DNA of 64,000 bases from Arboricoccus pini (GTDB lineage: Bacteria; Pseudomonadota; Alphaproteobacteria; Geminicoccales; Geminicoccaceae). A model generated the notes under the pieces. It saw nothing but the letters and a program-made list of their open reading frames with translations. It had not been told where the DNA came from and did not search any database. Shown in pieces: positions 1 to 64,000 of this stretch. Position numbers and translations under genes: made by a program. The DNA lies in NCBI RefSeq assembly GCF_900187945.1, contig NZ_FYEH01000004.1:124001-188000 (forward strand), read 5' to 3'. The number at the start of each line of letters is the position of its first letter. The stretch's first letter is position 1.

Positions 1-92
1 ATGCCATTCCTTGGGACGAATTGGCCTTTCCCTCGGTCGAATGGGCGCTCAGACGCGCGATCGAGCTACGCCAGCAAGCACGTGCCGGCTGA
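1..92 (+). CDS. C-terminal end of a probable Nudix hydrolase (5' partial)
   Basis: The reading frame that is open from base 3 ends at a TGA at 90-92 and gives 29 residues containing the block IPWDELAFPS followed by a helical stretch (WALRRAIEL). An 'IPWDELAFPST..AL' ending is characteristic of one group of alphaproteobacterial Nudix hydrolases, just after the Nudix fold. The Nudix box itself would lie upstream of the window, so the family call rests on this tail alone. The two other forward frames read arginine/proline-rich text without family character. Confidence 0.45.
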   Translation, partial: AIPWDELAFPSVEWALRRAIELRQQARAG

Positions 93-184
93 TGCCGGGC
101 AGGCGCTCCCCGCGCCCGCATCCCTTGATGAAGACCGAATGCTGTGAGGAAGGATTGACAAGCCTCGGGTGGGCCCTCATCAAG

Positions 185-209
185 CCTACACCATGAAGGA
201 TGGTGTAGG
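185..209. promoter_or_regulatory. Perfect 10-bp inverted repeat (possible operator or hairpin)
   Basis: CCTACACCAT at 185-194 and ATGGTGTAGG at 200-209 are exact reverse complements separated by GAAGG. There is no T-run after it, so it is a poor intrinsic terminator. A TTGACA hexamer lies just upstream at 155-160. The element sits about 170 bases before the acetyltransferase gene at 377. The rest of 93-376 shows no gene I can support. Confidence 0.4.
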
Positions 210-376
210 GATGACGTTGGTGCGGAGCGACATGCGACGACGACGCGGGATGTACCGTCCAGCGCTTCTTCGCTGGCGTCTCGCCGGCTCTTCCTTCGCC
301 TAGCACCGCGATCTTAAACGGGCATGGGCGAGGAAGGCGACGACGCCTCAGGTCTCGCCCCTCCTGGTAGCCCGCC

Positions 377-988
377 ATGTATGACCTCACCCTCGAACGG
401 CCCGAAGACGCACTCGCGATCGAGGACATCCTAGACCGCGCCTTCGGTCCCGACCGGCAAAAAAAGGTCTCCTATCGCTATCGCGTCGGCGTGGCGCCGA
501 TTGCTGCCTATTGCATGGTCGCCCGCGACCAGGATCGGATCGTGGCCACCATCCGTTACTGGCCGATCCGTCTCAGCCGCCGCAAGGCATTGCTGCTCGG
601 GCCCGTGGCCGTCGACCCGGCCCTGCAATCGCAGGGCATCGGCCGCGCCCTAATCCACGCGACGCTGGCGCGCGTGCGCGCCGCCGGCCCCTGCCTCGTC
701 TTCCTGGTGGGCGATCCGGCCTATTACGGGCAGTTCGGTTTCAACGTCGTGCCGCCCCGGATCGTCATGCCGGACGAGGATCCCGGCCGACTCCAATGCC
801 TGAGCCTGCGCGGCGCCAGCCTACCCGACCATGGCGCCCGCCTCTACCGCGATGCCCTGCCCCTCAGCGCCACACCCAGCCTCGAGGGCAGCCCGCCGAT
901 CGAGCCAGGGCAGGACGAGCGGCAGGACAGCCATGAGATTCTTGTAGCGCAGCATCGATTCGGGCATCTCGCGCAGGCGGGCAGCTAG
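377..988 (+). CDS. GNAT family N-acetyltransferase
   Basis: A 203-residue protein whose first ~155 residues form a single GNAT domain, the fold that moves an acetyl group from acetyl-CoA to an amine. The acetyl-CoA loop reads Q-S-Q-G-I-G (motif A, about residues 86-91), preceded by the beta-4 strand LLGPVAVDPALQ and followed by a YYGQFGF motif common in this GNAT subgroup. The substrate is unknown. The last ~45 residues are low in family character and are encoded antisense to the 3' end of the convergent N-demethylase-like gene, so the conserved protein probably ends near residue 155 and the tail is read-through added by loss of an earlier stop. The ATG at 377 has no strong ribosome binding site. 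Confidence 0.8.
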   Translation: MYDLTLERPEDALAIEDILDRAFGPDRQKKVSYRYRVGVAPIAAYCMVARDQDRIVATIRYWPIRLSRRKALLLGPVAVDPALQSQGIGRALIHATLARVRAAGPCLVFLVGDPAYYGQFGFNVVPPRIVMPDEDPGRLQCLSLRGASLPDHGARLYRDALPLSATPSLEGSPPIEPGQDERQDSHEILVAQHRFGHLAQAGS

Positions 989-1765
989 CGCGGCACAGGC
1001 TCCGGTCACCGTCGAGATCTCGTCGAGGCTGCAAACATAAGTATGCACGCCGAAAGCGACGAAGTGGCTCTCCGGCAGGCGGCGCAGGGTCTGCTTTTCG
1101 ACCCTAAGGTGCAAGGAGGTGCCCAGCGTCGCCGCTTCCAGCTCCATCTCCTTCCTGCGCGTATCGGGCTGAAAGAGCGTAGGATCGTCCGTGAAGGACC
1201 AGTTAGCCCGCCAGACGGGTCGCTCGGGCGTCACGCTCGCAAAGAAGCGATCGACCGGGTTGCTCAGCCGTTCGGCATAGCCGGGCACGGGCTGGTGGAT
1301 CGCGCGCATCGGCTGGAGGAACTTCTCGCGCAGACGCCAACGCATGGGAAAGCAGAGAAAGGCCGACTCCAGCACGTAGCTGCCCTCGGCATTTTTGGAG
1401 AGGAGGATGAAATCCTCCTGGACCAGCAGGCCGGCCGTAACGAGCGGCGCCGGCGCGTCCTTGCGCACCTCCTCACCCGTGCGCCGTACGCGCAGGCCGG
1501 TCGGGATGGCCTCAAACTGCGCCTCGTGATAGCGGCCTAAATGATCGATGAGGAGGGAGAGGAGTTCCCGCGCGGCCAGGTCGGCCTTGGGGTCATGGAC
1601 AAAGACGGCCTCGGGCCTCGCTCCCAGCAGGTCGCGCTTGAGCTCGATCTCGTGATCGTAATGCCGGTCGATGTCGATCCATTCGCTAGGCTCCAGCTTG
1701 TTCAGGCCCATCGCCAACTGCCAGGGTCGGTCCATGAAGACCAGGGGAAAGCTCGGGCGGGTCAT
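821..1765 (-). CDS. DUF3445 / heme-dependent oxidative N-demethylase family protein
   Basis: A 314-residue protein recognised as the DUF3445 family by the order of its blocks: a short N-terminal MTRPSFPLVFMDRPWQLAMGL, the HDPKADLAARELLSLL helix, the LLSKNAEGSYVLES strand, FLCFPMRWRLREKF, the VPGY..RL..PVDRFF block and the C-terminal ETHFV-like segment SHFVAFGVHTYVCSL. Members studied elsewhere bind heme and oxidatively demethylate dimethylamine-type substrates; the substrate here is unknown. I start at ATG 1765 rather than the TTG three codons upstream, with AGAGGA ahead of it. The 3' end overlaps the convergent acetyltransferase by 168 bases, and the final ~25 residues (alanine/glycine-rich) look non-conserved. 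Confidence 0.8.
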   Translation of the reverse strand: MTRPSFPLVFMDRPWQLAMGLNKLEPSEWIDIDRHYDHEIELKRDLLGARPEAVFVHDPKADLAARELLSLLIDHLGRYHEAQFEAIPTGLRVRRTGEEVRKDAPAPLVTAGLLVQEDFILLSKNAEGSYVLESAFLCFPMRWRLREKFLQPMRAIHQPVPGYAERLSNPVDRFFASVTPERPVWRANWSFTDDPTLFQPDTRRKEMELEAATLGTSLHLRVEKQTLRRLPESHFVAFGVHTYVCSLDEISTVTGACAALAARLREMPESMLRYKNLMAVLPLVLPWLDRRAALEAGCGAEGQGIAVEAGAMVG

Positions 1766-1921
1766 GCGCGGCAAGGTCCTCTTAAGGCATCGACCGACCT
1801 CCTACACGCAGAAATCGGGCCAACCAGCAAGCGCACAAGGAGCGCAATCCTGGCGAGGTCGCACGCTTTCGCCCTCCTTCCAGTTGCGCCGTCGCGACAG
1901 CTGGCCTAGATGGACCCCGTC

Positions 1922-1998
1922 CGGGGCGTAGCTCAGCTTGGTAGAGCGCCAGCTTTGGGAGCTGGATGTCGCGAGTTCGAATCCCGCCGCCCCGACCA
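1922..1998 (+). tRNA. tRNA-Pro (anticodon UGG)
   Basis: The acceptor stem CGGGGCG (1922-1928) pairs with CGCCCCG (1988-1994), followed by discriminator A and an encoded CCA (1996-1998). The anticodon arm is CCAGC-TTTGGGA-GCTGG, giving anticodon TGG. The T-loop is TTCGAAT. The T-stem GCGAG/CCCGC contains one A-C mismatch (positions 52-62) where the usual alphaproteobacterial sequence is CTCGC. The other stems are intact, so the gene is probably functional. Confidence 0.96.
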
Positions 1999-2163
1999 TG
2001 CCTACGCTTCGTTCCTTGCCGCGCATCAAGCGCAAGCGTGTCCGCGTTCGAATGTCACAATCGACTGATATATAACCTCAGCGTTTGCCCGTGATCCTAC
2101 GCAGCCAAGGCATTCTCCGATAGAGAACATGCCATGGTCGTCGTTGACAGGAATGGAGAATCG

Positions 2164-3585
2164 ATGCGGAGAGGACCGAGTGGGATCGATCGGCCGCAGC
2201 GATGGCAGACGCTCCGGGGGCGGACCACCCGCACTGCATTGGCGATCGCCATCCCGCTCATGATGAGCCTGAGCGCCCAAGCCCAGGTCTTCATGCCCTC
2301 CGCCGGCGATACGAGCCCGGTGAATGGTCGCCTCAGCGATCGACGCAACATGCCGGCACCGCAGCTCCCGACAGGCACCGGACCGATGGTTGAGACCATT
2401 CGCGGCGCCCTGGGCGGCAATGTCCAGGACCTGCCTGACGTGCCGCTCAGTGCCCTCAGCATCATGCGGGTACAGCCCTTTCCCGATCGGCCGGTGCCCA
2501 AGCTCTTCTGGTATTTCAGCGACGGACTTGAACTCGTCGTCTTCAAGCAGGACAAGCCGGCACCGCTCGTCTTCGTCATCGCCGGTACCGGCTCATCGGG
2601 CGAATCGCCGACCGTTCAGATTCTCGGGCGCCTCCTCTACGCGCAGGGCATGAATGTCGTCATCATTCCCTCGCCCAGCCATCCACAATTCGTCGTCACG
2701 GCATCGCGAACCTTCGTGCCCGGCGTCATGCAGACGGATGCGGCGGATCTTTTGCGCGTCATGCAGATGGCCAGGGCGCAATTGTCACATGAGATCCAGA
2801 TTACCAACTACAAATTGGTCGGCTTCAGCCTGGGTGCCATGCATGCGGCATTCGTTGGCGAGCTCGACAGCCGCGAGCACGCCTTCAACTTTAGCAATGT
2901 CGTCCTGATCAATCCGCCGGACCGACTCGATCATTCGATCACGCTCATCGATTCCATGCTCCAACGCTACACGGAGCGGGACCCGGCGGCGGTGGATCGG
3001 TTCATCCGGACGGTCTTTGCGGGCTTTGCCCAGGTCTATGCCCAATCGCCGACGAGCGACCTCTCGCCCGAGGTTCTCTTCGGCACGTTCGCGCTCTTCC
3101 AGAACCGCTTCGATCTCCTCGAGATGCTGATCGGACTCTCCTTTCGTATCTCGGTCGCCAATCTTGCCTTCACCTCGGACGTGATGACTCACAGCGGCGT
3201 GTTCATTCCAGCCGATGCGCGGCCGGGCATCGCCAATTCGCTCACAGACGTCTTCAAGGTTGGCCTCGATCACACGCTGCGGGACTATGTGGAAGGGCTG
3301 GCACTGCCCTATCTGGCCCGGCATCCGGAACTGGTAGCGCCGGCACCGCCTGGACACACGCTTTTGGAACAAGCCTCTCTCGCGACGATCGGTCCTTATC
3401 TGCACCAGACGCCTACCATCGCTGCGATCACGAATCAGGACGATATCATTTTGGCTCCTGGAGACCTCAAGGAGATGAAATCGATCCTCGGCGACCGGCT
3501 GACAGTGCTGTCGAGTGGCGGGCACGGCGGCAGTATCGGCCGACCGGACTTCGACGCGGCCTTCAATCGGATGATCGGCCAGTGA
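2164..3585 (+). CDS. Secreted alpha/beta hydrolase, first gene of an MlaA-lipoprotein operon
   Basis: A 473-residue protein with a signal peptide (hydrophobic TALAIAIPLMMSLSAQA, likely cut after AQA) and an alpha/beta hydrolase core. The nucleophile elbow GFSLG puts the catalytic serine near residue 222; NQDD near residue 423 and GGHGG near residue 456 can supply the aspartate and histidine, and VFVIAGTGSSGES near residue 137 is a plausible oxyanion strand. The start at 2164 is preferred over an upstream ATG at 2134 because GGAG lies five bases before it. Its stop overlaps the next start (GTGA), so translation is coupled to the MlaA-like gene. A lipase, phospholipase or esterase acting in the envelope is the natural inference; no substrate evidence exists in the sequence. 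Confidence 0.8.
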   Translation: MRRGPSGIDRPQRWQTLRGRTTRTALAIAIPLMMSLSAQAQVFMPSAGDTSPVNGRLSDRRNMPAPQLPTGTGPMVETIRGALGGNVQDLPDVPLSALSIMRVQPFPDRPVPKLFWYFSDGLELVVFKQDKPAPLVFVIAGTGSSGESPTVQILGRLLYAQGMNVVIIPSPSHPQFVVTASRTFVPGVMQTDAADLLRVMQMARAQLSHEIQITNYKLVGFSLGAMHAAFVGELDSREHAFNFSNVVLINPPDRLDHSITLIDSMLQRYTERDPAAVDRFIRTVFAGFAQVYAQSPTSDLSPEVLFGTFALFQNRFDLLEMLIGLSFRISVANLAFTSDVMTHSGVFIPADARPGIANSLTDVFKVGLDHTLRDYVEGLALPYLARHPELVAPAPPGHTLLEQASLATIGPYLHQTPTIAAITNQDDIILAPGDLKEMKSILGDRLTVLSSGGHGGSIGRPDFDAAFNRMIGQ

Positions 3586-4394
3586 GTGCCGCAAGCTTGG
3601 GCAAGCGGGCCCTGCCCAAGGGCTGGACCCCACCGGATGCAACCATCGCTCGGCGCGGCCTGCGCTCCTTGGTCCTCCTTCTCGCCCTGGCGATGAGCGC
3701 TTGTGCAGCCGTGCCCGCCGAGGATTTGGGCACGCCGCCGCCCAAGGAGGTTTTGGATACGCGCACCAACAGGATCTATCCGATCGAGGTACCCGACCCG
3801 CTCGAGGGCTATAATCGCAGCATGTATGCCTTTAATGCGCTGGCGGACAAATACGTGCTCCTGCCAGTGGTGCATGGCTATGAATATATATTGCCCACCT
3901 TCGTGCAGGACCGCGTCTCGAATTTCTTCTTGAACCTCGGCGAGATCCGCAACGCCACGAACGGCCTATTGCAGGCCAGACCGGAAATCGCCAGCCTCGC
4001 CGTCATACGCTTCGCCGTCAATTCGACCTTTGGCCTCCTGGGCACGTTCGATGTTGCCGGGGCGCTGGGTGCGCAACGCCAGGTGGAGGATTTCGGCCAG
4101 ACGCTCGGCCGCTGGGGCGTGGCCCCCGGTCCCTTCCTGGTGCTGCCTATTTTTGGTCCCTCGACGGTGCGCGACACGACGGGCCTTGCCACCGACTCGC
4201 TCACCACCTTCTATCTGCCGCCCGGGAAGGAAATCACGGACTGGGTCTATTTCAATCCAGGTGTCTACGTGCTGCGTGCGGTCGACGAACGCCATCAAAA
4301 CTCGTTTCGCTACTATTCCACCGGATCGCCGTTCGAGTATGACCTCGTGCGGTTTCTCTACATGAAGAAGCGGGATCTCGAGATCCAGAAATGA
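3582..4394 (+). CDS. mlaA: MlaA (VacJ) family outer-membrane lipoprotein
   Basis: A 270-residue lipoprotein beginning with GTG inside the stop of the preceding hydrolase. The signal ends in the lipobox MSAC, so the mature protein is lipidated. The MlaA signature is clear: DPLEGYNRSMYAFN near residue 71, the NLGEIRNA..GLLQ stretch, the FGLLGTFDVAG block, and DFGQTLGRWGV with LVLPIFGPSTVRD. MlaA removes mislocalised phospholipids from the outer leaflet of the outer membrane and passes them to the Mla/MCE pathway. No MCE, permease or ATPase gene of that pathway is in the window. It overlaps the downstream lipoprotein gene by four bases (ATGA), so the three genes form one translationally coupled operon. 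Confidence 0.92.
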   Translation: MSAASLGKRALPKGWTPPDATIARRGLRSLVLLLALAMSACAAVPAEDLGTPPPKEVLDTRTNRIYPIEVPDPLEGYNRSMYAFNALADKYVLLPVVHGYEYILPTFVQDRVSNFFLNLGEIRNATNGLLQARPEIASLAVIRFAVNSTFGLLGTFDVAGALGAQRQVEDFGQTLGRWGVAPGPFLVLPIFGPSTVRDTTGLATDSLTTFYLPPGKEITDWVYFNPGVYVLRAVDERHQNSFRYYSTGSPFEYDLVRFLYMKKRDLEIQK

Positions 4395-5035
4395 GGATGC
4401 GGTCATTCTCACGTCGCCGTGCCATTCAAGGCGTGGCTTCTGGCGGGCTGTTGCTCGGACTCACGGCCTGCGGCAGCCTCTCGCCCACGCGACTTTGGCA
4501 ACGCGGCTACGCGTTGCAGGCGACACCGGTCTTGCGGGGCAGCATCGCCCCCGTTGGCTGGAATCTTTTGATCATCATGCCGAATGCCATTCCGCCTTTG
4601 GATGGCCAGGCGATCCTGAGCGCTGAGGACGGCATGCCGCCCTCAGCGATGGGCGATAGCAAATGGCGCCAGTCACCCACGCTCATGGTGCGCGACGGCC
4701 TGCGCGATGCCTTCCTGCAGTCTGGTGCCATCCAGCATGTCGGCATCGAGGGCGACGGCGCGCCCGCCAGCCTTGCCCTGCAGTCCAACATCGCGGCCTT
4801 CCAGCTCGAAGAGCCCTCGGGCGAACCGCCGCGCGTCCGCGTGGCTCTGGATCTTGTCCTGATCCGCTCCAGCGATGGCAAAAAGCTGGGCTTCAGCTCC
4901 GTCGCCGGTCAGGCAAAGCCTGACGATCTTCGCCCCGCCTCCGTCGTCAAAGCCTTCGACGAAGCCGCGGGCAATGCTTTTCGCGAGGCCGTCAACTGGA
5001 CCCTTCGCACCGGCGAGCGCCAGCCGGTCGAGTAG
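4391..5035 (+). CDS. ABC-type transport auxiliary lipoprotein (PqiC/LptE-like fold)
   Basis: A 214-residue lipoprotein with an arginine-rich start (RRRAIQG) and lipobox LTAC. The body follows the ABC_trans_aux pattern: NAIPPLDGQAI, then DSKWRQSPTLMVRDGLRDAF, a strand-rich middle, and VVKAFDEAAGNAFREAVNW at the end. Such lipoproteins usually accompany MCE-type lipid transporters and are thought to dock the periplasmic part to the outer membrane. Here it follows an MlaA-like lipoprotein with an ATGA overlap rather than an MCE gene. The family call is from pattern only; homology to PqiC-type proteins is the most likely reading. Confidence 0.75.
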   Translation: MRMRSFSRRRAIQGVASGGLLLGLTACGSLSPTRLWQRGYALQATPVLRGSIAPVGWNLLIIMPNAIPPLDGQAILSAEDGMPPSAMGDSKWRQSPTLMVRDGLRDAFLQSGAIQHVGIEGDGAPASLALQSNIAAFQLEEPSGEPPRVRVALDLVLIRSSDGKKLGFSSVAGQAKPDDLRPASVVKAFDEAAGNAFREAVNWTLRTGERQPVE

Positions 5036-5156
5036 GCTCAAGCAGCCCAAAGCGCGGTAGCCGCTGGGAACTCCGGCTCAAGCAGCGCCAAGCACTGCCT
5101 GCCAGCCGCCAGCTTTGTCTAGCGGCCCTGGCCTGGGACCGACCCAGGGTCGTGCC

Positions 5157-6956
5157 TCAGACCACGTCGCTCCATGGACGACTGAGCTGGAGAGCGCATG
5201 TGATGAGACCCACATGGCTGTAGGTCTGGGGTAGATTACCCCACATTTCACCGGTCTTGACGTCGATGTGCTCGCTCATCAGGCCAAGACTGTTGGCATG
5301 GCCCTGCATGGTCTTGAAGAGCTCACGGGCCTCATCCCGGCGCCCGACCCGATGCAATGCCTCAATGTACCAGAAGGAACAGACGATGAAGGCATGCTCG
5401 GGCTCGCCGAAATCGTCGGCCTCGCGATAGCGAAAGACATAGGGACCGTTCACCAAGCGCTGCTCGATCGCCGCGAGGGTGGACAAAAAGCGCGGATCTT
5501 TTGCCTGGATGAAGCCGGTGGCAGGCATCAAGAGGAGGGCGGCGTCGAGATCGGTCCCCTCAAAGCTGGAAACAAAGCTTTGCATGGACTCGTTCCACGC
5601 ACGCCTCAGGATGACCGCCTTGATCGCGGCCGCTGAGTCGGACCAGTAGGTGGCACGCTCCGTCTCGCCGAGTTGGCGGGCAATCCGTGCCAGCCGGTCG
5701 CAGGCGGCCCAGCACATCATGCTGGAGTGCGTATGGATGCGCGCATTCTGGCGCAGTTCCCAAAGGCCCGCATCCGGCTTGTCGTACAACTCCCGGGCCA
5801 TCTCGCCCAGGCGTTCGAGGGCCTGGAAGGCGTCGATGCCAGCCGGTTCGGCCACGCGGTGATCGAAGAATGTCTGGGCGACAGCCAGGATAACCGAGCC
5901 GTAGCCATCATGCTGGTGGTGCTCGAAGGCCTGGTTGCCGACGCGAACCGGTTGGTTGCCTCGGTAGCCCCGGAGCGTCTCGACTTCGCGCTCCAAAAGA
6001 ACGGGCTCGAGGCCGATCCCGTAGACCGGCTGGAGAAAGCCGGTGGCGCTCTCAGCCACGATGTCTCGAAGATAGACCAGATACTGGCCCATGGTCTCGA
6101 TTGTGCCCAGGCCGTTCAGGGCGCGAACGACGAAGAGCGCGTCCCTGACCCAGCAATAGCGGTAGTCCCAGTTGCGGCCTTCGCCCGGCGCTTCCGGCAG
6201 GGAGGTCGTGTGCGCGGCGACGATGGCACCCGTTTCTTCGAAGCTGCAGAGTTTAAGCGTGATCGCCGAGCGGATAACCTCCTCCTGCCAGTCGGCGGGT
6301 AGATGGAGATGGCCGATCAGGCGGTGCCAGTAGCCGATCGTCTTTTCGAGGAATTCGTTGGCGATCTCGGCGATCGGCCGGTTCAGCCCCTCGTCCGGGC
6401 CAAGGATGAAATGCATCGGCCGATGCAGGCGAAAGAGGCTCTCCGCCATGACGTAGCTGACCGGCGCGCAGGTCGTGAGCCGGGCGGTGAACATGTCGCC
6501 CTGGTAGCGGATATGGTGCGTGCCACGGGTCCGTACGGGCTGGATGGCGCCATAGCCGAAGCGGGGACGGAGGCGGACGCGGATGCGCGGGCTGTCCTTG
6601 ATCGGACGGATTATGCGGATGAGCATGGCCGGCCGGTGCGTGCGACCGAATTGCTCGAAGCGTGGCGCGAAATCGGTGATCTCCAGCCCCCTGCCCGCCG
6701 CATCGTAGACTTGCGTGACGAGGACCGCCGTCTTGGCGATATAGTGCCGCTCGCAACGGACGGCGTTTTCCATCTCGATGGCGAAGAAACCGTCCTCGAC
6801 ATCGGCACCGTCGTCGAGCAACCGGTCGAAGATGGGATCGCTATCCAGGCGCGGCATGCAGGACCAGACGATCCTGCCCCAGTCGTCGATGAGCGCGCCT
6901 ATCTGGCAGTTGCCGATGAGACCGAGATCGAGGTTGGCGGACGGTGCTTCAGGCAT
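5157..6956 (-). CDS. Glycoside hydrolase family 15 protein (glucoamylase/trehalase-like)
   Basis: A 599-residue cytoplasmic protein with the two-part GH15 architecture: an N-terminal beta domain starting GLIGNCQIGALIDDWGRIVW, and a C-terminal (alpha/alpha)6 barrel. The hallmark RNWDYRYCWVRDA is near residue 265, and a second acidic block with FGEPEHAFIVCSFWYIEAL lies near residue 520. Bacterial members of this length hydrolyse trehalose, isomaltose or maltodextrins; the substrate cannot be told from sequence. It lacks a signal peptide. Its start overlaps the end of the glutathione transferase gene by eight bases, so the two are co-transcribed. The 120 bases after its stop contain two copies of CTCAAGCAGC but no strong terminator. 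Confidence 0.9.
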   Translation of the reverse strand: MPEAPSANLDLGLIGNCQIGALIDDWGRIVWSCMPRLDSDPIFDRLLDDGADVEDGFFAIEMENAVRCERHYIAKTAVLVTQVYDAAGRGLEITDFAPRFEQFGRTHRPAMLIRIIRPIKDSPRIRVRLRPRFGYGAIQPVRTRGTHHIRYQGDMFTARLTTCAPVSYVMAESLFRLHRPMHFILGPDEGLNRPIAEIANEFLEKTIGYWHRLIGHLHLPADWQEEVIRSAITLKLCSFEETGAIVAAHTTSLPEAPGEGRNWDYRYCWVRDALFVVRALNGLGTIETMGQYLVYLRDIVAESATGFLQPVYGIGLEPVLLEREVETLRGYRGNQPVRVGNQAFEHHQHDGYGSVILAVAQTFFDHRVAEPAGIDAFQALERLGEMARELYDKPDAGLWELRQNARIHTHSSMMCWAACDRLARIARQLGETERATYWSDSAAAIKAVILRRAWNESMQSFVSSFEGTDLDAALLLMPATGFIQAKDPRFLSTLAAIEQRLVNGPYVFRYREADDFGEPEHAFIVCSFWYIEALHRVGRRDEARELFKTMQGHANSLGLMSEHIDVKTGEMWGNLPQTYSHVGLITCALQLSRPWSDVV

Positions 6957-7590
6957 GTCCGGCCTCGAGCTCGGCTCGCGCCGCCTCGGCCCAGGCGAGC
7001 ATACCGGGCAAGGCCATCATCATATCGCGATAGGCTTCAGCTGGGGGACTGAGCACCACGCCATAGGTCGTGAAGCGGGAGACCACAGGCGCCCACATCG
7101 CATCGGCGGCCGAGAAGCGTCCAAAGAGAAAGGGACCGTCGCCCGCGTAACGTGCGCGGCAATCCGTCCAGATCGCATCGATGCGCGCAACATTGGGAGC
7201 CACCGCCGCCAGCGTCTCTGCATCAGGCTGGATGCGCTCGGCAAACGCCATCGGCATCAGCTTGCGAAGGGTGCCAAAGCCGCTGTGCATCTCGGCCGAT
7301 ATCGAGCGTGCATGGGCCCGCGCCATGCGCGCCTCGGGCCACGCCCTCTGATCGAGCTCGGCTATGAACTCGGCGATGCTGAGCGAATCCCAGACCGGTT
7401 GGCCATCGACATGCAAGACCGGGACCCAGCCGGAGGGCGAACGCGGCGCGATCATCGCGGCCGTGTCCGGCCGACGCAGGGGAATGAGCGTTTCCTTGAA
7501 GGGAATGTGCAGCTCGCGCAGCAACAGCCAGGGGCGCAGCGACCATGAGGACCAGTTCTTCGAACCGATCACCAATTCCAACTCAGGCAT
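6949..7590 (-). CDS. Glutathione S-transferase family protein
   Basis: A 213-residue two-domain GST. The N-terminal thioredoxin-like half begins ELVIGSKNWSSWSLRPWL, in which the SSWS serines are in the position of the catalytic serine of related bacterial GSTs. It continues with SGWVPVLHVDG (the cis-proline glutathione-binding loop) and VWDSLSIAEFI (the glutathione gamma-glutamyl contact). The C-terminal helical half contains FGRFSAADAMWAPVVSRF, the typical N-capping box region. The conjugated or reduced substrate is unknown. It is the first gene of a pair with the GH15 gene. Confidence 0.88.
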   Translation of the reverse strand: MPELELVIGSKNWSSWSLRPWLLLRELHIPFKETLIPLRRPDTAAMIAPRSPSGWVPVLHVDGQPVWDSLSIAEFIAELDQRAWPEARMARAHARSISAEMHSGFGTLRKLMPMAFAERIQPDAETLAAVAPNVARIDAIWTDCRARYAGDGPFLFGRFSAADAMWAPVVSRFTTYGVVLSPPAEAYRDMMMALPGMLAWAEAARAELEAGHA

Positions 7591-7622
7591 GAAATCCTTC
7601 CATAAAACTGGCGTCGCGACCT

Positions 7623-8156
7623 CTAATCGGCCCAGAGTTCGCGAAATTCATCCAGCACCGCGCCATAGACACCGCGCTTGAAGGGCACGGTCAGCGCGAC
7701 CAGTTGCTCGGGATCCACCCAGCGATGCGCGGCGAATTCGGGATGCGTGCCAGCGAGGTCGATGTCGGCCTCGCTGCCCTCGAAGCGATAGGCGATCCAA
7801 AGTTGGGTCTGGCCCTTGTAGCGGCCCTTCCACATGCGCGCGGCGAGATCGGCCGGCAGGTCGTAGGATCGCCAGACGCGGCTTTTCTTCAAGAGCCGCG
7901 CTTTGTTCGTGCCGATTTCCTCGAACATCTCCCGCAGCCCCGCCTGATCTGGCGTCTCGCCAGGATCGATGCCCCCTTGCGGCAGTTGCCAAGCCTCCTG
8001 GCGTAGGTCGGCGCGGCGACCGACGAAGACTCGATCGGCCTGATCGAGCAGGAAGATTCCAACGCAGGGCCGGTAGCCGGCCCGCGGCTCGCTGGTCTCG
8101 ACGCAGCCTGACCTCGCCATGCCCGTCGACTCAGGCGCAGGCGGTCTGGCATTCAT
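7623..8156 (-). CDS. rppH: RNA pyrophosphohydrolase
   Basis: A 177-residue Nudix hydrolase that removes pyrophosphate from the 5' triphosphate of RNA, which starts 5'-end dependent decay. The Nudix box GGIDPGETPDQAGLREMFEEIG lies near residues 65-86 (GX5EX7REXXEEXG), preceded by the RppH-type start GYRPCVGIFLL and the AWQLPQGG strand. The C-terminal block TVPFKRGVYGAVLDEF is also RppH-like. A 12-residue extension precedes an internal methionine. The start codon shares one base with the ctpA stop (TAATG), so I keep the longer form and infer translational coupling to ctpA. Confidence 0.92.
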   Translation of the reverse strand: MNARPPAPESTGMARSGCVETSEPRAGYRPCVGIFLLDQADRVFVGRRADLRQEAWQLPQGGIDPGETPDQAGLREMFEEIGTNKARLLKKSRVWRSYDLPADLAARMWKGRYKGQTQLWIAYRFEGSEADIDLAGTHPEFAAHRWVDPEQLVALTVPFKRGVYGAVLDEFRELWAD

Positions 8157-9490
8157 TATTGCGCCCGGGCGGCCGCGCTGCCGGTCGCCCGCCCCTCATA
8201 CATTGAGATACCGCGCAAAATATCGATCGCCCGCGCCAGCTGGTAGTCCTCGCTGTCGAGCGGATTGCCGGCTGTGTCGCCGCTTGGCGATTTTTGCGCA
8301 TCGGGCGAAGGCTTGTCGGTATTGACGAGGGCGCCCCTGAGATCGGCCTCGTGCCGGCCGCCGGTGTCGTCCTTCAAGGAGACCGACGCCTCGTGTACCT
8401 CGATATCGGGCGTGATGCCCTTGCCCTGGATCGAGGTCCCGGCCGGCGTGTAGTAGCGCGCCGTCGTCAACCGGATGGCGCCTTGGCCCGGGATCGGCAT
8501 GATCGTCTGCACGCTGCCCTTACCGAAGGACTGCGTGCCCATGATGATCGCGCGCCGATGATCCTGAAGCGCGCCGGCGACGATTTCCGAGGCACTGGCC
8601 GAGCCGCCATTGATGAGAACCACCATCGGCATTCCGTTCAGAATGTCGCCAGGCTTGGCGCTGAAGCGCTGGATGCTGTCGGGCCGCCGGCCGCGTGTCG
8701 AGACGATCTCGCCCTTGTCGATGAAGGTGTCGGCCACCGAGACGGCCTGATCCAAAAGACCGCCCGGATCGTTGCGCAGGTCGAGGACGAGCCCGCGCAT
8801 GTTGGGCCCGAGCTGCTTTTTCATCTCTTCGATCTTGTCGACCATGTTGGAGGTCGACTGCTCGGTGAACTGGGTGAGCCGGAGATAGGCGACGTCGCCC
8901 TCGACCTTGGCGCGCACCGGCGAGACCTTGATGACCGCACGGTTCAAGCTGACATTGATCGGGTCGTCATGGCCCTGACGGACCAGCGTCAATTGGATTT
9001 TGCTGTCGATCGGACCACGCATCTTCTCGACGGCATCATTGAGCGTCAGGCCCATCACCGCTTCGTTGTCGATCTGCGTGATGATGTCGCCCGCCTGGAT
9101 GCCCGCCTTCGAAGCCGGCGTATCGTCGATCGGCGAGACCACCTTGACGAGACCGTTATCCATCGTGACCTCGATGCCGAGGCCGCCGAACTCTCCCTTG
9201 GTCTGCACCTGCATGTCGCGATACTGGTCGGCATTCAGGTAGCTCGAATGCGGGTCGAGCGAGGTCAGCATGCCGTTGATCGCTGACTCGATCAGCTTCT
9301 GGTCGGAGACGGGCTCGACATATTCCGAGCGCACGCGCTCGAACACGTCCCCAAACAGCTTCAGGTTGCGAAACGTATCCGCCGGCGATGAGGGCTGCTC
9401 GGCACCCACGAGCACGTGTGGGGCCAGAGCCATGCCGGCCACCACACCTACCAACGCGACGCCGGAGAGCTTCATCCAGGATCTAGCCAT
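8156..9490 (-). CDS. ctpA: S41 family C-terminal processing protease
   Basis: A 444-residue envelope protease. An N-terminal hydrophobic segment (SGVALVGVVAGMALAPHVLV) acts as signal or anchor. A helical domain with LTSLDPHSSYL follows, then a PDZ domain (GGLGIEV, near residues 100-180) and the S41 protease domain with DLRNDPGGLL, the catalytic serine in GGSASASEIVAGAL and the catalytic lysine in FGKGSVQ. The tail after VSLKDD is hydrophilic. I start at ATG 9490, after two in-frame TTG codons. In many relatives an EnvC-type M23 peptidase gene precedes ctpA and a polysaccharide deacetylase follows it; both are absent, and gpmI ends about 200 bases upstream. Confidence 0.93.
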   Translation of the reverse strand: MARSWMKLSGVALVGVVAGMALAPHVLVGAEQPSSPADTFRNLKLFGDVFERVRSEYVEPVSDQKLIESAINGMLTSLDPHSSYLNADQYRDMQVQTKGEFGGLGIEVTMDNGLVKVVSPIDDTPASKAGIQAGDIITQIDNEAVMGLTLNDAVEKMRGPIDSKIQLTLVRQGHDDPINVSLNRAVIKVSPVRAKVEGDVAYLRLTQFTEQSTSNMVDKIEEMKKQLGPNMRGLVLDLRNDPGGLLDQAVSVADTFIDKGEIVSTRGRRPDSIQRFSAKPGDILNGMPMVVLINGGSASASEIVAGALQDHRRAIIMGTQSFGKGSVQTIMPIPGQGAIRLTTARYYTPAGTSIQGKGITPDIEVHEASVSLKDDTGGRHEADLRGALVNTDKPSPDAQKSPSGDTAGNPLDSEDYQLARAIDILRGISMYEGRATGSAAARAQ

Positions 9491-9695
9491 CAACAACCGA
9501 CCTCGCCCTTAAGATCCAAATCTCTGTCCCGCCCCTCCCAGGAGACGGGTCAGGTCGACGCTATCTGCCAACAGGCGCCGCGCCTAGCCACCAGCCCCGT
9601 TTTTCGACAAACGCTGGCCGTATCGGCCGGATTGACCATCGAATTCCTCGCCAACCTAGACGATAGGGCGCCCGGGGCCGGTCGATCAAGTCAGA

Positions 9696-11237
9696 TCATG
9701 CATGGCGCAGCAGCGATTGGCCACCCATGGCGGCGGGCTGCGGCTGACCCAAAAGTGCCAGGAGCGTCGGCGCCACGTCGGCCAGCCTGCCATCGCCAAG
9801 GCTGCTCCCTTTCGGCCCGCCAAGAAGCATGCAGGGCACCGGATTCAGGGTATGCGCCGTATGCGGCTCACCCGTCTCTGGATCGACCATCATCTCGCAA
9901 TTGCCATGATCGGCCGTGATGATCGCCGCCCCGCCCATGCTGGCCACGGCCTCCGCCACCCGCCCGAGACAGCCATCGACCGTCTCGACCGCCTCGATCG
10001 CGGCCGGGAGGCTGCCCGTGTGACCCACCATGTCGGGATTGGCGAAATTGATCAGGATGAAATCAAACCGGCCACTTCGAACCGCCTCGACGAATTTGTC
10101 GCAGAGCGTCGTTGCCGACATGGAGGGCTGCAGGTCGTAGGTCGCCACCTTGGGTGACGGCACCATGATCCGCTCCTCGCGCGCATAGGGCTCCTCGCGA
10201 CCGCCATTGAAGAAGAAGGTGACGTGGGGATATTTCTCCGTCTCCGCCATGCGAAGCTGCGCCAGACCCGCTTTGGCGATCACCTCGCCCATGAGGTCGT
10301 CCATGGATTGCGGCGGAAAGAGGGTGATCAGCAACCTGTCGAGACCCGCCGAATAGCTGGTCATGCCGGCCGCCACGGCGAGCTTGGGGGCGCGGCCGCG
10401 ATCAAAGCCGTCGAACGCCGGATCGACCAGGGCATCCAGGATTTCCCGGATGCGGTCGGCGCGGAAATTGAGGGAGAGCAGCGCATCCCCCGGCGCCATG
10501 CCGCCATAACCCTCGATCACCTGCGGCAGCACGAACTCGTCGCCCTTGTCGTTCGCATAGGCGGCCGAGAGCGCCGCCTCGAAGGAGGCCACACGCGGCC
10601 CCGCAGCATGCGCGATCGCCTCGTAGGCCAGGGCGACGCGCTCCCAGCGATGATCGCGGTCCATGGCATAATAGCGCCCTGAAATGGTGGCTGGCACGAT
10701 ACCGGGATCGCCCTTCAGGCCCGCCATGATCGCCGCCACATGGGCTTGGCCCGAACGGGGGGCCGTGTCGCGCCCGTCAGTGAAAATATGGAGGGCCACC
10801 TCGAGTCCGGCCTTACGCAGCAAATGCGCCACGCTGACCAGGTGATCTTGATGCCCATGCACGCCACCCGGGGATGCCAGTCCGACAAGATGCACCCGCC
10901 CGCTGCCGCTTTGTGCCTTGCCGACGAACTCACGGAAAGGCTGGCTCGCGGCCAAGGAGCCATCTTTCAAGGCAGCGCCGATGCGGGGCAGGTCCTGCAT
11001 CACGACCCGGCCGGCGCCAAGATTCATATGACCGACCTCGGAATTGCCGAACTGTTCCTCGGGCAGACCGACATTCGGACCGTCGGTGCGCAGAAAGCTG
11101 TGCGGCAGGCTGGCCCAGAGGCGATCGAAATTCGGCGTGCGCGCCTGACGAACGGCATTGTTCGCCTCTTCCTCGCGCCAGCCCCAGCCATCCAGGACGC
11201 ACAGGACCACAGGCCTGCCACTCAAACCCTCACTCAT
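9696..11237 (-). CDS. gpmI: 2,3-bisphosphoglycerate-independent phosphoglycerate mutase
   Basis: A 513-residue enzyme of glycolysis and gluconeogenesis that interconverts 3- and 2-phosphoglycerate with two manganese ions. The alkaline phosphatase-like fold is evident: VVLCVLDGWG at the start (metal-binding Asp), GNSEVGHMNLGAGR with the phosphorylated serine near residue 64, HIFTDGRDT, NFRADRIRE, and the C-terminal metal sites in NFANPDMVGHTG and ITADHGNCE. Length is normal for the family. AGAGGA precedes the start. The order gpmI-ctpA-rppH on one strand matches the alphaproteobacterial neighbourhood, although a 205-base gap separates gpmI from ctpA. Confidence 0.96.
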   Translation of the reverse strand: MSEGLSGRPVVLCVLDGWGWREEEANNAVRQARTPNFDRLWASLPHSFLRTDGPNVGLPEEQFGNSEVGHMNLGAGRVVMQDLPRIGAALKDGSLAASQPFREFVGKAQSGSGRVHLVGLASPGGVHGHQDHLVSVAHLLRKAGLEVALHIFTDGRDTAPRSGQAHVAAIMAGLKGDPGIVPATISGRYYAMDRDHRWERVALAYEAIAHAAGPRVASFEAALSAAYANDKGDEFVLPQVIEGYGGMAPGDALLSLNFRADRIREILDALVDPAFDGFDRGRAPKLAVAAGMTSYSAGLDRLLITLFPPQSMDDLMGEVIAKAGLAQLRMAETEKYPHVTFFFNGGREEPYAREERIMVPSPKVATYDLQPSMSATTLCDKFVEAVRSGRFDFILINFANPDMVGHTGSLPAAIEAVETVDGCLGRVAEAVASMGGAAIITADHGNCEMMVDPETGEPHTAHTLNPVPCMLLGGPKGSSLGDGRLADVAPTLLALLGQPQPAAMGGQSLLRHA

Positions 11238-11296
11238 CGCCTATCCTCTTCGATGCGATCGCAGCCGGGATTGCCTCCCGGCGAAATTAAGGCTGC

Positions 11297-11860
11297 CTAG
11301 ACTCCGGGCAGCATGCGACGCAGCACGCCGTCCCTCAGCAGATAATGATGCACCAGCGCCGCCAGCGCGTGCACGCCCGCCAGCACGATGATCGTCCAGG
11401 CCACATAATTGTGCAGCATGCCGAACGTGCTGCGATAGGCGGATGGATCCGTCAGGATCTGCGGCACGTCGAAAATCTTGAAAAAGGTGAACTCCTCCAC
11501 CTGCGCCCAACGGAAAGCCCAGCCCAGGACCAACTGCAAGACAAGGAGCACGTAGAAAAGATGATGCAGCCCGCGTGCTGCCCGGTCGATCACCCCCCTG
11601 CCGGTCAGCGGCAGCCGGCGGCCGGCCGTGGCCTTCCACAACAACCTGAAGACGAGGACGGCCGTCAGCAGGATGCCGAAGGAAACGTGAAATACCTGGA
11701 GCTGATGGCGCAGCCACGTCCCGCGCGGCAGGAAACCCCAGACCTCCGCCATCACGAAAAGTAGGACGACGAGCAGCGCTGTCAGCCAATGCAGGCCGAT
11801 CGTCACGCCATCGTACCGTTCTACCAGCCGTGTCTCGCCAGCTCCAACCCGCTCTGCCAT
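11297..11860 (-). CDS. Cytochrome b561 family protein
   Basis: A 187-residue integral membrane di-heme cytochrome with four hydrophobic segments (about residues 22-40, 52-72, 95-115 and 150-175). Histidines that can ligate heme are present in GLHWLTALL, QLQVFHVSFG, GLHHLFYVL and FGMLHNYVAW / VLAGVHALAALVHHYLL. Members pass electrons from the quinone pool to periplasmic partners; the partner is unknown. GGAGG is fourteen bases before the ATG, and a 10-bp stem lies immediately upstream with its 3' arm ending in that GGA. A small inverted repeat (GCCGGGA/TCCCGGC, 11264-11282) lies beyond its 3' end, just before gpmI. Confidence 0.9.
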   Translation of the reverse strand: MAERVGAGETRLVERYDGVTIGLHWLTALLVVLLFVMAEVWGFLPRGTWLRHQLQVFHVSFGILLTAVLVFRLLWKATAGRRLPLTGRGVIDRAARGLHHLFYVLLVLQLVLGWAFRWAQVEEFTFFKIFDVPQILTDPSAYRSTFGMLHNYVAWTIIVLAGVHALAALVHHYLLRDGVLRRMLPGV

Positions 11861-11872
11861 GCTCAGTATTCC

Positions 11873-11902
11873 TCCAGCGGCTCACGCGGCAAAGCCGCTG
11901 GA
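11873..11902 (-). promoter_or_regulatory. Stem-loop overlapping the cytochrome b561 ribosome binding region
   Basis: TCCAGCGGCT (11873-11882) and AGCCGCTGGA (11893-11902) form a perfect 10-bp stem with a 10-base loop, ending about 12 bases before the cytochrome b561 ATG on the minus strand. One arm contains the first bases of the GGAGG ribosome binding site. It could be the terminator of the upstream LLM gene or could mask the ribosome binding site; there is no T-run. Confidence 0.45.
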
Positions 11903-11957
11903 CAAGGTGAAAGGGACAAGGCCGCCCTGGCGTCAAGCGCTATGCCGCCCTGCCTTC

Positions 11958-12020
11958 CATGCGCGAGGATCATCGCTCCATGCGCCAGGATCATCACTCC
12001 TCGCGCCAGGGTCACCGCCA
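11958..12020. repeat. 21-bp direct tandem repeat, three copies
   Basis: Units begin at 11958, 11979 and 12000. The first two differ at only two of 21 positions (CATGCGCSAGGATCATCRCTC) and the third is more diverged. The array covers the stop codon of the LLM oxidoreductase gene (12012-12014) and the spacer before cytochrome b561. Confidence 0.6.
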
Positions 12021-13040
12021 CCCCATGGCCGGGGCCACATGGGTCAAGATCGCCTCGATGACGTGAATATTGTAGTCGACGCCCAATTGGTTCGGCACCG
12101 TCAGCAGCAAGGTGTCCGCCTCGGCGATCGCCTCATCCTGCCGCAGCTGCTCGACCAGGCGCTCAGGCTCGGCGGCATAGCTCCGGCCGAAGATCGCCCG
12201 CGTCTTCTCGTCGATGAAGCCCACATGGTCGTCATCCGACCCGCTTTGGCCGAAATAAGCGCGGTCTCGATCATCCATCAGGGCGAAGATGCTCCGGCTC
12301 ACCGAGACACGCGGCACGCGCGCATGCCCGGCCTCCTTCCAGGCCAGGCGATAGGCTCGGATCTGGGCTGCCTGCTGAACATGAAAGGGCTCGCCGGTCT
12401 CGTCGTCCTTCAAGGTTGAACTCTGCAGGTTCATGCCGGCCTTGGCCGCCCATACCGCCGTCGCGTTCGAGCCGGCACCCCACCAGATCCGCTCGCGCAA
12501 CCCTTCTGAATGAGGCTCGACCCGCAAGAGACCCGGTGGGTTGGGGAACATCGGTCGCGGATTCGGCCGGGCAAACCCCTCTCCGCGCAAGACCTCGAGA
12601 AACGCTTCCGCATGCCGCCGACCCATCTCGGCGTCGCTTTGCCCCTCCGCCGGCCGATAGCCGAAATAACTCCATCCATCGATCACCTGCTCGGGCGAGC
12701 CTCGGCTGATGCCCAGTTGCAAGCGACCGCCCGAAATCAGATCCGCCGCCCCTGCATCCTCAGCCATGTAGAGCGGATTCTCATAGCGCATGTCGATCAC
12801 GGCGGTGCCGATCTCGATCCGCTTGGTTCGCGCCCCCACCGCCGCCAGCAGCGGAAACGGCGCGGCCAGCTGCCGGGCGAAATGATGCACGCGAAAATAA
12901 GCCCCGTCCGCCCCCAGCGCTTCGGCCGCCACGGCGAGCTCGATCGACTGCATAAGCGCATCGCCAGCCGAACGCGTCCGCGACTGCGGCGACGGCGTCC
13001 AATGGCCAAATGACAAAAACCCGATCTTTTTCACGCCCAT
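12012..13040 (-). CDS. LLM class flavin-dependent oxidoreductase (luciferase-like)
   Basis: A 342-residue TIM-barrel flavoprotein of the bacterial luciferase superfamily. It begins KKIGFLSFGHW, and ALGADGAYFRVHHFARQLA near residue 45 is the luciferase-like motif in which the usual E-H pair reads R-V-H-H. IEIGTAVIDMRYENPLYMAEDAGAADLISGGRLQLGISRGS is summarised by its parts IEIGTAV, DLISGGR and LGISRGS, all typical. It probably oxidises a small molecule with reduced flavin; the substrate is unknown. An upstream extension is possible in frame but reads as non-coding arginine/serine-rich text, so I start at ATG 13040. Confidence 0.88.
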   Translation of the reverse strand: MGVKKIGFLSFGHWTPSPQSRTRSAGDALMQSIELAVAAEALGADGAYFRVHHFARQLAAPFPLLAAVGARTKRIEIGTAVIDMRYENPLYMAEDAGAADLISGGRLQLGISRGSPEQVIDGWSYFGYRPAEGQSDAEMGRRHAEAFLEVLRGEGFARPNPRPMFPNPPGLLRVEPHSEGLRERIWWGAGSNATAVWAAKAGMNLQSSTLKDDETGEPFHVQQAAQIRAYRLAWKEAGHARVPRVSVSRSIFALMDDRDRAYFGQSGSDDDHVGFIDEKTRAIFGRSYAAEPERLVEQLRQDEAIAEADTLLLTVPNQLGVDYNIHVIEAILTHVAPAMGWR

Positions 13041-13129
13041 CCTGCCCGTCCCAAAACCAACCGACCGCCCATGGCGACAAGAGACACTACGCGCCCGATG
13101 GGAATGGCACAAAGGCAAGGGCGTGAGGA

Positions 13130-13173
13130 GGAAGCCTTCGGCGACCAGGAGGCACCGCCTCCTGGACCTGGGG
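13130..13173 (-). repeat. 44-bp hairpin repeat, copy A (REP-like), minus orientation
   Basis: The core at 13145-13165 is a perfect 9-bp stem (CCAGGAGGC / GCCTCCTGG) with loop ACC. Read on the minus strand it matches copy B at 14071-14114 over the whole 44 bases, with about six differences; the difference in the stem is compensatory (A-T here, G-C there), and the loop reads GGT in both. Copies A and B lie in opposite orientation on either side of the orphan gene at 13250-14020. Confidence 0.65.
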
Positions 13174-13249
13174 GCGATGGGTGGGTCGGACAGCGGGCGG
13201 CGCATGAGAGCTATTGTATAAGGACTATATTCCCTGTACAGTGGGCCCC

Positions 13250-14020
13250 ATGGACTGGACCGATCGCCTCGCCCCCAAGCCGCCACGGCGCCGCTACCCC
13301 TTCTGGGCCAGGCGCGACCGCAGGCGCACGGCCCAGGCCATGGCGGCCGGACGCAGTGCCGAGGAGATGGCGCTCGTCAATCGCGTGCCCGTCATGGAAG
13401 TCGAGAAGCTGCTCCGGGATGAGGAATTCCAGGAGCTGCTTCGGCATTACAGCGCGGTGGCATCGCTCCCTTATGAGGAGCGCATCGCCCGGCTGGCGCC
13501 CCTGGCGCTCTCCATCCTGGAGATGGGGCTGGAGACGGGCGACATGCGGGTCGCCATGTTCGTCCTCCATGAGCAGCACCGGGGCCGCGATCCGGCCCGG
13601 AGCATGGCCGAGCGCTTCGTCGCCCGGGCCGAGGCCGCCGCGCGGGAGACGCAGCCCAGGCCCGAGCGTCGCCTACCCGTACCGCCGGCCGAGCCGCGCC
13701 AGCCGCCGGGCGACTGGAGCCATTGCGCGGCGATACCCGAGCACCAGGAGGAGGCGGAAGCGCTGGCCCTGGCCGATCTGCGCCGGGTGGCGCGGGACAA
13801 CCGGGCTGAGCTGAACCGGCTGGCGGACAAGCTGGCGTCCGAGGCCGAGCGGATGGGTACAGGTCTCGGGCCGAACGCCTTGCCCTCGCTTCGCCTTGAG
13901 GCGGTGGCACGAGGTGTGGCGCGGTACTGGCACGAGCGGCCGGCGGAGAGCATGCAGGCGGCGATACGCTTGCAGGGTGCGAGGAAGATCGGCCGCTACG
14001 GGACCGGCCCGCCCTCGTGA
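13250..14020 (+). CDS. Orphan hypothetical protein between inverted hairpin repeats
   Basis: A 256-residue soluble, strongly charged protein that I do not recognise. The N-terminus (MDWTDRLAPKPPRRRYPF) is basic. Residues ~25-55 (AEEMALVNRVPVMEVEKLL) could form a helix-turn-helix reminiscent of small terminase or other DNA-binding proteins, which is only a resemblance. A second helical block (LALSILEMGLETGDMRVAMFVLHEQ) follows, then a proline/arginine-rich linker and a C-terminal helical region. An in-frame TTG at 13214 would add 12 residues, but the ATG at 13250 gives the more protein-like start. An AT-rich patch with TATATT (13226-13231) about 19 bases upstream could be the -10 element, giving a nearly leaderless message; no ribosome binding site is seen. 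Confidence 0.6.
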   Translation: MDWTDRLAPKPPRRRYPFWARRDRRRTAQAMAAGRSAEEMALVNRVPVMEVEKLLRDEEFQELLRHYSAVASLPYEERIARLAPLALSILEMGLETGDMRVAMFVLHEQHRGRDPARSMAERFVARAEAAARETQPRPERRLPVPPAEPRQPPGDWSHCAAIPEHQEEAEALALADLRRVARDNRAELNRLADKLASEAERMGTGLGPNALPSLRLEAVARGVARYWHERPAESMQAAIRLQGARKIGRYGTGPPS

Positions 14021-14070
14021 TGGTGGCCGCCTGAAACCCGGACCTCACCCGCACTGGCAACCCCGCCCCA

Positions 14071-14114
14071 CCCCGGGTCCAGGGGGCGGTGCCCCCTGGC
14101 CGCCGGAGGCATCC
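14071..14114 (+). repeat. 44-bp hairpin repeat, copy B (REP-like), plus orientation
   Basis: The core at 14079-14099 is a perfect 9-bp stem (CCAGGGGGC / GCCCCCTGG) with loop GGT. It is preceded by CCCCGGGT and followed by CCGCCGGAGGC. It is the inverted partner of copy A at 13130-13173. A weaker partial copy (GGGGGCAGCCGGAGGC) appears near 14154-14169. Confidence 0.65.
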
Positions 14115-14390
14115 CTGCTGTCTCGCAGCGAGACGGCGATCATCAGATCGCCGGGGGCAGCCGGAGGCTTTGCATCTCCTCGGGCGAGACGGTCCATCGA
14201 CTGGCACTGTGGTCATGTCGGTCGCGCATTGGCCGGCATGGATCGGCGTTGCCAAATGGAGCCGAAGGTGCGCCGAGACATCGCCTGGAACGGGCTCTAC
14301 GTCCACCTCACGTCCGACTAGGGCCGCTATTTCAACGACATCGCACGTCTGCTGCTCTGACGGGGGCGCCGCCCCGCCCCGAGCGCATGG
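14115..14390. other. Spacer without a supportable gene
   Basis: This stretch holds short G/C-rich repeats related to copy B, and a forward reading frame (14238-14321, product ending NGLYVHLTSD) that continues past its stop in a protein-like way (GRYFNDIARLLL). It may be a fragment of a decayed gene, but I cannot name it. A GGGG/CCCC hairpin at 14361-14376 may end the minus-strand operon that finishes at 14391. Confidence 0.3.
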
Positions 14391-14483
14391 CTAGCCGAAC
14401 AAAGCCGAGGCGTTGATGACGGTCATGATGACGCCGAAGGCAAGGGGGATGCCGACGACGAGCCAGCGAAGGGCGAGGTTCAT
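14391..14483 (-). CDS. MFS transporter small subunit (30 residues)
   Basis: A very short gene encoding one hydrophobic helix with the pattern LRWLVVGIPLAFGVIMTVI. This matches the W-x-x-VGIPL-x-x-GV-x-x-T motif of the tiny proteins that sit directly after OFA-type (oxalate/formate antiporter-like) MFS genes and are annotated as MFS transporter small subunits. It starts three bases after the stop of the MFS gene on the same strand, so translation is almost certainly coupled. Role inferred from the family: a partner helix of the transporter in the inner membrane. Confidence 0.75.
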   Translation of the reverse strand: MNLALRWLVVGIPLAFGVIMTVINASALFG

Positions 14484-14486
14484 GGG

Positions 14487-15893
14487 TCAGCTCCGGCCAA
14501 AGGCGACATTGCTCGGGTTGAGGGGGCGGCCCTCGTCGTCCAGGGGGGCCTGATCGTCGTGATGGTGGTGCGACGCCACTGGCCGGACGAGCAGGTTGCA
14601 GACGAAGCCGACGGCGAGCAGGCCCGCCATGATATACATGGTGAAGGTGTAGGCATCGGCCTTGGCCACGCCCGAGGCCAGCTGGTAGTCGCGGATATAG
14701 TTGACGAGGACGGGTCCGAGGATGCCCGCGACCGACCAGGCGGTCAAAAGGCGGCCATGGATGGCACCCACGTGCATGGTGCCGAACATGTCTTTCAGAT
14801 AGGCCGGGATGGTGGAGAAGCCGCCGCCATACATTGAAAGGATGACGGCGTAGCAGCAGACGAAGAGGACGATGTTGCCGGTATGTCCGGTCCAGGGCAC
14901 CAGGGCGTAGAGGACGATGCCCAGGAGGAAATAGATGGCGTAGGTGGTCTTGCGACCGAGATAGTCCGAGGCCGAGGACCAGAAGAATCGGCCCGCCATG
15001 TTGAAGAGGCTGAGGAGGCCGACGAAGCCGGCGGCCGCGGATGCGGTGATGACGCCCGGGAACATTTCCTGGCTCATGGCCGAGGCTTGGCCAAGGACGC
15101 CGATGCCGGCTGTGACATTCAGGCAAAGGACACCCCAGAGCAGCCAGAATTGCGGGGTGCGAATGGCCGTGTCGGCGTGGACATGGGCCTTGGTGATCAT
15201 GGCCGTGGCCTTGACCGGTGGGGTCCAGCCTTCGGGCTTCCAGTCAGTGGCGGGCACGCGGATGGTGACGACGCCAAAGAGCATGAGGGCGAAATAGAGG
15301 ATGCCCATGACGACGAAAGTCTGTGCGACGCCGACGTCGGTCGGGCTGGCGAAGTAGCGCATCAGCCAGACGGCGAGCGGCGAGCCGATCATGGCACCGC
15401 CGCCAAAGCCCATGATGGCCAGGCCTGTCGCCATGCCCGGGCGGTCCGGGAACCATTTCATGAGCGTGGAGACGGGCGAGATATAGCCAAGGCCCAGGCC
15501 GATGCCGCCCAGGGCGCCATAGCCCAGATAGACGAGCCAGAGGGAATGAATGGAGATGCCGTAGGCGCCGACGAAGAAGCCGCCGGCAAAGCAGCAGGCG
15601 GCCGCCAGCATGGAGCGGCGTGGACCGCCCTCCTCGACCCACCGGCCGAAAATGGCGGCCGAGAGGCCGAGAAAGGCGATGGCGATGGAAAAAATCCAGC
15701 CAATGTCGGTAAGCTTCCAGTCGTCGGGTGTCGACTGGGTGATACCCAGGAGCCTGGTCATCGGCAGGTTGAAGACGCTGAACGCGTAGACCTGACCGAT
15801 GCAGAGGTGAATTGCCAACGCCGCCGGCGGCACGAGCCAGCGATTGTAGCCGGGCGGTGCCACGATGCGCTCGCGCGAGAGGAGTCCTGCCAT
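14487..15893 (-). CDS. OFA family MFS transporter (oxalate/formate antiporter-like)
   Basis: A 468-residue inner-membrane transporter with twelve hydrophobic segments. It opens with a short basic leader (MAGLLSRERIV) and the segment AIHLCIGQVYAFSVF, typical of the OFA family. Other family marks are GGIGLGLGYISPVSTLMKWF, PDRPGMATGLAIMGFGGGA and GRFFWSSASDYLGRK. OFA transporters carry small carboxylates in exchange or with protons; the substrate here is unknown. The tail is histidine/aspartate-rich (HHHHDD). I start at ATG 15893, because 130 additional in-frame residues upstream overlap the kinase gene and read as shadow sequence. It lies 85 bases after the xylulokinase gene and is followed by its small subunit. 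Confidence 0.9.
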   Translation of the reverse strand: MAGLLSRERIVAPPGYNRWLVPPAALAIHLCIGQVYAFSVFNLPMTRLLGITQSTPDDWKLTDIGWIFSIAIAFLGLSAAIFGRWVEEGGPRRSMLAAACCFAGGFFVGAYGISIHSLWLVYLGYGALGGIGLGLGYISPVSTLMKWFPDRPGMATGLAIMGFGGGAMIGSPLAVWLMRYFASPTDVGVAQTFVVMGILYFALMLFGVVTIRVPATDWKPEGWTPPVKATAMITKAHVHADTAIRTPQFWLLWGVLCLNVTAGIGVLGQASAMSQEMFPGVITASAAAGFVGLLSLFNMAGRFFWSSASDYLGRKTTYAIYFLLGIVLYALVPWTGHTGNIVLFVCCYAVILSMYGGGFSTIPAYLKDMFGTMHVGAIHGRLLTAWSVAGILGPVLVNYIRDYQLASGVAKADAYTFTMYIMAGLLAVGFVCNLLVRPVASHHHHDDQAPLDDEGRPLNPSNVAFGRS

Positions 15894-15978
15894 GGATCGC
15901 GTAGCCTCCGGTGTCCTTATTCTCCCCTCTTTTATTGTGGTGGGGAAGGAAAAGGCAACGCGCGATGGCGGCCTTGGC

Positions 15979-17457
15979 CTAGCGAGCGGCGCGTTCCGCC
16001 GGATAGAGGGCGCGAAAGCGCGCGAGGCGCGGCTGGTAGCGCTCGCCGGCCGCAGGGTCGGGCTCGAAGCGCCGGCCGACGGCCGGCCGCTTGCAGACGG
16101 TCTCGACGGTCCCCGCGCCGGCCGCCAGCATGGCGAGGCGGGCGGCACCGAAGGCAGCACCCTTTTCCGCCCCTTCCGCCAGATCGAGTGGCAAGGCGAG
16201 AATGTCGGCCAGCATCTGCGCCCAAAAAGCGCTTCTGGCGCCCCCGCCCACCAGCATACAGCTGGAAAGGCCGGCCCCGGCATCGTTCAAGACGGAAAGC
16301 CCGTCGGCGAAGCCGAAGGCCACGCCCTCGAGCACGGCATAACCGATGGCCGGGGCGCCCTGCCCGGCCCTGAGACCGGCCAGCATGCCGGTGGCCAGCG
16401 CGTCGTTGTGCGGCGTGCGCTCGCCCGAGAGGTAGGGCAGGAATATCGGGGCCGTTGCCCTGGCCGCCGGGTCGGCAGCGAAGGCCTCGATATCGGCCAG
16501 ATAGCCGCCCACGTCCTCCCCGCGACCGACGAGATCGGCTGCCCAGGAGAGCGAGGAGGCGGCCGAGAGCATGACGGCCATGGCGTGCCAGCGCTCGGGC
16601 ACGGCATGGCAAAAGGCATGGAGGGTGCGCTCGGGCGCTGCCGCCAGCCGGTCGGTGACGGCAAACAGCACGCCGGAGGTACCCAGCGAAAGAAAGCCCT
16701 CCCCGGCGTCGACAGCGCCGATGCCGACGGCCGAGGCCGCATTGTCGCCGCCCCCGCCGGCCACGGCCACGCGTCGGCCGGCAAGGCCGAACTCGGCTGC
16801 CAGATCGGCCTTGAGCGGCGCCGAATCGGCACTCCCCTCGACCAGATCCGGCATATGCTCGAGCCCGAGGCCGCAGGCTTCGATCAGGACGGGATCCCAG
16901 GCGCGCCTGGCCACATCCAGCCAGAGCGTACCGGCGGCATCCGACATGTCGCTGACGAAATGGCCGGTCAGGCGCCAGCGGACATAATCCTTGGGCAGGA
17001 GCACCTTGGCAATGGAGCGGAAGATCTCGGGCTCGTGATGGCGCACCCAGAGGAGCTTGGGGGCCGTGAAGCCCGGCATGGCAATGTTAGCGGCGCGGCG
17101 CGTGAGGTCCGGCACTGTCGCCATGAGTTCCTGGCACTCAGCAGCCGAGCGGCCATCGTTCCAGAGAATGGCCGGACGCAGCACACGGCCGGACGCGTCG
17201 AGGAGCACGGCACCGTGCATCTGGCCCGAGAGGCCGATGCCGCTGAGCTTTGCGAAAGCCTCGGGCGCCTGGCGACGGATCACCTGAAGGACCTGAAGGG
17301 TCGCCTGCCACCAGGCCTCGGGGTCCTGCTCGGACCAGCCCGGCTGCGGCCGCTGCAGGGTCAAGGGCACCGTGGCTTCCGCCAGCTCGTCCTGACGTTC
17401 GCCCAAAAGAACCGCCTTGATCGAGGAGGTTCCGATGTCGATGCCGATATAACTCAT
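15979..17457 (-). CDS. xylB: Xylulokinase (FGGY family)
   Basis: A 492-residue kinase of the FGGY family that phosphorylates D-xylulose to xylulose 5-phosphate. The N-terminal YIGIDIGTSSIKAVLL is the phosphate-binding loop, GIGLSGQMHGAVLLD is the xylulokinase signature with the catalytic region, and AILWNDGRS, GGGGDNAASAVG and the C-terminal LSSCMLVGGGARSAFWAQM follow in family order. GGAGG stands seven bases before the ATG. No xylose isomerase gene is nearby, so the enzyme may serve another pentulose or polyol route. It leads the operon that continues with the OFA transporter, and it is divergent from eutB across 154 bases. Confidence 0.9.
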   Translation of the reverse strand: MSYIGIDIGTSSIKAVLLGERQDELAEATVPLTLQRPQPGWSEQDPEAWWQATLQVLQVIRRQAPEAFAKLSGIGLSGQMHGAVLLDASGRVLRPAILWNDGRSAAECQELMATVPDLTRRAANIAMPGFTAPKLLWVRHHEPEIFRSIAKVLLPKDYVRWRLTGHFVSDMSDAAGTLWLDVARRAWDPVLIEACGLGLEHMPDLVEGSADSAPLKADLAAEFGLAGRRVAVAGGGGDNAASAVGIGAVDAGEGFLSLGTSGVLFAVTDRLAAAPERTLHAFCHAVPERWHAMAVMLSAASSLSWAADLVGRGEDVGGYLADIEAFAADPAARATAPIFLPYLSGERTPHNDALATGMLAGLRAGQGAPAIGYAVLEGVAFGFADGLSVLNDAGAGLSSCMLVGGGARSAFWAQMLADILALPLDLAEGAEKGAAFGAARLAMLAAGAGTVETVCKRPAVGRRFEPDPAAGERYQPRLARFRALYPAERAAR

Positions 17458-17611
17458 GCGTATTGCCTCCAAGCCGCTGCATGGTTTTGGCCAAGGAAAG
17501 GCCGGACGCAAGGCCCCCACCGGATTTGGCGGCCGTATTTGGAGAAGATCTTGCATGGTGCGGCACTCCCGCCGACCATGAGGCGGACGGGTTTTTCGGG
17601 AGATCCATCGC

Positions 17612-19006
17612 ATGGTCTATCGTGCCAGCATCGACGGGACGAGCTGGAGCTTCGCCGACCTCAAGGAGCTCATGGCCAAAGCATCGCCCCAGCGCTCGGG
17701 CGACGAGCTTGCCGGCATTGCCGCCAACTCGGCAATGGAACGCGTGGCGGCGCAATGTGCCCTGGCTGACCTCCCGCTCGCCCGCTTCCTCGAGGAGGCC
17801 CTGATCCCCTACGAGAAAGACGAGGTCACGCGTCTGATCCAGGACAGTCACGACAAGACAGCGTTTGCACCCATCAGCCACCTCACGGTGGGCGGCTTTC
17901 GCGAGTGGCTGCTCTCGGCCAAGGCCACGCCAGCAGCGCTCACGGCCCTGGCGCCGGGCCTGACGCCCGAGATGGTGGCTGCCACCTCGAAGATCATGCG
18001 GTTGCAGGACCTGATCGCCGTCGGTGCCAAGACCAGGGTGGTTACGGCCTTTCGCGACACGCTGGGCCTTGAGGGCCGGCTGGCCAGCCGGCTGCAGCCC
18101 AATCATCCGACCGACGATTCGCGCGGCATCGCCGCCAGTACGATCGACGGACTCCTCATGGGCACCGGCGATGCCGTGATCGGCGTCAATCCGGTGACCG
18201 ACGCGACCGAGGATTATGTGCGGATTTGCCATCTCCTGGACGATATCCGCACGCGGCTGGACATCCCCACCCAGACCTGCGTGCTGGGCCATGTGACAAC
18301 GGCGATCCAGGCGATCGAGCGGGGTGCGCCCGTCGATCTCGTCTTCCAGTCGGTCGCAGGATCGGAAAAGGCCAATGAAGGCTTTGGCATCACGCTCGGG
18401 CTCCTGGAAGAGGCGCGGGCAGCGGCCCTGGCCCTCAAGCGCGGTACGGTCGGCCAGAACGTCATGTATTTCGAAACCGGCCAGGGCAGTGCCTTGTCCG
18501 CCGACGCGCATTGGGGCGTCGACCAGGTGACGATGGAGGCCAGGGCCCACGCGGTGGCCAGGCGCTTTTCACCCCTTATCGTCAACACTGTCGTGGGCTT
18601 CATCGGCCCGGAATATCTCTATAACGGCAAGCAGATCATCCGGGCCGGCCTCGAGGATCATTTCTGCGGCAAGCTCCTGGGCGTGCCCATGGGGGTGGAT
18701 GTCTGCTACACGAACCATGCCGATGCCGACCAGGACGACATGGACGCGCTCCTCACCCTCCTGGTCACGGCGGGCGTCACCTTCGTCATCGCCGTGCCCG
18801 GTGCCGACGACATCATGCTGAACTATCAAAGCCTCGCCCATCACGACATGCTCTATATCCGCGAGGTGACCGGCAGGCGCGCGGCCCCCGAGTTCGAGGC
18901 CTGGCTCGATCGCGTGGGGCTCACCGACGAGCAGCGCCGCCTGCGCCCGGCGCCGGATCCCGTCCTGTTCGCGCCGGCCCTAGCCTATCTGGGCGAGGCC
19001 GCATGA
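17612..19006 (+). CDS. eutB: Ethanolamine ammonia-lyase large (heavy) subunit
   Basis: A 464-residue subunit of the adenosylcobalamin-dependent enzyme that splits ethanolamine into acetaldehyde and ammonia. The TIM-barrel catalytic subunit is shown by LASRLQPNHPTDD, GLLMGTGDAVIGVNPV, CVLGHVTTAIQAIERGAPVD, VFQSVAGSEKANEGFGI, MYFETGQGSALSADAHWGVDQ and VCYTNHADADQDDM, all in family order. Length equals the usual ~455-465. GGGAG lies nine bases upstream. EutC follows with a four-base overlap. I see neither a cobalamin riboswitch in the 154-base leader nor the reactivase EutA or shell proteins nearby, so this is the stand-alone type of ethanolamine system. Confidence 0.96.
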   Translation: MVYRASIDGTSWSFADLKELMAKASPQRSGDELAGIAANSAMERVAAQCALADLPLARFLEEALIPYEKDEVTRLIQDSHDKTAFAPISHLTVGGFREWLLSAKATPAALTALAPGLTPEMVAATSKIMRLQDLIAVGAKTRVVTAFRDTLGLEGRLASRLQPNHPTDDSRGIAASTIDGLLMGTGDAVIGVNPVTDATEDYVRICHLLDDIRTRLDIPTQTCVLGHVTTAIQAIERGAPVDLVFQSVAGSEKANEGFGITLGLLEEARAAALALKRGTVGQNVMYFETGQGSALSADAHWGVDQVTMEARAHAVARRFSPLIVNTVVGFIGPEYLYNGKQIIRAGLEDHFCGKLLGVPMGVDVCYTNHADADQDDMDALLTLLVTAGVTFVIAVPGADDIMLNYQSLAHHDMLYIREVTGRRAAPEFEAWLDRVGLTDEQRRLRPAPDPVLFAPALAYLGEAA

Positions 19007-19776
19007 GCGAGAAGAACGAGGTCCCCACGCTGATTCCGCCGCTTGAGGGTCTTGCCCGCCTGAGGCAGTTCACGGCTGCCCGCATCGGTCTCGGCCGGGC
19101 GGGCATCGGGTTGCCGACAGCAGCCCATCTGCGCTTTGCCGCCGATCATGCGCGTGCCAAGGATGCCGTTTATTCAAGCCTCGACACGAAACCCCTGGCC
19201 GGCGGCCTGAAACGGCTGGGCCTCAAAGTGGGGTTCGTACGCAGTGCCGCCCGCGACCGCGACGAATATCTAAGGCGCCCCGATCTCGGCCGGCGGCTCG
19301 ACGAGGAAGCAAGCCTGGCCAATCTGCCGCCCTCGGACGTGGTCCTCGTCGTCGCCGACGGGCTCTCGGCAGCGGCGGTCGATGCCAATCTTCTGCCGCT
19401 GGCCGATGTGCTGGTGCCCCAGCTTCGCGCGCGCGGCATCGAGATCGAGACGGCCGTCTTCGTCGAGCAGGGCCGCGTCGCCGCCGGCGATCCGATCGGC
19501 CAGGCCCTCAAGGCGCGGCTGGTCATCCTCCTGATCGGCGAGCGCCCCGGCCTCTCCTCAGCCGATTCAATGGGCTGCTACATGACCTTCGCGCCCAAGC
19601 CCGGCACGCCGGACTCGCGCCGCAACTGCATCTCCAACATCCGCCTAGGCGGCCTCCTGCCGCGCCTGGCCGCCGACCAGATCGCCTGGCTGGCGGCCGA
19701 GGCCCTGCGTCGGGAGGTCAGCGGCACGTCGCTCAAGGCGGACCCGACGCGCGCTATCGAGGGTAAGAGCGGATGA
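19003..19776 (+). CDS. eutC: Ethanolamine ammonia-lyase light (small) subunit
   Basis: A 257-residue partner of EutB that completes the adenosylcobalamin site. Family blocks include TAARIGLGRAGIGLPT near the start, FAADHARAKDAVYS, VLVVADGLSAAAVDANLLPL, and the cobalamin-region sequence ILLIGERPGLSSADSMGCYMTF followed by RRNCISNIRLGGLL. The start ATG overlaps the eutB stop (ATGA), so the subunits are made together. The gene ends 14 bases from the convergent purB stop, with no visible terminator between them. Confidence 0.95.
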   Translation: MSEKNEVPTLIPPLEGLARLRQFTAARIGLGRAGIGLPTAAHLRFAADHARAKDAVYSSLDTKPLAGGLKRLGLKVGFVRSAARDRDEYLRRPDLGRRLDEEASLANLPPSDVVLVVADGLSAAAVDANLLPLADVLVPQLRARGIEIETAVFVEQGRVAAGDPIGQALKARLVILLIGERPGLSSADSMGCYMTFAPKPGTPDSRRNCISNIRLGGLLPRLAADQIAWLAAEALRREVSGTSLKADPTRAIEGKSG

Positions 19777-19790
19777 GGCGCAGACCGGCG

Positions 19791-21104
19791 TCACCGGCGA
19801 AAGACCCGATCGAAGATGGTGCCCACATGCTTGGTATGGACGCCCATGTCGAAGAGGGCCTCGAGACGCGCCTGATTCAGCTTCGCCGTCACGTCCGGAT
19901 CGGCCTTCAGGAGCTCGAGCAGCGGCTGACCCTCGTGCCAGGCGCGCATCGCGTTCTTCTGTACGAGCTCATAGGCCTTCTGGCGCGGCATGTCGGCCTC
20001 GATCAGGGCCAGGAGCACGCGCTGCGAGAAGACCAGCCCGAAAGTCGCATCCAGATTTTGCCGCATGCGCTCGGGATAGACGACGAGCTTGTCCATCATC
20101 GAGGTCAGTCGAAAGAGCGCGAAATCCACGAGGATGCATGCATCGGGCAGCATCACCCGCTCGACCGAGCTGTGCGAGATGTCGCGCTCGTGCCAGAGCG
20201 CCACGTTCTCCAGGGCAGGAACGACCGCCGCCCGGATGATGCGGGCCAGGCCTGTCAGGTTCTCCGAGAGGACCGGGTTGCGCTTATGCGGCATGGCCGA
20301 GCTGCCCTTCTGGCCCGGCGAGAAATATTCCTCGACCTCGCGCACCTCGGTGCGCTGGAGATGCCGGATCTCGGTCGCCAGCCGCTCGATCGAGCTGGCG
20401 ATGACGCCAAGCGTGCTCGTGAACATCGCATGCCGGTCGCGCGGGATGACCTGGGTCGAGACCGGCTCGGGTGTCAGGCCGAATCGGGCCGCCACCATCT
20501 CCTCGACGCGCGGGTCGATATTGGCGAAGGTGCCGACCGCGCCCGAGACGGCGCAGGTGGCGATCTCGGCCCGGGCAAGCCGCAGCCTTTGCAAGTTGCG
20601 GGCGAACTCGGCGTGATAGCCCGCGAGCTTCAGCCCGAACGTGACCGGCTCGGCATGGATGCCGTGGCTGCGGCCGATCGTCAGCGTCTCCTTATGCTCG
20701 AGAGCACGGCGCTCAAGGACCGTGAGCAGCTTCTCGAGGTCCGCCAGCATGAGATCCGACGCACGCGCGAGCTGGATCGCCAGCGTCGTGTCCAAAAGGT
20801 CCGAGGACGTCATGCCCACATGGAGATGGCGCGCCTCGATGCCGCAGATCTCCTCCACATGGGTAAGGAAGGCGATGACGTCGTGTTTGGTAACGAGCTC
20901 GATCTCCTCCACGCGCGCCGGGTTCAAGAGTTTCTCGCGCTCGGCATCAGCACGGCGGCGCAGCGTCGCAACCTCGTCCTTCGGCAGCTGGCCAAGGTCC
21001 GCCATCGCCTCGGCGACCGCGAGCTCGACATCGAGGAAGATGCCAAGCTTGCTCCTGCCATCGAAGATCGCCGTCATTTCGGGGCGACTATAGCGGCTGA
21101 TCAT
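19791..21104 (-). CDS. purB: Adenylosuccinate lyase
   Basis: A 437-residue enzyme of purine synthesis that removes fumarate from SAICAR and from adenylosuccinate. The fumarase/aspartase superfamily signature GSSAMPHKRNPVLSEN lies near residue 265 and carries the flexible-loop catalytic serine. The general acid/base region TIGRSHGIHAEP is near residue 143, and HVGMTSSDLLDT near residue 93 completes the active site. The length is that of the short bacterial PurB type. GAGGAG precedes the start. The other purine gene in the window, purH, lies 42 kb away. Confidence 0.96.
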   Translation of the reverse strand: MISRYSRPEMTAIFDGRSKLGIFLDVELAVAEAMADLGQLPKDEVATLRRRADAEREKLLNPARVEEIELVTKHDVIAFLTHVEEICGIEARHLHVGMTSSDLLDTTLAIQLARASDLMLADLEKLLTVLERRALEHKETLTIGRSHGIHAEPVTFGLKLAGYHAEFARNLQRLRLARAEIATCAVSGAVGTFANIDPRVEEMVAARFGLTPEPVSTQVIPRDRHAMFTSTLGVIASSIERLATEIRHLQRTEVREVEEYFSPGQKGSSAMPHKRNPVLSENLTGLARIIRAAVVPALENVALWHERDISHSSVERVMLPDACILVDFALFRLTSMMDKLVVYPERMRQNLDATFGLVFSQRVLLALIEADMPRQKAYELVQKNAMRAWHEGQPLLELLKADPDVTAKLNQARLEALFDMGVHTKHVGTIFDRVFRR

Positions 21105-21330
21105 CGGTGGAACTCCTCAAGGACGTGGCATGCCGGCCTTCGCCGCCGGCGGCGCCCTACCTATCGCGGGAGATGCGCGCAGGCCAGCCCGATCGCGCAA
21201 AGTGGCAAAAGGCGAACTTCCGCGCCTCTTGCAAGTTGATGAGCAGAGACCCGGTCGTGATCCTCAAATCGCGACCTTTCCATGCTAAGCAGGACGACCA
21301 TCTCTCAGCCATCGGCACGAGGTAGAGCGC

Positions 21331-22251
21331 ATGCACATGACGCCCACGACCGAGGAAGCCGTCTTGAAGGCCAAGACCGTCGTCGACGATCTCATCGCCG
21401 AGCGCGCTCCACGCCTGTCACAAACGCGGCTGGGCCGCCTTCTCCTGACCCGGTTCCTGCACCCTCTTCTCGACTATCCCAAGGCCGTGGAAGCTCTGGC
21501 CGCCGTGCAACACAAAGGAGGGCACGCCATCTTCGCCCATGCGGCGGAGATGCTGCGCCAGCGCCTCGTGGTCAGCGGCCTTGAGCATCTCCCGGCCAGC
21601 GGCCCCGTCATCATCGTCTCGAATCACCCGACCGGGCTGGCCGACGGCATCGCGCTCCGCAAGGCCCTGGGCGATGTACGGCCGGATCTCTGGTTTCTCG
21701 CCAATGCCGACGCACTCAGGCTAAATCCCCGGCTGGATGAGATCATAGTCCCGGTTGAATGGGTGCGTGACAAGCGCAGCCACGCCAAGACGCGCGCCAT
21801 GCTGGCGGCCACGGCGCAGGTCATCCGACGCGACCAGGCCCTCATCATCTTCCCCTCGGGCCGCCTCAGCTACATGACCTGGCGCGGCCTGACAGAACGA
21901 CCCTGGCAGCCCACCGTCATTGCCCTGGCCCGCAAGTTCGGCGTCCCGATCGTCCCTGTCCGCATGCTGGCCCGCAATTCCGCGATCTTCTATCTCTTCT
22001 CGCAGATCAGCACCGAGTTGCGCGACATCACCCTTTTCCACGAGCTCCTCAACAAGCGCGACCGGCTGTTCCAGATCGAGCTTGCCCCGGCGATCCGCCC
22101 GGAGGAGCTGCCGCGCGATCCCCTCCAGGCGGCTCGCCGCCTGCAGCGCTACGTGGAGAGCGGCATGCGCGACCGCTCGATCCTAGAGGCGCGGCCCGCG
22201 CCGGGCGAGCGCCTGGGCATGGCCGCGGCGCGGAGCCTGCCGACCTTCTGA
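21331..22251 (+). CDS. Lysophospholipid acyltransferase (PlsC-like)
   Basis: A 306-residue protein with one acyltransferase domain. The catalytic region is SNHPTGLADG near residue 92, a variant in which five residues rather than the usual four separate the histidine and aspartate. The phosphate-contact region reads LIIFPSGRLS near residue 170, a variant of FPEGTRS. Members acylate lysophosphatidic acid or related acceptors at the inner membrane. There is no long transmembrane segment, only amphipathic stretches. The natural acceptor is unknown. The 226 bases upstream, up to purB, show no other gene. Confidence 0.85.
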   Translation: MHMTPTTEEAVLKAKTVVDDLIAERAPRLSQTRLGRLLLTRFLHPLLDYPKAVEALAAVQHKGGHAIFAHAAEMLRQRLVVSGLEHLPASGPVIIVSNHPTGLADGIALRKALGDVRPDLWFLANADALRLNPRLDEIIVPVEWVRDKRSHAKTRAMLAATAQVIRRDQALIIFPSGRLSYMTWRGLTERPWQPTVIALARKFGVPIVPVRMLARNSAIFYLFSQISTELRDITLFHELLNKRDRLFQIELAPAIRPEELPRDPLQAARRLQRYVESGMRDRSILEARPAPGERLGMAAARSLPTF

Positions 22252-22354
22252 CGATGCCATTCTCCGGCAAGGCTGCGCTGCAAGGAGGCAGATTGCGGCG
22301 GGAGGCCGTGCGGGCCTAAGACGTCCTACGCCTCGCAGCCCTGGACCTCTCAAC

Positions 22355-23524
22355 GTGCCACCATCGAATCGTCCCAGCACGCCGCATTTCAGTTCCGGCC
22401 CGACCGCCAAGCTGCCCGGCTGGTCGCTCGACATGCTCAAGCACGCCCTGCTCGGCCGCTCGCATCGCTCGAGCGAGGGCCGGGCAAAGCTGCAGGCGGT
22501 GATCGAGCATAGCCGGGAGATCCTGCAGATCCCGGCGGATTATCGCATCGCCATCATGCCGGGCTCCGATACCGGCGCTTTCGAGGCGGCGATGTGGTCG
22601 CTGCTCGGCCCCCGCGGCGTCGATGTCCTGGTCCACGATGCCTTCGGCCAGGGCTGGCTCGCCGACATACGCGATCACCTGAAGCTGGCCGATGTCCGGG
22701 CTCACGAGGCACCCTGGGGCCGCCTGCCCGATCTTGGCGCCGTCGATCCCGAGCGCGACATCGTCTTTTGCTGGAACGGCACCACCTCGGGCGTGCGCAT
22801 TCCCGACGGCGATTGGATCGCGCCGGATCGCGCCGGGCTGACATTCTGCGACGCGACCTCGGCGGTCTTCGCCATGCCGCTCCCCTGGGACAGGCTGGAT
22901 GTGGTGACTTGGTCCTGGCAAAAAGTGCTGGGCGGCGAGGCGCAGCATGGCATGCTGGCTCTCAGCCCCCGTGCGGCCGCCCGCCTCGAGAGCTATACGC
23001 CGCCCTGGCCCTTGCCCAAGATTTTCCGCCTGACGGCCAAGGGCAAGCTGAACGAAGCCATTTTCAAGGGCGACACGATCAACACGCCTTCCATGCTGGC
23101 GGTGGAAGACGCCCTGGTCGGGCTCGAATGGGCGGCCGGCATGGGTGGTGTTAGCGGCATTGCCGCCCGCGCGGAACTCAATCTCGACACGGTCGAGGAA
23201 TGGGTGGCAAGGACTCCTTGGGTCGATTTCCTCGCCCACGACCCCGCCTTCCGCTCGCCGACCTCGGTCTGCCTGGAGATTATCGATCCCGCCTTCAGGC
23301 AACACGCCCCGGCGACACAGGAAGCCTGTATCGCCATCCTCGTCCGCCTGCTAGCGGAAGCCGAGGTGGCCTTCGATATCAAGAGCTATCGTGGAGCACC
23401 CTTGGGCCTGCGTCTCTGGTGTGGGGCAACCATCGACCATGCCGACATCGTGGCCCTCCTGCCCTGGCTGGACTGGGCGTTCGCGGAGGCGATGCGTACG
23501 GTGAGCGAGGCCGAGGAGCCCTAG
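22355..23524 (+). CDS. serC: Phosphoserine aminotransferase
   Basis: A 389-residue PLP enzyme that converts 3-phosphohydroxypyruvate to phosphoserine. It belongs to the alphaproteobacterial type of SerC: it begins with HFSSGPTAKLPGWS, contains LLGRSHRSSEGRAKL and MPGSDTGAFEAAMW, and puts the PLP lysine in TWSWQKVLGGEAQHG. FCWNGTTSGVRIPDGDW and GLRLWCGATID are also typical. The start is GTG with no clear ribosome binding site. SerA is not adjacent, although serC-serA pairing is common; serB lies in the same window at 51 kb. The 3' end overlaps the small convergent gene by four bases. Confidence 0.93.
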   Translation: MPPSNRPSTPHFSSGPTAKLPGWSLDMLKHALLGRSHRSSEGRAKLQAVIEHSREILQIPADYRIAIMPGSDTGAFEAAMWSLLGPRGVDVLVHDAFGQGWLADIRDHLKLADVRAHEAPWGRLPDLGAVDPERDIVFCWNGTTSGVRIPDGDWIAPDRAGLTFCDATSAVFAMPLPWDRLDVVTWSWQKVLGGEAQHGMLALSPRAAARLESYTPPWPLPKIFRLTAKGKLNEAIFKGDTINTPSMLAVEDALVGLEWAAGMGGVSGIAARAELNLDTVEEWVARTPWVDFLAHDPAFRSPTSVCLEIIDPAFRQHAPATQEACIAILVRLLAEAEVAFDIKSYRGAPLGLRLWCGATIDHADIVALLPWLDWAFAEAMRTVSEAEEP

Positions 23525-23709
23525 GCGGGCTTGGCCCTGCCCTTGGCGGTGTCACTGGGCCTGCCTTCGCCGCGCGGGTCGCGGCCGGTCTTGCCATAAG
23601 ACTCCTGGTAGGGCTGCTCACGCGGCTGTTGCTGGTCCTTTTGACCGGTCGCGTGCGTCTTCGGCTCTTTTTCCGGGTCGGTCGGCTGGATGGGACGCTC
23701 GGTTGTCAT
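23521..23709 (-). CDS. Small hydrophilic hypothetical protein
   Basis: A 62-residue protein that is almost entirely polar, rich in Pro, Glu, Gln, Lys and Gly (for example QKDQQQPREQPYQESYGK), and so probably disordered. It has no hydrophobic segment and no recognisable domain. I start at ATG 23709; sixteen further residues are possible upstream. Such proteins are common in alphaproteobacteria and their role is unknown. It converges on serC with a four-base overlap and lies 60 bases upstream of the dpp ATPase stop region on the same strand. Confidence 0.5.
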   Translation of the reverse strand: MTTERPIQPTDPEKEPKTHATGQKDQQQPREQPYQESYGKTGRDPRGEGRPSDTAKGRAKPA

Positions 23710-23769
23710 CGCGCTTGTTCCTTTACTCTCGAAAGAATCAAACGCCCCGCCTGGCATCCCGTTCCGCGC

Positions 23770-24759
23770 TCAGGCCGCCAGCGCCATCCGGCCCTCCTCC
23801 ACCGCATGGCAGGCGACCAGCCGCCCATCCTGCCGGATCAGTTCGGGACGCTCCTGGCGGCAGCGATCATTGGCCAGAGGGCAGCGCGGGTGGAAGGCGC
23901 AGCCGGCGGGCGGATTGAGCGGCGATGGCAATTCGCCGGGAATGCGCAGGCGCGCCCGGCGATGCGCCGGATCGGCCACGGGACTACTGGCCAGCAAGGC
24001 CCGGGTATAAGGATGCAAAGGCTGGCGATAGATCGCCTCGCGCGGTCCATGCTCGACGGCGCGGCCGAGATACATGACCAGCACCTCCTCCGCCAGATGC
24101 CGGACGACCGAGAGGTTATGCGAGATGAAGAGATAAGCAAGGTTGAACTCGCGCTGCAGCTCGACCAGGAGGTTGAGAACCTGCGCCTGAATCGAGAGAT
24201 CGAGGGCCGAGACCGGCTCGTCCAGGACGATGATGCGGGGCCGCAGCATCAAGGCGCGGGCGATGGCGATGCGCTGGCGCTGCCCGCCCGAGAACATATG
24301 CGGATAGCGCAAGGCATGCTCGGGGCGCAGCCCGACCCGCGCCATCATCGAGAGCGCCGCCGCCCGCCGCTCGGCAGCCGTCATCGCGGTATTGATGACA
24401 AGCGGTTCTTCCAGGATCGAGCGGATCTTGGCGCGCGGGTTCAGCGATGCGTAGGGATTTTGGAAGACGATCTGCACTTTCTGGCGCAGCTGCCGCTTCT
24501 CGGCCCGGTCGGCAGCGACGGGATCGCTGCCCTCGATGAGCAGTCTGCCGCCGGTCGGGCGCTCGATCATGGTCAGGATGCGGGCGAGCGTGCTCTTGCC
24601 GCAGCCGGACTCGCCCACGACCGCCAGCGTGCGTCCGGGCGCCAGGTCAAAGCTGACGCCGCGCAACGCCTGCAGGCCGAACCCGGCGCGCATCAGGCCG
24701 CCGCCCACGAGATAGGATTGTGCAAGATCGCGGGCAGAGAGGATCGGGGCATCGCTCAT
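23770..24759 (-). CDS. dppF: Oligopeptide/dipeptide ABC transporter ATP-binding protein (second ATPase)
   Basis: A 329-residue ABC ATPase. Walker A is GESGCGKST near residue 52, the signature is [15 protein letters not shown] near residue 155, and Walker B is [12 protein letters not shown]. The C-terminal oligopeptide-transporter extension is present with a [14 protein letters not shown] cluster that can bind iron-sulfur or zinc. It powers uptake through the DppBC pore together with DppD. The start overlaps the dppD stop by four bases and it is the last gene of the dppBCDF operon. Confidence 0.94.
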
Positions 24760-25769
24760 GCCGCCACCTCGTCGGCACGCGGCACGGGCCGCCCCGCATG
24801 CAGCGGGAAATGGCAGCGGACCCGCTGGGGTGTCGGGTCGTGCGGGTCGGCCGCGAAAGCCGGCACGACCCTATCGCAGACCGGCTGGCGAAAGCGGCAG
24901 CGCGGGGCGAAGAGGCAGCCATCCGGCCGATCGGCCACGCCAGGTACCAGGCCCGGTATGGTCGGCAGGAGATCGCCCCGCGCCCGCTCCGGCAAGGCTT
25001 CCAGCAGAGCCGAGGTATAAGGATGGCGCGGATCGGCGAAGAGAGCCTCGACCTCGCGGCCCTCCATCTGCTGGCCGGCATATTGCACGATGACGCGCGA
25101 GGCGGTCTCGGCCACGACTCCCATGTCGTGGGTGATGAGCACGAGGCTCATGCCCTGCTCGGCCTGCAAGGCCGCCAGGAGATCGAGGATCTGCGCCTGG
25201 ATGGTGACATCCAGTGCCGTCGTCGGCTCATCGGCGATGAGGAGCTTCGGCCGGCAGGCGATCGCCATGGCGATCATGACCCTTTGGCTCATACCGCCTG
25301 AGAGCTGATGCGGATAGGCGTCAAGGCGCGCCTCGGGCGACGGGATGCCGACATCGCGCAAGAGCTCGATGGCACGGGCGCGAAGAGCGCGGCGCGAGCC
25401 GCCCTCATGCACCTTCATGCCCTCGATGAGCTGCCAGCCCACCTTGAAGCAGGGATTGAGCGAGGTCATGGGGTCCTGGAAGATCATGGCCATCTCACGG
25501 CCGATCAGCCTCCGGCGACGCCGGCCGGAGAGAAGGCGCAGATCCTGGCCCATAAAGGAGAGCCGATCGGCGGTGATCCTGGCCTGCCACGGCAGAAGCC
25601 CCATGAGGGCCAGCATGGCCACACTCTTGCCCGAGCCCGATTCGCCGACGATGCCGACGATCTCGCCCGGCCGCACGGCAAGATCGAAGCCGTCGACGGC
25701 GCGAAGGGTGCCGGCTGCCGTCGCGAACTGCACCGAAAGATTGACGATCTCCAAAAGCGGCTCGGTCAT
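24756..25769 (-). CDS. dppD: Oligopeptide/dipeptide ABC transporter ATP-binding protein (first ATPase)
   Basis: A 337-residue ABC ATPase with Walker A GESGSGKS near residue 42, the signature [16 protein letters not shown] near residue 157 and Walker [13 protein letters not shown]. The C-terminal extension carries the [14 protein letters not shown] cysteine cluster of this subfamily. It starts one base after the dppC stop and overlaps dppF by four bases, so the two ATPases are produced together. Confidence 0.94.
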
Positions 25770-25770
25770 C

Positions 25771-26682
25771 TCAGCTCCGCTTCAGCTTGGGGTCGAGCGC
25801 GTCACGCAGGCCATCCCCCAGAAGGTTGAAGGCCAAGACGGTCAGGAGAATGGCAAGGCCGGGAAAGGTCACGACCCACCAGGCGCGCAGCACGAACTCG
25901 CGCGAATCGGCCAGCATTGTCCCCCATTCCGAGGCGGGCGGCTGGGCGCCCAGGCCGAGGAAGCCGAGGGCTGCCGTGTTCAAGATGGCATCGGAGAAGC
26001 CGAGGCTCGCCTGGACGATCAAGGGGGCGGCACAATTGGGCAGGATGACCATGAACATCAGCCGGAGATGGCCGGCGCCGACCACCTGGCTGGCGACCAC
26101 ATAGTCGCGCCGGATCTCGGCAAGGACGGCTGCCCTGGTCAGCCGCGTGTAGCCGGGCAGGCTGACCAAAGCCACGGCGATCATGGCGTTGATGAGGCCC
26201 GGACCCAGGATCGCCACGACGACGATCGCCAAAAGCAGGGCTGGAATGGACATGAGGATATCCATGAGACGCAGGATGATCGTCTCGACGATACCGCCCG
26301 CATAGCCGGCCAGCAGGCCGAGCACCACGCCCAGGCAAAGCGAGAGCGAAACCACGATCGAGCCGATCAGCAGCGAGTAGCGGGCACCGAAGACGAGGCG
26401 CGAGAGAATATCGCGGCCGACCGCGTCGGTGCCCAGCAAGAAGCTCCCCGAGCCGCCCGCCTGCCAGACCGGTGGGCTCAAGATATGGTCGCGGAATTGC
26501 TCGGCCGGATCGTGGGGCGCGACGAACCCCGCCAAAATCGAGCCCAGGAAAAGGAGGGCGATCAGGACGAGGCCGGCCACCGCACCGCCATTGGCGCTGA
26601 AATAATGCCAGAACTCGGCAAGCGGCCCGGGGGGGCGGCCCTTGCCGGCCAGGGTATCGTCGGGCAACTCGGCTGCGGCCAT
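25771..26682 (-). CDS. dppC: Dipeptide/oligopeptide ABC transporter permease
   Basis: A 303-residue inner-membrane permease with six hydrophobic segments and the N-terminal OppC-type extension (first segment near residues 33-55). The extracellular loop carries [27 protein letters not shown], in part the hallmark GTD..GRD..SR. The EAA-like loop that touches the ATPases lies at [20 protein letters not shown]. The C-terminal [13 protein letters not shown] is typical. It pairs with DppB, from which it is separated by three bases. Confidence 0.94.
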
Positions 26683-26685
26683 GGG

Positions 26686-27699
26686 TCAGCCTCCGTGGCG
26701 GATGCGCGGATTGACCAGGCCGTAGAGGAGGTCGATCGCGAGATTGACGAGCATGACGGTGACGGCGATCAAAAGGAGGCCGCCTTGCACCGCCGGATAA
26801 TCGCGCCGGCCGATGGCCTCGATCAGCCATTTGCCGATTCCGGGCCAGGCGAAGATAGTCTCCGTCAGGATGGCACCCGAGAAGAGCGTGCCCAGTTGCA
26901 GCCCGATCACCGTGATGACGGGAATGAGCGCGTTGCGGAGCGCGTGCAGGCCGACGACGCGCAGCGGCGAGAGGCCCTTGGCGCGCGCCGTCCGGACATA
27001 GTCCTCGCTCAGCACCTCGAGCATGGCCGAGCGCGTCTGCCGGGCGATGATTGCCATGGGGATGGTGGCGAGAGCGATGGCCGGCAGGGCCAGATGTGAG
27101 AGGGCCGAGAGGAAGGCGTCCACCGGCTCGTCAGAAAGCAGACTGTCGATCAGCATGAAGCCGGTCGGCTGGTCGAAATAATAAAGGAGGTCGATCCGGC
27201 CGGAGACGGGCGTCCAGCCGAGCATGCCGGAAAAGACGATGATCAGGAGCAGCGCCCACCAGAAGATCGGCATCGAATAACCCGTGAGCGAGGCCCCCAT
27301 GACCAGATGGTCGAGGGGTGTTCCCCGCTTGACGGCCGCCAGGATGCCGGCTGGCAGACCGACCAGGATCGCCAGGAGCATGGCCGCGAGCGACAATTCG
27401 ACGGTGGCCGGAAAGAGCGAGAGGAACTCGGTCAGGACCGGCTGTTTCGTTACCACCGACTGGCCGAGATTGCCGCTCAGCACATGACCGAGAAAGATGC
27501 CATATTGCACGACGAGGGGGCGATCGAGCCCATATTGCGTCATGAGCATCGCATGGCGCGCGGGGTCGACGCCGCGCTCGCCCGCCATCATTTCAATGGG
27601 ATCGCCCGGCACGAGGCGGATCAGGATGAAGGCCACGAAGGTGACGCCAAGGAACGTCGGAACAAGAATGGCAAGGCGCCGGACGATGAAGCTTAGCAT
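26686..27699 (-). CDS. dppB: Dipeptide/oligopeptide ABC transporter permease
   Basis: A 337-residue permease beginning MLSFIVRRLAILVPTFLGV, the standard DppB/OppB start. Other marks are RLVPGDPIE, YGLDRPLVVQYG, the EAA loop YVRTARAKGLSPLRV, and ETIFAWPGIGKWL near the end. The in-frame sequence upstream overlaps the divergent lipoprotein gene and is not family-like, so I start at ATG 27699. This ATG shares its CATG with a possible start of that divergent gene. It is the first gene of dppBCDF. The binding protein gene is 1.6 kb upstream, beyond two opposite-strand genes. Confidence 0.93.
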   Translation of the reverse strand: MLSFIVRRLAILVPTFLGVTFVAFILIRLVPGDPIEMMAGERGVDPARHAMLMTQYGLDRPLVVQYGIFLGHVLSGNLGQSVVTKQPVLTEFLSLFPATVELSLAAMLLAILVGLPAGILAAVKRGTPLDHLVMGASLTGYSMPIFWWALLLIIVFSGMLGWTPVSGRIDLLYYFDQPTGFMLIDSLLSDEPVDAFLSALSHLALPAIALATIPMAIIARQTRSAMLEVLSEDYVRTARAKGLSPLRVVGLHALRNALIPVITVIGLQLGTLFSGAILTETIFAWPGIGKWLIEAIGRRDYPAVQGGLLLIAVTVMLVNLAIDLLYGLVNPRIRHGG

Positions 27700-27736
27700 G
27701 AAAGACCCACTTGAAGCCCTGACCGGCGATCCGCTC

Positions 27737-28405
27737 ATGCGCCGGCCGATCGGCAAGATCAAACTCTTTCCATACTTGATCTGTTCCGCAAGACGAAAGA
27801 TCGGCACGCTCTGCCTGGCGGCACTCACGCTCGCAGCCTGCGCCGGCAGCCCGGACGTCTTGCTGGGACCGGGGGCCGATGCGCAGGCCGGCGGACGGGC
27901 CCTCCTGACGGCCGCCGCCAACGGCCCGGTGCCGATGCTCGTCGACCGCATGCCAGCTACCGACGATGCCGTCCTGACCGAGGACGAACTGGCCGGCTGG
28001 GCAGCCGACGGCGTCCGGAACTGGACGCGCGTCACCTTCAAGCCGTCGAGCAATGCCAGCGGCGGGACGCGTCTCGTCCTGCGCTTCACCGAGCTCGAAG
28101 CCTTCTCGCCGAACGATGCGTGCCGCGAGCCGGGCGGCGCATCTGTCGGCCATGAGCGCCGGCCACCCAGGCTTTGGGCCTATCTTTGCGAGGGGGACCA
28201 AGCCCTTTCCAGCACGACCGGCACCGCTGCCGGCAGCGACGCGCAATCGCTGCATCGCGTCGTGCTTGCCGTCACGCGACGGCTTGTGCCGGGCGACGAT
28301 TATGGCCGCGGCCCTCCCGGCATCGGCATGTTCGGTGGCGTCGGCTTCGGTGCCGGCAGTGGCGGCTGGAGCGGGAGCGGCGTCGGCATCGGACTGGGTT
28401 TTTGA
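27737..28405 (+). CDS. Putative lipoprotein of unknown function
   Basis: About 222 residues. A hydrophobic signal (IGTLCLAALTLAAC) ends in a lipobox with cysteine, so the protein is probably exported and lipidated. The body has no recognised domain: GADAQAGGRALL, then an acidic stretch, a strand-rich middle with TRLVLRFTELEAFS, and a glycine-rich tail (GIGMFGGVGFGAG). The start is uncertain: ATG 27698 would share bases with the dppB start, ATG 27737 leaves a 22-residue basic leader, and TTG 27776 would give a compact signal. None has a strong ribosome binding site. It is divergent from dppB. Confidence 0.6.
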   Translation: MRRPIGKIKLFPYLICSARRKIGTLCLAALTLAACAGSPDVLLGPGADAQAGGRALLTAAANGPVPMLVDRMPATDDAVLTEDELAGWAADGVRNWTRVTFKPSSNASGGTRLVLRFTELEAFSPNDACREPGGASVGHERRPPRLWAYLCEGDQALSSTTGTAAGSDAQSLHRVVLAVTRRLVPGDDYGRGPPGIGMFGGVGFGAGSGGWSGSGVGIGLGF

Positions 28406-28508
28406 GCTGGATGTGAAGTGGCTCCAGGCAAGGGGGCCGGATTGGCTCTTCTGCGCAGCGGTTGGCGGCAACAGAATGGGTTTTGTCCTCTTTGCCTGGA
28501 TGAATATC

Positions 28509-29222
28509 ATGAGCGAGACCGCCTTTCCGATCAGCGATCGCAATCGCCTGAAGCGAGCCCATGAGCGCGGCAGCTATGATCACGCCACCGTCTTTGCGAT
28601 CCTCGATTCACAGATGCTCTGCCACGTCGCCTACGTGATCGACGGCCAGCCCTACTGCACACCCACCCTTTTCTGGCGCGAGGGCCAGACCCTCTACTGG
28701 CATGGCTCCTCGGCCAGCCGCATGCTGCGTCATCTAAGGGTCGGCACGCCCACCTGCCTCACCGTGGCGCAATTGGACGGCCTCGTCCTGGCCCGCTCGG
28801 GCTTCAACCATTCGGCGAACTACCGCTCGGCGATGTGCTTTGGCACCGCCCGGCTGGTCGAGGACATGGCTTTGAAAGAGCATGCCCTCCTGGCCGTGGT
28901 CGACCGCTTCTATCCCAACCGCTCGGCCGCCCTTCGCGCGATGACGGCGCAGGAGATCAAGGCCACCAGCGTTATCGCCATGCCGATCGAGCAGGCCTCG
29001 GCCAAGGTCCGCGCCAAGAATGTCGGCGACGACGAGGTCGACGGCCAGCATCCGGTGTGGGCGGGTGTCCTGCCGGTCTCGACCATCGTCGGTGCCGAAC
29101 AGCCGAGCCCCGCCCTCCTGGCCGGGCTGGAGCGTCCGACCAATCTCGATGCCTACGCGCCGGGACGTCGGCTGGACGAGGTGCTGATCGAGATGCAGGC
29201 CGCCTACGAGGACGCGCATTAG
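28509..29222 (+). CDS. Pyridoxamine 5'-phosphate oxidase family protein (NimA-like FMN binding)
   Basis: A 237-residue split-barrel flavin-binding protein. It begins with RLKRAHERGSYDHATVFAIL, the usual opening of the Pyridox_ox_2 (NimA-like) group, followed by HVAYVIDGQPYCTPTLFWREG, LYWHGSSASRMLRHL and FNHSANYRSAMCFGTARLV. Such proteins bind FMN or heme and may reduce small substrates; the true activity is unknown. I start at ATG 28509, with GGATGA upstream, rather than at the ATG nine bases earlier. It lies between the two halves of the peptide transporter locus, on the opposite strand. Confidence 0.82.
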   Translation: MSETAFPISDRNRLKRAHERGSYDHATVFAILDSQMLCHVAYVIDGQPYCTPTLFWREGQTLYWHGSSASRMLRHLRVGTPTCLTVAQLDGLVLARSGFNHSANYRSAMCFGTARLVEDMALKEHALLAVVDRFYPNRSAALRAMTAQEIKATSVIAMPIEQASAKVRAKNVGDDEVDGQHPVWAGVLPVSTIVGAEQPSPALLAGLERPTNLDAYAPGRRLDEVLIEMQAAYEDAH

Positions 29223-29270
29223 CCCGACGGGCGGCCTGACGGTGGGGGGCTTAACCCTCCACCTTTCGCC

Positions 29271-30878
29271 TCACTCGATGTCGACGCCGTAGAAGAGGTG
29301 CTTGCCGAACGGATCGACCTTGTAGTTCTTGACCCGGTTGGAGATCGGATCGTTCGTCACGGCGTTGGCGATCGGAACCCAGGGGGCCTCCTTCTGGAAG
29401 ACTTGCTGGGCTGCCTTATAAAGCTTCACGCGCTCCGTCTGATCGGTGATCGACTTTGCCTTCTTGATGTCACCGTCGAAATCCTGGTCGCACCAGCGCG
29501 ACCGATTGGTGGAACCGACGGCGTCGCAGCCAAGCAGCACGCCCAGGAAATTGTCCGGATCGGCGATGTCGGCCGTCCAGCCCATCATGAAGGTCTGCGG
29601 CTCGCCCGCCTGCGTGCGCTTGAGATATTCGCCCCACTCATAGGAGACGATCCTGGCATCGACGCCAACGGCCTTCCAGTCGGCCTGAACGAGTTCGGCC
29701 ATGCGCTTGGCGTTGGGATTATAGGGCCTGGAGACCGGCATGGCCCAGAGATCCGTCTCCAGGTTCGTGACCCCTGCCTCCTTGAGGAGGGCCTTGGCCT
29801 TCTCGGGATCGTAGGGATAGCCCTGCAGGCTGTCGTCATAGCCCCAAAGCGTCGGCGGCAGCGGCCCGTTGGCGGCAGCGCCGGCACCTTGGTAGACCGC
29901 ATCGATGATGGCCTTCTTGTTGATGGCGAGACTGAGTGCCTGGCGCACCCGCACATCGCCGAACGGCTTCTTCTCGGTATTAAAGCCGATATAGCCGATA
30001 TTGAGGCCCGCCTGGCTCATGAGCGTGACCGACTTGTCCGCCTTGATGGCGTCAAGATCGGCCGGATTGGGATAGCTCATGACCTGGCACTCATTGGCCT
30101 TGAGCTTTTGCCAGCGCACCGAGGCATCGGGCGTGATGGCGAAGATCAGATTGTCGAGCGCCGCCTTGCCGCCCCAGTAATCGGGATTGGCGCGATAGCG
30201 GATCACCGCATCCTTCTGGTAGGCGACCAGTTGGAACGGCCCGGTACCGACCGGGTCCTGGTCGACCTTGTCGGGCGTGCCGGCCTTTTGCATCTGGTCG
30301 GCATATTCCTTGGAGAGAATGGACATGAAGTCCATCGATGTGATCGGCAGGAAGGTCGCATCAGCACTCTTAAGGGTGAAGCGCACGGTCATGTCGTCGA
30401 CCTTCTCGACCTTGTCCAGGATCGAGGAAAGGCCGCTGCCCTCGTAATATTCGTAAGAGCCGCCGCCCACCATGTGATAGGGGCTGTTCTTGTCCGCCAT
30501 CCGCTCGACGGAGAAGACGACGTCGTCGGCGTTGAAGCCGCGCGTGGGCTTGAAGGTCTTGGTCGTGTGGAACTTCACGCCCGGGCGAAGATGGAAGGTA
30601 TAAACCTTGCCATCCGCCGACACATCGACGCCAGTCGCCAGCGAGGGCTCGATCTCGGTCGTGCCGCGAACCGCGTTGAAGAGTCGGTCATAGAGCGGCT
30701 GCGAGCTGGCATCGAAGGTCGTGCCCGCTGTGAACATCTGCGGATTGAAGCCCTCGGGGCTGCCTTCGGAGCAATAGACCAGCGTCTTGGCCGCCATGGC
30801 TGGGGTGACCAGACCGGCCCCCAGCATCAGGCAGGACGCCATGAGCGCCCTGTTCAGATGATGTCGATATCGCCTCAT
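29271..30878 (-). CDS. dppA: Dipeptide/oligopeptide ABC transporter substrate-binding protein
   Basis: A 535-residue periplasmic binding protein of the SBP family 5. The signal peptide is ALMASCLMLGAGLVTPAMA, cut before AKTLVYCSEG. YCSEGSPEGFNPQM is the DppA-type start of the mature protein. Other marks are FHLRPGVKFH, GFNADDVVFSVERM, DPVGTGPFQLV, RANPDYWGG and ALSLAINKKAIIDAVYQGAG. AAGGAG lies eight bases before the ATG. Dipeptides or heme-like ligands are the usual cargo. It follows the acetamidase gene by 106 bases on the same strand and is set apart from dppBCDF. Confidence 0.94.
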   Translation of the reverse strand: MRRYRHHLNRALMASCLMLGAGLVTPAMAAKTLVYCSEGSPEGFNPQMFTAGTTFDASSQPLYDRLFNAVRGTTEIEPSLATGVDVSADGKVYTFHLRPGVKFHTTKTFKPTRGFNADDVVFSVERMADKNSPYHMVGGGSYEYYEGSGLSSILDKVEKVDDMTVRFTLKSADATFLPITSMDFMSILSKEYADQMQKAGTPDKVDQDPVGTGPFQLVAYQKDAVIRYRANPDYWGGKAALDNLIFAITPDASVRWQKLKANECQVMSYPNPADLDAIKADKSVTLMSQAGLNIGYIGFNTEKKPFGDVRVRQALSLAINKKAIIDAVYQGAGAAANGPLPPTLWGYDDSLQGYPYDPEKAKALLKEAGVTNLETDLWAMPVSRPYNPNAKRMAELVQADWKAVGVDARIVSYEWGEYLKRTQAGEPQTFMMGWTADIADPDNFLGVLLGCDAVGSTNRSRWCDQDFDGDIKKAKSITDQTERVKLYKAAQQVFQKEAPWVPIANAVTNDPISNRVKNYKVDPFGKHLFYGVDIE

Positions 30879-30984
30879 CGCACGCGCTCCTTTTGATTTC
30901 TTCCCGGCCCCCGGGGCCGCCTCCCTGACCATGGGGCTCAAGCAAGAGCCTGCGTCCAGTAAAACCTGCCGCCAAAGGGCCGCC

Positions 30985-31923
30985 TCAAGGCAGATGCGAT
31001 TTCGCCATCATCATGTGGCAACCTTTGACCTGGTCGACCGTCTGCGTCACCCGCAGATCGCCCGCCAGCGAGCAGAGCATGTAGGCCTCCTCGGGCGAGA
31101 GCTTCGATCGCTTTGTGATCTCCTTGACCATCCGGCGCACGGCATCGGCGGCGGCATCGTCCAGATCCTCGTTCAGGCCGATGCTGATCAGATGCGTCTC
31201 GTTCTCAGCAAAGGGTGCATCGAAGCTCAGATCCTTGCGCACGGTGAGCCTGAAGGTGCCCGAGAGCGCCGTCTCCAGAGCGGTGATGCAGACCTCGCCA
31301 TCGCCCTGCACGCCATGCCCGTCGCCGGCCATGAAGTTAGCGCCCTCGACGAAAACCGGCAGATAGAGGGTCGTGCCGGGCCTCAACTCCTTGTTGTCCA
31401 TGTTGCCGCCAAAGGCGCGCGGCTGGGTCGTCGCCACCCTGCCCCAGTGCTTGGGTGGCGAGGTGGCAATGATGCCAAAGAAGGGATCGAGCTTCAGCTC
31501 CTTGCCCCAGGGCAGCGAGCAAAAGCCGCGCTGCCGGTCGATGTGAGGACGAATCGTCATGGGCGTGTCAAACTCGGGCAGCGTGCCCAGGAGCGGAATG
31601 ATCGAGGTAAAACCCCAGTCGATGAGGAATTGATGGTCCAGGATGTCGACCTGCAGGACATCGCCCGGCATGGCCCCCTCGACCGCGACCGGCCCGGTCA
31701 CGAAATGGGCACCCCGCTCGTTCTTGAGCTCGTCCAACGCCCGGCGATGCAAAGGATGAATAAGCGCGGGATCAGAGGGGAGACATTCCTCACCGCCTGC
31801 CGGCCAGCTCGACACCGTGACCGTGTCGCCCGACTTCACCTTCAAGACGGGCTCGAGGGTGGCGTCGAAATAGCCCCACACCATCATTTCGGGCTCGGGC
31901 GGAACGACGTGATGCGTACTCAA
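30985..31923 (-). CDS. Acetamidase/formamidase family protein
   Basis: About 312 residues, the usual family length, of the FmdA/AmdA family that hydrolyses formamide, acetamide or other short amides to ammonia and the acid. The mature family start STHHVVPPEPEMMVWGYF is followed by GDTVTVSSWPAGG, HFVTGPVAVEGAMPGDVL, FGGNMDNKEL, LPVFVEGANFMAGDGHGVQGDGE and TAVDQV-like SLAGDLRVTQTVDQVKG. I choose the TTG at 31923 because GGAG lies six bases before it; the ATG at 31989 has its purine-rich stretch adjacent to the codon. It is divergent from a TetR gene with an operator between them and stands ahead of dppA. Confidence 0.85.
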   Translation of the reverse strand: MSTHHVVPPEPEMMVWGYFDATLEPVLKVKSGDTVTVSSWPAGGEECLPSDPALIHPLHRRALDELKNERGAHFVTGPVAVEGAMPGDVLQVDILDHQFLIDWGFTSIIPLLGTLPEFDTPMTIRPHIDRQRGFCSLPWGKELKLDPFFGIIATSPPKHWGRVATTQPRAFGGNMDNKELRPGTTLYLPVFVEGANFMAGDGHGVQGDGEVCITALETALSGTFRLTVRKDLSFDAPFAENETHLISIGLNEDLDDAAADAVRRMVKEITKRSKLSPEEAYMLCSLAGDLRVTQTVDQVKGCHMMMAKSHLP

Positions 31924-32023
31924 TGCAATCTCCAAAAACACGGGGCCGCCTGAAGGCGGCCATATCAGGAATTCGCGAGCAAGCTTCATGCCTCTTGACG
32001 CCGGCCGGCCATGACTGCCAGTG

Positions 32024-32043
32024 GTGAGTGAGCATTCACTCAC
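32024..32043. promoter_or_regulatory. Palindromic operator, probably for the adjacent TetR regulator
   Basis: GTGAGTGA (32024-32031) and TCACTCAC (32036-32043) are perfect 8-bp arms with a GCAT centre. The site lies in the divergent spacer between the acetamidase and TetR genes, about 40-60 bases before the chosen TetR start. Size and symmetry fit a TetR-family dimer site. It overlaps an in-frame GTG (32028), which argues against starting the TetR protein there. Confidence 0.65.
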
Positions 32044-32084
32044 TCTTGGCGTCGCGTCACCTCTCGCGCTCGGCACCGAAATCC

Positions 32085-32726
32085 ATGGTCTCGATGTCCC
32101 GTTCTTCACCCACCCCCATCAAGGACAAAGTCGTCGCGGCGGCCCTCGATCTCTTCGCCGCCCGGGGTGTCGCCGCCGTTTCGGTCAAGGACATCGCTGC
32201 CCGCTCGGGGGCGAGCGAAGGCGCCCTCTATCGCCATTGGGGCTCCAAGGAGGCGATGGCGCAAGCGCTCTTCAATGAGGGTTTCACCGGCCTTGCCTCG
32301 GGCATGCGGCAGATCATGCACGAGGAAAGACGGCTGCGACCGCGGCTGACCAGGATCGTCACCTATTTCTGCCGACGCTTCGACGAGACCCGGCCGCTCA
32401 TGGCGTTCCTGCTACTGCGCCACCACGAAGAGATGGCCAAGGCACTCCGTCCCAGCGACGATACGCCGATCCGCGTGCTCGAGGATCTGGTGGCCGATGC
32501 CGTTGCCGCGGGCGAACTGCCGCCCATTCTTCCATCGCTCGGGGCGGCCTTGGTACTGGGCCTGACCATCCAGCCGGCTACCTTCATGATCTATGGCCGA
32601 CGGCTGGATGGCAGTTTCACGGCACTGGCCCCGGCACTAGCCCACGGTGCGCTGGCTGCACTCAAGGCCGCCGCCGGCACAACAAACGACCAAACGGACC
32701 GGATCACCGATGACGCCAGAACCTGA
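32085..32726 (+). CDS. TetR/AcrR family transcriptional regulator
   Basis: A 213-residue repressor. The N-terminal helix-turn-helix covers IKDKVVAAALDLFAARGVAAVSVKDIAARSGASEGALYRHW in pieces: VVAAALDLFAARG, SVKDIAARSGASEGALYRHWGSKE. The C-terminal ligand domain has no specific match. It is divergent from the acetamidase with a 20-bp palindrome between, so autoregulation and control of the amidase/dppA genes is a fair inference. The 3' end overlaps the Aas-like gene by 17 bases, which could also place that gene under its control. The start (32085 or ATG 32094) is uncertain because no ribosome binding site is visible. Confidence 0.85.
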   Translation: MVSMSRSSPTPIKDKVVAAALDLFAARGVAAVSVKDIAARSGASEGALYRHWGSKEAMAQALFNEGFTGLASGMRQIMHEERRLRPRLTRIVTYFCRRFDETRPLMAFLLLRHHEEMAKALRPSDDTPIRVLEDLVADAVAAGELPPILPSLGAALVLGLTIQPATFMIYGRRLDGSFTALAPALAHGALAALKAAAGTTNDQTDRITDDART

Positions 32727-35700
32727 ACCCCAGGGCTCGCCGTTCCGGCTTCTCACCAAGCGCCGCTTTTGGCCCCTGTTCGGCGCCATGTTCCTGGGCG
32801 GCCTGAACGACAACCTCTTTCGCGCGGCGATCGTGCTCTACGTCGTTCAAAGCGTCAGCCCAAACCAGGGTGCCACGATCGGCCTGATCGCCGGCGCGCT
32901 CCTCGTCATCCCCTATTTCCTTTTCTCCTCGACGGCCGGCGTCATTACCGACAAGTTCGAGAAAGCGCGCGTGCTGCGCTGGACCAAGGCGGCCGAGGTC
33001 GGCATTGCCTGCCTTGGCGCCATTGCCTGTTTCTCCGGCAGCATCACCTTCATGATGATCGTGATGTTCTTCCTGGGCACGCAGATGGCTTTCTTCGCGC
33101 CCGCCAAATATGCTTGGCTGCCCGAACGCCTGCGGGAGGACGAGCTCGTTGCCGGCAATACGCTGGTGGAGGCCGGCACCTTCCTTGCGACCCTGATCGG
33201 CACCGCCGTGGGCGGGCTCGCGGTGGCCGGCGGCGGCCTGATGCTGGCAGCGGGGCTGGCCGTCATTTGCGCGGCCTTGGGCTTCCTTTGCACATTCGGA
33301 CTCGAGGAGGGTCGGGCCGCCGACCCCGATCTCAAACTCAGCCCCAATCCGATCCCCGGCACGATCGACCTCTTCCATCACGCGCGCTCGCGCAAGAGCA
33401 CATGGCGGGCGATCTTGATGCTGAGCTGGTTCTGGGCAGCGGGCGGCATCTGCCTCTCCAACCTGCCGGCCTGGGTCAAGGACGACCTGCATGGCAGCGA
33501 GGCGGCGACGACCTTCCTGCTCACGCTCTTTGCAGCCGGCGTCGGCCTCGGCTCCTTCATGGCCAACCGGATCGTCAAGGGCCGGGTCTCGCTCTGGCCC
33601 GTCCCGGCGGCCACGATAGGCTTCGCGCTGACGACGATTCTCCTTTATGGTTCGCTGATCTTCCTGGCCGCCGACACGCGGCAGATGGGCGTGGCCGACT
33701 TTCTCCAGCACCCCTCCCTCCTGGCGCTTTGCATCGGCTTCCTTCTGGTGGCGATCATGGGCGGCCTCCTGGCGGTGCCGCTCTACGCCTTCATCCAGCA
33801 CTCGGCTGGCGCCGACGAGCGGGCGCGCATCATCGCCGCCAACAATGTCGTGACCGCCGCGATCATGACGGCGGCAGCCCTCGCCTGCGCCGGCATGACC
33901 GGCCTCGGCCTGCCCGTCCGCGAACTCTTCCTCGTCCTGGCGGTGGCAAACACGATCTATGCCATCATCGTCGTCCGCCTTCTGCCCGCCGAGGCGCTGC
34001 AAGGCGCGTTGCGCAGCATCTTCAAGACCTGGCTGCGGGTCGAGATCCGCGGCATGGAGCATATCGAGGCGGCAGGCCCCCGCGTGGTCATCGCGCCCAA
34101 CCATGTGAGCCTCGCCGACGGTGTCCTCCTTGCCGCCTATCTTGAGGGGCGCCCGGCCATCGCCATCGACGTCCAGCAGGCAGCGCTCTGGTATATCCGC
34201 CCGTTCGCCAAGCTGGCCAACCTCTATCCGATCGACCATGCGCGGCCGCTGGCGGCCAAGGCGCTGGTCCAACGAATCGCCAGTGGCGAGCGGGCGTTGA
34301 TCTTCCCCGAGGGAGCGATCAGCCGCACCGGTGCCCTGATGAAGGTCTATCCGGGCACAGCCTGGGTGGTCGACAAGGCGGCGGCCGTGGTCGTCCCAGC
34401 CAGGATCGAGGGTCCCGAGCGCTCCTTTCTTTCCTATCTCAAGAACGGCCAGGTGCGCCGCTCCCTCGCACCCAAGACGATCATCACCTTCTTTCCGGCA
34501 CAGCGACTCGAGATCGACCCGGAGCTCAAGGGCCGCCGCCGGCGGATCGCCTCGTCAACCGCAATGGCCGACCTCATGGCCAGGACACAGTTCGAGCACG
34601 AATATCGGCCGCAAACGATCCCGGCCGCGATCGTCGAGAGTGCCCGGCGGGTCGGCTGGCGGCGGCTGGCGATCGAGGACCCGCTCGGCACGCGGCTCAC
34701 TTACGGGCGGCTGATGGCAGGCCTGCACGCGGTGGGCGCGGAGCTGGCCCTGGAGACACGACCGGGCGAGCGCGTGGGGGTCATGCTGCCGAGTCTCGCA
34801 CCGACAGCGCTCACCATCCTCGGCCTCATGCTGCATGGCCGCACCCCCGCCATGATCAATTTCTCGGCGGGGACCAAGGCATTGCGCGCGGCGATCGACG
34901 CCGCCCAGATCCGCCTCATGGTGACGAGCGACGCCTTCGTCACCCAGGCCAAGCTCGAGCCCCTCGTCGACGCCGCCAGGGAGGCGGGCGTGCGCATCCT
35001 TACGCTGGAATCGCTGCGCCCGCGCATCGGCGCCATGGCGAAGCTGAAGGCGATGCTGCGCTCGCGCCGCGTTCCGGCGGGCGACCCCTTTGGCGAGGCG
35101 GTCATTCTCTTCACCTCCGGTTCCGAGGGCCTGCCCAAGGGGGTGGCACTCAGCCACATGAACCTCCTGGCCAATGCCGTCCAGGTACGGGCGGTGATGG
35201 ACCTGGACATGCGCGATTCGGCCCTGAACGCGCTGCCTTTGTTCCACAGCTTCGGCCTGACGGGCGGATTGATTTTACCGCTCACGATCGGCATCCGCAC
35301 GATCCTTTATCCGAGCCCCCTTCATTATCGTGTCGTCCCGGAGATGGCTTATAATTTCGAGCCCACTTTCATGTTCGGTACCGACACGTTCCTGAACGGC
35401 TATGCGCGGATGGCCGACGCTTACGATTTCCGCTCCGTCCGGGCGATCTTCGCCGGGGCCGAACCGCTCAGGGAGACGACGCGCCATATTTATGCCGAGC
35501 GGTTCGGCGTGCGCATCCTCGAGGGCTACGGAGCCACCGAGACCGCACCCGTGATCGCGATCAACACGCCAAAGCAGGTCAAACCCGGCACGGTCGGCCG
35601 CCTCCTGCCCGGCCTGTCGGCCCGGCTGGAACCGGTCGAGGGCCTGGAGGGCGGCCGCCTGCTGCTCAAGGGTCCCAACGTCATGCTGGGCTATCTGCGG

Positions 35701-36123
35701 GCCGGCAAAGGCGGCGTCATCGAGCCCACCGAGGAGGGCTGGTTCGACACAGGCGATGTCGTGATCTTCGACGAGAACGGATTTCTTTCGATCAAGGGGC
35801 GGGTGAAGCGCTTTGCCAAGATCGGCGGCGAGATGGTCTCGCTCTCGGCAGTCGAAGAGTTGGCGGAGCGCGTCTGGCCGGGTGGCCGGCACGCGGCCGT
35901 GGCCCTGCCGGATGCCCGCAAGGGCGAGCGTGTCGTTCTGGCCAGCGAAGGCGCCGCCGGGGGCCGCGACAGTCTCCTCCGCGCGGCGCGCGAGATGGGC
36001 GTGCCCGAGATCATGACGCCTGCCGAGGTCGTCGAGTTGAAGGCGCTGCCGCTGCTGGGTTCGGGCAAGATCGACTATGTGGCGCTCAAGGCAGATCTTC
36101 TGCAGCAGCGCGAGGCCGCCTGA
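32710..36123 (+). CDS. aas: Acyl-[ACP]-phospholipid O-acyltransferase, three-domain (LplT-PlsC-AMP-ligase fusion)
   Basis: A 1137-residue fusion. Residues ~10-410 form an MFS-type transporter like the lysophospholipid flippase LplT (FLGGLNDNLFRAAIVLYVV, TDKFEKARVLRW). Residues ~430-610 are an acyltransferase with PNHVSLADGV (H-x4-D) and FPEGAISRTG. The rest is an adenylate-forming acyl-ACP synthetase with ILFTSGSEGLPKGVALSH, EGYGATETAPV and GWFDTGDVV. The full protein can flip lysophospholipid into the cytoplasm, activate a fatty acid and re-acylate. It overlaps the TetR gene by 17 bases. Length fits the fused type, about 1130-1150 residues. This is the second lysolipid acyltransferase in the window. 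Confidence 0.93.
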   Translation: MTPEPEPQGSPFRLLTKRRFWPLFGAMFLGGLNDNLFRAAIVLYVVQSVSPNQGATIGLIAGALLVIPYFLFSSTAGVITDKFEKARVLRWTKAAEVGIACLGAIACFSGSITFMMIVMFFLGTQMAFFAPAKYAWLPERLREDELVAGNTLVEAGTFLATLIGTAVGGLAVAGGGLMLAAGLAVICAALGFLCTFGLEEGRAADPDLKLSPNPIPGTIDLFHHARSRKSTWRAILMLSWFWAAGGICLSNLPAWVKDDLHGSEAATTFLLTLFAAGVGLGSFMANRIVKGRVSLWPVPAATIGFALTTILLYGSLIFLAADTRQMGVADFLQHPSLLALCIGFLLVAIMGGLLAVPLYAFIQHSAGADERARIIAANNVVTAAIMTAAALACAGMTGLGLPVRELFLVLAVANTIYAIIVVRLLPAEALQGALRSIFKTWLRVEIRGMEHIEAAGPRVVIAPNHVSLADGVLLAAYLEGRPAIAIDVQQAALWYIRPFAKLANLYPIDHARPLAAKALVQRIASGERALIFPEGAISRTGALMKVYPGTAWVVDKAAAVVVPARIEGPERSFLSYLKNGQVRRSLAPKTIITFFPAQRLEIDPELKGRRRRIASSTAMADLMARTQFEHEYRPQTIPAAIVESARRVGWRRLAIEDPLGTRLTYGRLMAGLHAVGAELALETRPGERVGVMLPSLAPTALTILGLMLHGRTPAMINFSAGTKALRAAIDAAQIRLMVTSDAFVTQAKLEPLVDAAREAGVRILTLESLRPRIGAMAKLKAMLRSRRVPAGDPFGEAVILFTSGSEGLPKGVALSHMNLLANAVQVRAVMDLDMRDSALNALPLFHSFGLTGGLILPLTIGIRTILYPSPLHYRVVPEMAYNFEPTFMFGTDTFLNGYARMADAYDFRSVRAIFAGAEPLRETTRHIYAERFGVRILEGYGATETAPVIAINTPKQVKPGTVGRLLPGLSARLEPVEGLEGGRLLLKGPNVMLGYLRAGKGGVIEPTEEGWFDTGDVVIFDENGFLSIKGRVKRFAKIGGEMVSLSAVEELAERVWPGGRHAAVALPDARKGERVVLASEGAAGGRDSLLRAAREMGVPEIMTPAEVVELKALPLLGSGKIDYVALKADLLQQREAA

Positions 36124-36226
36124 GGCCGGCATCTCGGGACTGCCGCCGCTGCAAGGAGCATGCTAAGGGACCGAGCCGACTTGGGTCACGTACCCCAACC
36201 AGATCCTAGCAGGAGACGCTACGTCC

Positions 36227-36697
36227 ATGTTCACGAGGTTGTTGCCGAGCGCCGCCCTTTGCCTGGCCCTCGCCGTTACGCCTGCCCTGGCAGAGGAGAC
36301 ACCGACCGCCCCGCCGGCACAGAGCGGTGCTGGCGGCAAGGTGACGATCGAGCTCAACAAGCTCGAGCCGGTCGACCAAGCCTGCCGCATCTATCTCCTC
36401 TTACGCAACGACACGGACGTCGACTTCACGGCTCTGCAACTGGAACTCGTCAGCTTCGGCGCCGATGGCGTGATCAACCAGCGCGTTGCCGTCGACCTGG
36501 CACCGCTCCAGCCGAAGAAAACGCTGGTCAAGCTCTTCGACGTGCAAAGCACCGCCTGCGACAGCGTCACCCGGCTCTTGCTCAACGACACGCTGCGCTG
36601 CGAGGGTAGCCAGGGCGGCGCAGCCCCGGCGGAGATCAAAGAGTGCCTAGCCTTCCTGGCCCCCTCCTCCAAGGGCAAGGTTGAATTCTGGAAGTAG
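36227..36697 (+). CDS. Conserved secreted protein of unknown function
   Basis: A 156-residue protein with a signal peptide (LLPSAALCLALAVTPALA, cut before EE). The mature part begins GKVTIELNKLEPVDQACRIYLL and continues with LVSFGADGVINQRVAVDLAPLQPKKTLVKLFDV, here in pieces; it looks like an immunoglobulin-like beta sandwich, with four cysteines in the mature part that could form two disulfides. Similar proteins recur in alphaproteobacteria but have no known function. AGGAG lies eleven bases upstream of the start. It converges on the SIMPL-domain gene with a 14-base gap. Confidence 0.75.
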   Translation: MFTRLLPSAALCLALAVTPALAEETPTAPPAQSGAGGKVTIELNKLEPVDQACRIYLLLRNDTDVDFTALQLELVSFGADGVINQRVAVDLAPLQPKKTLVKLFDVQSTACDSVTRLLLNDTLRCEGSQGGAAPAEIKECLAFLAPSSKGKVEFWK

Positions 36698-36711
36698 GGT
36701 GCGACGCGGCG

Positions 36712-37428
36712 TCAGGGCTTGTCGAGGATGATAGTGGCATCCACCGAGACCTCGACCGTTTCGAGCCCTGCCTCGGCCACGGGCTTGGCGCGGGCGGTAT
36801 CGGCCGCCATCGCCATGAGCCGCGGCATTGGCCTCGGGCCGCCATTGGCCCCCGATACGGAGATGGCCTCGATATTGACGACGCGACACCCCAGGGCGGC
36901 AGCGACCCGCTCGGCCCGCGTCCGCAGCTTCTTGATCGCCTCATCCGTCAGCTCGTCGACCAGCGCATCGCGCGCCTTGTCGCTTAAGACATAGTCGAGC
37001 CTACTCAACAGCACGCCATCGCCCTGCAACTCACCCAAAAGCCCTAAAAGGGCCGTGCTGTCGCCGCTCTTGAGGTCCAGATCCTGCTGTGCCACCCAGG
37101 CGCGCGGCCGGCCGTCGTTGGTGAAATCCTGCGCCACACGATAGCCGCTGGTCGAGACGGTGACCCCGGCCACGCCCTTGGCCTTGCCGACCAGGCCGTC
37201 CATCAGCCGATTGACGGCCATCTGCGCCTTGCCGGCAGCCGAGCCCTCCGAGCGCGCTGTGACTGCCGCCTCGATGGTGTCCTGCTCGACGTCCCGCCTT
37301 GCCGTCTCGCGCAGCGCCAGTCTGGTGCGCGGTGATGCATCATCCGCCGACTGGGCGGCGACGCCGCCGGCCGTGACGAACGACAAGACGAACAGCGTTG
37401 CCAGTACCGTGCCTAGCTTTGTCTTCAT
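36712..37428 (-). CDS. SIMPL (DUF541) domain periplasmic protein
   Basis: A 238-residue exported protein: signal peptide VLATLFVLSFVTAGGVAAQS, then a SIMPL domain. Family marks are the conserved middle GVTVSTSGYRV, the block VAQQDLDLKSGDSTALLGLL, and the late helix-strand ALVDELTDEAIKKLRTRAERVAAALG. The final strand VSVDATIILDKP closes the domain. SIMPL proteins form oligomeric periplasmic assemblies and help resist oxidative stress in some species; the role here is unknown. GGAG lies eight bases before ATG 37428. The early RTRLALRETARRDVEQDTIEA matches the family opening. Confidence 0.85.
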   Translation of the reverse strand: MKTKLGTVLATLFVLSFVTAGGVAAQSADDASPRTRLALRETARRDVEQDTIEAAVTARSEGSAAGKAQMAVNRLMDGLVGKAKGVAGVTVSTSGYRVAQDFTNDGRPRAWVAQQDLDLKSGDSTALLGLLGELQGDGVLLSRLDYVLSDKARDALVDELTDEAIKKLRTRAERVAAALGCRVVNIEAISVSGANGGPRPMPRLMAMAADTARAKPVAEAGLETVEVSVDATIILDKP

Positions 37429-37628
37429 CGATCCAGCTCCGCAAATGGGGGCAAAGGGGTGGCTTTGGTGCGACATCCACCGGCGAATGACAAGGGATGC
37501 CCCCCGCCAGCCGCCGCAGCGTCGATGCGGCACATGTACAAACGCTGTGCACATGACGATTTGAAGATGGGCGTCGTGACCGCAAGCTTAATCGGTCCTG
37601 CCCTTTTCCATTGCTAAGGAAGAATGAC

Positions 37629-38960
37629 ATGGCCGAACCCTCGCCAGAATCAGGTCGCCACCGCATTGTCGTGGTGGGGGGCGGTGCCGGCGGCCTGGAG
37701 CTGGTGACTCGTCTGGGCAACACGCTGGGCAAGCGCAAACGCGCGGACATTACCCTGGTCGAGTCCTCGAGATCGCATGTCTGGAAGCCGTTGCTCCACG
37801 AAATCGCCGCTGGCACGATGAACATCGACCGTCACGACATCAACTATCTGGCCCAGGCGGCGGCCCACCATTTCCGCTTCCGCTACGGTGCCATGGTAGG
37901 CCTCGATCGGAACGCCAGGGAGGTTCTCCTGGGCGAAGTGCGCGACGAAGAAGGCCGCCAGGTTTCCCCCGCCCAGCGCGTTCCCTACGACACGCTGATC
38001 ATCGCGATCGGCAGCCGTACCAACGATTTCGGCACCAAGGGCGCCGCCGAATACGCCTATGTCTTGGATACGCCGGGCGAAGCCGCGCGCTTCAACCGTC
38101 GCCTGATCAATGCCTTCCTCCTGGCGCAGACCCAGGAAGGACCCGTGCGCCGAGGCCAGCTCCATGTAGCCATCATCGGTGCCGGTGCCACCGGCACCGA
38201 ACTCTCGGCCGAGCTGCATCACACCGCACTGCAACTCGTGGCCTATGGGCTCGACCGCATCAGCGTCGAGCGCGACCTTCAGATCACCCTGATCGAGGCA
38301 GCCCCCCGCATTCTGCCGCCCCTGCCAGAGCGCATTGCCGCCGAGACCCACAAACTGTTGACGGAATTGAGTGTCGATGTGCGCACCAACGCCCGCGTCG
38401 TCGAGGTCCGAGCCGATGGCGTGATGCTGGCCGATGGCGGCTTTGTGCCGGCCGAGCTCACGGTGTGGGCAGCGGGCGTCAAGGGGCCGGACATCCTGCG
38501 TAACCTGGGCGGCCTCGAAGTCAGCCGAAACGGCCAGCTGGTCGCCGGACTGACCCTACAGACGACGCGCGATCCGGACATCTTCGCTATGGGCGATTGC
38601 GCCTATGTGCCTTATCCGGGCCATGATGGCCCGGTTCCTCCCCGCGCCCAGGCCGCCCACCAGCAGGCCTCGTTCATGCTCAAGCAGATCAGGCGCCGCC
38701 TGGCCGGCCAGCCGCTTCTCGAGTTCCGCTATCGCGATTTCGGCTCTCTGGTCTCGCTGGGCGAATATTCGACGGTCGGCAATCTGATGGGGTTCGTCGC
38801 CGGCCGCAGCATGTTCATCGAGGGCATGTTCGCGCGGCTCATGTATCTCTCGCTCTATAAGATGCACGAGATCGCCCTACACGGTTATTGGCGCGTCATC
38901 CTGGACTCACTCTCGCGCGCCTTGAGCAAGCGTACCGGCCCGACCGTCAAGCTGCATTGA
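37629..38960 (+). CDS. ndh: Type II NADH dehydrogenase (NAD(P)/FAD-dependent oxidoreductase)
   Basis: A 443-residue single-subunit enzyme that moves electrons from NADH to quinone without pumping protons. The FAD-binding GGGAGGLELVTRLG is near residue 17, HVWKPLLHEIAAGTM is a signature of Ndh-2, and AIIGAGATGTELSAEL binds NADH near residue 180. DIFAMGDCAYVP near residue 318 is the second FAD contact. The C-terminal FVAGRSMFIEGMFARLMYLSLYKMHE contains the membrane-anchoring amphipathic helix. AAGGAAG precedes ATG 37629, which I prefer to the TTG at 37611. Confidence 0.92.
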   Translation: MAEPSPESGRHRIVVVGGGAGGLELVTRLGNTLGKRKRADITLVESSRSHVWKPLLHEIAAGTMNIDRHDINYLAQAAAHHFRFRYGAMVGLDRNAREVLLGEVRDEEGRQVSPAQRVPYDTLIIAIGSRTNDFGTKGAAEYAYVLDTPGEAARFNRRLINAFLLAQTQEGPVRRGQLHVAIIGAGATGTELSAELHHTALQLVAYGLDRISVERDLQITLIEAAPRILPPLPERIAAETHKLLTELSVDVRTNARVVEVRADGVMLADGGFVPAELTVWAAGVKGPDILRNLGGLEVSRNGQLVAGLTLQTTRDPDIFAMGDCAYVPYPGHDGPVPPRAQAAHQQASFMLKQIRRRLAGQPLLEFRYRDFGSLVSLGEYSTVGNLMGFVAGRSMFIEGMFARLMYLSLYKMHEIALHGYWRVILDSLSRALSKRTGPTVKLH

Positions 38961-38972
38961 CGGGCAAACCTC

Positions 38973-39701
38973 TCAGGCCATGTACTGCCCGCCATTGGCC
39001 GTGAGCGTGGCGCCGGTGATGAAGCCAGCATCGGCGCTGGCCAGGAAAAGGACGCAGCGCGCGACCTCCTCGGGCTCGCCTAGCCGCCCGACCGGGATCT
39101 GCGGGAGAACCTTGTCCCGCAACGTCTCGATGGGAACGGCGCGAACCATCTCGGTCGCGATGTAGCCTGGGCAGATCGTGTTGCAGGTGATCCCCAGCGC
39201 CGCTCCCTCGTGGGCGACGGCCTTGGTGAAGCCCAGGGCCGCAGCCTTGGCCGCCGCGTAATTCGCCTGGCCGAACTGGCCCTTTTGGCCATTGATCGAG
39301 GAGATGTTGATGATGCGGCCAAAGCGCCGCGCACGCATCCCCTCGATGACGTTGCGCGTCATGTTGAAGAGCGAGTCCAGATTAGTCGCCATCACCTCGC
39401 GCCACTGCTCGAGGCTCATCTTGTGCAGCGTCGAATCGCGCGTGATGCCGGCATTGTTGACCAGCACGTCGATCGGCCCAAGCTCGGCCGTGACGTTCTT
39501 GATCCCGTCCCGGCAGGCGTCAAAGTCGGCGACATTCCATTGAAACACGCTGATACCCGTGCTCCGGCTGAATTCAGCAGCGGCCGCCTCGTTGCCGGCA
39601 TAATTGGCGGCCACCTTGTAGCCGGCCGCGGCCAGCGCCTTCGACACGGCCGCACCGATTCCTCGCGTGCCTCCCGTTACCAAAGCCACCTGGCTCATCA
39701 C
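38973..39701 (-). CDS. phbB: Acetoacetyl-CoA reductase
   Basis: A 242-residue short-chain dehydrogenase that makes (R)-3-hydroxybutyryl-CoA with NADPH for polyhydroxybutyrate. The cofactor loop is VTGGTRGIG at residue 8, NNAGITRD is the structural motif, and the active site is SSINGQKGQFGQANYAAAK (Ser, Tyr, Lys). The loop GQKGQFGQ and the C-terminal TGATLTANGGQYM are specific to PhaB/PhbB. GGGAG lies seven bases upstream. No thiolase or synthase gene is nearby, so the rest of the pathway must be elsewhere. It converges on ndh with a 12-base gap. Confidence 0.93.
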   Translation of the reverse strand: MMSQVALVTGGTRGIGAAVSKALAAAGYKVAANYAGNEAAAAEFSRSTGISVFQWNVADFDACRDGIKNVTAELGPIDVLVNNAGITRDSTLHKMSLEQWREVMATNLDSLFNMTRNVIEGMRARRFGRIINISSINGQKGQFGQANYAAAKAAALGFTKAVAHEGAALGITCNTICPGYIATEMVRAVPIETLRDKVLPQIPVGRLGEPEEVARCVLFLASADAGFITGATLTANGGQYMA

Positions 39702-40045
39702 TGTCTCTCCCTGCTTATCATTTTTGGCAGGCTTTGCTCGTCACCACCATCAGCGGCGCCGCCCCCCGAGCAAGAACGCGATGCCGTCTAAAGCCCTTCA
39801 GCAGTAAGTGCCAAGCCACCAACCGGCAGCCGCTCCGGCCAATCCGATCGGAGCGTGCTCGTCGATACATGAACCCCATGATCCACCGACAAAAAGCAAG
39901 CAAAGATGCGGCCTCGTACCGGAAATCATCTTTCAACACGTGGCTTATGTCGTATGGGAAATTAAACGGTTGCACGAGTGCTTTGTTGACAGCAGACGGT
40001 ATCGCTAAGAACTGCGCCTTATGGGCGAAAAACATGGAGTTCGCC
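39702..40045. other. Intergenic region between phbB and the sulfate transporter
   Basis: This is the divergent spacer for phbB and the sulfate-binding protein gene. It has a lower GC content than its surroundings near 39940-40010. A consensus TTGACA occurs at 39986-39991, but no good -10 hexamer lies 16-18 bases after it, so I do not call a promoter. In-frame sequence leading into the binding protein gene is not protein-like. Confidence 0.4.
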
Positions 40046-41071
40046 ATGCGACGGCGACATTTGGCGGCGGGGCTCGCCTCTGCGAGCGCCTTGGCGGCCC
40101 TGCATTTTAAGCAGGCAAGAGCCGAGGTCAGCACGATCTTGAACGTGTCCTACGATGTCGGCCGCGAACTCTTCACCGCGATCGACATCGCCTTCGTCAA
40201 GGCATGGAAGACTAAGACCGGGCAGGACATCAAGGTCGACCAGAGTTATGGCGGCACGAGCAAACAGGCGCGCGCCATCCTCGAGGGTCTGCAGGCGGAC
40301 GTCGTCACCTTCAATCAGGTGACGGACATCCAAATTTTGCACGATCGGGGCCAACTCATCCCGGCCAACTGGCAAAGTCGGCTGCCCTATAATTCCTCGC
40401 CCTTCTACTCACTGCCGGCTTTCCTCGTTCGCAAGGGCAACCCCAAGGCCATCAAGGATTGGGACGATCTCACGCGCGACGACGTGCAGCCCGTCTTTCC
40501 CAATCCCAAGACGTCGGGCAATGCGCGCTACACCTACCTTGCTGCCTTTGCCTATGGCCTCGAGCATAATGGCGGCGACGAGACCAAGGCCGAGGCGTTC
40601 GTTGCCAAGCTGCTGGGCAACGTGCCAGTGTTCGACACAGGTGGCCGCGGCTCGACCACGACCTTCGTCGAGCGAGAGATCGGCGACGTGCTCGTCACCT
40701 TCGAGGCCGAAATGCACGGCGTCGCGCGCGAATATGGCGATGCCGGGTTCGAGATCGTCCTTCCATCAATGAGCATAGAGGCCGATTTCCCGGTAACCCT
40801 GGTCGACAGGGTCGTCGACGCGCGCGGCTCGCGCGACGTTTCAAGCGCCTATCTCGAATTCCTCTATCAGCCGGAAGCGCAGGAAATCATCGCCGGCTTT
40901 GGCAACCGCGTGCGGGACGATGAAGTCGCCAAGGCCCACGCAGGCGATTTCCCGGCCGTGCGCCTCGTTACCGTTGAACAGGTCTTCGGCGGCTGGGGCC
41001 GGGCAGAGTCCGAGCACTTCGCCGATGGCGGCCTTTTCGACCGGGCGTTCAGCCCAGGCAGGCAACGATAA
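40046..41071 (+). CDS. Sulfate/thiosulfate ABC transporter substrate-binding protein
   Basis: A 341-residue periplasmic protein with a signal peptide (HLAAGLASASALAALHF). Sulfate-binding protein marks follow in order: ILNVSYDVGRELF, the phosphate/sulfate loop DQSYGGTSKQARAI, LEGLQADVVTFNQ, FLVRKGNPKAIKDWDDL, FPNPKTSGNARYTYL and VFDTGGRGSTTTFVE. GGAG lies six bases before ATG 40046. It starts the sulfate uptake operon, with cysT and cysW downstream. Whether it is named Sbp or CysP cannot be decided from the sequence. Confidence 0.93.
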   Translation: MRRRHLAAGLASASALAALHFKQARAEVSTILNVSYDVGRELFTAIDIAFVKAWKTKTGQDIKVDQSYGGTSKQARAILEGLQADVVTFNQVTDIQILHDRGQLIPANWQSRLPYNSSPFYSLPAFLVRKGNPKAIKDWDDLTRDDVQPVFPNPKTSGNARYTYLAAFAYGLEHNGGDETKAEAFVAKLLGNVPVFDTGGRGSTTTFVEREIGDVLVTFEAEMHGVAREYGDAGFEIVLPSMSIEADFPVTLVDRVVDARGSRDVSSAYLEFLYQPEAQEIIAGFGNRVRDDEVAKAHAGDFPAVRLVTVEQVFGGWGRAESEHFADGGLFDRAFSPGRQR

Positions 41072-41161
41072 GCCCTCGGCCTGAAGATCGATGTCCAACC
41101 GTTCCCCCTACCGGGCTTCAGACTCACGCTGGACTGCACGCTTGCTTATCTGGGCCTGATC

Positions 41162-41917
41162 GTGCTGCTCCCCCTGCTGGCCTTGGCCCTCAAGGCGACC
41201 AGCCTCTCCTGGGCCGCCTACTGGACGATCATATCGAGCCCGCGCGCCTTGTCTTCCTATCGCGTGACCCTGACGGGTGCCCTGATCGCCACGGTCTGGA
41301 ACGCCATATACGGTCTCCTCATGGCCTGGGTCCTGGTCCGCTATGCGTTCTCCGGCCGTCGGCTACTGGACGCGCTCATGGACCTGCCGATGGCACTGCC
41401 GACGGCGGTCGCCGGCATTGCGCTGACCACGCTTTTTGCACCCAAAGGTTGGTTCGGACATCTCCTGAGCCCGCTCGGCATCAAGGTTGCCTACACGCAG
41501 CTGGGCATCGGCATCGCCATGGCTTTCACGAGCGCTCCCTTCGTCGTCCGCACCGTGCAACCCGTCCTGGAGGAGATCGAACCCGAAATCGAGGAGGCGG
41601 CACGCACGCTGGGCGCTGGCTCGCTCACCATTCTTTGGCGCATCCTCTGGCCGGCCATCTTCCCGGCGTTTCTGGCTGGCTGCGCCCTCTCTTTCGCCCG
41701 CAGCCTGGGCGAATTCGGCGCCGTCATCTTTATCGCCGGCAACCTGCCCCTCAAGACCGAGATCACGGCGCTGCTCACCCTCATCCGGCTGGAGGAGTTC
41801 GATTATCCGGCCGCCACCGCCATCGCTTCCGTTCTTCTGATCGCGGCCTTCCTCATGCTGGCCCTCACCAATGCCGTACAGCTCTATAGTCTGCGGCACG
41901 GAGAGCACAGCCGATGA
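41162..41917 (+). CDS. cysT: Sulfate ABC transporter permease CysT, 5' end disrupted by a probable one-base frameshift
   Basis: The open part codes 251 residues with CysT marks: LPTAVAGIALTTLF, EPEIEEAARTLGAGSLTILWRI (the ATPase-contacting loop, in pieces) and ARSLGEFGAVIFIAGNLP. The usual family start is missing. In the same frame the family-like LPGFRLTLDCTLAYLGLIVLL is encoded from 41108 on, but no ATG, GTG or TTG precedes it after the upstream stop. An ATG at 41091 would give MSNRSP and join this text only if the C-run at 41104-41108 had one more C. Either the base was lost (in the genome or the read) or a rare start codon is used. The GTG at 41162 would lose the first membrane helix. Confidence 0.8.
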   Translation: MLLPLLALALKATSLSWAAYWTIISSPRALSSYRVTLTGALIATVWNAIYGLLMAWVLVRYAFSGRRLLDALMDLPMALPTAVAGIALTTLFAPKGWFGHLLSPLGIKVAYTQLGIGIAMAFTSAPFVVRTVQPVLEEIEPEIEEAARTLGAGSLTILWRILWPAIFPAFLAGCALSFARSLGEFGAVIFIAGNLPLKTEITALLTLIRLEEFDYPAATAIASVLLIAAFLMLALTNAVQLYSLRHGEHSR

Positions 41918-42744
41918 GGCCGGATATGCCCGGCCGGCCGGCCCGGGTCGGCGACGGACCCGTCGCCAGGCGAGTGCTTATCGGGCTTGCCTGCCTGCTC
42001 ACCCTGGCCTTCCTCGTGGCCCCCATCGCCCTGATCTTCACGCAGGCGCTGGCGGCAGGCCCCGAAGGGTACCTCCGGGCGATCACGGATGGCGACACAC
42101 TTCATGCGATCGTCCTCACCTTGACCACCGCTGCCATCGTCGTGCTAATCAATATGCTCTTCGGGCTGGCGGCCGCCTGGGCGCTCAGCCGCTTTCGCGG
42201 CCCGGCCCTGCTCCTGGTCGTCATCGAATTGCCCTACTCGATCTCGCCCATTGTGGGCGGCGTCATGTATCTCTTGCTCTACGGCAATCAGGGCCTCTTC
42301 GGCCCTTGGCTGGCGGCGCACGATATCCGGCTCATGTTCACACCGGCCGCCATCATCCTGGTAACCTTGTTCATCACGAGCCCCTTCGTCGCGCGCGAGC
42401 TTTTGCCCTTGATGCAGGCGCAGGGCATCGATGAGGAAGAGGCAGCCCTAAGCCTCGGCGCCGGCTTCTGGCGGACGATGACCGACGTGACACTGCCCAA
42501 CGTCAAATGGGCGCTCCTCTATGGCGCCATCCTCTGCACCGCGCGCTCGATCGGCGAGTTCGGCGGCGTCTCGGTCGTCTCGGGCAATGTGCGCGGCCAG
42601 ACCAACACGCTCCCGCTGCAGATCGAGTTGCTCTACAACGATTACAACGCGACGGGTGCCTTCGCCGCCGCAACGACGTTGACCTTGCTGGCGCTCGCGA
42701 CGATCGGCGCCAAGATGCTCCTGGAGCGCCGCCGCACCGCCTGA
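41914..42744 (+). CDS. cysW: Sulfate ABC transporter permease
   Basis: A 276-residue inner-membrane permease that pairs with CysT. Six hydrophobic segments are visible. The family marks are ALAAGPEGYLRAI, ELPYSISPIVGGVMYLLLYG, ITSPFVARELLPLMQAQG and the ATPase-contacting loop IDEEEAALSLGAGFWRTM, followed by ARSIGEFGGVSVVSGNVRGQT. The start overlaps cysT by four bases. CysA, which normally follows as the ATPase, is missing: the next gene is a convergent acetyltransferase 25 bases away. The transporter must borrow an ATPase from elsewhere. Confidence 0.93.
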   Translation: MRPDMPGRPARVGDGPVARRVLIGLACLLTLAFLVAPIALIFTQALAAGPEGYLRAITDGDTLHAIVLTLTTAAIVVLINMLFGLAAAWALSRFRGPALLLVVIELPYSISPIVGGVMYLLLYGNQGLFGPWLAAHDIRLMFTPAAIILVTLFITSPFVARELLPLMQAQGIDEEEAALSLGAGFWRTMTDVTLPNVKWALLYGAILCTARSIGEFGGVSVVSGNVRGQTNTLPLQIELLYNDYNATGAFAAATTLTLLALATIGAKMLLERRRTA

Positions 42745-42769
42745 ACCCGGCACGCGGACGGTCGATGCG

Positions 42770-43456
42770 CTAGGCGACGGCCCGGATATCAGCCAAGCGC
42801 CGCCGCTGGCTGCCATCCGCCGTGACGTTGTCTGGATCGAGCCAAGCCTCGAAGGCGGGCTTGACCGTGCACCAATCCTGATCGGTCATCGCATACCAAG
42901 CGGTATCGCGGTTGCGCCCCTTGATGATCATGTGCTGGCGAAACGTGCCCTCATAGATAAAGCCGAGCCGCTCGGCCGCACGACGGGAGGGCGCGTTCAG
43001 ATCGTTGCACTTCCACTCGAAGCGCCGATAGCCGAGTTGGTCGAAGACGTAAGCTGCGAGGAGAAAGACGGCCTCGGTTCCGGCCGGACGCCGCTGCAGG
43101 CTGCGACCATACCAGATATTGCCGATCTCTATGACGCCGTTGGCCGTATCGATGCGCATCAGGCTGAGATACCCCTTGGCCTCGCCTGTCATCTTGTCGA
43201 TGACGGCGAAAAACTGCGCGTCCTTGGCCGCTGCCTGAAGCGCCACCACCGCCGAAAAGGCCTGGGCCTCGGTGAACGGGCCCGGGCCCAGATAGCTCCA
43301 GTCGTCAGGGGCCGCCAGGGCATCGGCCGTCATCGTCGCCGCGTGCTCTGACCGAAGCGGCTCGAGCCGGACGAAGCGGCCCTCCAAGGTCACGGGCTCC
43401 GGCCAAGCGCGCGGCGTCCAGCCCTCGACGATCGGCCCGACGGGCGGCGTACTCAT
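42770..43456 (-). CDS. GNAT family N-acetyltransferase (RimJ/RimL-like)
   Basis: A 228-residue acetyltransferase of the RimJ/RimL type (Acetyltransf_3). It opens with VTLEGRFVRLEPLRSEHAA, the usual start of the fold, followed by GEAKGYLSLMRID, IGNIWYGRSLQRRPAGTEAVFLLAAYVFDQLGYRRFEWKC in pieces, and NAPSRRAAERLGFIYEGTFRQH at the end. The protein may acetylate an alpha-amino group or a small amine. I start at ATG 43456, with GGAG eleven bases upstream; the longer in-frame sequence runs over repeat DNA. It is downstream of ilvC on the same strand, separated by a palindrome and tandem repeats. Confidence 0.88.
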   Translation of the reverse strand: MSTPPVGPIVEGWTPRAWPEPVTLEGRFVRLEPLRSEHAATMTADALAAPDDWSYLGPGPFTEAQAFSAVVALQAAAKDAQFFAVIDKMTGEAKGYLSLMRIDTANGVIEIGNIWYGRSLQRRPAGTEAVFLLAAYVFDQLGYRRFEWKCNDLNAPSRRAAERLGFIYEGTFRQHMIIKGRNRDTAWYAMTDQDWCTVKPAFEAWLDPDNVTADGSQRRRLADIRAVA

Positions 43457-43481
43457 GCGAAAAGATCTCCAAACCACGATG

Positions 43482-43515
43482 AAGACGCGGCCGCCCGCGC
43501 GGGCGGCCGCGTCTT
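43482..43515. terminator. 34-bp perfect palindrome, probable terminator
   Basis: Two 17-base arms (AAGACGCGGCCGCCCGC and its exact complement) meet without a loop. The sequence can end transcription in either direction and shows TCTT at each end. It lies 150 bases after ilvC and 26 bases before the acetyltransferase start on the minus strand, so it probably separates the two transcripts. Confidence 0.55.
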
Positions 43516-43541
43516 TGCCAAGGGACGTCATCCGACAAGGG

Positions 43542-43613
43542 TGGACGCCCGAGAAAAGGACGTCACCCGAAAAGAAGTGGCACCCGGAAAAAAAGACGCC
43601 GCCCGGTAAGGGG
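43542..43613. repeat. 18-bp tandem repeat, four units
   Basis: Units run 43542-43559, 43560-43577, 43578-43595 and 43596-43613. Each contains a CCCGRNAARRRG core; units 1 and 3 begin TGG and units 2 and 4 begin ACG. The period is a multiple of three: in one forward frame each unit reads x-x-P-E-K-K/R (the last is P-G-K-G). The array lies between ilvC and the downstream acetyltransferase and is outside any gene I support. A second hairpin (GCCGCCC/GGGCGGC, 43635-43651) lies between it and ilvC. Confidence 0.65.
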
Positions 43614-43665
43614 CGGCCGTCTGGAAGATGCGTTGCCGCCCTGCGGGCGGCGCAGCTGGCAGCGT

Positions 43666-44733
<1,068 letters not shown>

Positions 44734-44943
44734 TTAAAGGTGATCGCCGCCTTTCTCAAGTCGCTGCCGAGTGAAGGCCCTGCCCAGTTTTGAACGGACA
44801 GGCCAGAGCGATAATCTTCCTGTCTCGGCGGCGGTTTGCCGAAACAGCTCTGCAGCGCGGGCCCATTGATGTCGCCAATTTTTGATACACCTCGGCAAAA
44901 TATCTCCTTATAGTTGAGTTACATTAACTTATTGGCGATAATC

Positions 44944-45753
44944 ATGCGTGCATTGCTGGCTGAGGATGACCCCGTATCGGCGCGCCTCATCAGAGCCTCG
45001 ATCGAGCCAAGCAATTTCCTGGTCGAGACCGCCACCTCCGCCGAGGATGCCTTGGACCTTGCCAAGGTCTACGATTTCGACATTGCCATCATCGATCTGA
45101 AGCTCCCCGATTCCGACGGCAATGAGCTTGTCCGCCGCATGCGCGCGGCGGGCATCACGGTGCCCGTCCTCATCTGCACGGCGCATGACGACAAGCAGGA
45201 AATGGTCCGGGCGCTCATCTGCGGGGCGGATGACTACATCACCAAGCCCTTCGACAAGAACGAGCTGACAGCCCGCCTGCAGGCAATCGTCCGCCGCTCC
45301 AAGGGCCACGCCGAATCGGTCATCCGCACCGGGCGCATGACGATCGATCTTTCGGCGCGCACCGTCCATATCGACGGCAAGCTCCTGCCCGTGAGCCCCA
45401 AGGAATACAGCATTCTGGAGCTCCTCTCGCTGCGCAAGGGCCGCACGCTGACCAAGGACATGTTCCTTGATCACCTCTATGGCGGCATGGACGAGCCGGA
45501 GCAGAAGATCGTCGACGTCTTCATCTGCAAGTTACGCAAAAAGATCATCAAGCTGACGGGCGACGAGAGCGGCATCCAAACCGTCTGGGGCCATGGCTAC
45601 ATGCTGAAGGATTCCGAGCACGGCCTCAACGAGGACGCGGCGGAGCCCTACTTCACGAGCCCCGAGGACGAGTTGGAAGCTGCCCGAACGCCTGAAATGG
45701 AACGGCACAATCTAAGCGAACTTGACGCCCTGCTCATCAAGCTCTTGGGCTGA
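44944..45753 (+). CDS. CtrA-family response regulator with a C-terminal extension
   Basis: A 269-residue two-component regulator. The receiver domain (residues ~1-118) begins MRALLAEDDP, has the phosphorylated aspartate in IIDLKLPD and the lysine in DDYITKPFDKNE. The DNA-binding winged helix is nearly that of CtrA: LLSLRKGRTLTKDMFLDHLYGGMDEPEQKIVDVFICKLRKKI is summarised by RKGRTLTK, HLYGGMDEPE and VDVFICKLRKK. IVRRSKGHAESVI links the domains, as in CtrA. Unlike the ~231-residue CtrA, it has about 40 extra acidic residues at the end (AEPYFTSPEDELEAA) and a receiver with many changed positions. It is either the CtrA of this lineage or a paralog. ATG 44944 is preferred to TTG 44914. Confidence 0.85.
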   Translation: MRALLAEDDPVSARLIRASIEPSNFLVETATSAEDALDLAKVYDFDIAIIDLKLPDSDGNELVRRMRAAGITVPVLICTAHDDKQEMVRALICGADDYITKPFDKNELTARLQAIVRRSKGHAESVIRTGRMTIDLSARTVHIDGKLLPVSPKEYSILELLSLRKGRTLTKDMFLDHLYGGMDEPEQKIVDVFICKLRKKIIKLTGDESGIQTVWGHGYMLKDSEHGLNEDAAEPYFTSPEDELEAARTPEMERHNLSELDALLIKLLG

Positions 45754-45789
45754 CGCCCCCAAGCACCGCCCGAGCGCGGCGGCCAGAAC

Positions 45790-46398
45790 TCAGGCGATGG
45801 TGCCGCCTGTGTCCCTGGACGGTGCTACGGCGGTGGCCGGCGGTACGTCATCCTGACCGATATATTCGGAGGTCAGGACCGCAAGGCCACGCGCCATCGC
45901 CACGACGCCGGCCCGGCTCACCTCGACCGGGCGGACGAGATCGATGAAGGCATCGACCTCATCCGAGGTGCCGGTCATCTCGAAGATGAACGAGCCCGGC
46001 TGGCTGTCGACGAGGCGCGCGCGCATGACATCGGCGATACGCGAGGCCTGGATGAGATGCTCGCGTTCCCCCGCCACCTTGACCAGCGCCAGCTCGCGCT
46101 CGACATGCGGTCCCTGGACGGTGAGATCCTGGACCTGATGCACGGGCACGAGCTTGTCGAGCAGCGCCTTGATCTGCTCGATCACCAGCTCCGTGCCGGT
46201 CGTGACGATGTTGATGCGCGAGAAACGGCGGCCGGCATCCACCTCCGCCACGGTGAGGCTATCGATATTGTAACCCCGGCCCGAGAACAGGCCGATGACC
46301 CGCGCCAGGACTCCGGGTTCATTGTCGACCAATGCGGCGATGGTATGCCGACGGCTGGGCTCGTCGCCGGGCCCGTTACTGAAGAGCGCATTGCCCAT
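45790..46398 (-). CDS. ilvN: Acetolactate synthase small (regulatory) subunit
   Basis: A 202-residue regulatory subunit that gives valine feedback control to IlvB. The ACT domain opens with RHTIAALVDNEPGVLARVIGLFSGRGYNIDSL in pieces (VDNEPGVLARVIGLF, RGYNIDSLTV), followed by FSRINIVTTG and the conserved VKVAG. A second ACT-like half ends with ELYV-like ERELALVKVAG and GIVAMARG-like AGVVAMARGLAVL. I start at ATG 46398, which lacks a ribosome binding site; a TTG at 46431 is possible. It follows ilvB by 125 bases on the same strand and converges on the CtrA-like gene. Confidence 0.94.
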   Translation of the reverse strand: MGNALFSNGPGDEPSRRHTIAALVDNEPGVLARVIGLFSGRGYNIDSLTVAEVDAGRRFSRINIVTTGTELVIEQIKALLDKLVPVHQVQDLTVQGPHVERELALVKVAGEREHLIQASRIADVMRARLVDSQPGSFIFEMTGTSDEVDAFIDLVRPVEVSRAGVVAMARGLAVLTSEYIGQDDVPPATAVAPSRDTGGTIA

Positions 46399-46523
46399 GG
46401 AGAGAACTCGCAGATTTAAGGATGGAGACAAGGACGCACCTAGGCAGCCTTGAGACCGTCAGCTCTAGCTGCCGGTCTTCGCAGCGTCCGATGGAGACCG
46501 CCTGTAGGGCGGCCCCTCCTATG

Positions 46524-48320
46524 TCATACGAGCGCCATGCCGGCTTCCGAGATCGCCTCGTGATCCTGGCCCTCGTCGGGTGCCAACCGGATCTCGTTAT
46601 GCGCGGCCCCGCCCGGGATCATCGGGTAGACGTTCTCCGTCCTGTCGACGACGACATCGCAGATGACCGGCTTCTTGATCCGAATCATCTCCTCGATCAG
46701 CCCGTCAACTTCATCCGCCTTTTCTGCCCGGAGCCCGACGGCGCCGAACGCCTCGGCCAGCTTCACGAAATCCGGCAGGCTCTCATGGTAGCTCTGCGAA
46801 TGGCGCTGCCCATGGAAGAAATCCTGCCACTGGCGGACCATGCCCATGTAACTATTGTTCAAGATGAACGACTTCACCGGCAGCCCGAACTGCATGCAGG
46901 TCGACATTTCCTGCATGTTCATGACCCAAGACGCATCGCCCGCGATATCGACGACCAGCGCGTCCGGATGGGCCACCTGCACGCCCATGGCGGAAGGAAA
47001 GCCGTAGCCCATCGTGCCGAGGCCACCCGAGGTCATCCAGTGATACGGCTCGTCGAAGCCGAAATGCTGCGCAGCCCACATCTGATGCTGGCCGACCTCG
47101 GTCGTGATGAACACCTCACGATCGCGCGTCAGTTCAAAAAGGCGACGAATGGCATATTGCGGCTTGATCACCTGGCCGCGCTGGAAGAAGCGCAAGGACT
47201 GCTTCTGGCGCCACGCATCGATCTGCTGCCACCAGCTTTCCACCGGCCGCTCGACCGGCTTCTTGGCCGGCGCCCTACGGCGCCATGCGGCAAGCAAGGC
47301 CTCCAGGGCCGGCTCCGCGTCCGCCACGATCGGCAGATCGACGGCGATATTCTTGTTGATCGACGATGGATCGACGTCGATGTGGACCTTGCGCGAATTG
47401 GGCGAGAACGCGTCCGTGCGGCCGGTCACGCGATCATCAAAGCGCGCGCCGATGGCCACCATGACGTCGGCGCCGTGCATGGCCATGTTGGCCTCGTAGG
47501 TCCCGTGCATGCCGAGCATGCCCAGGAACTGCGGGTCGGACGAGGGATAAGCACCCAGCCCCATCAGTGTCAGCGTGATCGGGAAACCCGTCTCGTGCAC
47601 CAACTCCTTCAGGAGCGCGCAGGCACGGGGACCGGCATTGATGACGCCGCCGCCCACATAGAAGATGGGCCGCCGGGCCTGGGCCAGAAGCTCGGCTGCA
47701 TGCTCGATGCGCGCCAAGTCGGGTTCGCGCCTCGGGTTGTAGCTGCGGTGCTTGACCTGGTCGCGCGCCGTATAGGGCGCCGGGCGCATCTGAATGTCCT
47801 TGGGCAAGTCGATCACGACCGGTCCCGGCCGCCCCGAGCGGGCGACGTGGAACGCCTCGTGCATGACCCGCGCCAGGTCGTTTGGGTCCTTGACCAGGTA
47901 GTTGTGCTTCGTGCACGGCCGGGTGATGCCAACCGTATCGGCTTCCTGGAAGGCGTCATTGCCGATCATGTGCGTCACGACCTGGCCGGTCAGGACGACC
48001 AGGGGCACGCTGTCCATGAGCGCGTCGGTCAGGCCGGTCACCGTGTTGGTGGCACCGGGGCCCGAAGTGACGAGCACGCACCCGACCTTGCCGGTCGAAC
48101 GCGCATAGCCCTCGGCCGCGTGGACGGCCGCCTGTTCGTGACGGACGAGGATGTGCTTAATTCGCGGCTCGCGATAAAGCGCATCGTAAATCGGTAGTAC
48201 CGCCCCCCCCGGGTAGCCGAAAATTACCTCCACACCCTGCTCCACCAGCGCCTTCAGTACGACCTGCGAACCGGTCATCGGCTCGGGGTCATGCGCGTGG
48301 GAGACGGACGGGGCGGTCAT
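46524..48320 (-). CDS. ilvB: Acetolactate synthase large (catalytic) subunit
   Basis: A 598-residue thiamine diphosphate enzyme that condenses pyruvate with pyruvate or 2-ketobutyrate. The N-terminal domain has VIFGYPGGAVLPIYDAL and the activating glutamate in ILVRHEQAAVHAAEGYAR. The FAD-binding middle domain follows, and the thiamine/magnesium motif is IAGDASWVMNMQEMSTC through FILNNSYMG. Length is usual. The start ATG has GAGC upstream. A terminator-like hairpin lies 46 bases before the gene and could end the upstream DUF4112 transcript or act as an attenuator. Confidence 0.97.
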   Translation of the reverse strand: MTAPSVSHAHDPEPMTGSQVVLKALVEQGVEVIFGYPGGAVLPIYDALYREPRIKHILVRHEQAAVHAAEGYARSTGKVGCVLVTSGPGATNTVTGLTDALMDSVPLVVLTGQVVTHMIGNDAFQEADTVGITRPCTKHNYLVKDPNDLARVMHEAFHVARSGRPGPVVIDLPKDIQMRPAPYTARDQVKHRSYNPRREPDLARIEHAAELLAQARRPIFYVGGGVINAGPRACALLKELVHETGFPITLTLMGLGAYPSSDPQFLGMLGMHGTYEANMAMHGADVMVAIGARFDDRVTGRTDAFSPNSRKVHIDVDPSSINKNIAVDLPIVADAEPALEALLAAWRRRAPAKKPVERPVESWWQQIDAWRQKQSLRFFQRGQVIKPQYAIRRLFELTRDREVFITTEVGQHQMWAAQHFGFDEPYHWMTSGGLGTMGYGFPSAMGVQVAHPDALVVDIAGDASWVMNMQEMSTCMQFGLPVKSFILNNSYMGMVRQWQDFFHGQRHSQSYHESLPDFVKLAEAFGAVGLRAEKADEVDGLIEEMIRIKKPVICDVVVDRTENVYPMIPGGAAHNEIRLAPDEGQDHEAISEAGMALV

Positions 48321-48365
48321 GATAAGCTCCGATCAGATCGAGCCCTATGGCTCATTAAGGGGCAC

Positions 48366-48406
48366 AAAAACCCCATGCCTGCCTGCAAAACCGGCATGCA
48401 TGGGGT
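48366..48406 (-). terminator. Intrinsic terminator between DUF4112 and ilvB (minus strand)
   Basis: ACCCCATGC pairs with GCATGGGGT in a 9-bp stem with an inner GCC/GGC pairing, and five or more T residues follow on the minus strand (AAAAA at 48366-48370 on the plus strand). It lies 72 bases after the DUF4112 stop and 46 bases before the ilvB start. No leader peptide rich in Ile, Val or Leu is seen before it, so simple termination is the first reading. Confidence 0.75.
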
Positions 48407-48477
48407 CGCGCAAGGTAGTTCCAGCGCTGCTTAGGGTCAATCAAACAATAATACAGAGTGGCGGACCCCAAACTGTG

Positions 48478-48945
48478 TCAGTCAACGGGTCGATAATCAC
48501 CCTCGATGATGGGTCCATCCATAGCCTCCATGTAGCGGCGCACGATCCGCATGTTGCGTGTCGAGGCCTTGAAGGCGAAATCGAAGAGATCGCCCACTAC
48601 AGGTACCGCGCCTACCGCAAAATCGAGCCCGACATTGCCCAACATGCGGGCGAGCGCCGTCTTGGGCATGCCGAGATTGTGCGCCTCGACGATGATCCAA
48701 AGGGAGAGGATCGAGCCCAGCGCGTCGCCGATGCCGGGCACCAAGCCCAACATACCATCGAGCCCGATCCGAAAGGAGGTGCCCGGTACGCGCACGGCGT
48801 TATCCAAGAGGTAGGCGAGCTTCTCCATCCGCCGCCTTGCGGCCTCGCGTCCGGCTGCCCCGCGCTCCCGGCGCCGGCCGGCGCCGGCAAAGCTGGCATT
48901 GAAGGAACCACCAAAATCCTGTGCGACCATGTCAGATACATCCAC
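48478..48945 (-). CDS. DUF4112 domain membrane protein
   Basis: A 155-residue protein of the DUF4112 family. The conserved core runs MEKLAYLLDNAVRVPGTSFRIGLDGMLGLVPGIGD, in pieces LLDNAVRVPGT, GLDGMLGLVPGIGDALGS and the second hydrophobic turn VGAVPVVGDLFDFAFKA. Two hydrophobic segments near residues 62-85 and 108-125 suggest membrane association. The N-terminal 35 residues are basic and glycine-rich. The function is unknown in all members. It lies between ilvB and TerC, both on the same strand, and has its own terminator. Confidence 0.87.
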   Translation of the reverse strand: MDVSDMVAQDFGGSFNASFAGAGRRRERGAAGREAARRRMEKLAYLLDNAVRVPGTSFRIGLDGMLGLVPGIGDALGSILSLWIIVEAHNLGMPKTALARMLGNVGLDFAVGAVPVVGDLFDFAFKASTRNMRIVRRYMEAMDGPIIEGDYRPVD

Positions 48946-48982
48946 GCTTCGTTGTTGGAATGAAGGGCCTTTAGGGTTCGGT

Positions 48983-49996
48983 TCAGTGCGAAGCCGTCAC
49001 GGCTGGCTCGTCCCTGGTCTTGACAAGACTCCAGACGATACCGCCCGCCAGGATCGCCAAGGTGACCGCGAGCGAAATCAAGGGCGGCACATGGCCGACG
49101 AAGCCCGTCGCGATGATCTTGCCGCCGATAAAGAGCAGCACCAGCGCCAGGGCCGGCTTCAGGTAGCGGAAACGGTGGATCGCCGCCGCCAGCGCGAAAT
49201 AGAGCGCGCGCAGGCCCAAGATCGCGAAGATGTTGCTCGTGAAGACGACGAACGGATCCTGTGTGATGGCGAAGATCGCCGGCACCGAATCGACCGCGAA
49301 GACAACGTCCGCCAACTCGACCAGCACCAGCGCCACCAAAAGCGGCGTCATGTGCGTGACCATCTTGCCCCGGCGCGGCAGGCGGGTGAGGAAGTGATGC
49401 CCGTCCACCTTGTCCGTCACCGGAAAACGCCGCCTGAGGAACTTCAAGATGGGGTTGTTCTCGATGGCGGGCTCGCTGTCCTTCGTTAGCAGCATCTTGC
49501 CGCCGGTGAAGATCAAGAAGGCCGCGAACACGTAGAGGATCCAGGCGAAATTCGCGACCAGCGCCGCGCCGGCGAAGATCATGATGCCGCGCATGACGAT
49601 GGCCCCCAGGATACCCCAGAAGAGCACGCGGTGCTGGTATTCGCGCGGCACCCCGAGATGCGAGAAGATGAGGGCGATCACGAAGACATTATCGAGCGAG
49701 AGCGACTTCTCGATGAAATAGCCCGTGAAATAGGCGACCCCCGTCTCACTGCCCAGGCTCCAGAGCACCCAACTGCCATAGAGAAGTGCGATAGCGATGT
49801 AGAAGCCGCTCATGATCACGCTCTCGCGGATCTCGATCGGCCGATCCTTGCGGTGGAGGACGCCCAGATCGAGAGCCAGCAAGGCAGCGACGACACCCAT
49901 GAAGGCAACCCACATCCAAAGCGGCTTGCCCATGGCGTCGAAAAACAGAAACTCAGGTAAATTGATGACGGCAATCGCGTCCACCGGCCCCTCCAT
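48983..49996 (-). CDS. TerC family integral membrane protein (Alx-like)
   Basis: A 337-residue membrane protein with about nine hydrophobic segments. TerC marks are ALDLGVLHRKDR, the acidic-aromatic GYFIEKSLSLDNVFVIALIF near residue 92, GAIVMRGIMIFAGAALV and VELADVVFAVDSVPAIFAIT with its paired aspartates near residue 230. Family members such as Alx export manganese or support metal loading and tellurite resistance. I looked for a yybP-ykoY type manganese riboswitch in the 105 bases upstream and see none. It is an accessory gene within the miaA-ilvB neighbourhood. Confidence 0.92.
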   Translation of the reverse strand: MEGPVDAIAVINLPEFLFFDAMGKPLWMWVAFMGVVAALLALDLGVLHRKDRPIEIRESVIMSGFYIAIALLYGSWVLWSLGSETGVAYFTGYFIEKSLSLDNVFVIALIFSHLGVPREYQHRVLFWGILGAIVMRGIMIFAGAALVANFAWILYVFAAFLIFTGGKMLLTKDSEPAIENNPILKFLRRRFPVTDKVDGHHFLTRLPRRGKMVTHMTPLLVALVLVELADVVFAVDSVPAIFAITQDPFVVFTSNIFAILGLRALYFALAAAIHRFRYLKPALALVLLFIGGKIIATGFVGHVPPLISLAVTLAILAGGIVWSLVKTRDEPAVTASH

Positions 49997-50101
49997 GCGG
50001 TTATCGGACGTTCATCCAGATGCCGACATCACAAGCAGTTCTGCTTGCCAGAGGGGCCCGGTCACCGGATTGCCTCAGAGATAGGTATCAAGGCAGGGTG
50101 T

Positions 50102-51058
50102 TCAAGGGCGGCTTGCCAGCACCTCTCGGATCATGGCCTCGATGACGGTCCCGACCGATGGATCATCGGCGATGGCTGCCAGCGGCTGGATCCCGGTCAG
50201 TTGATGACGCAGGAAGGTCCGCTGGCGCTTGGCATATTGGCGGATCTGCGCCGCGATCGGCTCCAGCACGGAAGGGAGCCTTGCCTGGCCGCGCACCACT
50301 GCCAGAAGTTCGCGCGCCCCATGGACCTTGGCGATCGGCAGCCGATCGAAATCGCCAAGGCGCGCTTGGAGCCGGCTGACTTCATCGAGCGCACCGGCCT
50401 CGATCATCGCCTCGAGCCTGGTCATGATCCGCTGCGCCAACCGCTCGCCCGGCGGCACAAGGGCCAGACCGACGATGCAGGAGGGCAGCGGCTGACGCGC
50501 AATCGGACCTGCCTGCCATTCGGCCAGCGAACGGCCGGTTTCCAGCACGACCTCGAGTGCCCGTAGGATGCGCTGCCGATCGCTTTGCCGCAGCCGTGCC
50601 GCCATCACCGGATCGATCGCCGCCAACCGCGCATGCAGCTCCAAGGTAGTAGCGGCAGCCGTCTCCCTCGCCAGCTCCGCGCGTCGCGCCGCGGGTATCG
50701 CCGGCATCGCGACGATACCCTCAAAGAGCGCTTTGAGGTAAAGGCCCGTGCCGCCGCAAAGGACGAGCGGACGCTCATCCCTTGCTGCGAGGAACGGAGC
50801 CACAAGGTCGAGCCATCGGCCGGCCGAAGGCTGCGATGTCGCCTCGAGCACGCCATAGAGCCGGTGCGGAACCATCGCCTCGTCCGCCGCTGTGGGCCGT
50901 GCCGTCAAAATGGGCAGGTCGGCAAAAAGCTGCTGGCTGTCGACATTGACGATGATCCCGTCGATCGCCCTCGCCACCTCCATGGCCAAAGCCGACTTGC
51001 CGCTGGCGGTCGTGCCCCCTATCACGACCAGCGCGCGTGGCGCCATGATCCTTCCCAT
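50102..51058 (-). CDS. miaA: tRNA dimethylallyltransferase
   Basis: A 318-residue enzyme that puts a dimethylallyl group on A37 of tRNAs that read UNN codons. The P-loop is GGTTASGKSALAME near residue 13. The substrate loop reads NVDSQQLFADLPILTARP, in which the usual DSMQVY is changed to DSQQLF. VPHRLYG and LCGGTGLYLKALFEG are typical, as is the C-terminal QYAKRQRTFLRHQ. ATG 51046, with AAGG just ahead, is an alternative start. It is divergent from serB across 14 bases. Confidence 0.94.
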   Translation of the reverse strand: MGRIMAPRALVVIGGTTASGKSALAMEVARAIDGIIVNVDSQQLFADLPILTARPTAADEAMVPHRLYGVLEATSQPSAGRWLDLVAPFLAARDERPLVLCGGTGLYLKALFEGIVAMPAIPAARRAELARETAAATTLELHARLAAIDPVMAARLRQSDRQRILRALEVVLETGRSLAEWQAGPIARQPLPSCIVGLALVPPGERLAQRIMTRLEAMIEAGALDEVSRLQARLGDFDRLPIAKVHGARELLAVVRGQARLPSVLEPIAAQIRQYAKRQRTFLRHQLTGIQPLAAIADDPSVGTVIEAMIREVLASRP

Positions 51059-51072
51059 CGCTGAGTTGCCCG

Positions 51073-51981
51073 ATGTCTCATATCCTCTGCCTCATCCAGG
51101 CCCGGCCGCAAGGGGCGGTCGCGAATGCCCTCTCCCTTGAACGCATCGCAGCGCTGGAATCGCTTACGGGCAGCCACCCGCGCTGGCTGTCGCCCGGTGA
51201 AGCCGTCGAGTTCGCCACGACCCGGGCACCCCAACATGTCTTGGCGGGTGCGCGAGAGCTGTTCACAGGAGCGCCCGTCGACATCGCCATCGTGCCCGCA
51301 GCCGAACGCCGCAAACGCCTTTTCCTGTCCGACATGGACAGCACCATGATCACCGTTGAATGCATCGACGAATTGGCCGATCGGCTGAAGATCAAGGGCG
51401 AGGTCGCCGCCATAACGCGACGCGCCATGAATGGCGAAATCGAGTTTAGGCGTGCGCTCGAGGAGCGCGTGGCCCTGCTCTCGGGGCTCGCCGAGGCCGT
51501 GATCGACGAGGTCTGCCTCAACCGCGTCAGGCCCATGGCCGGTGCTGCGGACTTGCTGGCAACGCTGCGCCGGGACGGTGTACGCACTGTCCTGGTCTCG
51601 GGCGGGTTCAAGCCCTTCACCCGCTATGTGGCAGAACTTCTGGGTTTCGACGATGACGACGCCAACGAACTCGAGATCGTCGATGGCCGTTTGACGGGAC
51701 GGCTGGTGCCACCCATCCGCGATGCCGCGTCCAAGCTGGCGCGGCTGAAAGCAGAGTCGAAGGCGGCGGGTCTGCAGCCCCTGCAAACGATGGCTGTCGG
51801 CGATGGCGCCAACGATCTACCCATGGTCGAGGCTGCGGGTCTGGGCGTCATTTTCATGGGCCACTCCCGAGTCCGCGAGGCGGCCCTTGCGGCCGGTCGC
51901 GTCGTCATCGATCATGGCGATCTGACGGCCCTTTTGTTCCTCCAGGGCTATTGCCGCGAGGCGTTCGCTTCGCCCGCCTGA
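51073..51981 (+). CDS. serB: Phosphoserine phosphatase
   Basis: A 302-residue HAD-family phosphatase for the last step of serine synthesis. An N-terminal regulatory region (~80 residues) precedes the catalytic domain. Motif I is LSDMDSTMITVE with two aspartates near residue 92, motif II is VLVSGGFKPF, and motif III-IV is AVGDGANDLPMVEAAGLG. NGEIEFRRALEERVALLSG is the substrate cap of SerB. It starts 14 bases from the divergent miaA gene, as in many alphaproteobacteria, and its partner serC is at 22 kb. Confidence 0.95.
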   Translation: MSHILCLIQARPQGAVANALSLERIAALESLTGSHPRWLSPGEAVEFATTRAPQHVLAGARELFTGAPVDIAIVPAAERRKRLFLSDMDSTMITVECIDELADRLKIKGEVAAITRRAMNGEIEFRRALEERVALLSGLAEAVIDEVCLNRVRPMAGAADLLATLRRDGVRTVLVSGGFKPFTRYVAELLGFDDDDANELEIVDGRLTGRLVPPIRDAASKLARLKAESKAAGLQPLQTMAVGDGANDLPMVEAAGLGVIFMGHSRVREAALAAGRVVIDHGDLTALLFLQGYCREAFASPA

Positions 51982-52070
51982 GAGAGCCTTCTCCCTGCTT
52001 GCGGCGGGCGCACCGCACGTCCAATCTCGACGTGCAACCGGCACCTAAGCTGGACAACAGGGACAGGCAG

Positions 52071-53333
52071 ATGAAAAGAACGTTATTGCTGGCGCTCGCC
52101 GCGACGAGTGCCCTGGCCGTGGCGGCGTCCGCGCAGGAATCCACGAGCAGCCGGACCCTCGAGAAACTCGAAGGTTTCAAGTCCGCCGGCACCGCAGAGC
52201 CGCCTCCGGTGGCTCAGACAGGCCGGAGAGCCGACGCGATCGCCCGCAATCTGACAAAGATCAAACTGCCCGCAGGCTTCAAGATCTCCCTTTTTGCTAT
52301 CGTCCCCGACGCCCGGCAGATGGCGATCGGCCCGAGTGCCGGGGTCATCTTCGTCGGCACCCGCAAGACCAAGGTCTATGTCGTCACCGACCGCGACAAG
52401 GATCGCGTGGCCGACGAGGTAAAGGAATTCGTACCGGGCATCGCCTTCAAGGTACCAAACGGCGTCTGCTTCTCGAAGGACGGCATTCTTTACATCGCCG
52501 AGCAAAACCGCATCTTGGGCTTCCCGGCCGCCGAATTCTTTTACGAGAATCCCGATGTCGCAGCGGCCGTGGTCGTCAAGCAGGGCGACCTGATCCCCGT
52601 CGATGAGGAGAGCTTCAACCACACGGCCCGCTATTGTCGGATCGGCCCCGACAACAAGCTCTATGTGACGCTGGGCGAGCCCTTCAACGTGCCAACCAAG
52701 GACAAGATCGACCTTTACAACAAAGTTGGCATGGCCGGGATCGTGCGGATGGACCAGACCGGCGCCAATCGCGAGATCTTTGCCAGCGGCGTGCGCAATT
52801 CAGTCGGCCTGGACTTCAGCCCTGTCGACCGGACCCTCTGGTTCACCGACAATCAGGTGGACGGCATGGGCGACGACCAACCTCCCGGCGAACTCAATCA
52901 CGCGATCAGTCCCGGCCAGAATTTCGGCTTCCCCTGGTTCGGCGGCGGCACGGTGCGCACGGTGGAATACAAGGACGAGACGCCGCCGCGAGGCGTGGTC
53001 CCGCCCGTTGTCGAACTGCCGCCCCATGCAGCCGACCTCGGCATGACCTTTTATACCGCCCGGATGTTCCCGGCCAAATATCGAGGCGGCATCTTCACAG
53101 CCGAGCATGGCTCCTGGAACCGCTCGAGGCCCGTCGGTGCGCGAATCATGTTCATCCCGGTCAGGGCGGACGGCACTGCCGGCCCGGCCGAGCCCTTCGC
53201 CGAGGGCTGGCTCAGCCCCGATAATGAATATTTCGGTCGACCTGTCGACGTGGCCGTCATGCAGGATGGCTCGATGCTGGTCTCCGACGATTCGGTCGGG
53301 GCCATCTACCGGATCGACTACAGCGACGAGTAA
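52071..53333 (+). CDS. Sorbosone/aldose dehydrogenase family protein (PQQ-type beta propeller)
   Basis: A 420-residue exported protein: signal peptide LLLALAATSALAVAASAQ, then a six-bladed beta propeller. Marks of the L-sorbosone dehydrogenase group are LPAGFKISLFAIVPDARQMAIGPSAG in pieces (FKISLFAIVPDAR, QMAIGPS), IFVGTRKTKVYVVTDRD, GIAFKVPNGVCFSKDGILYIAEQNRI, FNHTARYCRIGPDNKLYVTLG, GVRNSVGLDF and FTAEHGSWNR. It oxidises a sugar aldehyde in the periplasm, probably with PQQ. A small cytochrome c gene follows by 62 bases and is the likely electron acceptor. These two genes are set into the conserved serB-degP neighbourhood. Confidence 0.9.
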   Translation: MKRTLLLALAATSALAVAASAQESTSSRTLEKLEGFKSAGTAEPPPVAQTGRRADAIARNLTKIKLPAGFKISLFAIVPDARQMAIGPSAGVIFVGTRKTKVYVVTDRDKDRVADEVKEFVPGIAFKVPNGVCFSKDGILYIAEQNRILGFPAAEFFYENPDVAAAVVVKQGDLIPVDEESFNHTARYCRIGPDNKLYVTLGEPFNVPTKDKIDLYNKVGMAGIVRMDQTGANREIFASGVRNSVGLDFSPVDRTLWFTDNQVDGMGDDQPPGELNHAISPGQNFGFPWFGGGTVRTVEYKDETPPRGVVPPVVELPPHAADLGMTFYTARMFPAKYRGGIFTAEHGSWNRSRPVGARIMFIPVRADGTAGPAEPFAEGWLSPDNEYFGRPVDVAVMQDGSMLVSDDSVGAIYRIDYSDE

Positions 53334-53395
53334 ACGCAATCATCTGGCCGTGCCCCCGGGCACGGTCGTGACCTGCCCGCAAGGAGGCAATCGCC

Positions 53396-53746
53396 TTGAT
53401 CAAGCAGAAGCATGCTTTGGCGGCGGTTTTACTTCTATCCAGCCTCATTCCCTCGATGACGCATCCAGTTCAGGCCGAAACCGGCGACCGGGCGGCAGGA
53501 CGACGAAAGGCTACGAGTTGCCAGGGCTGCCACGGCCTGGACGGCAAGAGCCAGGTGCCCGAGGCCCCCAACCTGGCGGGCCAAGTAGAGAATTACCTCG
53601 TCAAAGCCCTGAGCGAGTTCCGCGACGGAACCCGCAAGAATGATGCGATGTCCATCGTCGCCCCGTCCTTGAGCGACAAGGACATCGCCGATCTTGCGGC
53701 CTATTACAGCTCGATCGAGATCGACATCATCCCGGCTGAGCAATAG
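53396..53746 (+). CDS. Class I c-type cytochrome
   Basis: A 116-residue periplasmic monoheme cytochrome. Signal peptide AAVLLLSSLIPSMTHPVQA is followed by the mature start AETGDRAAGRRKA, the heme-binding CQGCH near residue 43 and the later MSIVAPSLSDKDIADLAAYYSSIE with the axial methionine. The start is TTG at 53396, eight bases after a full AAGGAGG (53381-53387). This decides the start over any later ATG. It lies 62 bases after the sorbosone dehydrogenase gene and probably takes its electrons. It converges on degP. Confidence 0.92.
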   Translation: MIKQKHALAAVLLLSSLIPSMTHPVQAETGDRAAGRRKATSCQGCHGLDGKSQVPEAPNLAGQVENYLVKALSEFRDGTRKNDAMSIVAPSLSDKDIADLAAYYSSIEIDIIPAEQ

Positions 53747-53769
53747 GCCATTCAGCCGCAAAAGCACCC

Positions 53770-55290
53770 TTAGCTGCGAAAGCGCAGAGCGACAAAACGC
53801 AGATCACCCTGCCGATCGACCAGGAGAAGAGCAGCATGCTTGCCCTCTTCCTTGGCGGCCTTGACGCGCCGGTCGAGATCGGCGCCATCGGACACTTCTT
53901 CCTGACCGACCTCGATGATGAGATCGCCGGGCTTTAGTCCTTCGCCCGCAGCCGGCCCATTATCCACTACCTCGGTAACGACCAGACCATGCGCGCTATC
54001 GGCGATCTTGAACTTCGCCTTGAGCGCGTCGGTGAGTTCGCTGACGGTCAATCCGAGATCTTCGATCGCCGACTGGGCCGATGGCGCGTCCGGCGACTGG
54101 GGCTGCGAGCCCAGATCGGCCACTTGGTCGTCATCGGGCAACTGGCCCAGCTTCACCTTGACTGTCTGCTGCGCGCCCTTATGCCAGATCAGGACATCGG
54201 CATCGCTGCCGACCGCCGTCTCGGCGACGAGGCGAGGCAGGCTACGCATCCGCGTGACGCGCTTGTGGTCGAACTCGAGGACGACGTCGCCCGCCTCTAT
54301 GCCTGCCTGCTCGGCCGGCCCGCCCGGCGTCACGCTGGCGACGAGAGCGCCGTCGGCCACAGGCAAGCCCATGCCGTCCGCGATTTCCTTGGTGACGGAT
54401 TGGATGCGTACGCCCAGCCATCCCCTGGCCACCCGTCCTGTTTCCATCAGGCTGGCGATGACCGGCCGGGCCAGGTTGGAGGGAATGGCAAAGCCGATGC
54501 CGACACTGCCACCCGAGGGCGAGAAGATGGCGGTGTTCACGCCGAACACCTTACCATCCAGCGTGAAGCTGGGCCCACCAGAATTACCCCGGTTGATCGC
54601 CGCGTCGACCTGGATGAAATCATCATAGGCACCAGCCCGGATGTCGCGTCCACGCGCCGAGATGATGCCTGCCGTCGTGCTGGCGCCCAGACCGAAGGGA
54701 TTGCCGATCGCAATCATCCAGTCGCCGATTCGCACCTGATCGCTATCGGCCCACTCCACTGCCGGAAAGGGCTTGTCGCCCTCGATCTTGAGCAGCGCCA
54801 GATCCGTCTTCGTGTCATGTCCGATCAGTTTTGCCGTATATTCGCTGTCGTCGCTGAACGTGACCTTGATCTCATCCGCATCGGCGATGACGTGATTATT
54901 GGTGACGATATAGCCGCGCGGATCGATCACGAAGCCCGAGCCCATCGAAGCCATTCGCCGGGGCGCGTCCTGCTGCGGCCGGCGATCGAAGAAATCCTTG
55001 AAGAAGTCCTCAAACGGCGACCCGGGCGGGACCTGCGGCATCGGCATGCTCTCTTCCGGACCAGCGCCTTCTGCACCCGAGCGCATGCTCGAAATGGCGA
55101 CAACCGAGGGGGCGACCTTGGTCACTAGATCGGCGAACCCGGCATTGGGGCCCGTCTGCGCTTGCGCCAGGACCGGGTTGTAGGCAGCGATGCTCGCCAT
55201 CGTCGCTGGCACGAGCATGGTAGCCAAAGCCAGAGCGCGCAGCCGCCGGCCGTTGGCCCCGACGTACGATGTCGACGAACCGTCCTTCAT
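53770..55290 (-). CDS. degP: Do family periplasmic serine endoprotease
   Basis: A 506-residue HtrA/DegP protease-chaperone. A signal peptide (ALATMLVPATMASIAAYNPVLA) is followed by the trypsin-like domain with catalytic His in IVTNNHVIADAD (near residue 137), Asp in TKTDLALLKIEG and Ser in NRGNSGGPSF. Two PDZ domains follow: GWLGVRIQSVTKEIA to about residue 365 and the second from about residue 405, with LKPGDLIIEVGQEE. A glycine-free acidic linker separates them. It ends the hflK-hflC-DUF2065-degP set, transcribed from the same strand. Confidence 0.96.
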   Translation of the reverse strand: MKDGSSTSYVGANGRRLRALALATMLVPATMASIAAYNPVLAQAQTGPNAGFADLVTKVAPSVVAISSMRSGAEGAGPEESMPMPQVPPGSPFEDFFKDFFDRRPQQDAPRRMASMGSGFVIDPRGYIVTNNHVIADADEIKVTFSDDSEYTAKLIGHDTKTDLALLKIEGDKPFPAVEWADSDQVRIGDWMIAIGNPFGLGASTTAGIISARGRDIRAGAYDDFIQVDAAINRGNSGGPSFTLDGKVFGVNTAIFSPSGGSVGIGFAIPSNLARPVIASLMETGRVARGWLGVRIQSVTKEIADGMGLPVADGALVASVTPGGPAEQAGIEAGDVVLEFDHKRVTRMRSLPRLVAETAVGSDADVLIWHKGAQQTVKVKLGQLPDDDQVADLGSQPQSPDAPSAQSAIEDLGLTVSELTDALKAKFKIADSAHGLVVTEVVDNGPAAGEGLKPGDLIIEVGQEEVSDGADLDRRVKAAKEEGKHAALLLVDRQGDLRFVALRFRS

Positions 55291-55369
55291 GTCCTGGCTT
55301 CCTCATCCCATCAGCCATCATCTTCCGACGCCAGCAAGGATGCTGCAAGTGACGAGCAAACCGGCACCG

Positions 55370-55582
55370 CTAGCGGTGCCGCACCAACCAGACAAGGCCT
55401 ACGCCGGCTACAGCGACTGCCAAGCCGGTTCCTCGGATGATCGGCGTATCCAGGGCGAGGATCGCCCGGCTCGCTCGACGCATGGCGTTCGGAAACAGGG
55501 ACCAGAGGGCACCCTCGATCACCAGCACGAGCCCCATACCGACCAGGAAATCTCCCAGACCCCCACCGACCATCCTCTGCAC
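55370..55582 (-). CDS. DUF2065 family small membrane protein (YjeT-like)
   Basis: A 70-residue protein with two hydrophobic helices separated by a basic loop: GDFLVGMGLVLVIEGALWSL and GLAVAVAGVGLVWLV, with FPNAMRR between them. The GLVLVIEG-L pattern and FP-AMRR are typical of DUF2065. The gene family is found between hflC and degP or near hflKC in many proteobacteria, as here. Its role is not known; a small partner of HflKC or FtsH is conceivable. The spacing to hflC is 75 bases. Confidence 0.9.
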   Translation of the reverse strand: MQRMVGGGLGDFLVGMGLVLVIEGALWSLFPNAMRRASRAILALDTPIIRGTGLAVAVAGVGLVWLVRHR

Positions 55583-55657
55583 ATCACATTCCAGCTAGCC
55601 ATGGACGCCCCGCGGTCGCCCCCGAGCCGAAGCCCGGGTCCTGCTGTCCTTGCCTCA

Positions 55658-56590
55658 TCAAGGCTGCCTCGCCGGGACACCCGCCTGCGCGTTGGCACCA
55701 GCCGCGCCCTTGCCCGACGGTAAGGCCGTCGGATCGTCGAAATAACGGAAGAACTGGTTGTCCGGGGTCAGAATTATGTTGGTGGAACCGTCCGACAAGG
55801 CGGCACGATAAGCCTGCATCGAGCGATAGAACTCGAAGAAGCCGCTGTCCTTGGCATAGGCGTCGGCAAAGATCCGCACTGCCTCGGCATCACCTTCGCC
55901 ACGCGTGATTGCAGCCGTTTTCTCCGCTTCCGCAATGATGACGCGCCTTTCACGATCGGCACGGCTCTTGATTCGCTGGCCCAGTTCCGCACCCTGCGCG
56001 CGTAGCTCGCGTGCCTCACGCTCACGCTCCGTCTGCATGCGGCTAAAGACGGCCTCGCTGTTCTCCTCGGGCAGATCCGCACGCTTGATGCGAACGTCCA
56101 CGACCTCGACGCCAAATCGTTCGAGAGCGCGGTTGGCCTCACTCTTGATCCGATTCATGATCGCCGTCCGATCGTTCGAGAGCAACTGCGTCAAAGAGGT
56201 CTCGCCCAGCACGCTGCGGAGCGTGGAGAAGGTGATGGGCTCCAGCCGCGTCCGAAAATCGACCTCGTCGCCGGAAGCTTGGCGAAAGAGTAGCGGATTG
56301 ACGATGCGATAGCGGGCAAAGGCGCTAACGACGATCCGTTTCTGATCGCCGAGCACGAGCTCGATCTGCGGCGCATCGAAATCGAGGACACGCTTGTCGT
56401 AATAAGTGACCTGCTGGATGAAGGGCAGCTTCACGTGGAGGCCGGCTTGTCGCACGACACCATTCTCAATCGGCTCGCCAAACTGGAGAACCAGCGCCTG
56501 GCGCCGCTCGTCGACCGTGTAGAGCGCTCCCCAGGCCAGGAGTACCAGGATGATGACAAGGCTGACGACGATGACCAAGGCGCGGTTCAT
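55658..56590 (-). CDS. hflC: Protease modulator HflC
   Basis: A 310-residue stomatin/prohibitin family protein with an N-terminal membrane anchor (ALVIVVSLVIILVLLAWGALYTV) and a large periplasmic SPFH domain. Marks are VDERRQALVLQFGEPI, YYDKRVLDFDAP, DVRIKRADLPEENSEAVFSRMQTERERE (in pieces KRADLPEENSEAVF, RMQTERERE), and the C-terminal EFYRSMQAYRAAL. With HflK it forms a cage around FtsH that limits access of membrane substrates. It overlaps the hflK stop by four bases. Confidence 0.96.
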   Translation of the reverse strand: MNRALVIVVSLVIILVLLAWGALYTVDERRQALVLQFGEPIENGVVRQAGLHVKLPFIQQVTYYDKRVLDFDAPQIELVLGDQKRIVVSAFARYRIVNPLLFRQASGDEVDFRTRLEPITFSTLRSVLGETSLTQLLSNDRTAIMNRIKSEANRALERFGVEVVDVRIKRADLPEENSEAVFSRMQTEREREARELRAQGAELGQRIKSRADRERRVIIAEAEKTAAITRGEGDAEAVRIFADAYAKDSGFFEFYRSMQAYRAALSDGSTNIILTPDNQFFRYFDDPTALPSGKGAAGANAQAGVPARQP

Positions 56591-57780
56591 GGCGTGTCTC
56601 CGGCCGCGCCGGGGTCGTCTAGCGTGGCGGCCCCATTCGAATCGCTGGAGGGAGCTGGGACGCGCGGCTGACCACGCTGATCCAGTCCGGGCAGTGGCAA
56701 GTAGGGAACGACGCCTTTGGCGATCTGCTTGTCGTCGAGGATCGTCTTGTTGGCGTGCGAAAGAACGTCTTCCATCGTCTCGAGATAGATCCGCTGCGCC
56801 GTGATCGCCGGCGCCTTACTGTATTCGGCCAGCACCGATTCGAAGCGCTGGGCCTCGCCGGTGGCGCGCGCCACCGCCTCCTGCCGGTAGGCCTGCGATT
56901 CCTGCAGGACGCGCTCGGCATCGCCTCGCGCGCGCGGGATCACATCGTTGGCATAGGCCTCGGCCTCGTTCTGAGCGCGCTCCCGGTCGGCTTGCGCCCG
57001 CTGCACGTCGCGGAAGGCGTCGATGACTTCCTGGGGCGGGTCGGCCTTGAGCAACTGGACCTCGTCAACCGCAATGCCCGCGCCATAATCGTTCATAAGC
57101 GACTGGAGCTGCTCGCGCGCGCGCTGCTCGATCGCGCGGCGCCCCTCCGTGGTCGCCTGGACGATCGGCGTCTGGCCGATGATCTCCCGCATCACGCTCT
57201 CGGCTGCTGCCTTAACCGTGCTGGCCGGATCACGAATGTTGAAGAGGTAATGGGCAGCATCGGAGATGCGCCAGAGGACGACGAAGTTGATGTCGATGAT
57301 GTTCTCATCGCCTGTCAGCATCAGCGCCTCATCGCTCAGGTCCTGGCTGGAGCTGCGACCCGCAACCGGCTGCATGCCCTGCCTGAAGCCGATCTCGACG
57401 CGATTGACACGCGTGACCTGGGGCGTCTCGACGCTCTCGAAAGGCGCCGGCCAATGATAGTTCAGGCCCGGCGTGGCGATGCGGTTCTCCTTGCCAAAGC
57501 GCAGGACGATGCCCTGCTCCTCGGGCTCGACGCGATAGACCCCCGAGAGCAAATAGACGATGACGAGCACGCCGCCCACGAGGAGCAGGCCCCGCTTCGA
57601 CTTCAGACCGCCACCGCTACCGCTACCGCCGGGCAGGAACTGGCGCATCTTGTCCCGGCTGCGGCGCAGCAATTCTTCCAGGTCGGGCGGCTGGCCGCCT
57701 TCATTATTGCCATTCGGTCGGTTGCCCCACGGGCCCTGCCCGCCTTGCCAGCCGCCACCACCTTGACTGTTCCAGGGCAT
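56587..57780 (-). CDS. hflK: FtsH protease activity modulator HflK
   Basis: A 397-residue SPFH protein. It has the usual glycine/asparagine-rich cytoplasmic N-terminus (GGGGWQGGQGPWGN), a membrane helix near residues 65-82 (RGLLLVGGVLVIVYLLSG), then the SPFH domain with VEPEEQGIVLRFGK and the marks NIIDINFVVLWRISD and AVDEVQLLKADPPQEV. The tail after PLPG is Pro/Ser-rich. It leads the hflK-hflC-DUF2065-degP operon. A CtrA-type box (TTAA-N7-TTAA) lies 23 bases before the start codon. Confidence 0.96.
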   Translation of the reverse strand: MPWNSQGGGGWQGGQGPWGNRPNGNNEGGQPPDLEELLRRSRDKMRQFLPGGSGSGGGLKSKRGLLLVGGVLVIVYLLSGVYRVEPEEQGIVLRFGKENRIATPGLNYHWPAPFESVETPQVTRVNRVEIGFRQGMQPVAGRSSSQDLSDEALMLTGDENIIDINFVVLWRISDAAHYLFNIRDPASTVKAAAESVMREIIGQTPIVQATTEGRRAIEQRAREQLQSLMNDYGAGIAVDEVQLLKADPPQEVIDAFRDVQRAQADRERAQNEAEAYANDVIPRARGDAERVLQESQAYRQEAVARATGEAQRFESVLAEYSKAPAITAQRIYLETMEDVLSHANKTILDDKQIAKGVVPYLPLPGLDQRGQPRVPAPSSDSNGAATLDDPGAAGDTP

Positions 57781-57802
57781 CCCTGCTTCCGTGCTCCTCT
57801 GT

Positions 57803-57817
57803 TTAAATGTCTATTAA
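57803..57817. promoter_or_regulatory. CtrA-type binding box (TTAA-N7-TTAA) upstream of hflK
   Basis: TTAA (57803-57806) is followed by seven bases and TTAA (57814-57817), the full consensus of the CtrA site, in a GC-rich spacer. It lies 23 bases before the hflK ATG on the minus strand, placing it over or just after the promoter. The palindromic TTAA halves make orientation ambiguous. A CtrA-like regulator is encoded at 44944-45753. Confidence 0.55.
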
Positions 57818-58142
57818 ATCGTGCTTCGGCCGTCGATTCGGCCGCCGACGCGCGCCTGAACCAACGATTGGACAGAGAGTTCACGCGATTTCCTTGAACG
57901 GATTATCGCAGACGCCGTCACCGCCGCATCGACCTATCCAGCCGCCCGTCTTGCGCCTGATCCTCCCTGCAGCCCCCCTTATACTCACCAGCGCGCCCGT
58001 TGCAGGTAAGGCCGCCGGACTCGCTCCTTGCCACCGCCCACTCCAATCCTTCGACAACGCCGCACGGTCGGCGAGCGCCCTTGTGCGTAGCACTTAAGGT
58101 TATGCACGACTACATTGCGGAAGATTTTCAGGAGCCGCAATT
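57818..58142. other. Divergent intergenic region of hflK and mrp
   Basis: About 325 bases with C-rich, proline-like text and no convincing reading frame on either strand. It must carry the promoter of mrp, whose CAGGAG ribosome binding site ends at 58134, eight bases before its start. I see no clear -35/-10 pair and no riboswitch fold. Confidence 0.4.
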
Positions 58143-59276
58143 ATGTCCGATCCCCTGCACGATGCCGTGTTGTCGGCGCTCAAGAGCGTCCCCCACCCCC
58201 GCCTCGGCGACGATGTCGTCTCGCTGGGCCTAATATCCGGCGTCGTCGTGAAAGGCGGGAACGTCGGCTTTGCGATCGAGGTGGACCCGCGCGAGGCACC
58301 GGCCCTGGAACCGCTCCGCCGAGCCTGCGAAGCGGCGGTCAAGGCGCTACCGGGCGTCACCTCCTGCACGGCTGTCCTGACCGCCGAGCGCCCGGCCGGC
58401 AGCGCACCCGCAGCACAGCACAGCCATGCCGCGCCGAGTCAGCCCTCACCCGGCCAGCCCGCCAGCCCAGGGGCTCCGCTTGGCCTGGATGTGAAGGCGA
58501 TCATCGCGGTAGCTTCCGGCAAGGGGGGCGTCGGCAAGTCGACGACCGCCATCAACCTGGCGATGGCGCTAGCTGCCGGCGGCAGGCGCGTGGGGCTGCT
58601 CGACGCCGATATTTACGGGCCATCCATCCCGCGCATGAGCGGTATGAGCGGCCGCCCCTCGACACCGGACGGCAAGCGCCTGCGTCCGATGCAGGCGCAC
58701 GGCGTCAACATCATGTCGATGGGTTTCCTCGTCGACGAGGAAACGCCGATGATCTGGCGCGGTCCCATGGTGCAAAGCGCCCTGCAGCAGATGCTGGGCG
58801 ACGTCGACTGGGGTCCCCTCGACGTCCTCGTCGTCGACCTACCGCCCGGCACAGGCGATGCCCAGCTGACGATGGCGCAGCGCGTCCCCCTGGCCGGAGC
58901 GGTCATCGTCTCGACGCCGCAGGACATCGCCCTCCTCGATGCGCGCAAGGCCATCAACATGTTCAGGAAGGTCAATGTACCGATCCTGGGCGTGGTCGAG
59001 AACATGAGCTATTTCTGCTGCCCGAATTGCGGCCACCGCACCGAGATCTTCGCCCATGGCGGCGCGCGCGCCTGCGCCAAGCGGTACGAGGTTCCATTCC
59101 TGGGCGAGATCCCCCTCGATCCCGTCATCCGCGAGACCTCGGACGGCGGTACGCCCATCGTCGTCAGTCAGCCCGGCAGCCCGCAGGCACTCGCCTATCT
59201 CGAGATCGGCCAGCGCGTGATCGAGGGCCTGGCTCTGGCTCCCACGCGCGCCGCTCCCACCATCAGCTACGATTAG
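58143..59276 (+). CDS. mrp: Mrp/ApbC/NBP35 family iron-sulfur cluster carrier ATPase
   Basis: A 377-residue cytoplasmic P-loop ATPase that assembles and transfers iron-sulfur clusters. An N-terminal MIP18 (DUF59)-like domain (VVSLGLISGVVVKG) is joined through an Ala/Pro/Gln/Ser-rich linker to the ATPase with the deviant Walker A GKGGVGKSTTAINLA near residue 120. LLDADIYGPSIPRM, DLPPGTGDAQLTM and the cluster-binding CCPNCG near residue 295 follow in order. AGGAG lies eight bases upstream. It is divergent from hflK. Confidence 0.95.
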   Translation: MSDPLHDAVLSALKSVPHPRLGDDVVSLGLISGVVVKGGNVGFAIEVDPREAPALEPLRRACEAAVKALPGVTSCTAVLTAERPAGSAPAAQHSHAAPSQPSPGQPASPGAPLGLDVKAIIAVASGKGGVGKSTTAINLAMALAAGGRRVGLLDADIYGPSIPRMSGMSGRPSTPDGKRLRPMQAHGVNIMSMGFLVDEETPMIWRGPMVQSALQQMLGDVDWGPLDVLVVDLPPGTGDAQLTMAQRVPLAGAVIVSTPQDIALLDARKAINMFRKVNVPILGVVENMSYFCCPNCGHRTEIFAHGGARACAKRYEVPFLGEIPLDPVIRETSDGGTPIVVSQPGSPQALAYLEIGQRVIEGLALAPTRAAPTISYD

Positions 59277-59482
59277 CGCTCGATATGGCGGCAAGCCGGT
59301 CTCCCGCCGCCAAGCCTTTTGGGCGGCTTCGAGGCTGGAGCTGTGGGGATCGCGGCTCGGCGGCTCAGGAGCGTTGTTCGTAATGGGGCTTCGCTTGTGC
59401 AGCGACGTCATCGTCGCAGGCGGGGCTATTCCAAGCGCGCAACATTTTTACCACGCATTTTCGCGCTCGATTCCAACGCAAC

Positions 59483-59488
59483 TATAAT
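59483..59488 (+). promoter_or_regulatory. Candidate -10 element TATAAT
   Basis: A perfect TATAAT at 59483-59488 lies in a relatively AT-rich patch about 72 bases before the 25-residue membrane peptide gene. No good TTGACA is at the right distance (TTTCGC at 59459-59464). A GATTC at 59469-59473 is a possible CcrM methylation site inside the promoter region. The other 59277-59480 sequence shows nothing I can support. Confidence 0.45.
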
Positions 59489-59559
59489 CTGTGACACAGC
59501 GAAGCGCCGTATGAGACGCTACCTTGCGGACTTGATCCTCGCACGCAGGGAGGTAAGGC

Positions 59560-59637
59560 ATGTACGTTGCGATCGGCGTGACCATGGCCGGCATCTGGCT
59601 GCTCACCGTTGCCGCCCTAATCATCATCGACGGATAG
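59560..59637 (+). CDS. 25-residue single-helix membrane peptide
   Basis: A tiny reading frame with an unusually strong ribosome binding site: AGGGAGG (59547-59553), six bases before the ATG. The product is MYVAIGVTMAGIWLLTV followed by AALIIIDG, a single membrane-spanning helix. A G/C hairpin (AGGGGC/GCCCCT, 59643-59660) comes directly after the stop and may end the transcript. Upstream there is a consensus TATAAT. The features together suggest a real small-protein gene. No function can be given. Confidence 0.55.
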   Translation: MYVAIGVTMAGIWLLTVAALIIIDG

Positions 59638-59750
59638 GGATGAAGGGGCGTTCCGGCCCCTGGCGTTGGCGTCCTGATCCGATGTGAGACAACATGGAGG
59701 CAATGCGGGAATAAACCTTCTGACCGAGCCCATGGCCGCGTTATTGTGCG

Positions 59751-60356
59751 ATGCAGCATCGCCTCAAGGTTGTCGTCATGGCCGCGAAATTCTCATCCTC
59801 CCCGCCGGTTCGCAGCTCGGTCGCCATACTGCCCGCCGCCATGGCAATCCGCTTGCTGGGGCCGGCCGACGAAGAAGCCTACGAAGCCCATCTCCGTCGG
59901 CTGTCGACGCATGACCGTTCCTTGCGCTTTTGCGGTGGCGACATTCCAGCGACGTCTCCCCTGCGCCGAGATACGGCCTGCCTCCTGATCGGCGCCTTCG
60001 TCGAGGAAACGCTGCGAGCAGTGGCAGAACTCCATCTCATTCCGGCCGCTTCCCGGCCCACTGGCGAGGCGGCATTCTCCGTCGAAGGCGGCCTTCAAGG
60101 CCGCGGCATCGGCCGGATGCTGTTCACGCGCACCCTCGAGCGGGCACGCGATCTCCGCCTTAGCCGCGTCGTGCTCATTTGCGAGGCTCGCAACGCGCCG
60201 ATGATTCATCTGGCGCAGGAATTCGGCGCGCGCACATCCTACGAGGATGGCGAGGTTACCGGGACGATCGAGTTGCCAGCTCAGCCCGCTAGTGAGAACA
60301 TCTTGAGAAACGTGGTGATGTCGATAGCACATCCCCGGCTGGCGCTGGCGGTATAG
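59751..60356 (+). CDS. GNAT family N-acetyltransferase
   Basis: A 201-residue protein. The GNAT domain covers residues ~32-180: IRLLGPADEEAYEAHL opens it, and VEGGLQGRGIGRMLF near residue 113 is the acetyl-CoA loop (G-L-Q-G-R-G-I-G). RLSRVVLICEARNAPMIHLAQEFG closes the motif B region. The RFCGGDIP stretch is typical of the group found fused to or near acyl-CoA synthetases. The protein could acetylate a protein lysine or a small molecule. ATG 59778 is a possible shorter start; neither has a ribosome binding site. Confidence 0.82.
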   Translation: MQHRLKVVVMAAKFSSSPPVRSSVAILPAAMAIRLLGPADEEAYEAHLRRLSTHDRSLRFCGGDIPATSPLRRDTACLLIGAFVEETLRAVAELHLIPAASRPTGEAAFSVEGGLQGRGIGRMLFTRTLERARDLRLSRVVLICEARNAPMIHLAQEFGARTSYEDGEVTGTIELPAQPASENILRNVVMSIAHPRLALAV

Positions 60357-60432
60357 CCAGCTACTGGCAGGTGCCCGGCATTTCGCCTAGATTGCGGCGC
60401 TCACGCCACGAACAGCCAATCCGAGAGTTCTC

Positions 60433-62019
60433 ATGTCGATAGCGCCTGCGGTTCTTGCCGCGAGCAAGGCCTGGCCCGTCACCGAAGCCTTGAAGGTTCA
60501 GGCACGGTTCGACAAGCGGCCTACGGCCAAAGGCTATGCGCTCTTCGAGACGGGCTATGGTCCCTCCGGCCTGCCGCATATCGGAACGTTTGGCGAAGTG
60601 TTCAGAACCAGCCTCGTTCGCCAAGCGTTCCAGCGCCTGACGGGCATGCCGACGCGACTGATCGCCTTTTCCGATGACATGGACGGCCTACGCAAAGTTC
60701 CGGACAACATCCCTAACCAGGCGATGGTCACCGGCTTTCTGGGCAAGCCACTCACGGCCATTCCCGATCCGTTCGGCACGCATGCGAGCTATGGCGCCCA
60801 CATGAACGCACGGCTGCAGGCCTTCCTTGACGCCTTCGGCTTTGAGTATAGCTTCCAGAGTGGCACGGACGCCTACAAGTCCGGAGAGTTCAACGCCACC
60901 CTGCTCAAGGTGCTGGAGCGCCACGACGCCATCCGCGACGTCGTGTTGCCGACGCTCGGGCCGGAGCGCCGTGCGACCTACAGCCCGATCCTGCCCATCT
61001 CGCCCAAGACCGGCCGCGTGCTCCAGGTGCCGATCGAGGAGTGCCGCCCCGCCAGCGGCACGGTGGTCTTTCGGGACGAGGACGGCACGCTGACCGAGGT
61101 TCCGGTCACCGACGGGCACTGCAAGATGCAGTGGAAGTGCGACTGGGCGATGCGCTGGGCGGCCCTCGATGTCGACTATGAAATGTCGGGCAAGGATCTG
61201 ATCGATTCGGTCAAGCTGTCATCCAAGATCACCCGCATCCTGGATGGCAATCCGCCCGAGGGTTTCAACTACGAATTATTCCTGGACGAACAGGGACAGA
61301 AAATCAGCAAGTCGAAGGGCAATGGGCTAACCATCGACGAATGGCTGCGCTATGGCACACGCGAGAGCCTTTCGCTCTTCATGTACAAGGATCCCAAGGC
61401 CGCCAAGCGGCTTTATTTCGACGTCATTCCCCGACACGTCGATGAATATGAGCAGCAGCTAGATGCGCTCACGCGCCAGGACGAGAAGCAGGCGCTCTCC
61501 AATCCAGCCTTTTGGATCCATGACGGCAATGTGCCCGACGACCGGCTGCCGACCGGCCTCTCCTTCGCCATGCTCTTGAACCTCGCCAGCGTCGTCAACG
61601 CCGATAATGGCGCCATTCTCTGGGGTTTCATCAGCCGATACGCGCCGGGCGTCGATCCCTCGACCAGCCCGAAGCTGGCCAAGCTCGTCGACGGTGCCGT
61701 CAATTATTACCAGGACTTCGTCAAGCCGGCGAAGCACTATCGGTCACCCAGCGAGCAGGAGCGCCTGGCCCTGCAGGAATTCGCGTCCTGGCTGGCGAAA
61801 GCACCTGGCGATTGCCCGGCGGAAACTCTGCAAAACGAGCTTTACGAGACCGGTAAGCGGCACGGCTTCGACAATCTGCGCGATTGGTTCAAGGCCCTCT
61901 ACGAGGTGCTTTTGGGCCAAAGCGAGGGACCGCGTTTCGGCTCGTTCATCAGCGTCTATGGCATTCCCGAATCGCGCGCTTTGTTCGAAGCGGCGCTGGC
62001 CGGGAGGCTCTTGCCCTGA
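60433..62019 (+). CDS. lysS: Lysyl-tRNA synthetase, class I
   Basis: A 528-residue class I LysRS, the archaeal-type enzyme that alphaproteobacteria use in place of class II. The HIGH-like motif is LPHIGTFGE near residue 52 and the KMSKS-like motif is KISKSKGN near residue 290. [27 protein letters not shown] and [21 protein letters not shown] are also diagnostic. The length is right for the family. RsmB follows closely on the same strand, starting about 47 bases after the stop. Confidence 0.96.
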
Positions 62020-62066
62020 GCCGGAGCGGCCAAAGCGGACAAGGTCGCGGACTGCAACGCGACGGC

Positions 62067-63395
62067 TTGGCGCGACGTCGCTCCGGCAGCGGCCTGCCGG
62101 TCGACTCCCGGGCGCCCGCCTCCTCGGCACGACAGGTGGCCGCGGACGTGCTGGATCTCGTCCTCGATCAGCAGGCGGCAGCAGACGAGGCGTTCGACGC
62201 CCACCCGACGACGGCCAGGCTCGAGCGGCGCGACCGCGCCTTCGCCCGCCTGCTCATCTTGACCGTCTTGCGGCGACTGGGCGAAATCGACGCCGCCTTC
62301 CGCCCGCATCTGCGCTTCGCCCCCAAAGAGCGCCAGGCCATCCAGATCCTGCGACTGGGCACGGCACAGCTTTTGTTCCTGAAAACGCCGCCCCACGCGG
62401 CCGTCAACGAATCGATTCGCCTCGCCGGCAAGAGGCTTGCGCATCTCGTGCCGATGCTGAATGCCGTCCTTCGCAAGGTGGCAGCCGGCGGTCCGCCCGC
62501 CCGGAGCGAGGCGGAGGCCGCCCTCCTCGATACGCCCCCCTGGCTCTTAGAGAGCTGGAACGCCGCCTACGGGCCGGCGACGGCAGAAGCCATCGCTGCG
62601 GCTCATCTGCGCGAGGCCCCTTTGGACATCGCCGTCAGGAGCGAACCCGCGCACTGGGCGGAACTTCTCGACGGTACGATCATGCCGGGCGGCGTGATCC
62701 GCCGGCCCCACGGGGCGATCGAAGAACTGCCGGGCTTTGCAGACGGCGCCTGGTGGGTCCAGGATCTGGCAGCCAATCTCCCGGCCCGGCTCCTGGGAGA
62801 CGTCAAAGGCCATGCCGTCCTCGACATTGGTGCGGCACCCGGCGGCAAGACCATGCAGCTTGCGGCCGAAGGGGCCGGTGTTACCGCGCTCGATATCTCG
62901 AACGACCGGCTGGCCCGCTTGCAGGCCAACCTCGCGCGCACGAAGCTGGAGGCCGAGATCGTCGCGGGGGACGCGCTCACATGGCGCCCGCCCCATCCCT
63001 TTCCCTTCATTCTTTTAGACGCCCCCTGCTCGGCCACCGGCACTATTCGCCGTCACCCGGACGCCATGCGCAACCGGAAACCCGACGACATTAAGCGCCA
63101 GGTCGAGAGCCAGCGGCGGATGCTCGATGCGGCGGCGGAGATGCTGGCACCAGGCGGCCGTCTCGTCTTCGCCGTGTGCTCGCTGCAAATCGAAGAGGGC
63201 GAAGCGCAGGTCCAGCCCTTTCTGGGTCGCCAAAATGGGCGCATGCGTCTCGACCCAGTTAGCCCTGAGGAGTTGCCGGGGCTCGAGATGGCGGTGAACG
63301 CCGATGGCTGCGTGCGCACCTTGCCCTCGCATCTCGATGCGGCCGGCGGGCTCGACGGATTTTTCATCGCCCGCTTTCGTCGCTCATCACATTAA
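62067..63395 (+). CDS. rsmB: 16S rRNA (cytosine(967)-C(5))-methyltransferase RsmB
   Basis: A 442-residue SAM-dependent methyltransferase. The N-terminal NusB-like helical domain runs from about residue 15 to 145 (RQVAADVLDLVLDQQ, RLERRDRAFARLL). The Rossmann methyltransferase domain contains LDIGAAPGGKTMQLA near residue 250, LDISNDRLARLQ, the motif IV cysteine in LLDAPCSATGTIRRHP and the motif VI cysteine in FAVCSLQIEEGE. No ATG opens the frame at a suitable place, so I use TTG 62067; CTG or an upstream start within lysS is less attractive. It is followed 20 bases later by purH. Confidence 0.93.
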   Translation: MARRRSGSGLPVDSRAPASSARQVAADVLDLVLDQQAAADEAFDAHPTTARLERRDRAFARLLILTVLRRLGEIDAAFRPHLRFAPKERQAIQILRLGTAQLLFLKTPPHAAVNESIRLAGKRLAHLVPMLNAVLRKVAAGGPPARSEAEAALLDTPPWLLESWNAAYGPATAEAIAAAHLREAPLDIAVRSEPAHWAELLDGTIMPGGVIRRPHGAIEELPGFADGAWWVQDLAANLPARLLGDVKGHAVLDIGAAPGGKTMQLAAEGAGVTALDISNDRLARLQANLARTKLEAEIVAGDALTWRPPHPFPFILLDAPCSATGTIRRHPDAMRNRKPDDIKRQVESQRRMLDAAAEMLAPGGRLVFAVCSLQIEEGEAQVQPFLGRQNGRMRLDPVSPEELPGLEMAVNADGCVRTLPSHLDAAGGLDGFFIARFRRSSH

Positions 63396-63415
63396 TCGTT
63401 CAGCTTTAGTTGGAA

Positions 63416-64000
63416 ATGTCGATGTCTCGCAGACCAGTCCGCCGGGCACTGCTTTCAGTCTCCGACAAAGAGGGAATCTTGGCCTTCGCCCAGGCCCTGC
63501 ACGCTAGAGGAGTAGAGCTCGTCTCGACGGGCGGGACAGCGAAAACGCTGGCCGGCGCCGGACTTCCCGTCCGCGAGGTGGCCGCCCTCACGGGCTTTCC
63601 CGAGATGATGGACGGGCGCGTGAAGACGCTGCATCCGATGATCCATGGGGGCCTTCTGGCCAGGCGCGACGATGCCGACCATCAGGCCGCCATGGAGGCG
63701 CATGCGATAGCCCCCATCGACCTTTTGGTCGTCAATCTCTACCCCTTCGAGGCGACGGTCGCGCGCGGTGCCGACTTCGAGGAGACGATCGAGAATATCG
63801 ACATTGGCGGCCCCGCCATGTTGCGCTCGGCAGCGAAGAACCATGAGGGGGTAGCTGTTATCGTCGACCCCGACGATTATGCCCTCGTCCTAGCGGAGAT
63901 CACCGAGGGCGGCACCACCGCTGAGACGCGCCGCCTACTGGCGGCCAAATGCTTTGCCCGGACAGCAGCCTACGATGCTGCCATCGCCTCCTGGTTCGCC
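63416..64000 (+). CDS. purH: Bifunctional AICAR formyltransferase/IMP cyclohydrolase (3' partial)
   Basis: The first 195 codons of purH, open to the window end. The product starts [18 protein letters not shown] and shows the IMP cyclohydrolase (MGS-like) domain: [99 protein letters not shown]. It makes IMP from FAICAR in the last two purine steps. Either ATG 63416 or 63422 can be the start. It lies 20 bases after rsmB on the same strand. Confidence 0.94.

Follow-up and report, generated by a model that had tools for sequence, protein, structure and literature searches.

Insertion sequences consist of one gene between inverted ends, and target-site duplication is found in many, not all, of their families. 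The unit described here, at 13134-14168 of a window of 64,000 nucleotides (the whole stretch of Arboricoccus pini DNA that was analysed, from genome G000), resembles an insertion sequence in its length of about 1 kb, its inverted ends, its single gene and its dispersed, nearly identical copies. However, it has no recognisable transposase and no visible target duplication, its ends are made of serial hairpins, and its mosaicism is strong. Two published accounts (PMC3116915, PMC3733652) take a Y1 transposase and a GTAG tag as the defining marks of RAYT/REP systems and describe REPs as inverted hairpins around a gene, extragenic and located behind stop codons. The REPtrons and "TIRtrons", in the part of Di Nocera et al. 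(2013, PMC3733652) considered, are like the present unit in having inverted palindromic hairpins around one gene, in being extragenic and mostly downstream of coding regions, and in having stems that vary yet keep pairing; by contrast, the present gene is not a recognisable Y1/HUH gene, there is no GTAG, the gene is found in 18-29 copies and the exact hairpins are rarely solo. The same part of that work reports CGTC-tagged REPs, mostly from alphaproteobacteria, without a dedicated transposase. The present unit likewise combines REP-like hairpins with a genome in which no matching transposase was found, but its tips lack CGTC, most copies compared have 9-bp GC-rich stems with loops of 3-4 nt, and its hairpins are tied to a gene. 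One proposal is that REPINs arose from REPs on either side of an autonomous selfish element (PMC3116915). The present unit would match such an ancestor in having inverted REP-like ends almost only together with the enclosed gene, whereas its protein does not match the RAYT domain model. No published description of the element was found in searches confined to open-access papers. On balance, we consider 13134-14168 to be probably one copy of an insertion-sequence-like mobile repeat that carries a self-repressing DNA-binding protein, with a recombinase perhaps supplied in trans.

An earlier note on this DNA had described a 44-bp inverted pair around a single gene. The pair is real: positions 13130-13173 and 14071-14114 are 86% complementary (38/44), and a repeat search returned them as the longest inverted pair within 12500-14800. 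Both repeats contain the 9-bp stem and GGT loop that had been noted, and the stems differ by one base pair, a compensated change from A-T to G-C. The suggestion that the hairpin is under selection was supported by further variants that keep the pairing, with nine pairs in seven of the eight stems compared and seven pairs in the other. The extent of the repeats needs correction, since the right outer tip reaches 14168 and the left tip lies at 13134. The window copy has a short left end, and its right end retains the outer module of a long form (Table 1). Purine-rich stretches were also seen by eye outside many other tips, and TTCCTCCTC-like stretches outside right tips (16 left and 16 right flanks). 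An Rfam scan of 12800-14400 returned a single match, far below the gathering score and in the neighbouring gene. A role of the hairpins as intrinsic terminators was put aside, as no T-run was seen by eye after the stems. Between the right end and an MFS-transporter-like gene, window positions 14170-14390 hold short ORFs that are possibly gene remnants.

Table 1. Features of the window copy; stem halves of the left and right hairpins are given in the same reading orientation.
Feature	Start	End	Strand	Basis or remark
Purine-rich stretch GAGGAGGAA	13125	13133	.	Directly outside left tip; from sequence
Left end, short form: tip GCCTTCGGCGACC and hairpin	13134	13173	+	Repeat and tip searches
Left hairpin, 9-bp stem CCAGGAGGC/GCCTCCTGG, 3-nt loop	13145	13165	.	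Sequence, stem comparison
Sigma70-like promoter with operator-like palindrome	13214	13242	+	By eye and pattern searches; TTGTAT (13214-13219), 17-bp spacer (13220-13236), TACAGT (13237-13242), 7 bp to ATG
Orphan gene (256 aa); all-helical by prediction, with a low-confidence candidate for an N-terminal HTH	13250	14020	+	ATG at 13250, stop codon ending at 14020; ORF list begins at an earlier TTG
Right end, inner module, tip GGCCGCCGGAGGC ending at 14110	14071	14110	-	
Right hairpin, stem CCAGGGGGC/GCCCCCTGG	14079	14099		Within inner module
Right end, outer module	14111	14168	-	Also part of long end form
Outer-module hairpin TCTCGCAGCGAGA	14121	14133		
Outer-module hairpin CGGCGATC-ATCA-GATCGCCG	14134	14153		
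Outer tip GCCGGAGGC			-	

The genome assembly (4,065,473 bases in 28 contigs; 99.3% complete) is broken at this repeat. A genome-wide search with the left repeat (E <= 0.001) gave 17 matches. For the 16-base tip GCCTYCGGCGRCCAGG, there were 32 exact and 13 one-mismatch matches, versus none for a reversed control; these many matches exclude a chance origin of the window's inverted pair. The element is not limited to the two places first described, and the observation of a pair, although correct, falls short of the full picture: the window holds one of 18-29 copies, a range given because the 5'- and 3'-parts all sit at contig ends. The close-subfamily alignment of the ~1-kb unit has 29 rows (7 full copies, 11 5'-parts and 11 3'-parts), with no stop codon or indel in the ORF; the start codon is ATG in 17 of 18 rows and ATA in the row from contig C7. 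A protein search of the genome gave at least 18 matches (18 scored of 65 candidates), comprising seven full-length matches at 96-100% identity, contig-end fragments and more distant copies with identities of 85, 68 and 51%. With the N-terminal profile, there were 27 genome matches, diverged paralogues included. At position 176k of contig C14 lies a relic, of which no more than the right end and the final ~26 codons are left. The proposal that the gene moved as a unit with its repeats is well supported, since the ends recur unchanged in many dispersed copies whose flanks differ. As in an insertion sequence, the copies are near-identical and their ends are defined. We infer actual transposition of the unit from this dispersal and the shared ends.

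Several further observations concern related sequences in the same genome. At the start of contig C7 (L005), a 5' part has its left end and promoter intact, whereas its start codon is replaced by ATA. The gene also has a second subfamily, which lies at the starts of contigs C13 and C24 (L146, L147) and at their ends (L072, L075), broken at the contig ends. DNA resembling the 3' end of this subfamily contains two copies of another REP (GCTCAAGCAGCGCGAAGCGCGRTAGC type) and a CCAGGAGG hairpin. A copy of the REP-like hairpin GCTCAAGCAGCGCGAAGCGCGRTAGC, with two mismatches, is present at window positions 5036-5061; allowing up to 3 mismatches, this hairpin has 16 sites in the genome, some of which directly follow diverged members of the orphan gene family.

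The left tip GCCTYCGGCGRCC was found in 16 of the 18 copies having a 5' part, and the right tip in all 18 copies having a 3' part; C20 and C22 were read directly from their loci. The two copies without a left end, C27 and C6, have other upstream DNA. A long end form with serial hairpins was identified at the left ends of C10, C3, C26 and C5, all of which are contig-end fragments, and at the right end of the C14 relic; the C3 left end and the relic right end agree at 92 of 95 bases. Like an insertion sequence, the unit has terminal inverted repeats, with the long form at one end per copy at most: none of the copies whose ends were read had it at both. The unit may once have had two long ends, an ancestral terminal inverted repeat of ~95 bp, the shorter ends being deletion forms. 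The long-form hairpin had 13 genome matches. All of them belong to gene copies or to the relic, or else adjoin a right hairpin at the end of a contig (C2, C21). Among the exact tips (12 left-type and 20 right-type), 29 of 32 were at copies or fragments of the close subfamily. The exceptions were three right-type tips (C2, C13 and the C21 end), of which the first and the last are truncated where their contigs end; the C13 sequence resembles the 3' end of subfamily II. These counts of solo tips refer to exact tips; one of the 13 one-mismatch tips is copy C27, and the other 12 lie outside the count.

In six copies with both tips, the longest word shared between the 20-base flanks was 3-5 bases, and no target-site duplication was recognised. 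According to a rough codon-usage gene call, 14 of 31 junctions were within 35 bp of the stop codon of a neighbouring gene, none of the 31 was within 35 bp of a start codon, and none was inside a called gene. Copy C23c is flanked by a pair of convergent genes, from which it is separated by 4 and 19 bp.

The earlier description of the layout as REP-flanked or REPIN-like holds for the REP-like architecture and is not supported for a strict REPIN, there being no Y1/HUH (RAYT) match in this genome, no GTAG at the tips read and hardly any solo exact tips. A RAYT is missing from the G000 assembly: PF01797 (Y1_Tnp) had no match in G000 or in G003, a second genome of the family, although an identical search did detect it in 6 of the 31 genomes from the order and in 5 of the 14 controls. 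No GTAG tag was present at the tips, which were mostly preceded by purine-rich DNA (16 left ends); GTAG was seen in flanking DNA elsewhere, away from the tip. No large REP population away from the gene was found with exact tips, and two end patterns revealed no autonomous element with the same ends in this assembly, which is broken at these repeats. No recombinase for the ends was identified in the genome by a transposase survey that covered Y1_Tnp.

The copies show strong signs of recombination. Over the eight longest, 472 of 946 informative site pairs had all four gametes (fraction 0.50), and at least 12 recombination events are needed; clonal simulations of matched diversity (300 runs each) gave mean fractions of 0.013 and 0.042, with maxima of 0.17 and 0.44. 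Gene conversion between copies is the natural reading of this mosaicism, and C27 and C6 may be conversions onto older copies that had their own promoters. The anatomy, copy number and mosaicism of the unit are direct observations on this assembly. For every one of the 21 pairs among the seven full copies, dS was 0.08-0.15 and dN/dS 0.07-0.22. The substitutions confined to a single row were nine synonymous and nine non-synonymous (neutral expectation, ~2.5-2.9 non-synonymous per synonymous), and constraint at the tree tips is therefore weaker than the pairwise dN/dS suggests.

The view that the gene belongs to no recognised family was borne out by profile searches (Pfam, PHROGs and NCBIfam), which gave no convincing match and, in the case of Pfam, no transposase, so that the recognisable transposase of an insertion sequence is lacking. 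The best matches, to UvrB (E 0.018), a phage tail family (E 0.082) and a sigma factor model (E 0.0086), were each obtained with one member among 10 homologues and were rejected. The best PDB-sequence match, to a "CAP REPEAT" repeat protein (2.7e-8, residues 24-64), was not taken as homology. Fold searches, including the PDB, returned nothing at E <= 0.001; the best VIA Z values were 5.4 and 5.1, and such values may mean only a common arrangement. The predicted structure is all helical and confident only for residues about 50-130. The putative HTH region comprises predicted helices 20-31, 37-44 and 51-54, with pLDDT values of 43-59 over residues 11-50. Over the 10 homologues, no D, E, H, Y, S or C residue is invariant; a catalytic role is nevertheless conceivable because E91, E108 and T204 are nearly so. 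In the seven closer homologues, E50, H66, Y67 and E108 are invariant.

The spacer of the promoter-like sequence contains a palindrome, in which the window copy is one base off (TTCCCT versus TTCCTT in most copies). Pattern WAGGANNNNNNTCCTNNTA had 13 forward and 13 reverse matches, the palindrome often matching both ways, which correspond to 15 loci, versus two matches for a reversed-pattern control. Promoters of the orphan gene family account for 14 of these loci, the remaining one being C15:216839. Of 20 chosen family promoters (six genomes), 11 contain the strict core AGG-N7/8-CCT, compared with 341 of 12,789 background stretches (2.7%); it is missing from the other nine chosen promoters, including that of the window. 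These sequences point first of all to the protein acting on its own promoter, an action on the hairpins being conjectural, and autorepression through the putative operator is likely.

At E <= 0.001, 11 of the 31 genomes searched from the order had a member of the orphan gene family, and all 11 genomes belong to one taxonomic family. A search of 385 genomes from across the class (E <= 1e-6, with at most 11 candidates scored per genome) detected it in three, which again come from that taxonomic family. Each of the six genomes of genus g6 had one match, and the three promoters read (L013, L012 and L015) were of the same kind; the shared promoter type in these single-match genomes would fit an autorepressor older than the mobile form. 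In G005 (L013), from this genus, the gene lies between a nadE-like (NAD-synthase-like) and a dus-like (dihydrouridine-synthase-like) gene, as judged from their translations. G003 had eight matches at six loci, which include a 2-kb duplication (95% over 2,081 bases). The family genes there adjoin arrays of the hairpin GCCTCAAGCAGCGCGAAGCGCGGTAGGC, for which that genome has 56 matches at up to 2 mismatches, many of them at family genes, some inside the frame and others away. A link between this gene family and hairpin repeats is thus seen a second time, with another hairpin. The 3' parts of family genes at L021, L023 and L010 of G003 hold in-frame REP copies translated as PPQAARSAVGEG-like repeats, which we take to recall the Rickettsia palindromic elements inside genes.

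The hairpin is not exclusive to this element, as the right-hand hairpin was recovered from 20 stretches elsewhere (L194-L213): 18 from Desulfovibrio/Desulfovibrionaceae (14 from one MAG), one from Humidesulfovibrio and one from Acetobacteraceae. The eight inverted tip pairs within these stretches enclose no common gene. In the Desulfovibrio-type and the one Acetobacteraceae MAG, the right-hand hairpin is a plain intergenic repeat, and hairpin and gene are thus separable. An identical hairpin module common to Desulfovibrionaceae and an Acetobacteraceae MAG represents a hairpin repeat crossing phyla. No relatives were found in viral contigs, GTDB r220 contigs, plasmids or phages; for the viral and GTDB r220 contigs, this absence is weak because one or two short peptide patterns were used, with which the G003 genes were missed too.

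It is conceivable, though improbable in our view, that a host regulator family was amplified by ordinary duplication and gene conversion, with hitch-hiking REP-like hairpins and no transposition. Such a history would be consistent with the strong mosaicism, the lack of a visible target duplication, the diverged paralogues L070, L144 and L145, which have no visible hairpin ends of this kind (by eye), and the fact that in Desulfovibrio-type MAGs and in the Acetobacteraceae MAG the same hairpin is an ordinary intergenic repeat. However, the copies end at the same tips, with different flanks and inverted left and right ends, where a segmental duplication need not stop, and C23c is fitted between convergent genes with gaps of only 4 and 19 bp. 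The orphan protein might instead itself be the recombinase and the founder of a new transposase family, recognising the hairpin ends much as RAYTs do REPs and acting in addition as a repressor of its own promoter. This is unlikely, given that the protein has no convincing match to a transposase model and no invariant D, E, H, Y, S or C over 10 homologues, and that the single matches and like promoters in genus g6, with the nadE-like/dus-like setting in G005, suit a host regulator; yet it is the sole gene inside the unit, which by insertion-sequence logic would make it the transposase, the exact tips are found almost only with it, and in G003, too, the gene family is present more than once, together with arrays of a hairpin that differs in sequence. 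The invariance of E50, H66, Y67 and E108 in the seven closer homologues and the near invariance of E91, E108 and T204 in ten would also agree with it.

In a stronger form, to which we give little credence, the protein would found a non-HUH, non-DDE class of hairpin-end mobilisers, with hairpin ends and gene moving together in a state like that of a REPIN ancestor. A classical REPIN/RAYT system, with the gene as a degenerate or cargo-replaced RAYT element, is very improbable and already largely refuted: the inverted, extragenic hairpins around the gene and behind stop codons do recall the systems described in the considered parts of PMC3733652 and PMC3116915, but G000 and G003 lack PF01797, the printed tips have no GTAG tag and there is no solo population of exact hairpins.

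In the mobile repeat with a recombinase supplied in trans that we favour, hairpin-rich inverted ends bracket one gene with its own promoter-like sequence, in scattered copies often placed directly behind the stop codons of neighbouring genes. The long end of ~95 bp would be the ancestral terminal inverted repeat, from which the shorter ends may have been derived by deletion. The protein would be an autorepressor binding a TAGGA-N6-TCCTA-like palindrome between its own -35 and -10 elements, and autorepression would keep the expression of each copy low, as do regulators of selfish elements. The recombinase acting in trans would recognise the ends, with the protein serving as a regulator or accessory end-binder; this is the weakest step. 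Gene conversion would afterwards shuffle and homogenise the copies.

CGTC-type REPs are reported to lack a dedicated transposase (PMC3733652), and the present unit offers 18-29 hairpin-ended copies of a gene that is not a recognisable transposase, in a genome where a RAYT was searched for and not found. Either this gene encodes a mobiliser of a new kind, or a regulator that represses itself became the cargo of a hairpin element driven in trans. If true, the first of these would be a lead to what moves transposase-less REPs in alphaproteobacteria. Within one genome, the copies amount to a population in which recombination is heavy and the protein is nevertheless kept, and which would therefore be suitable for the study of selfish-DNA dynamics.
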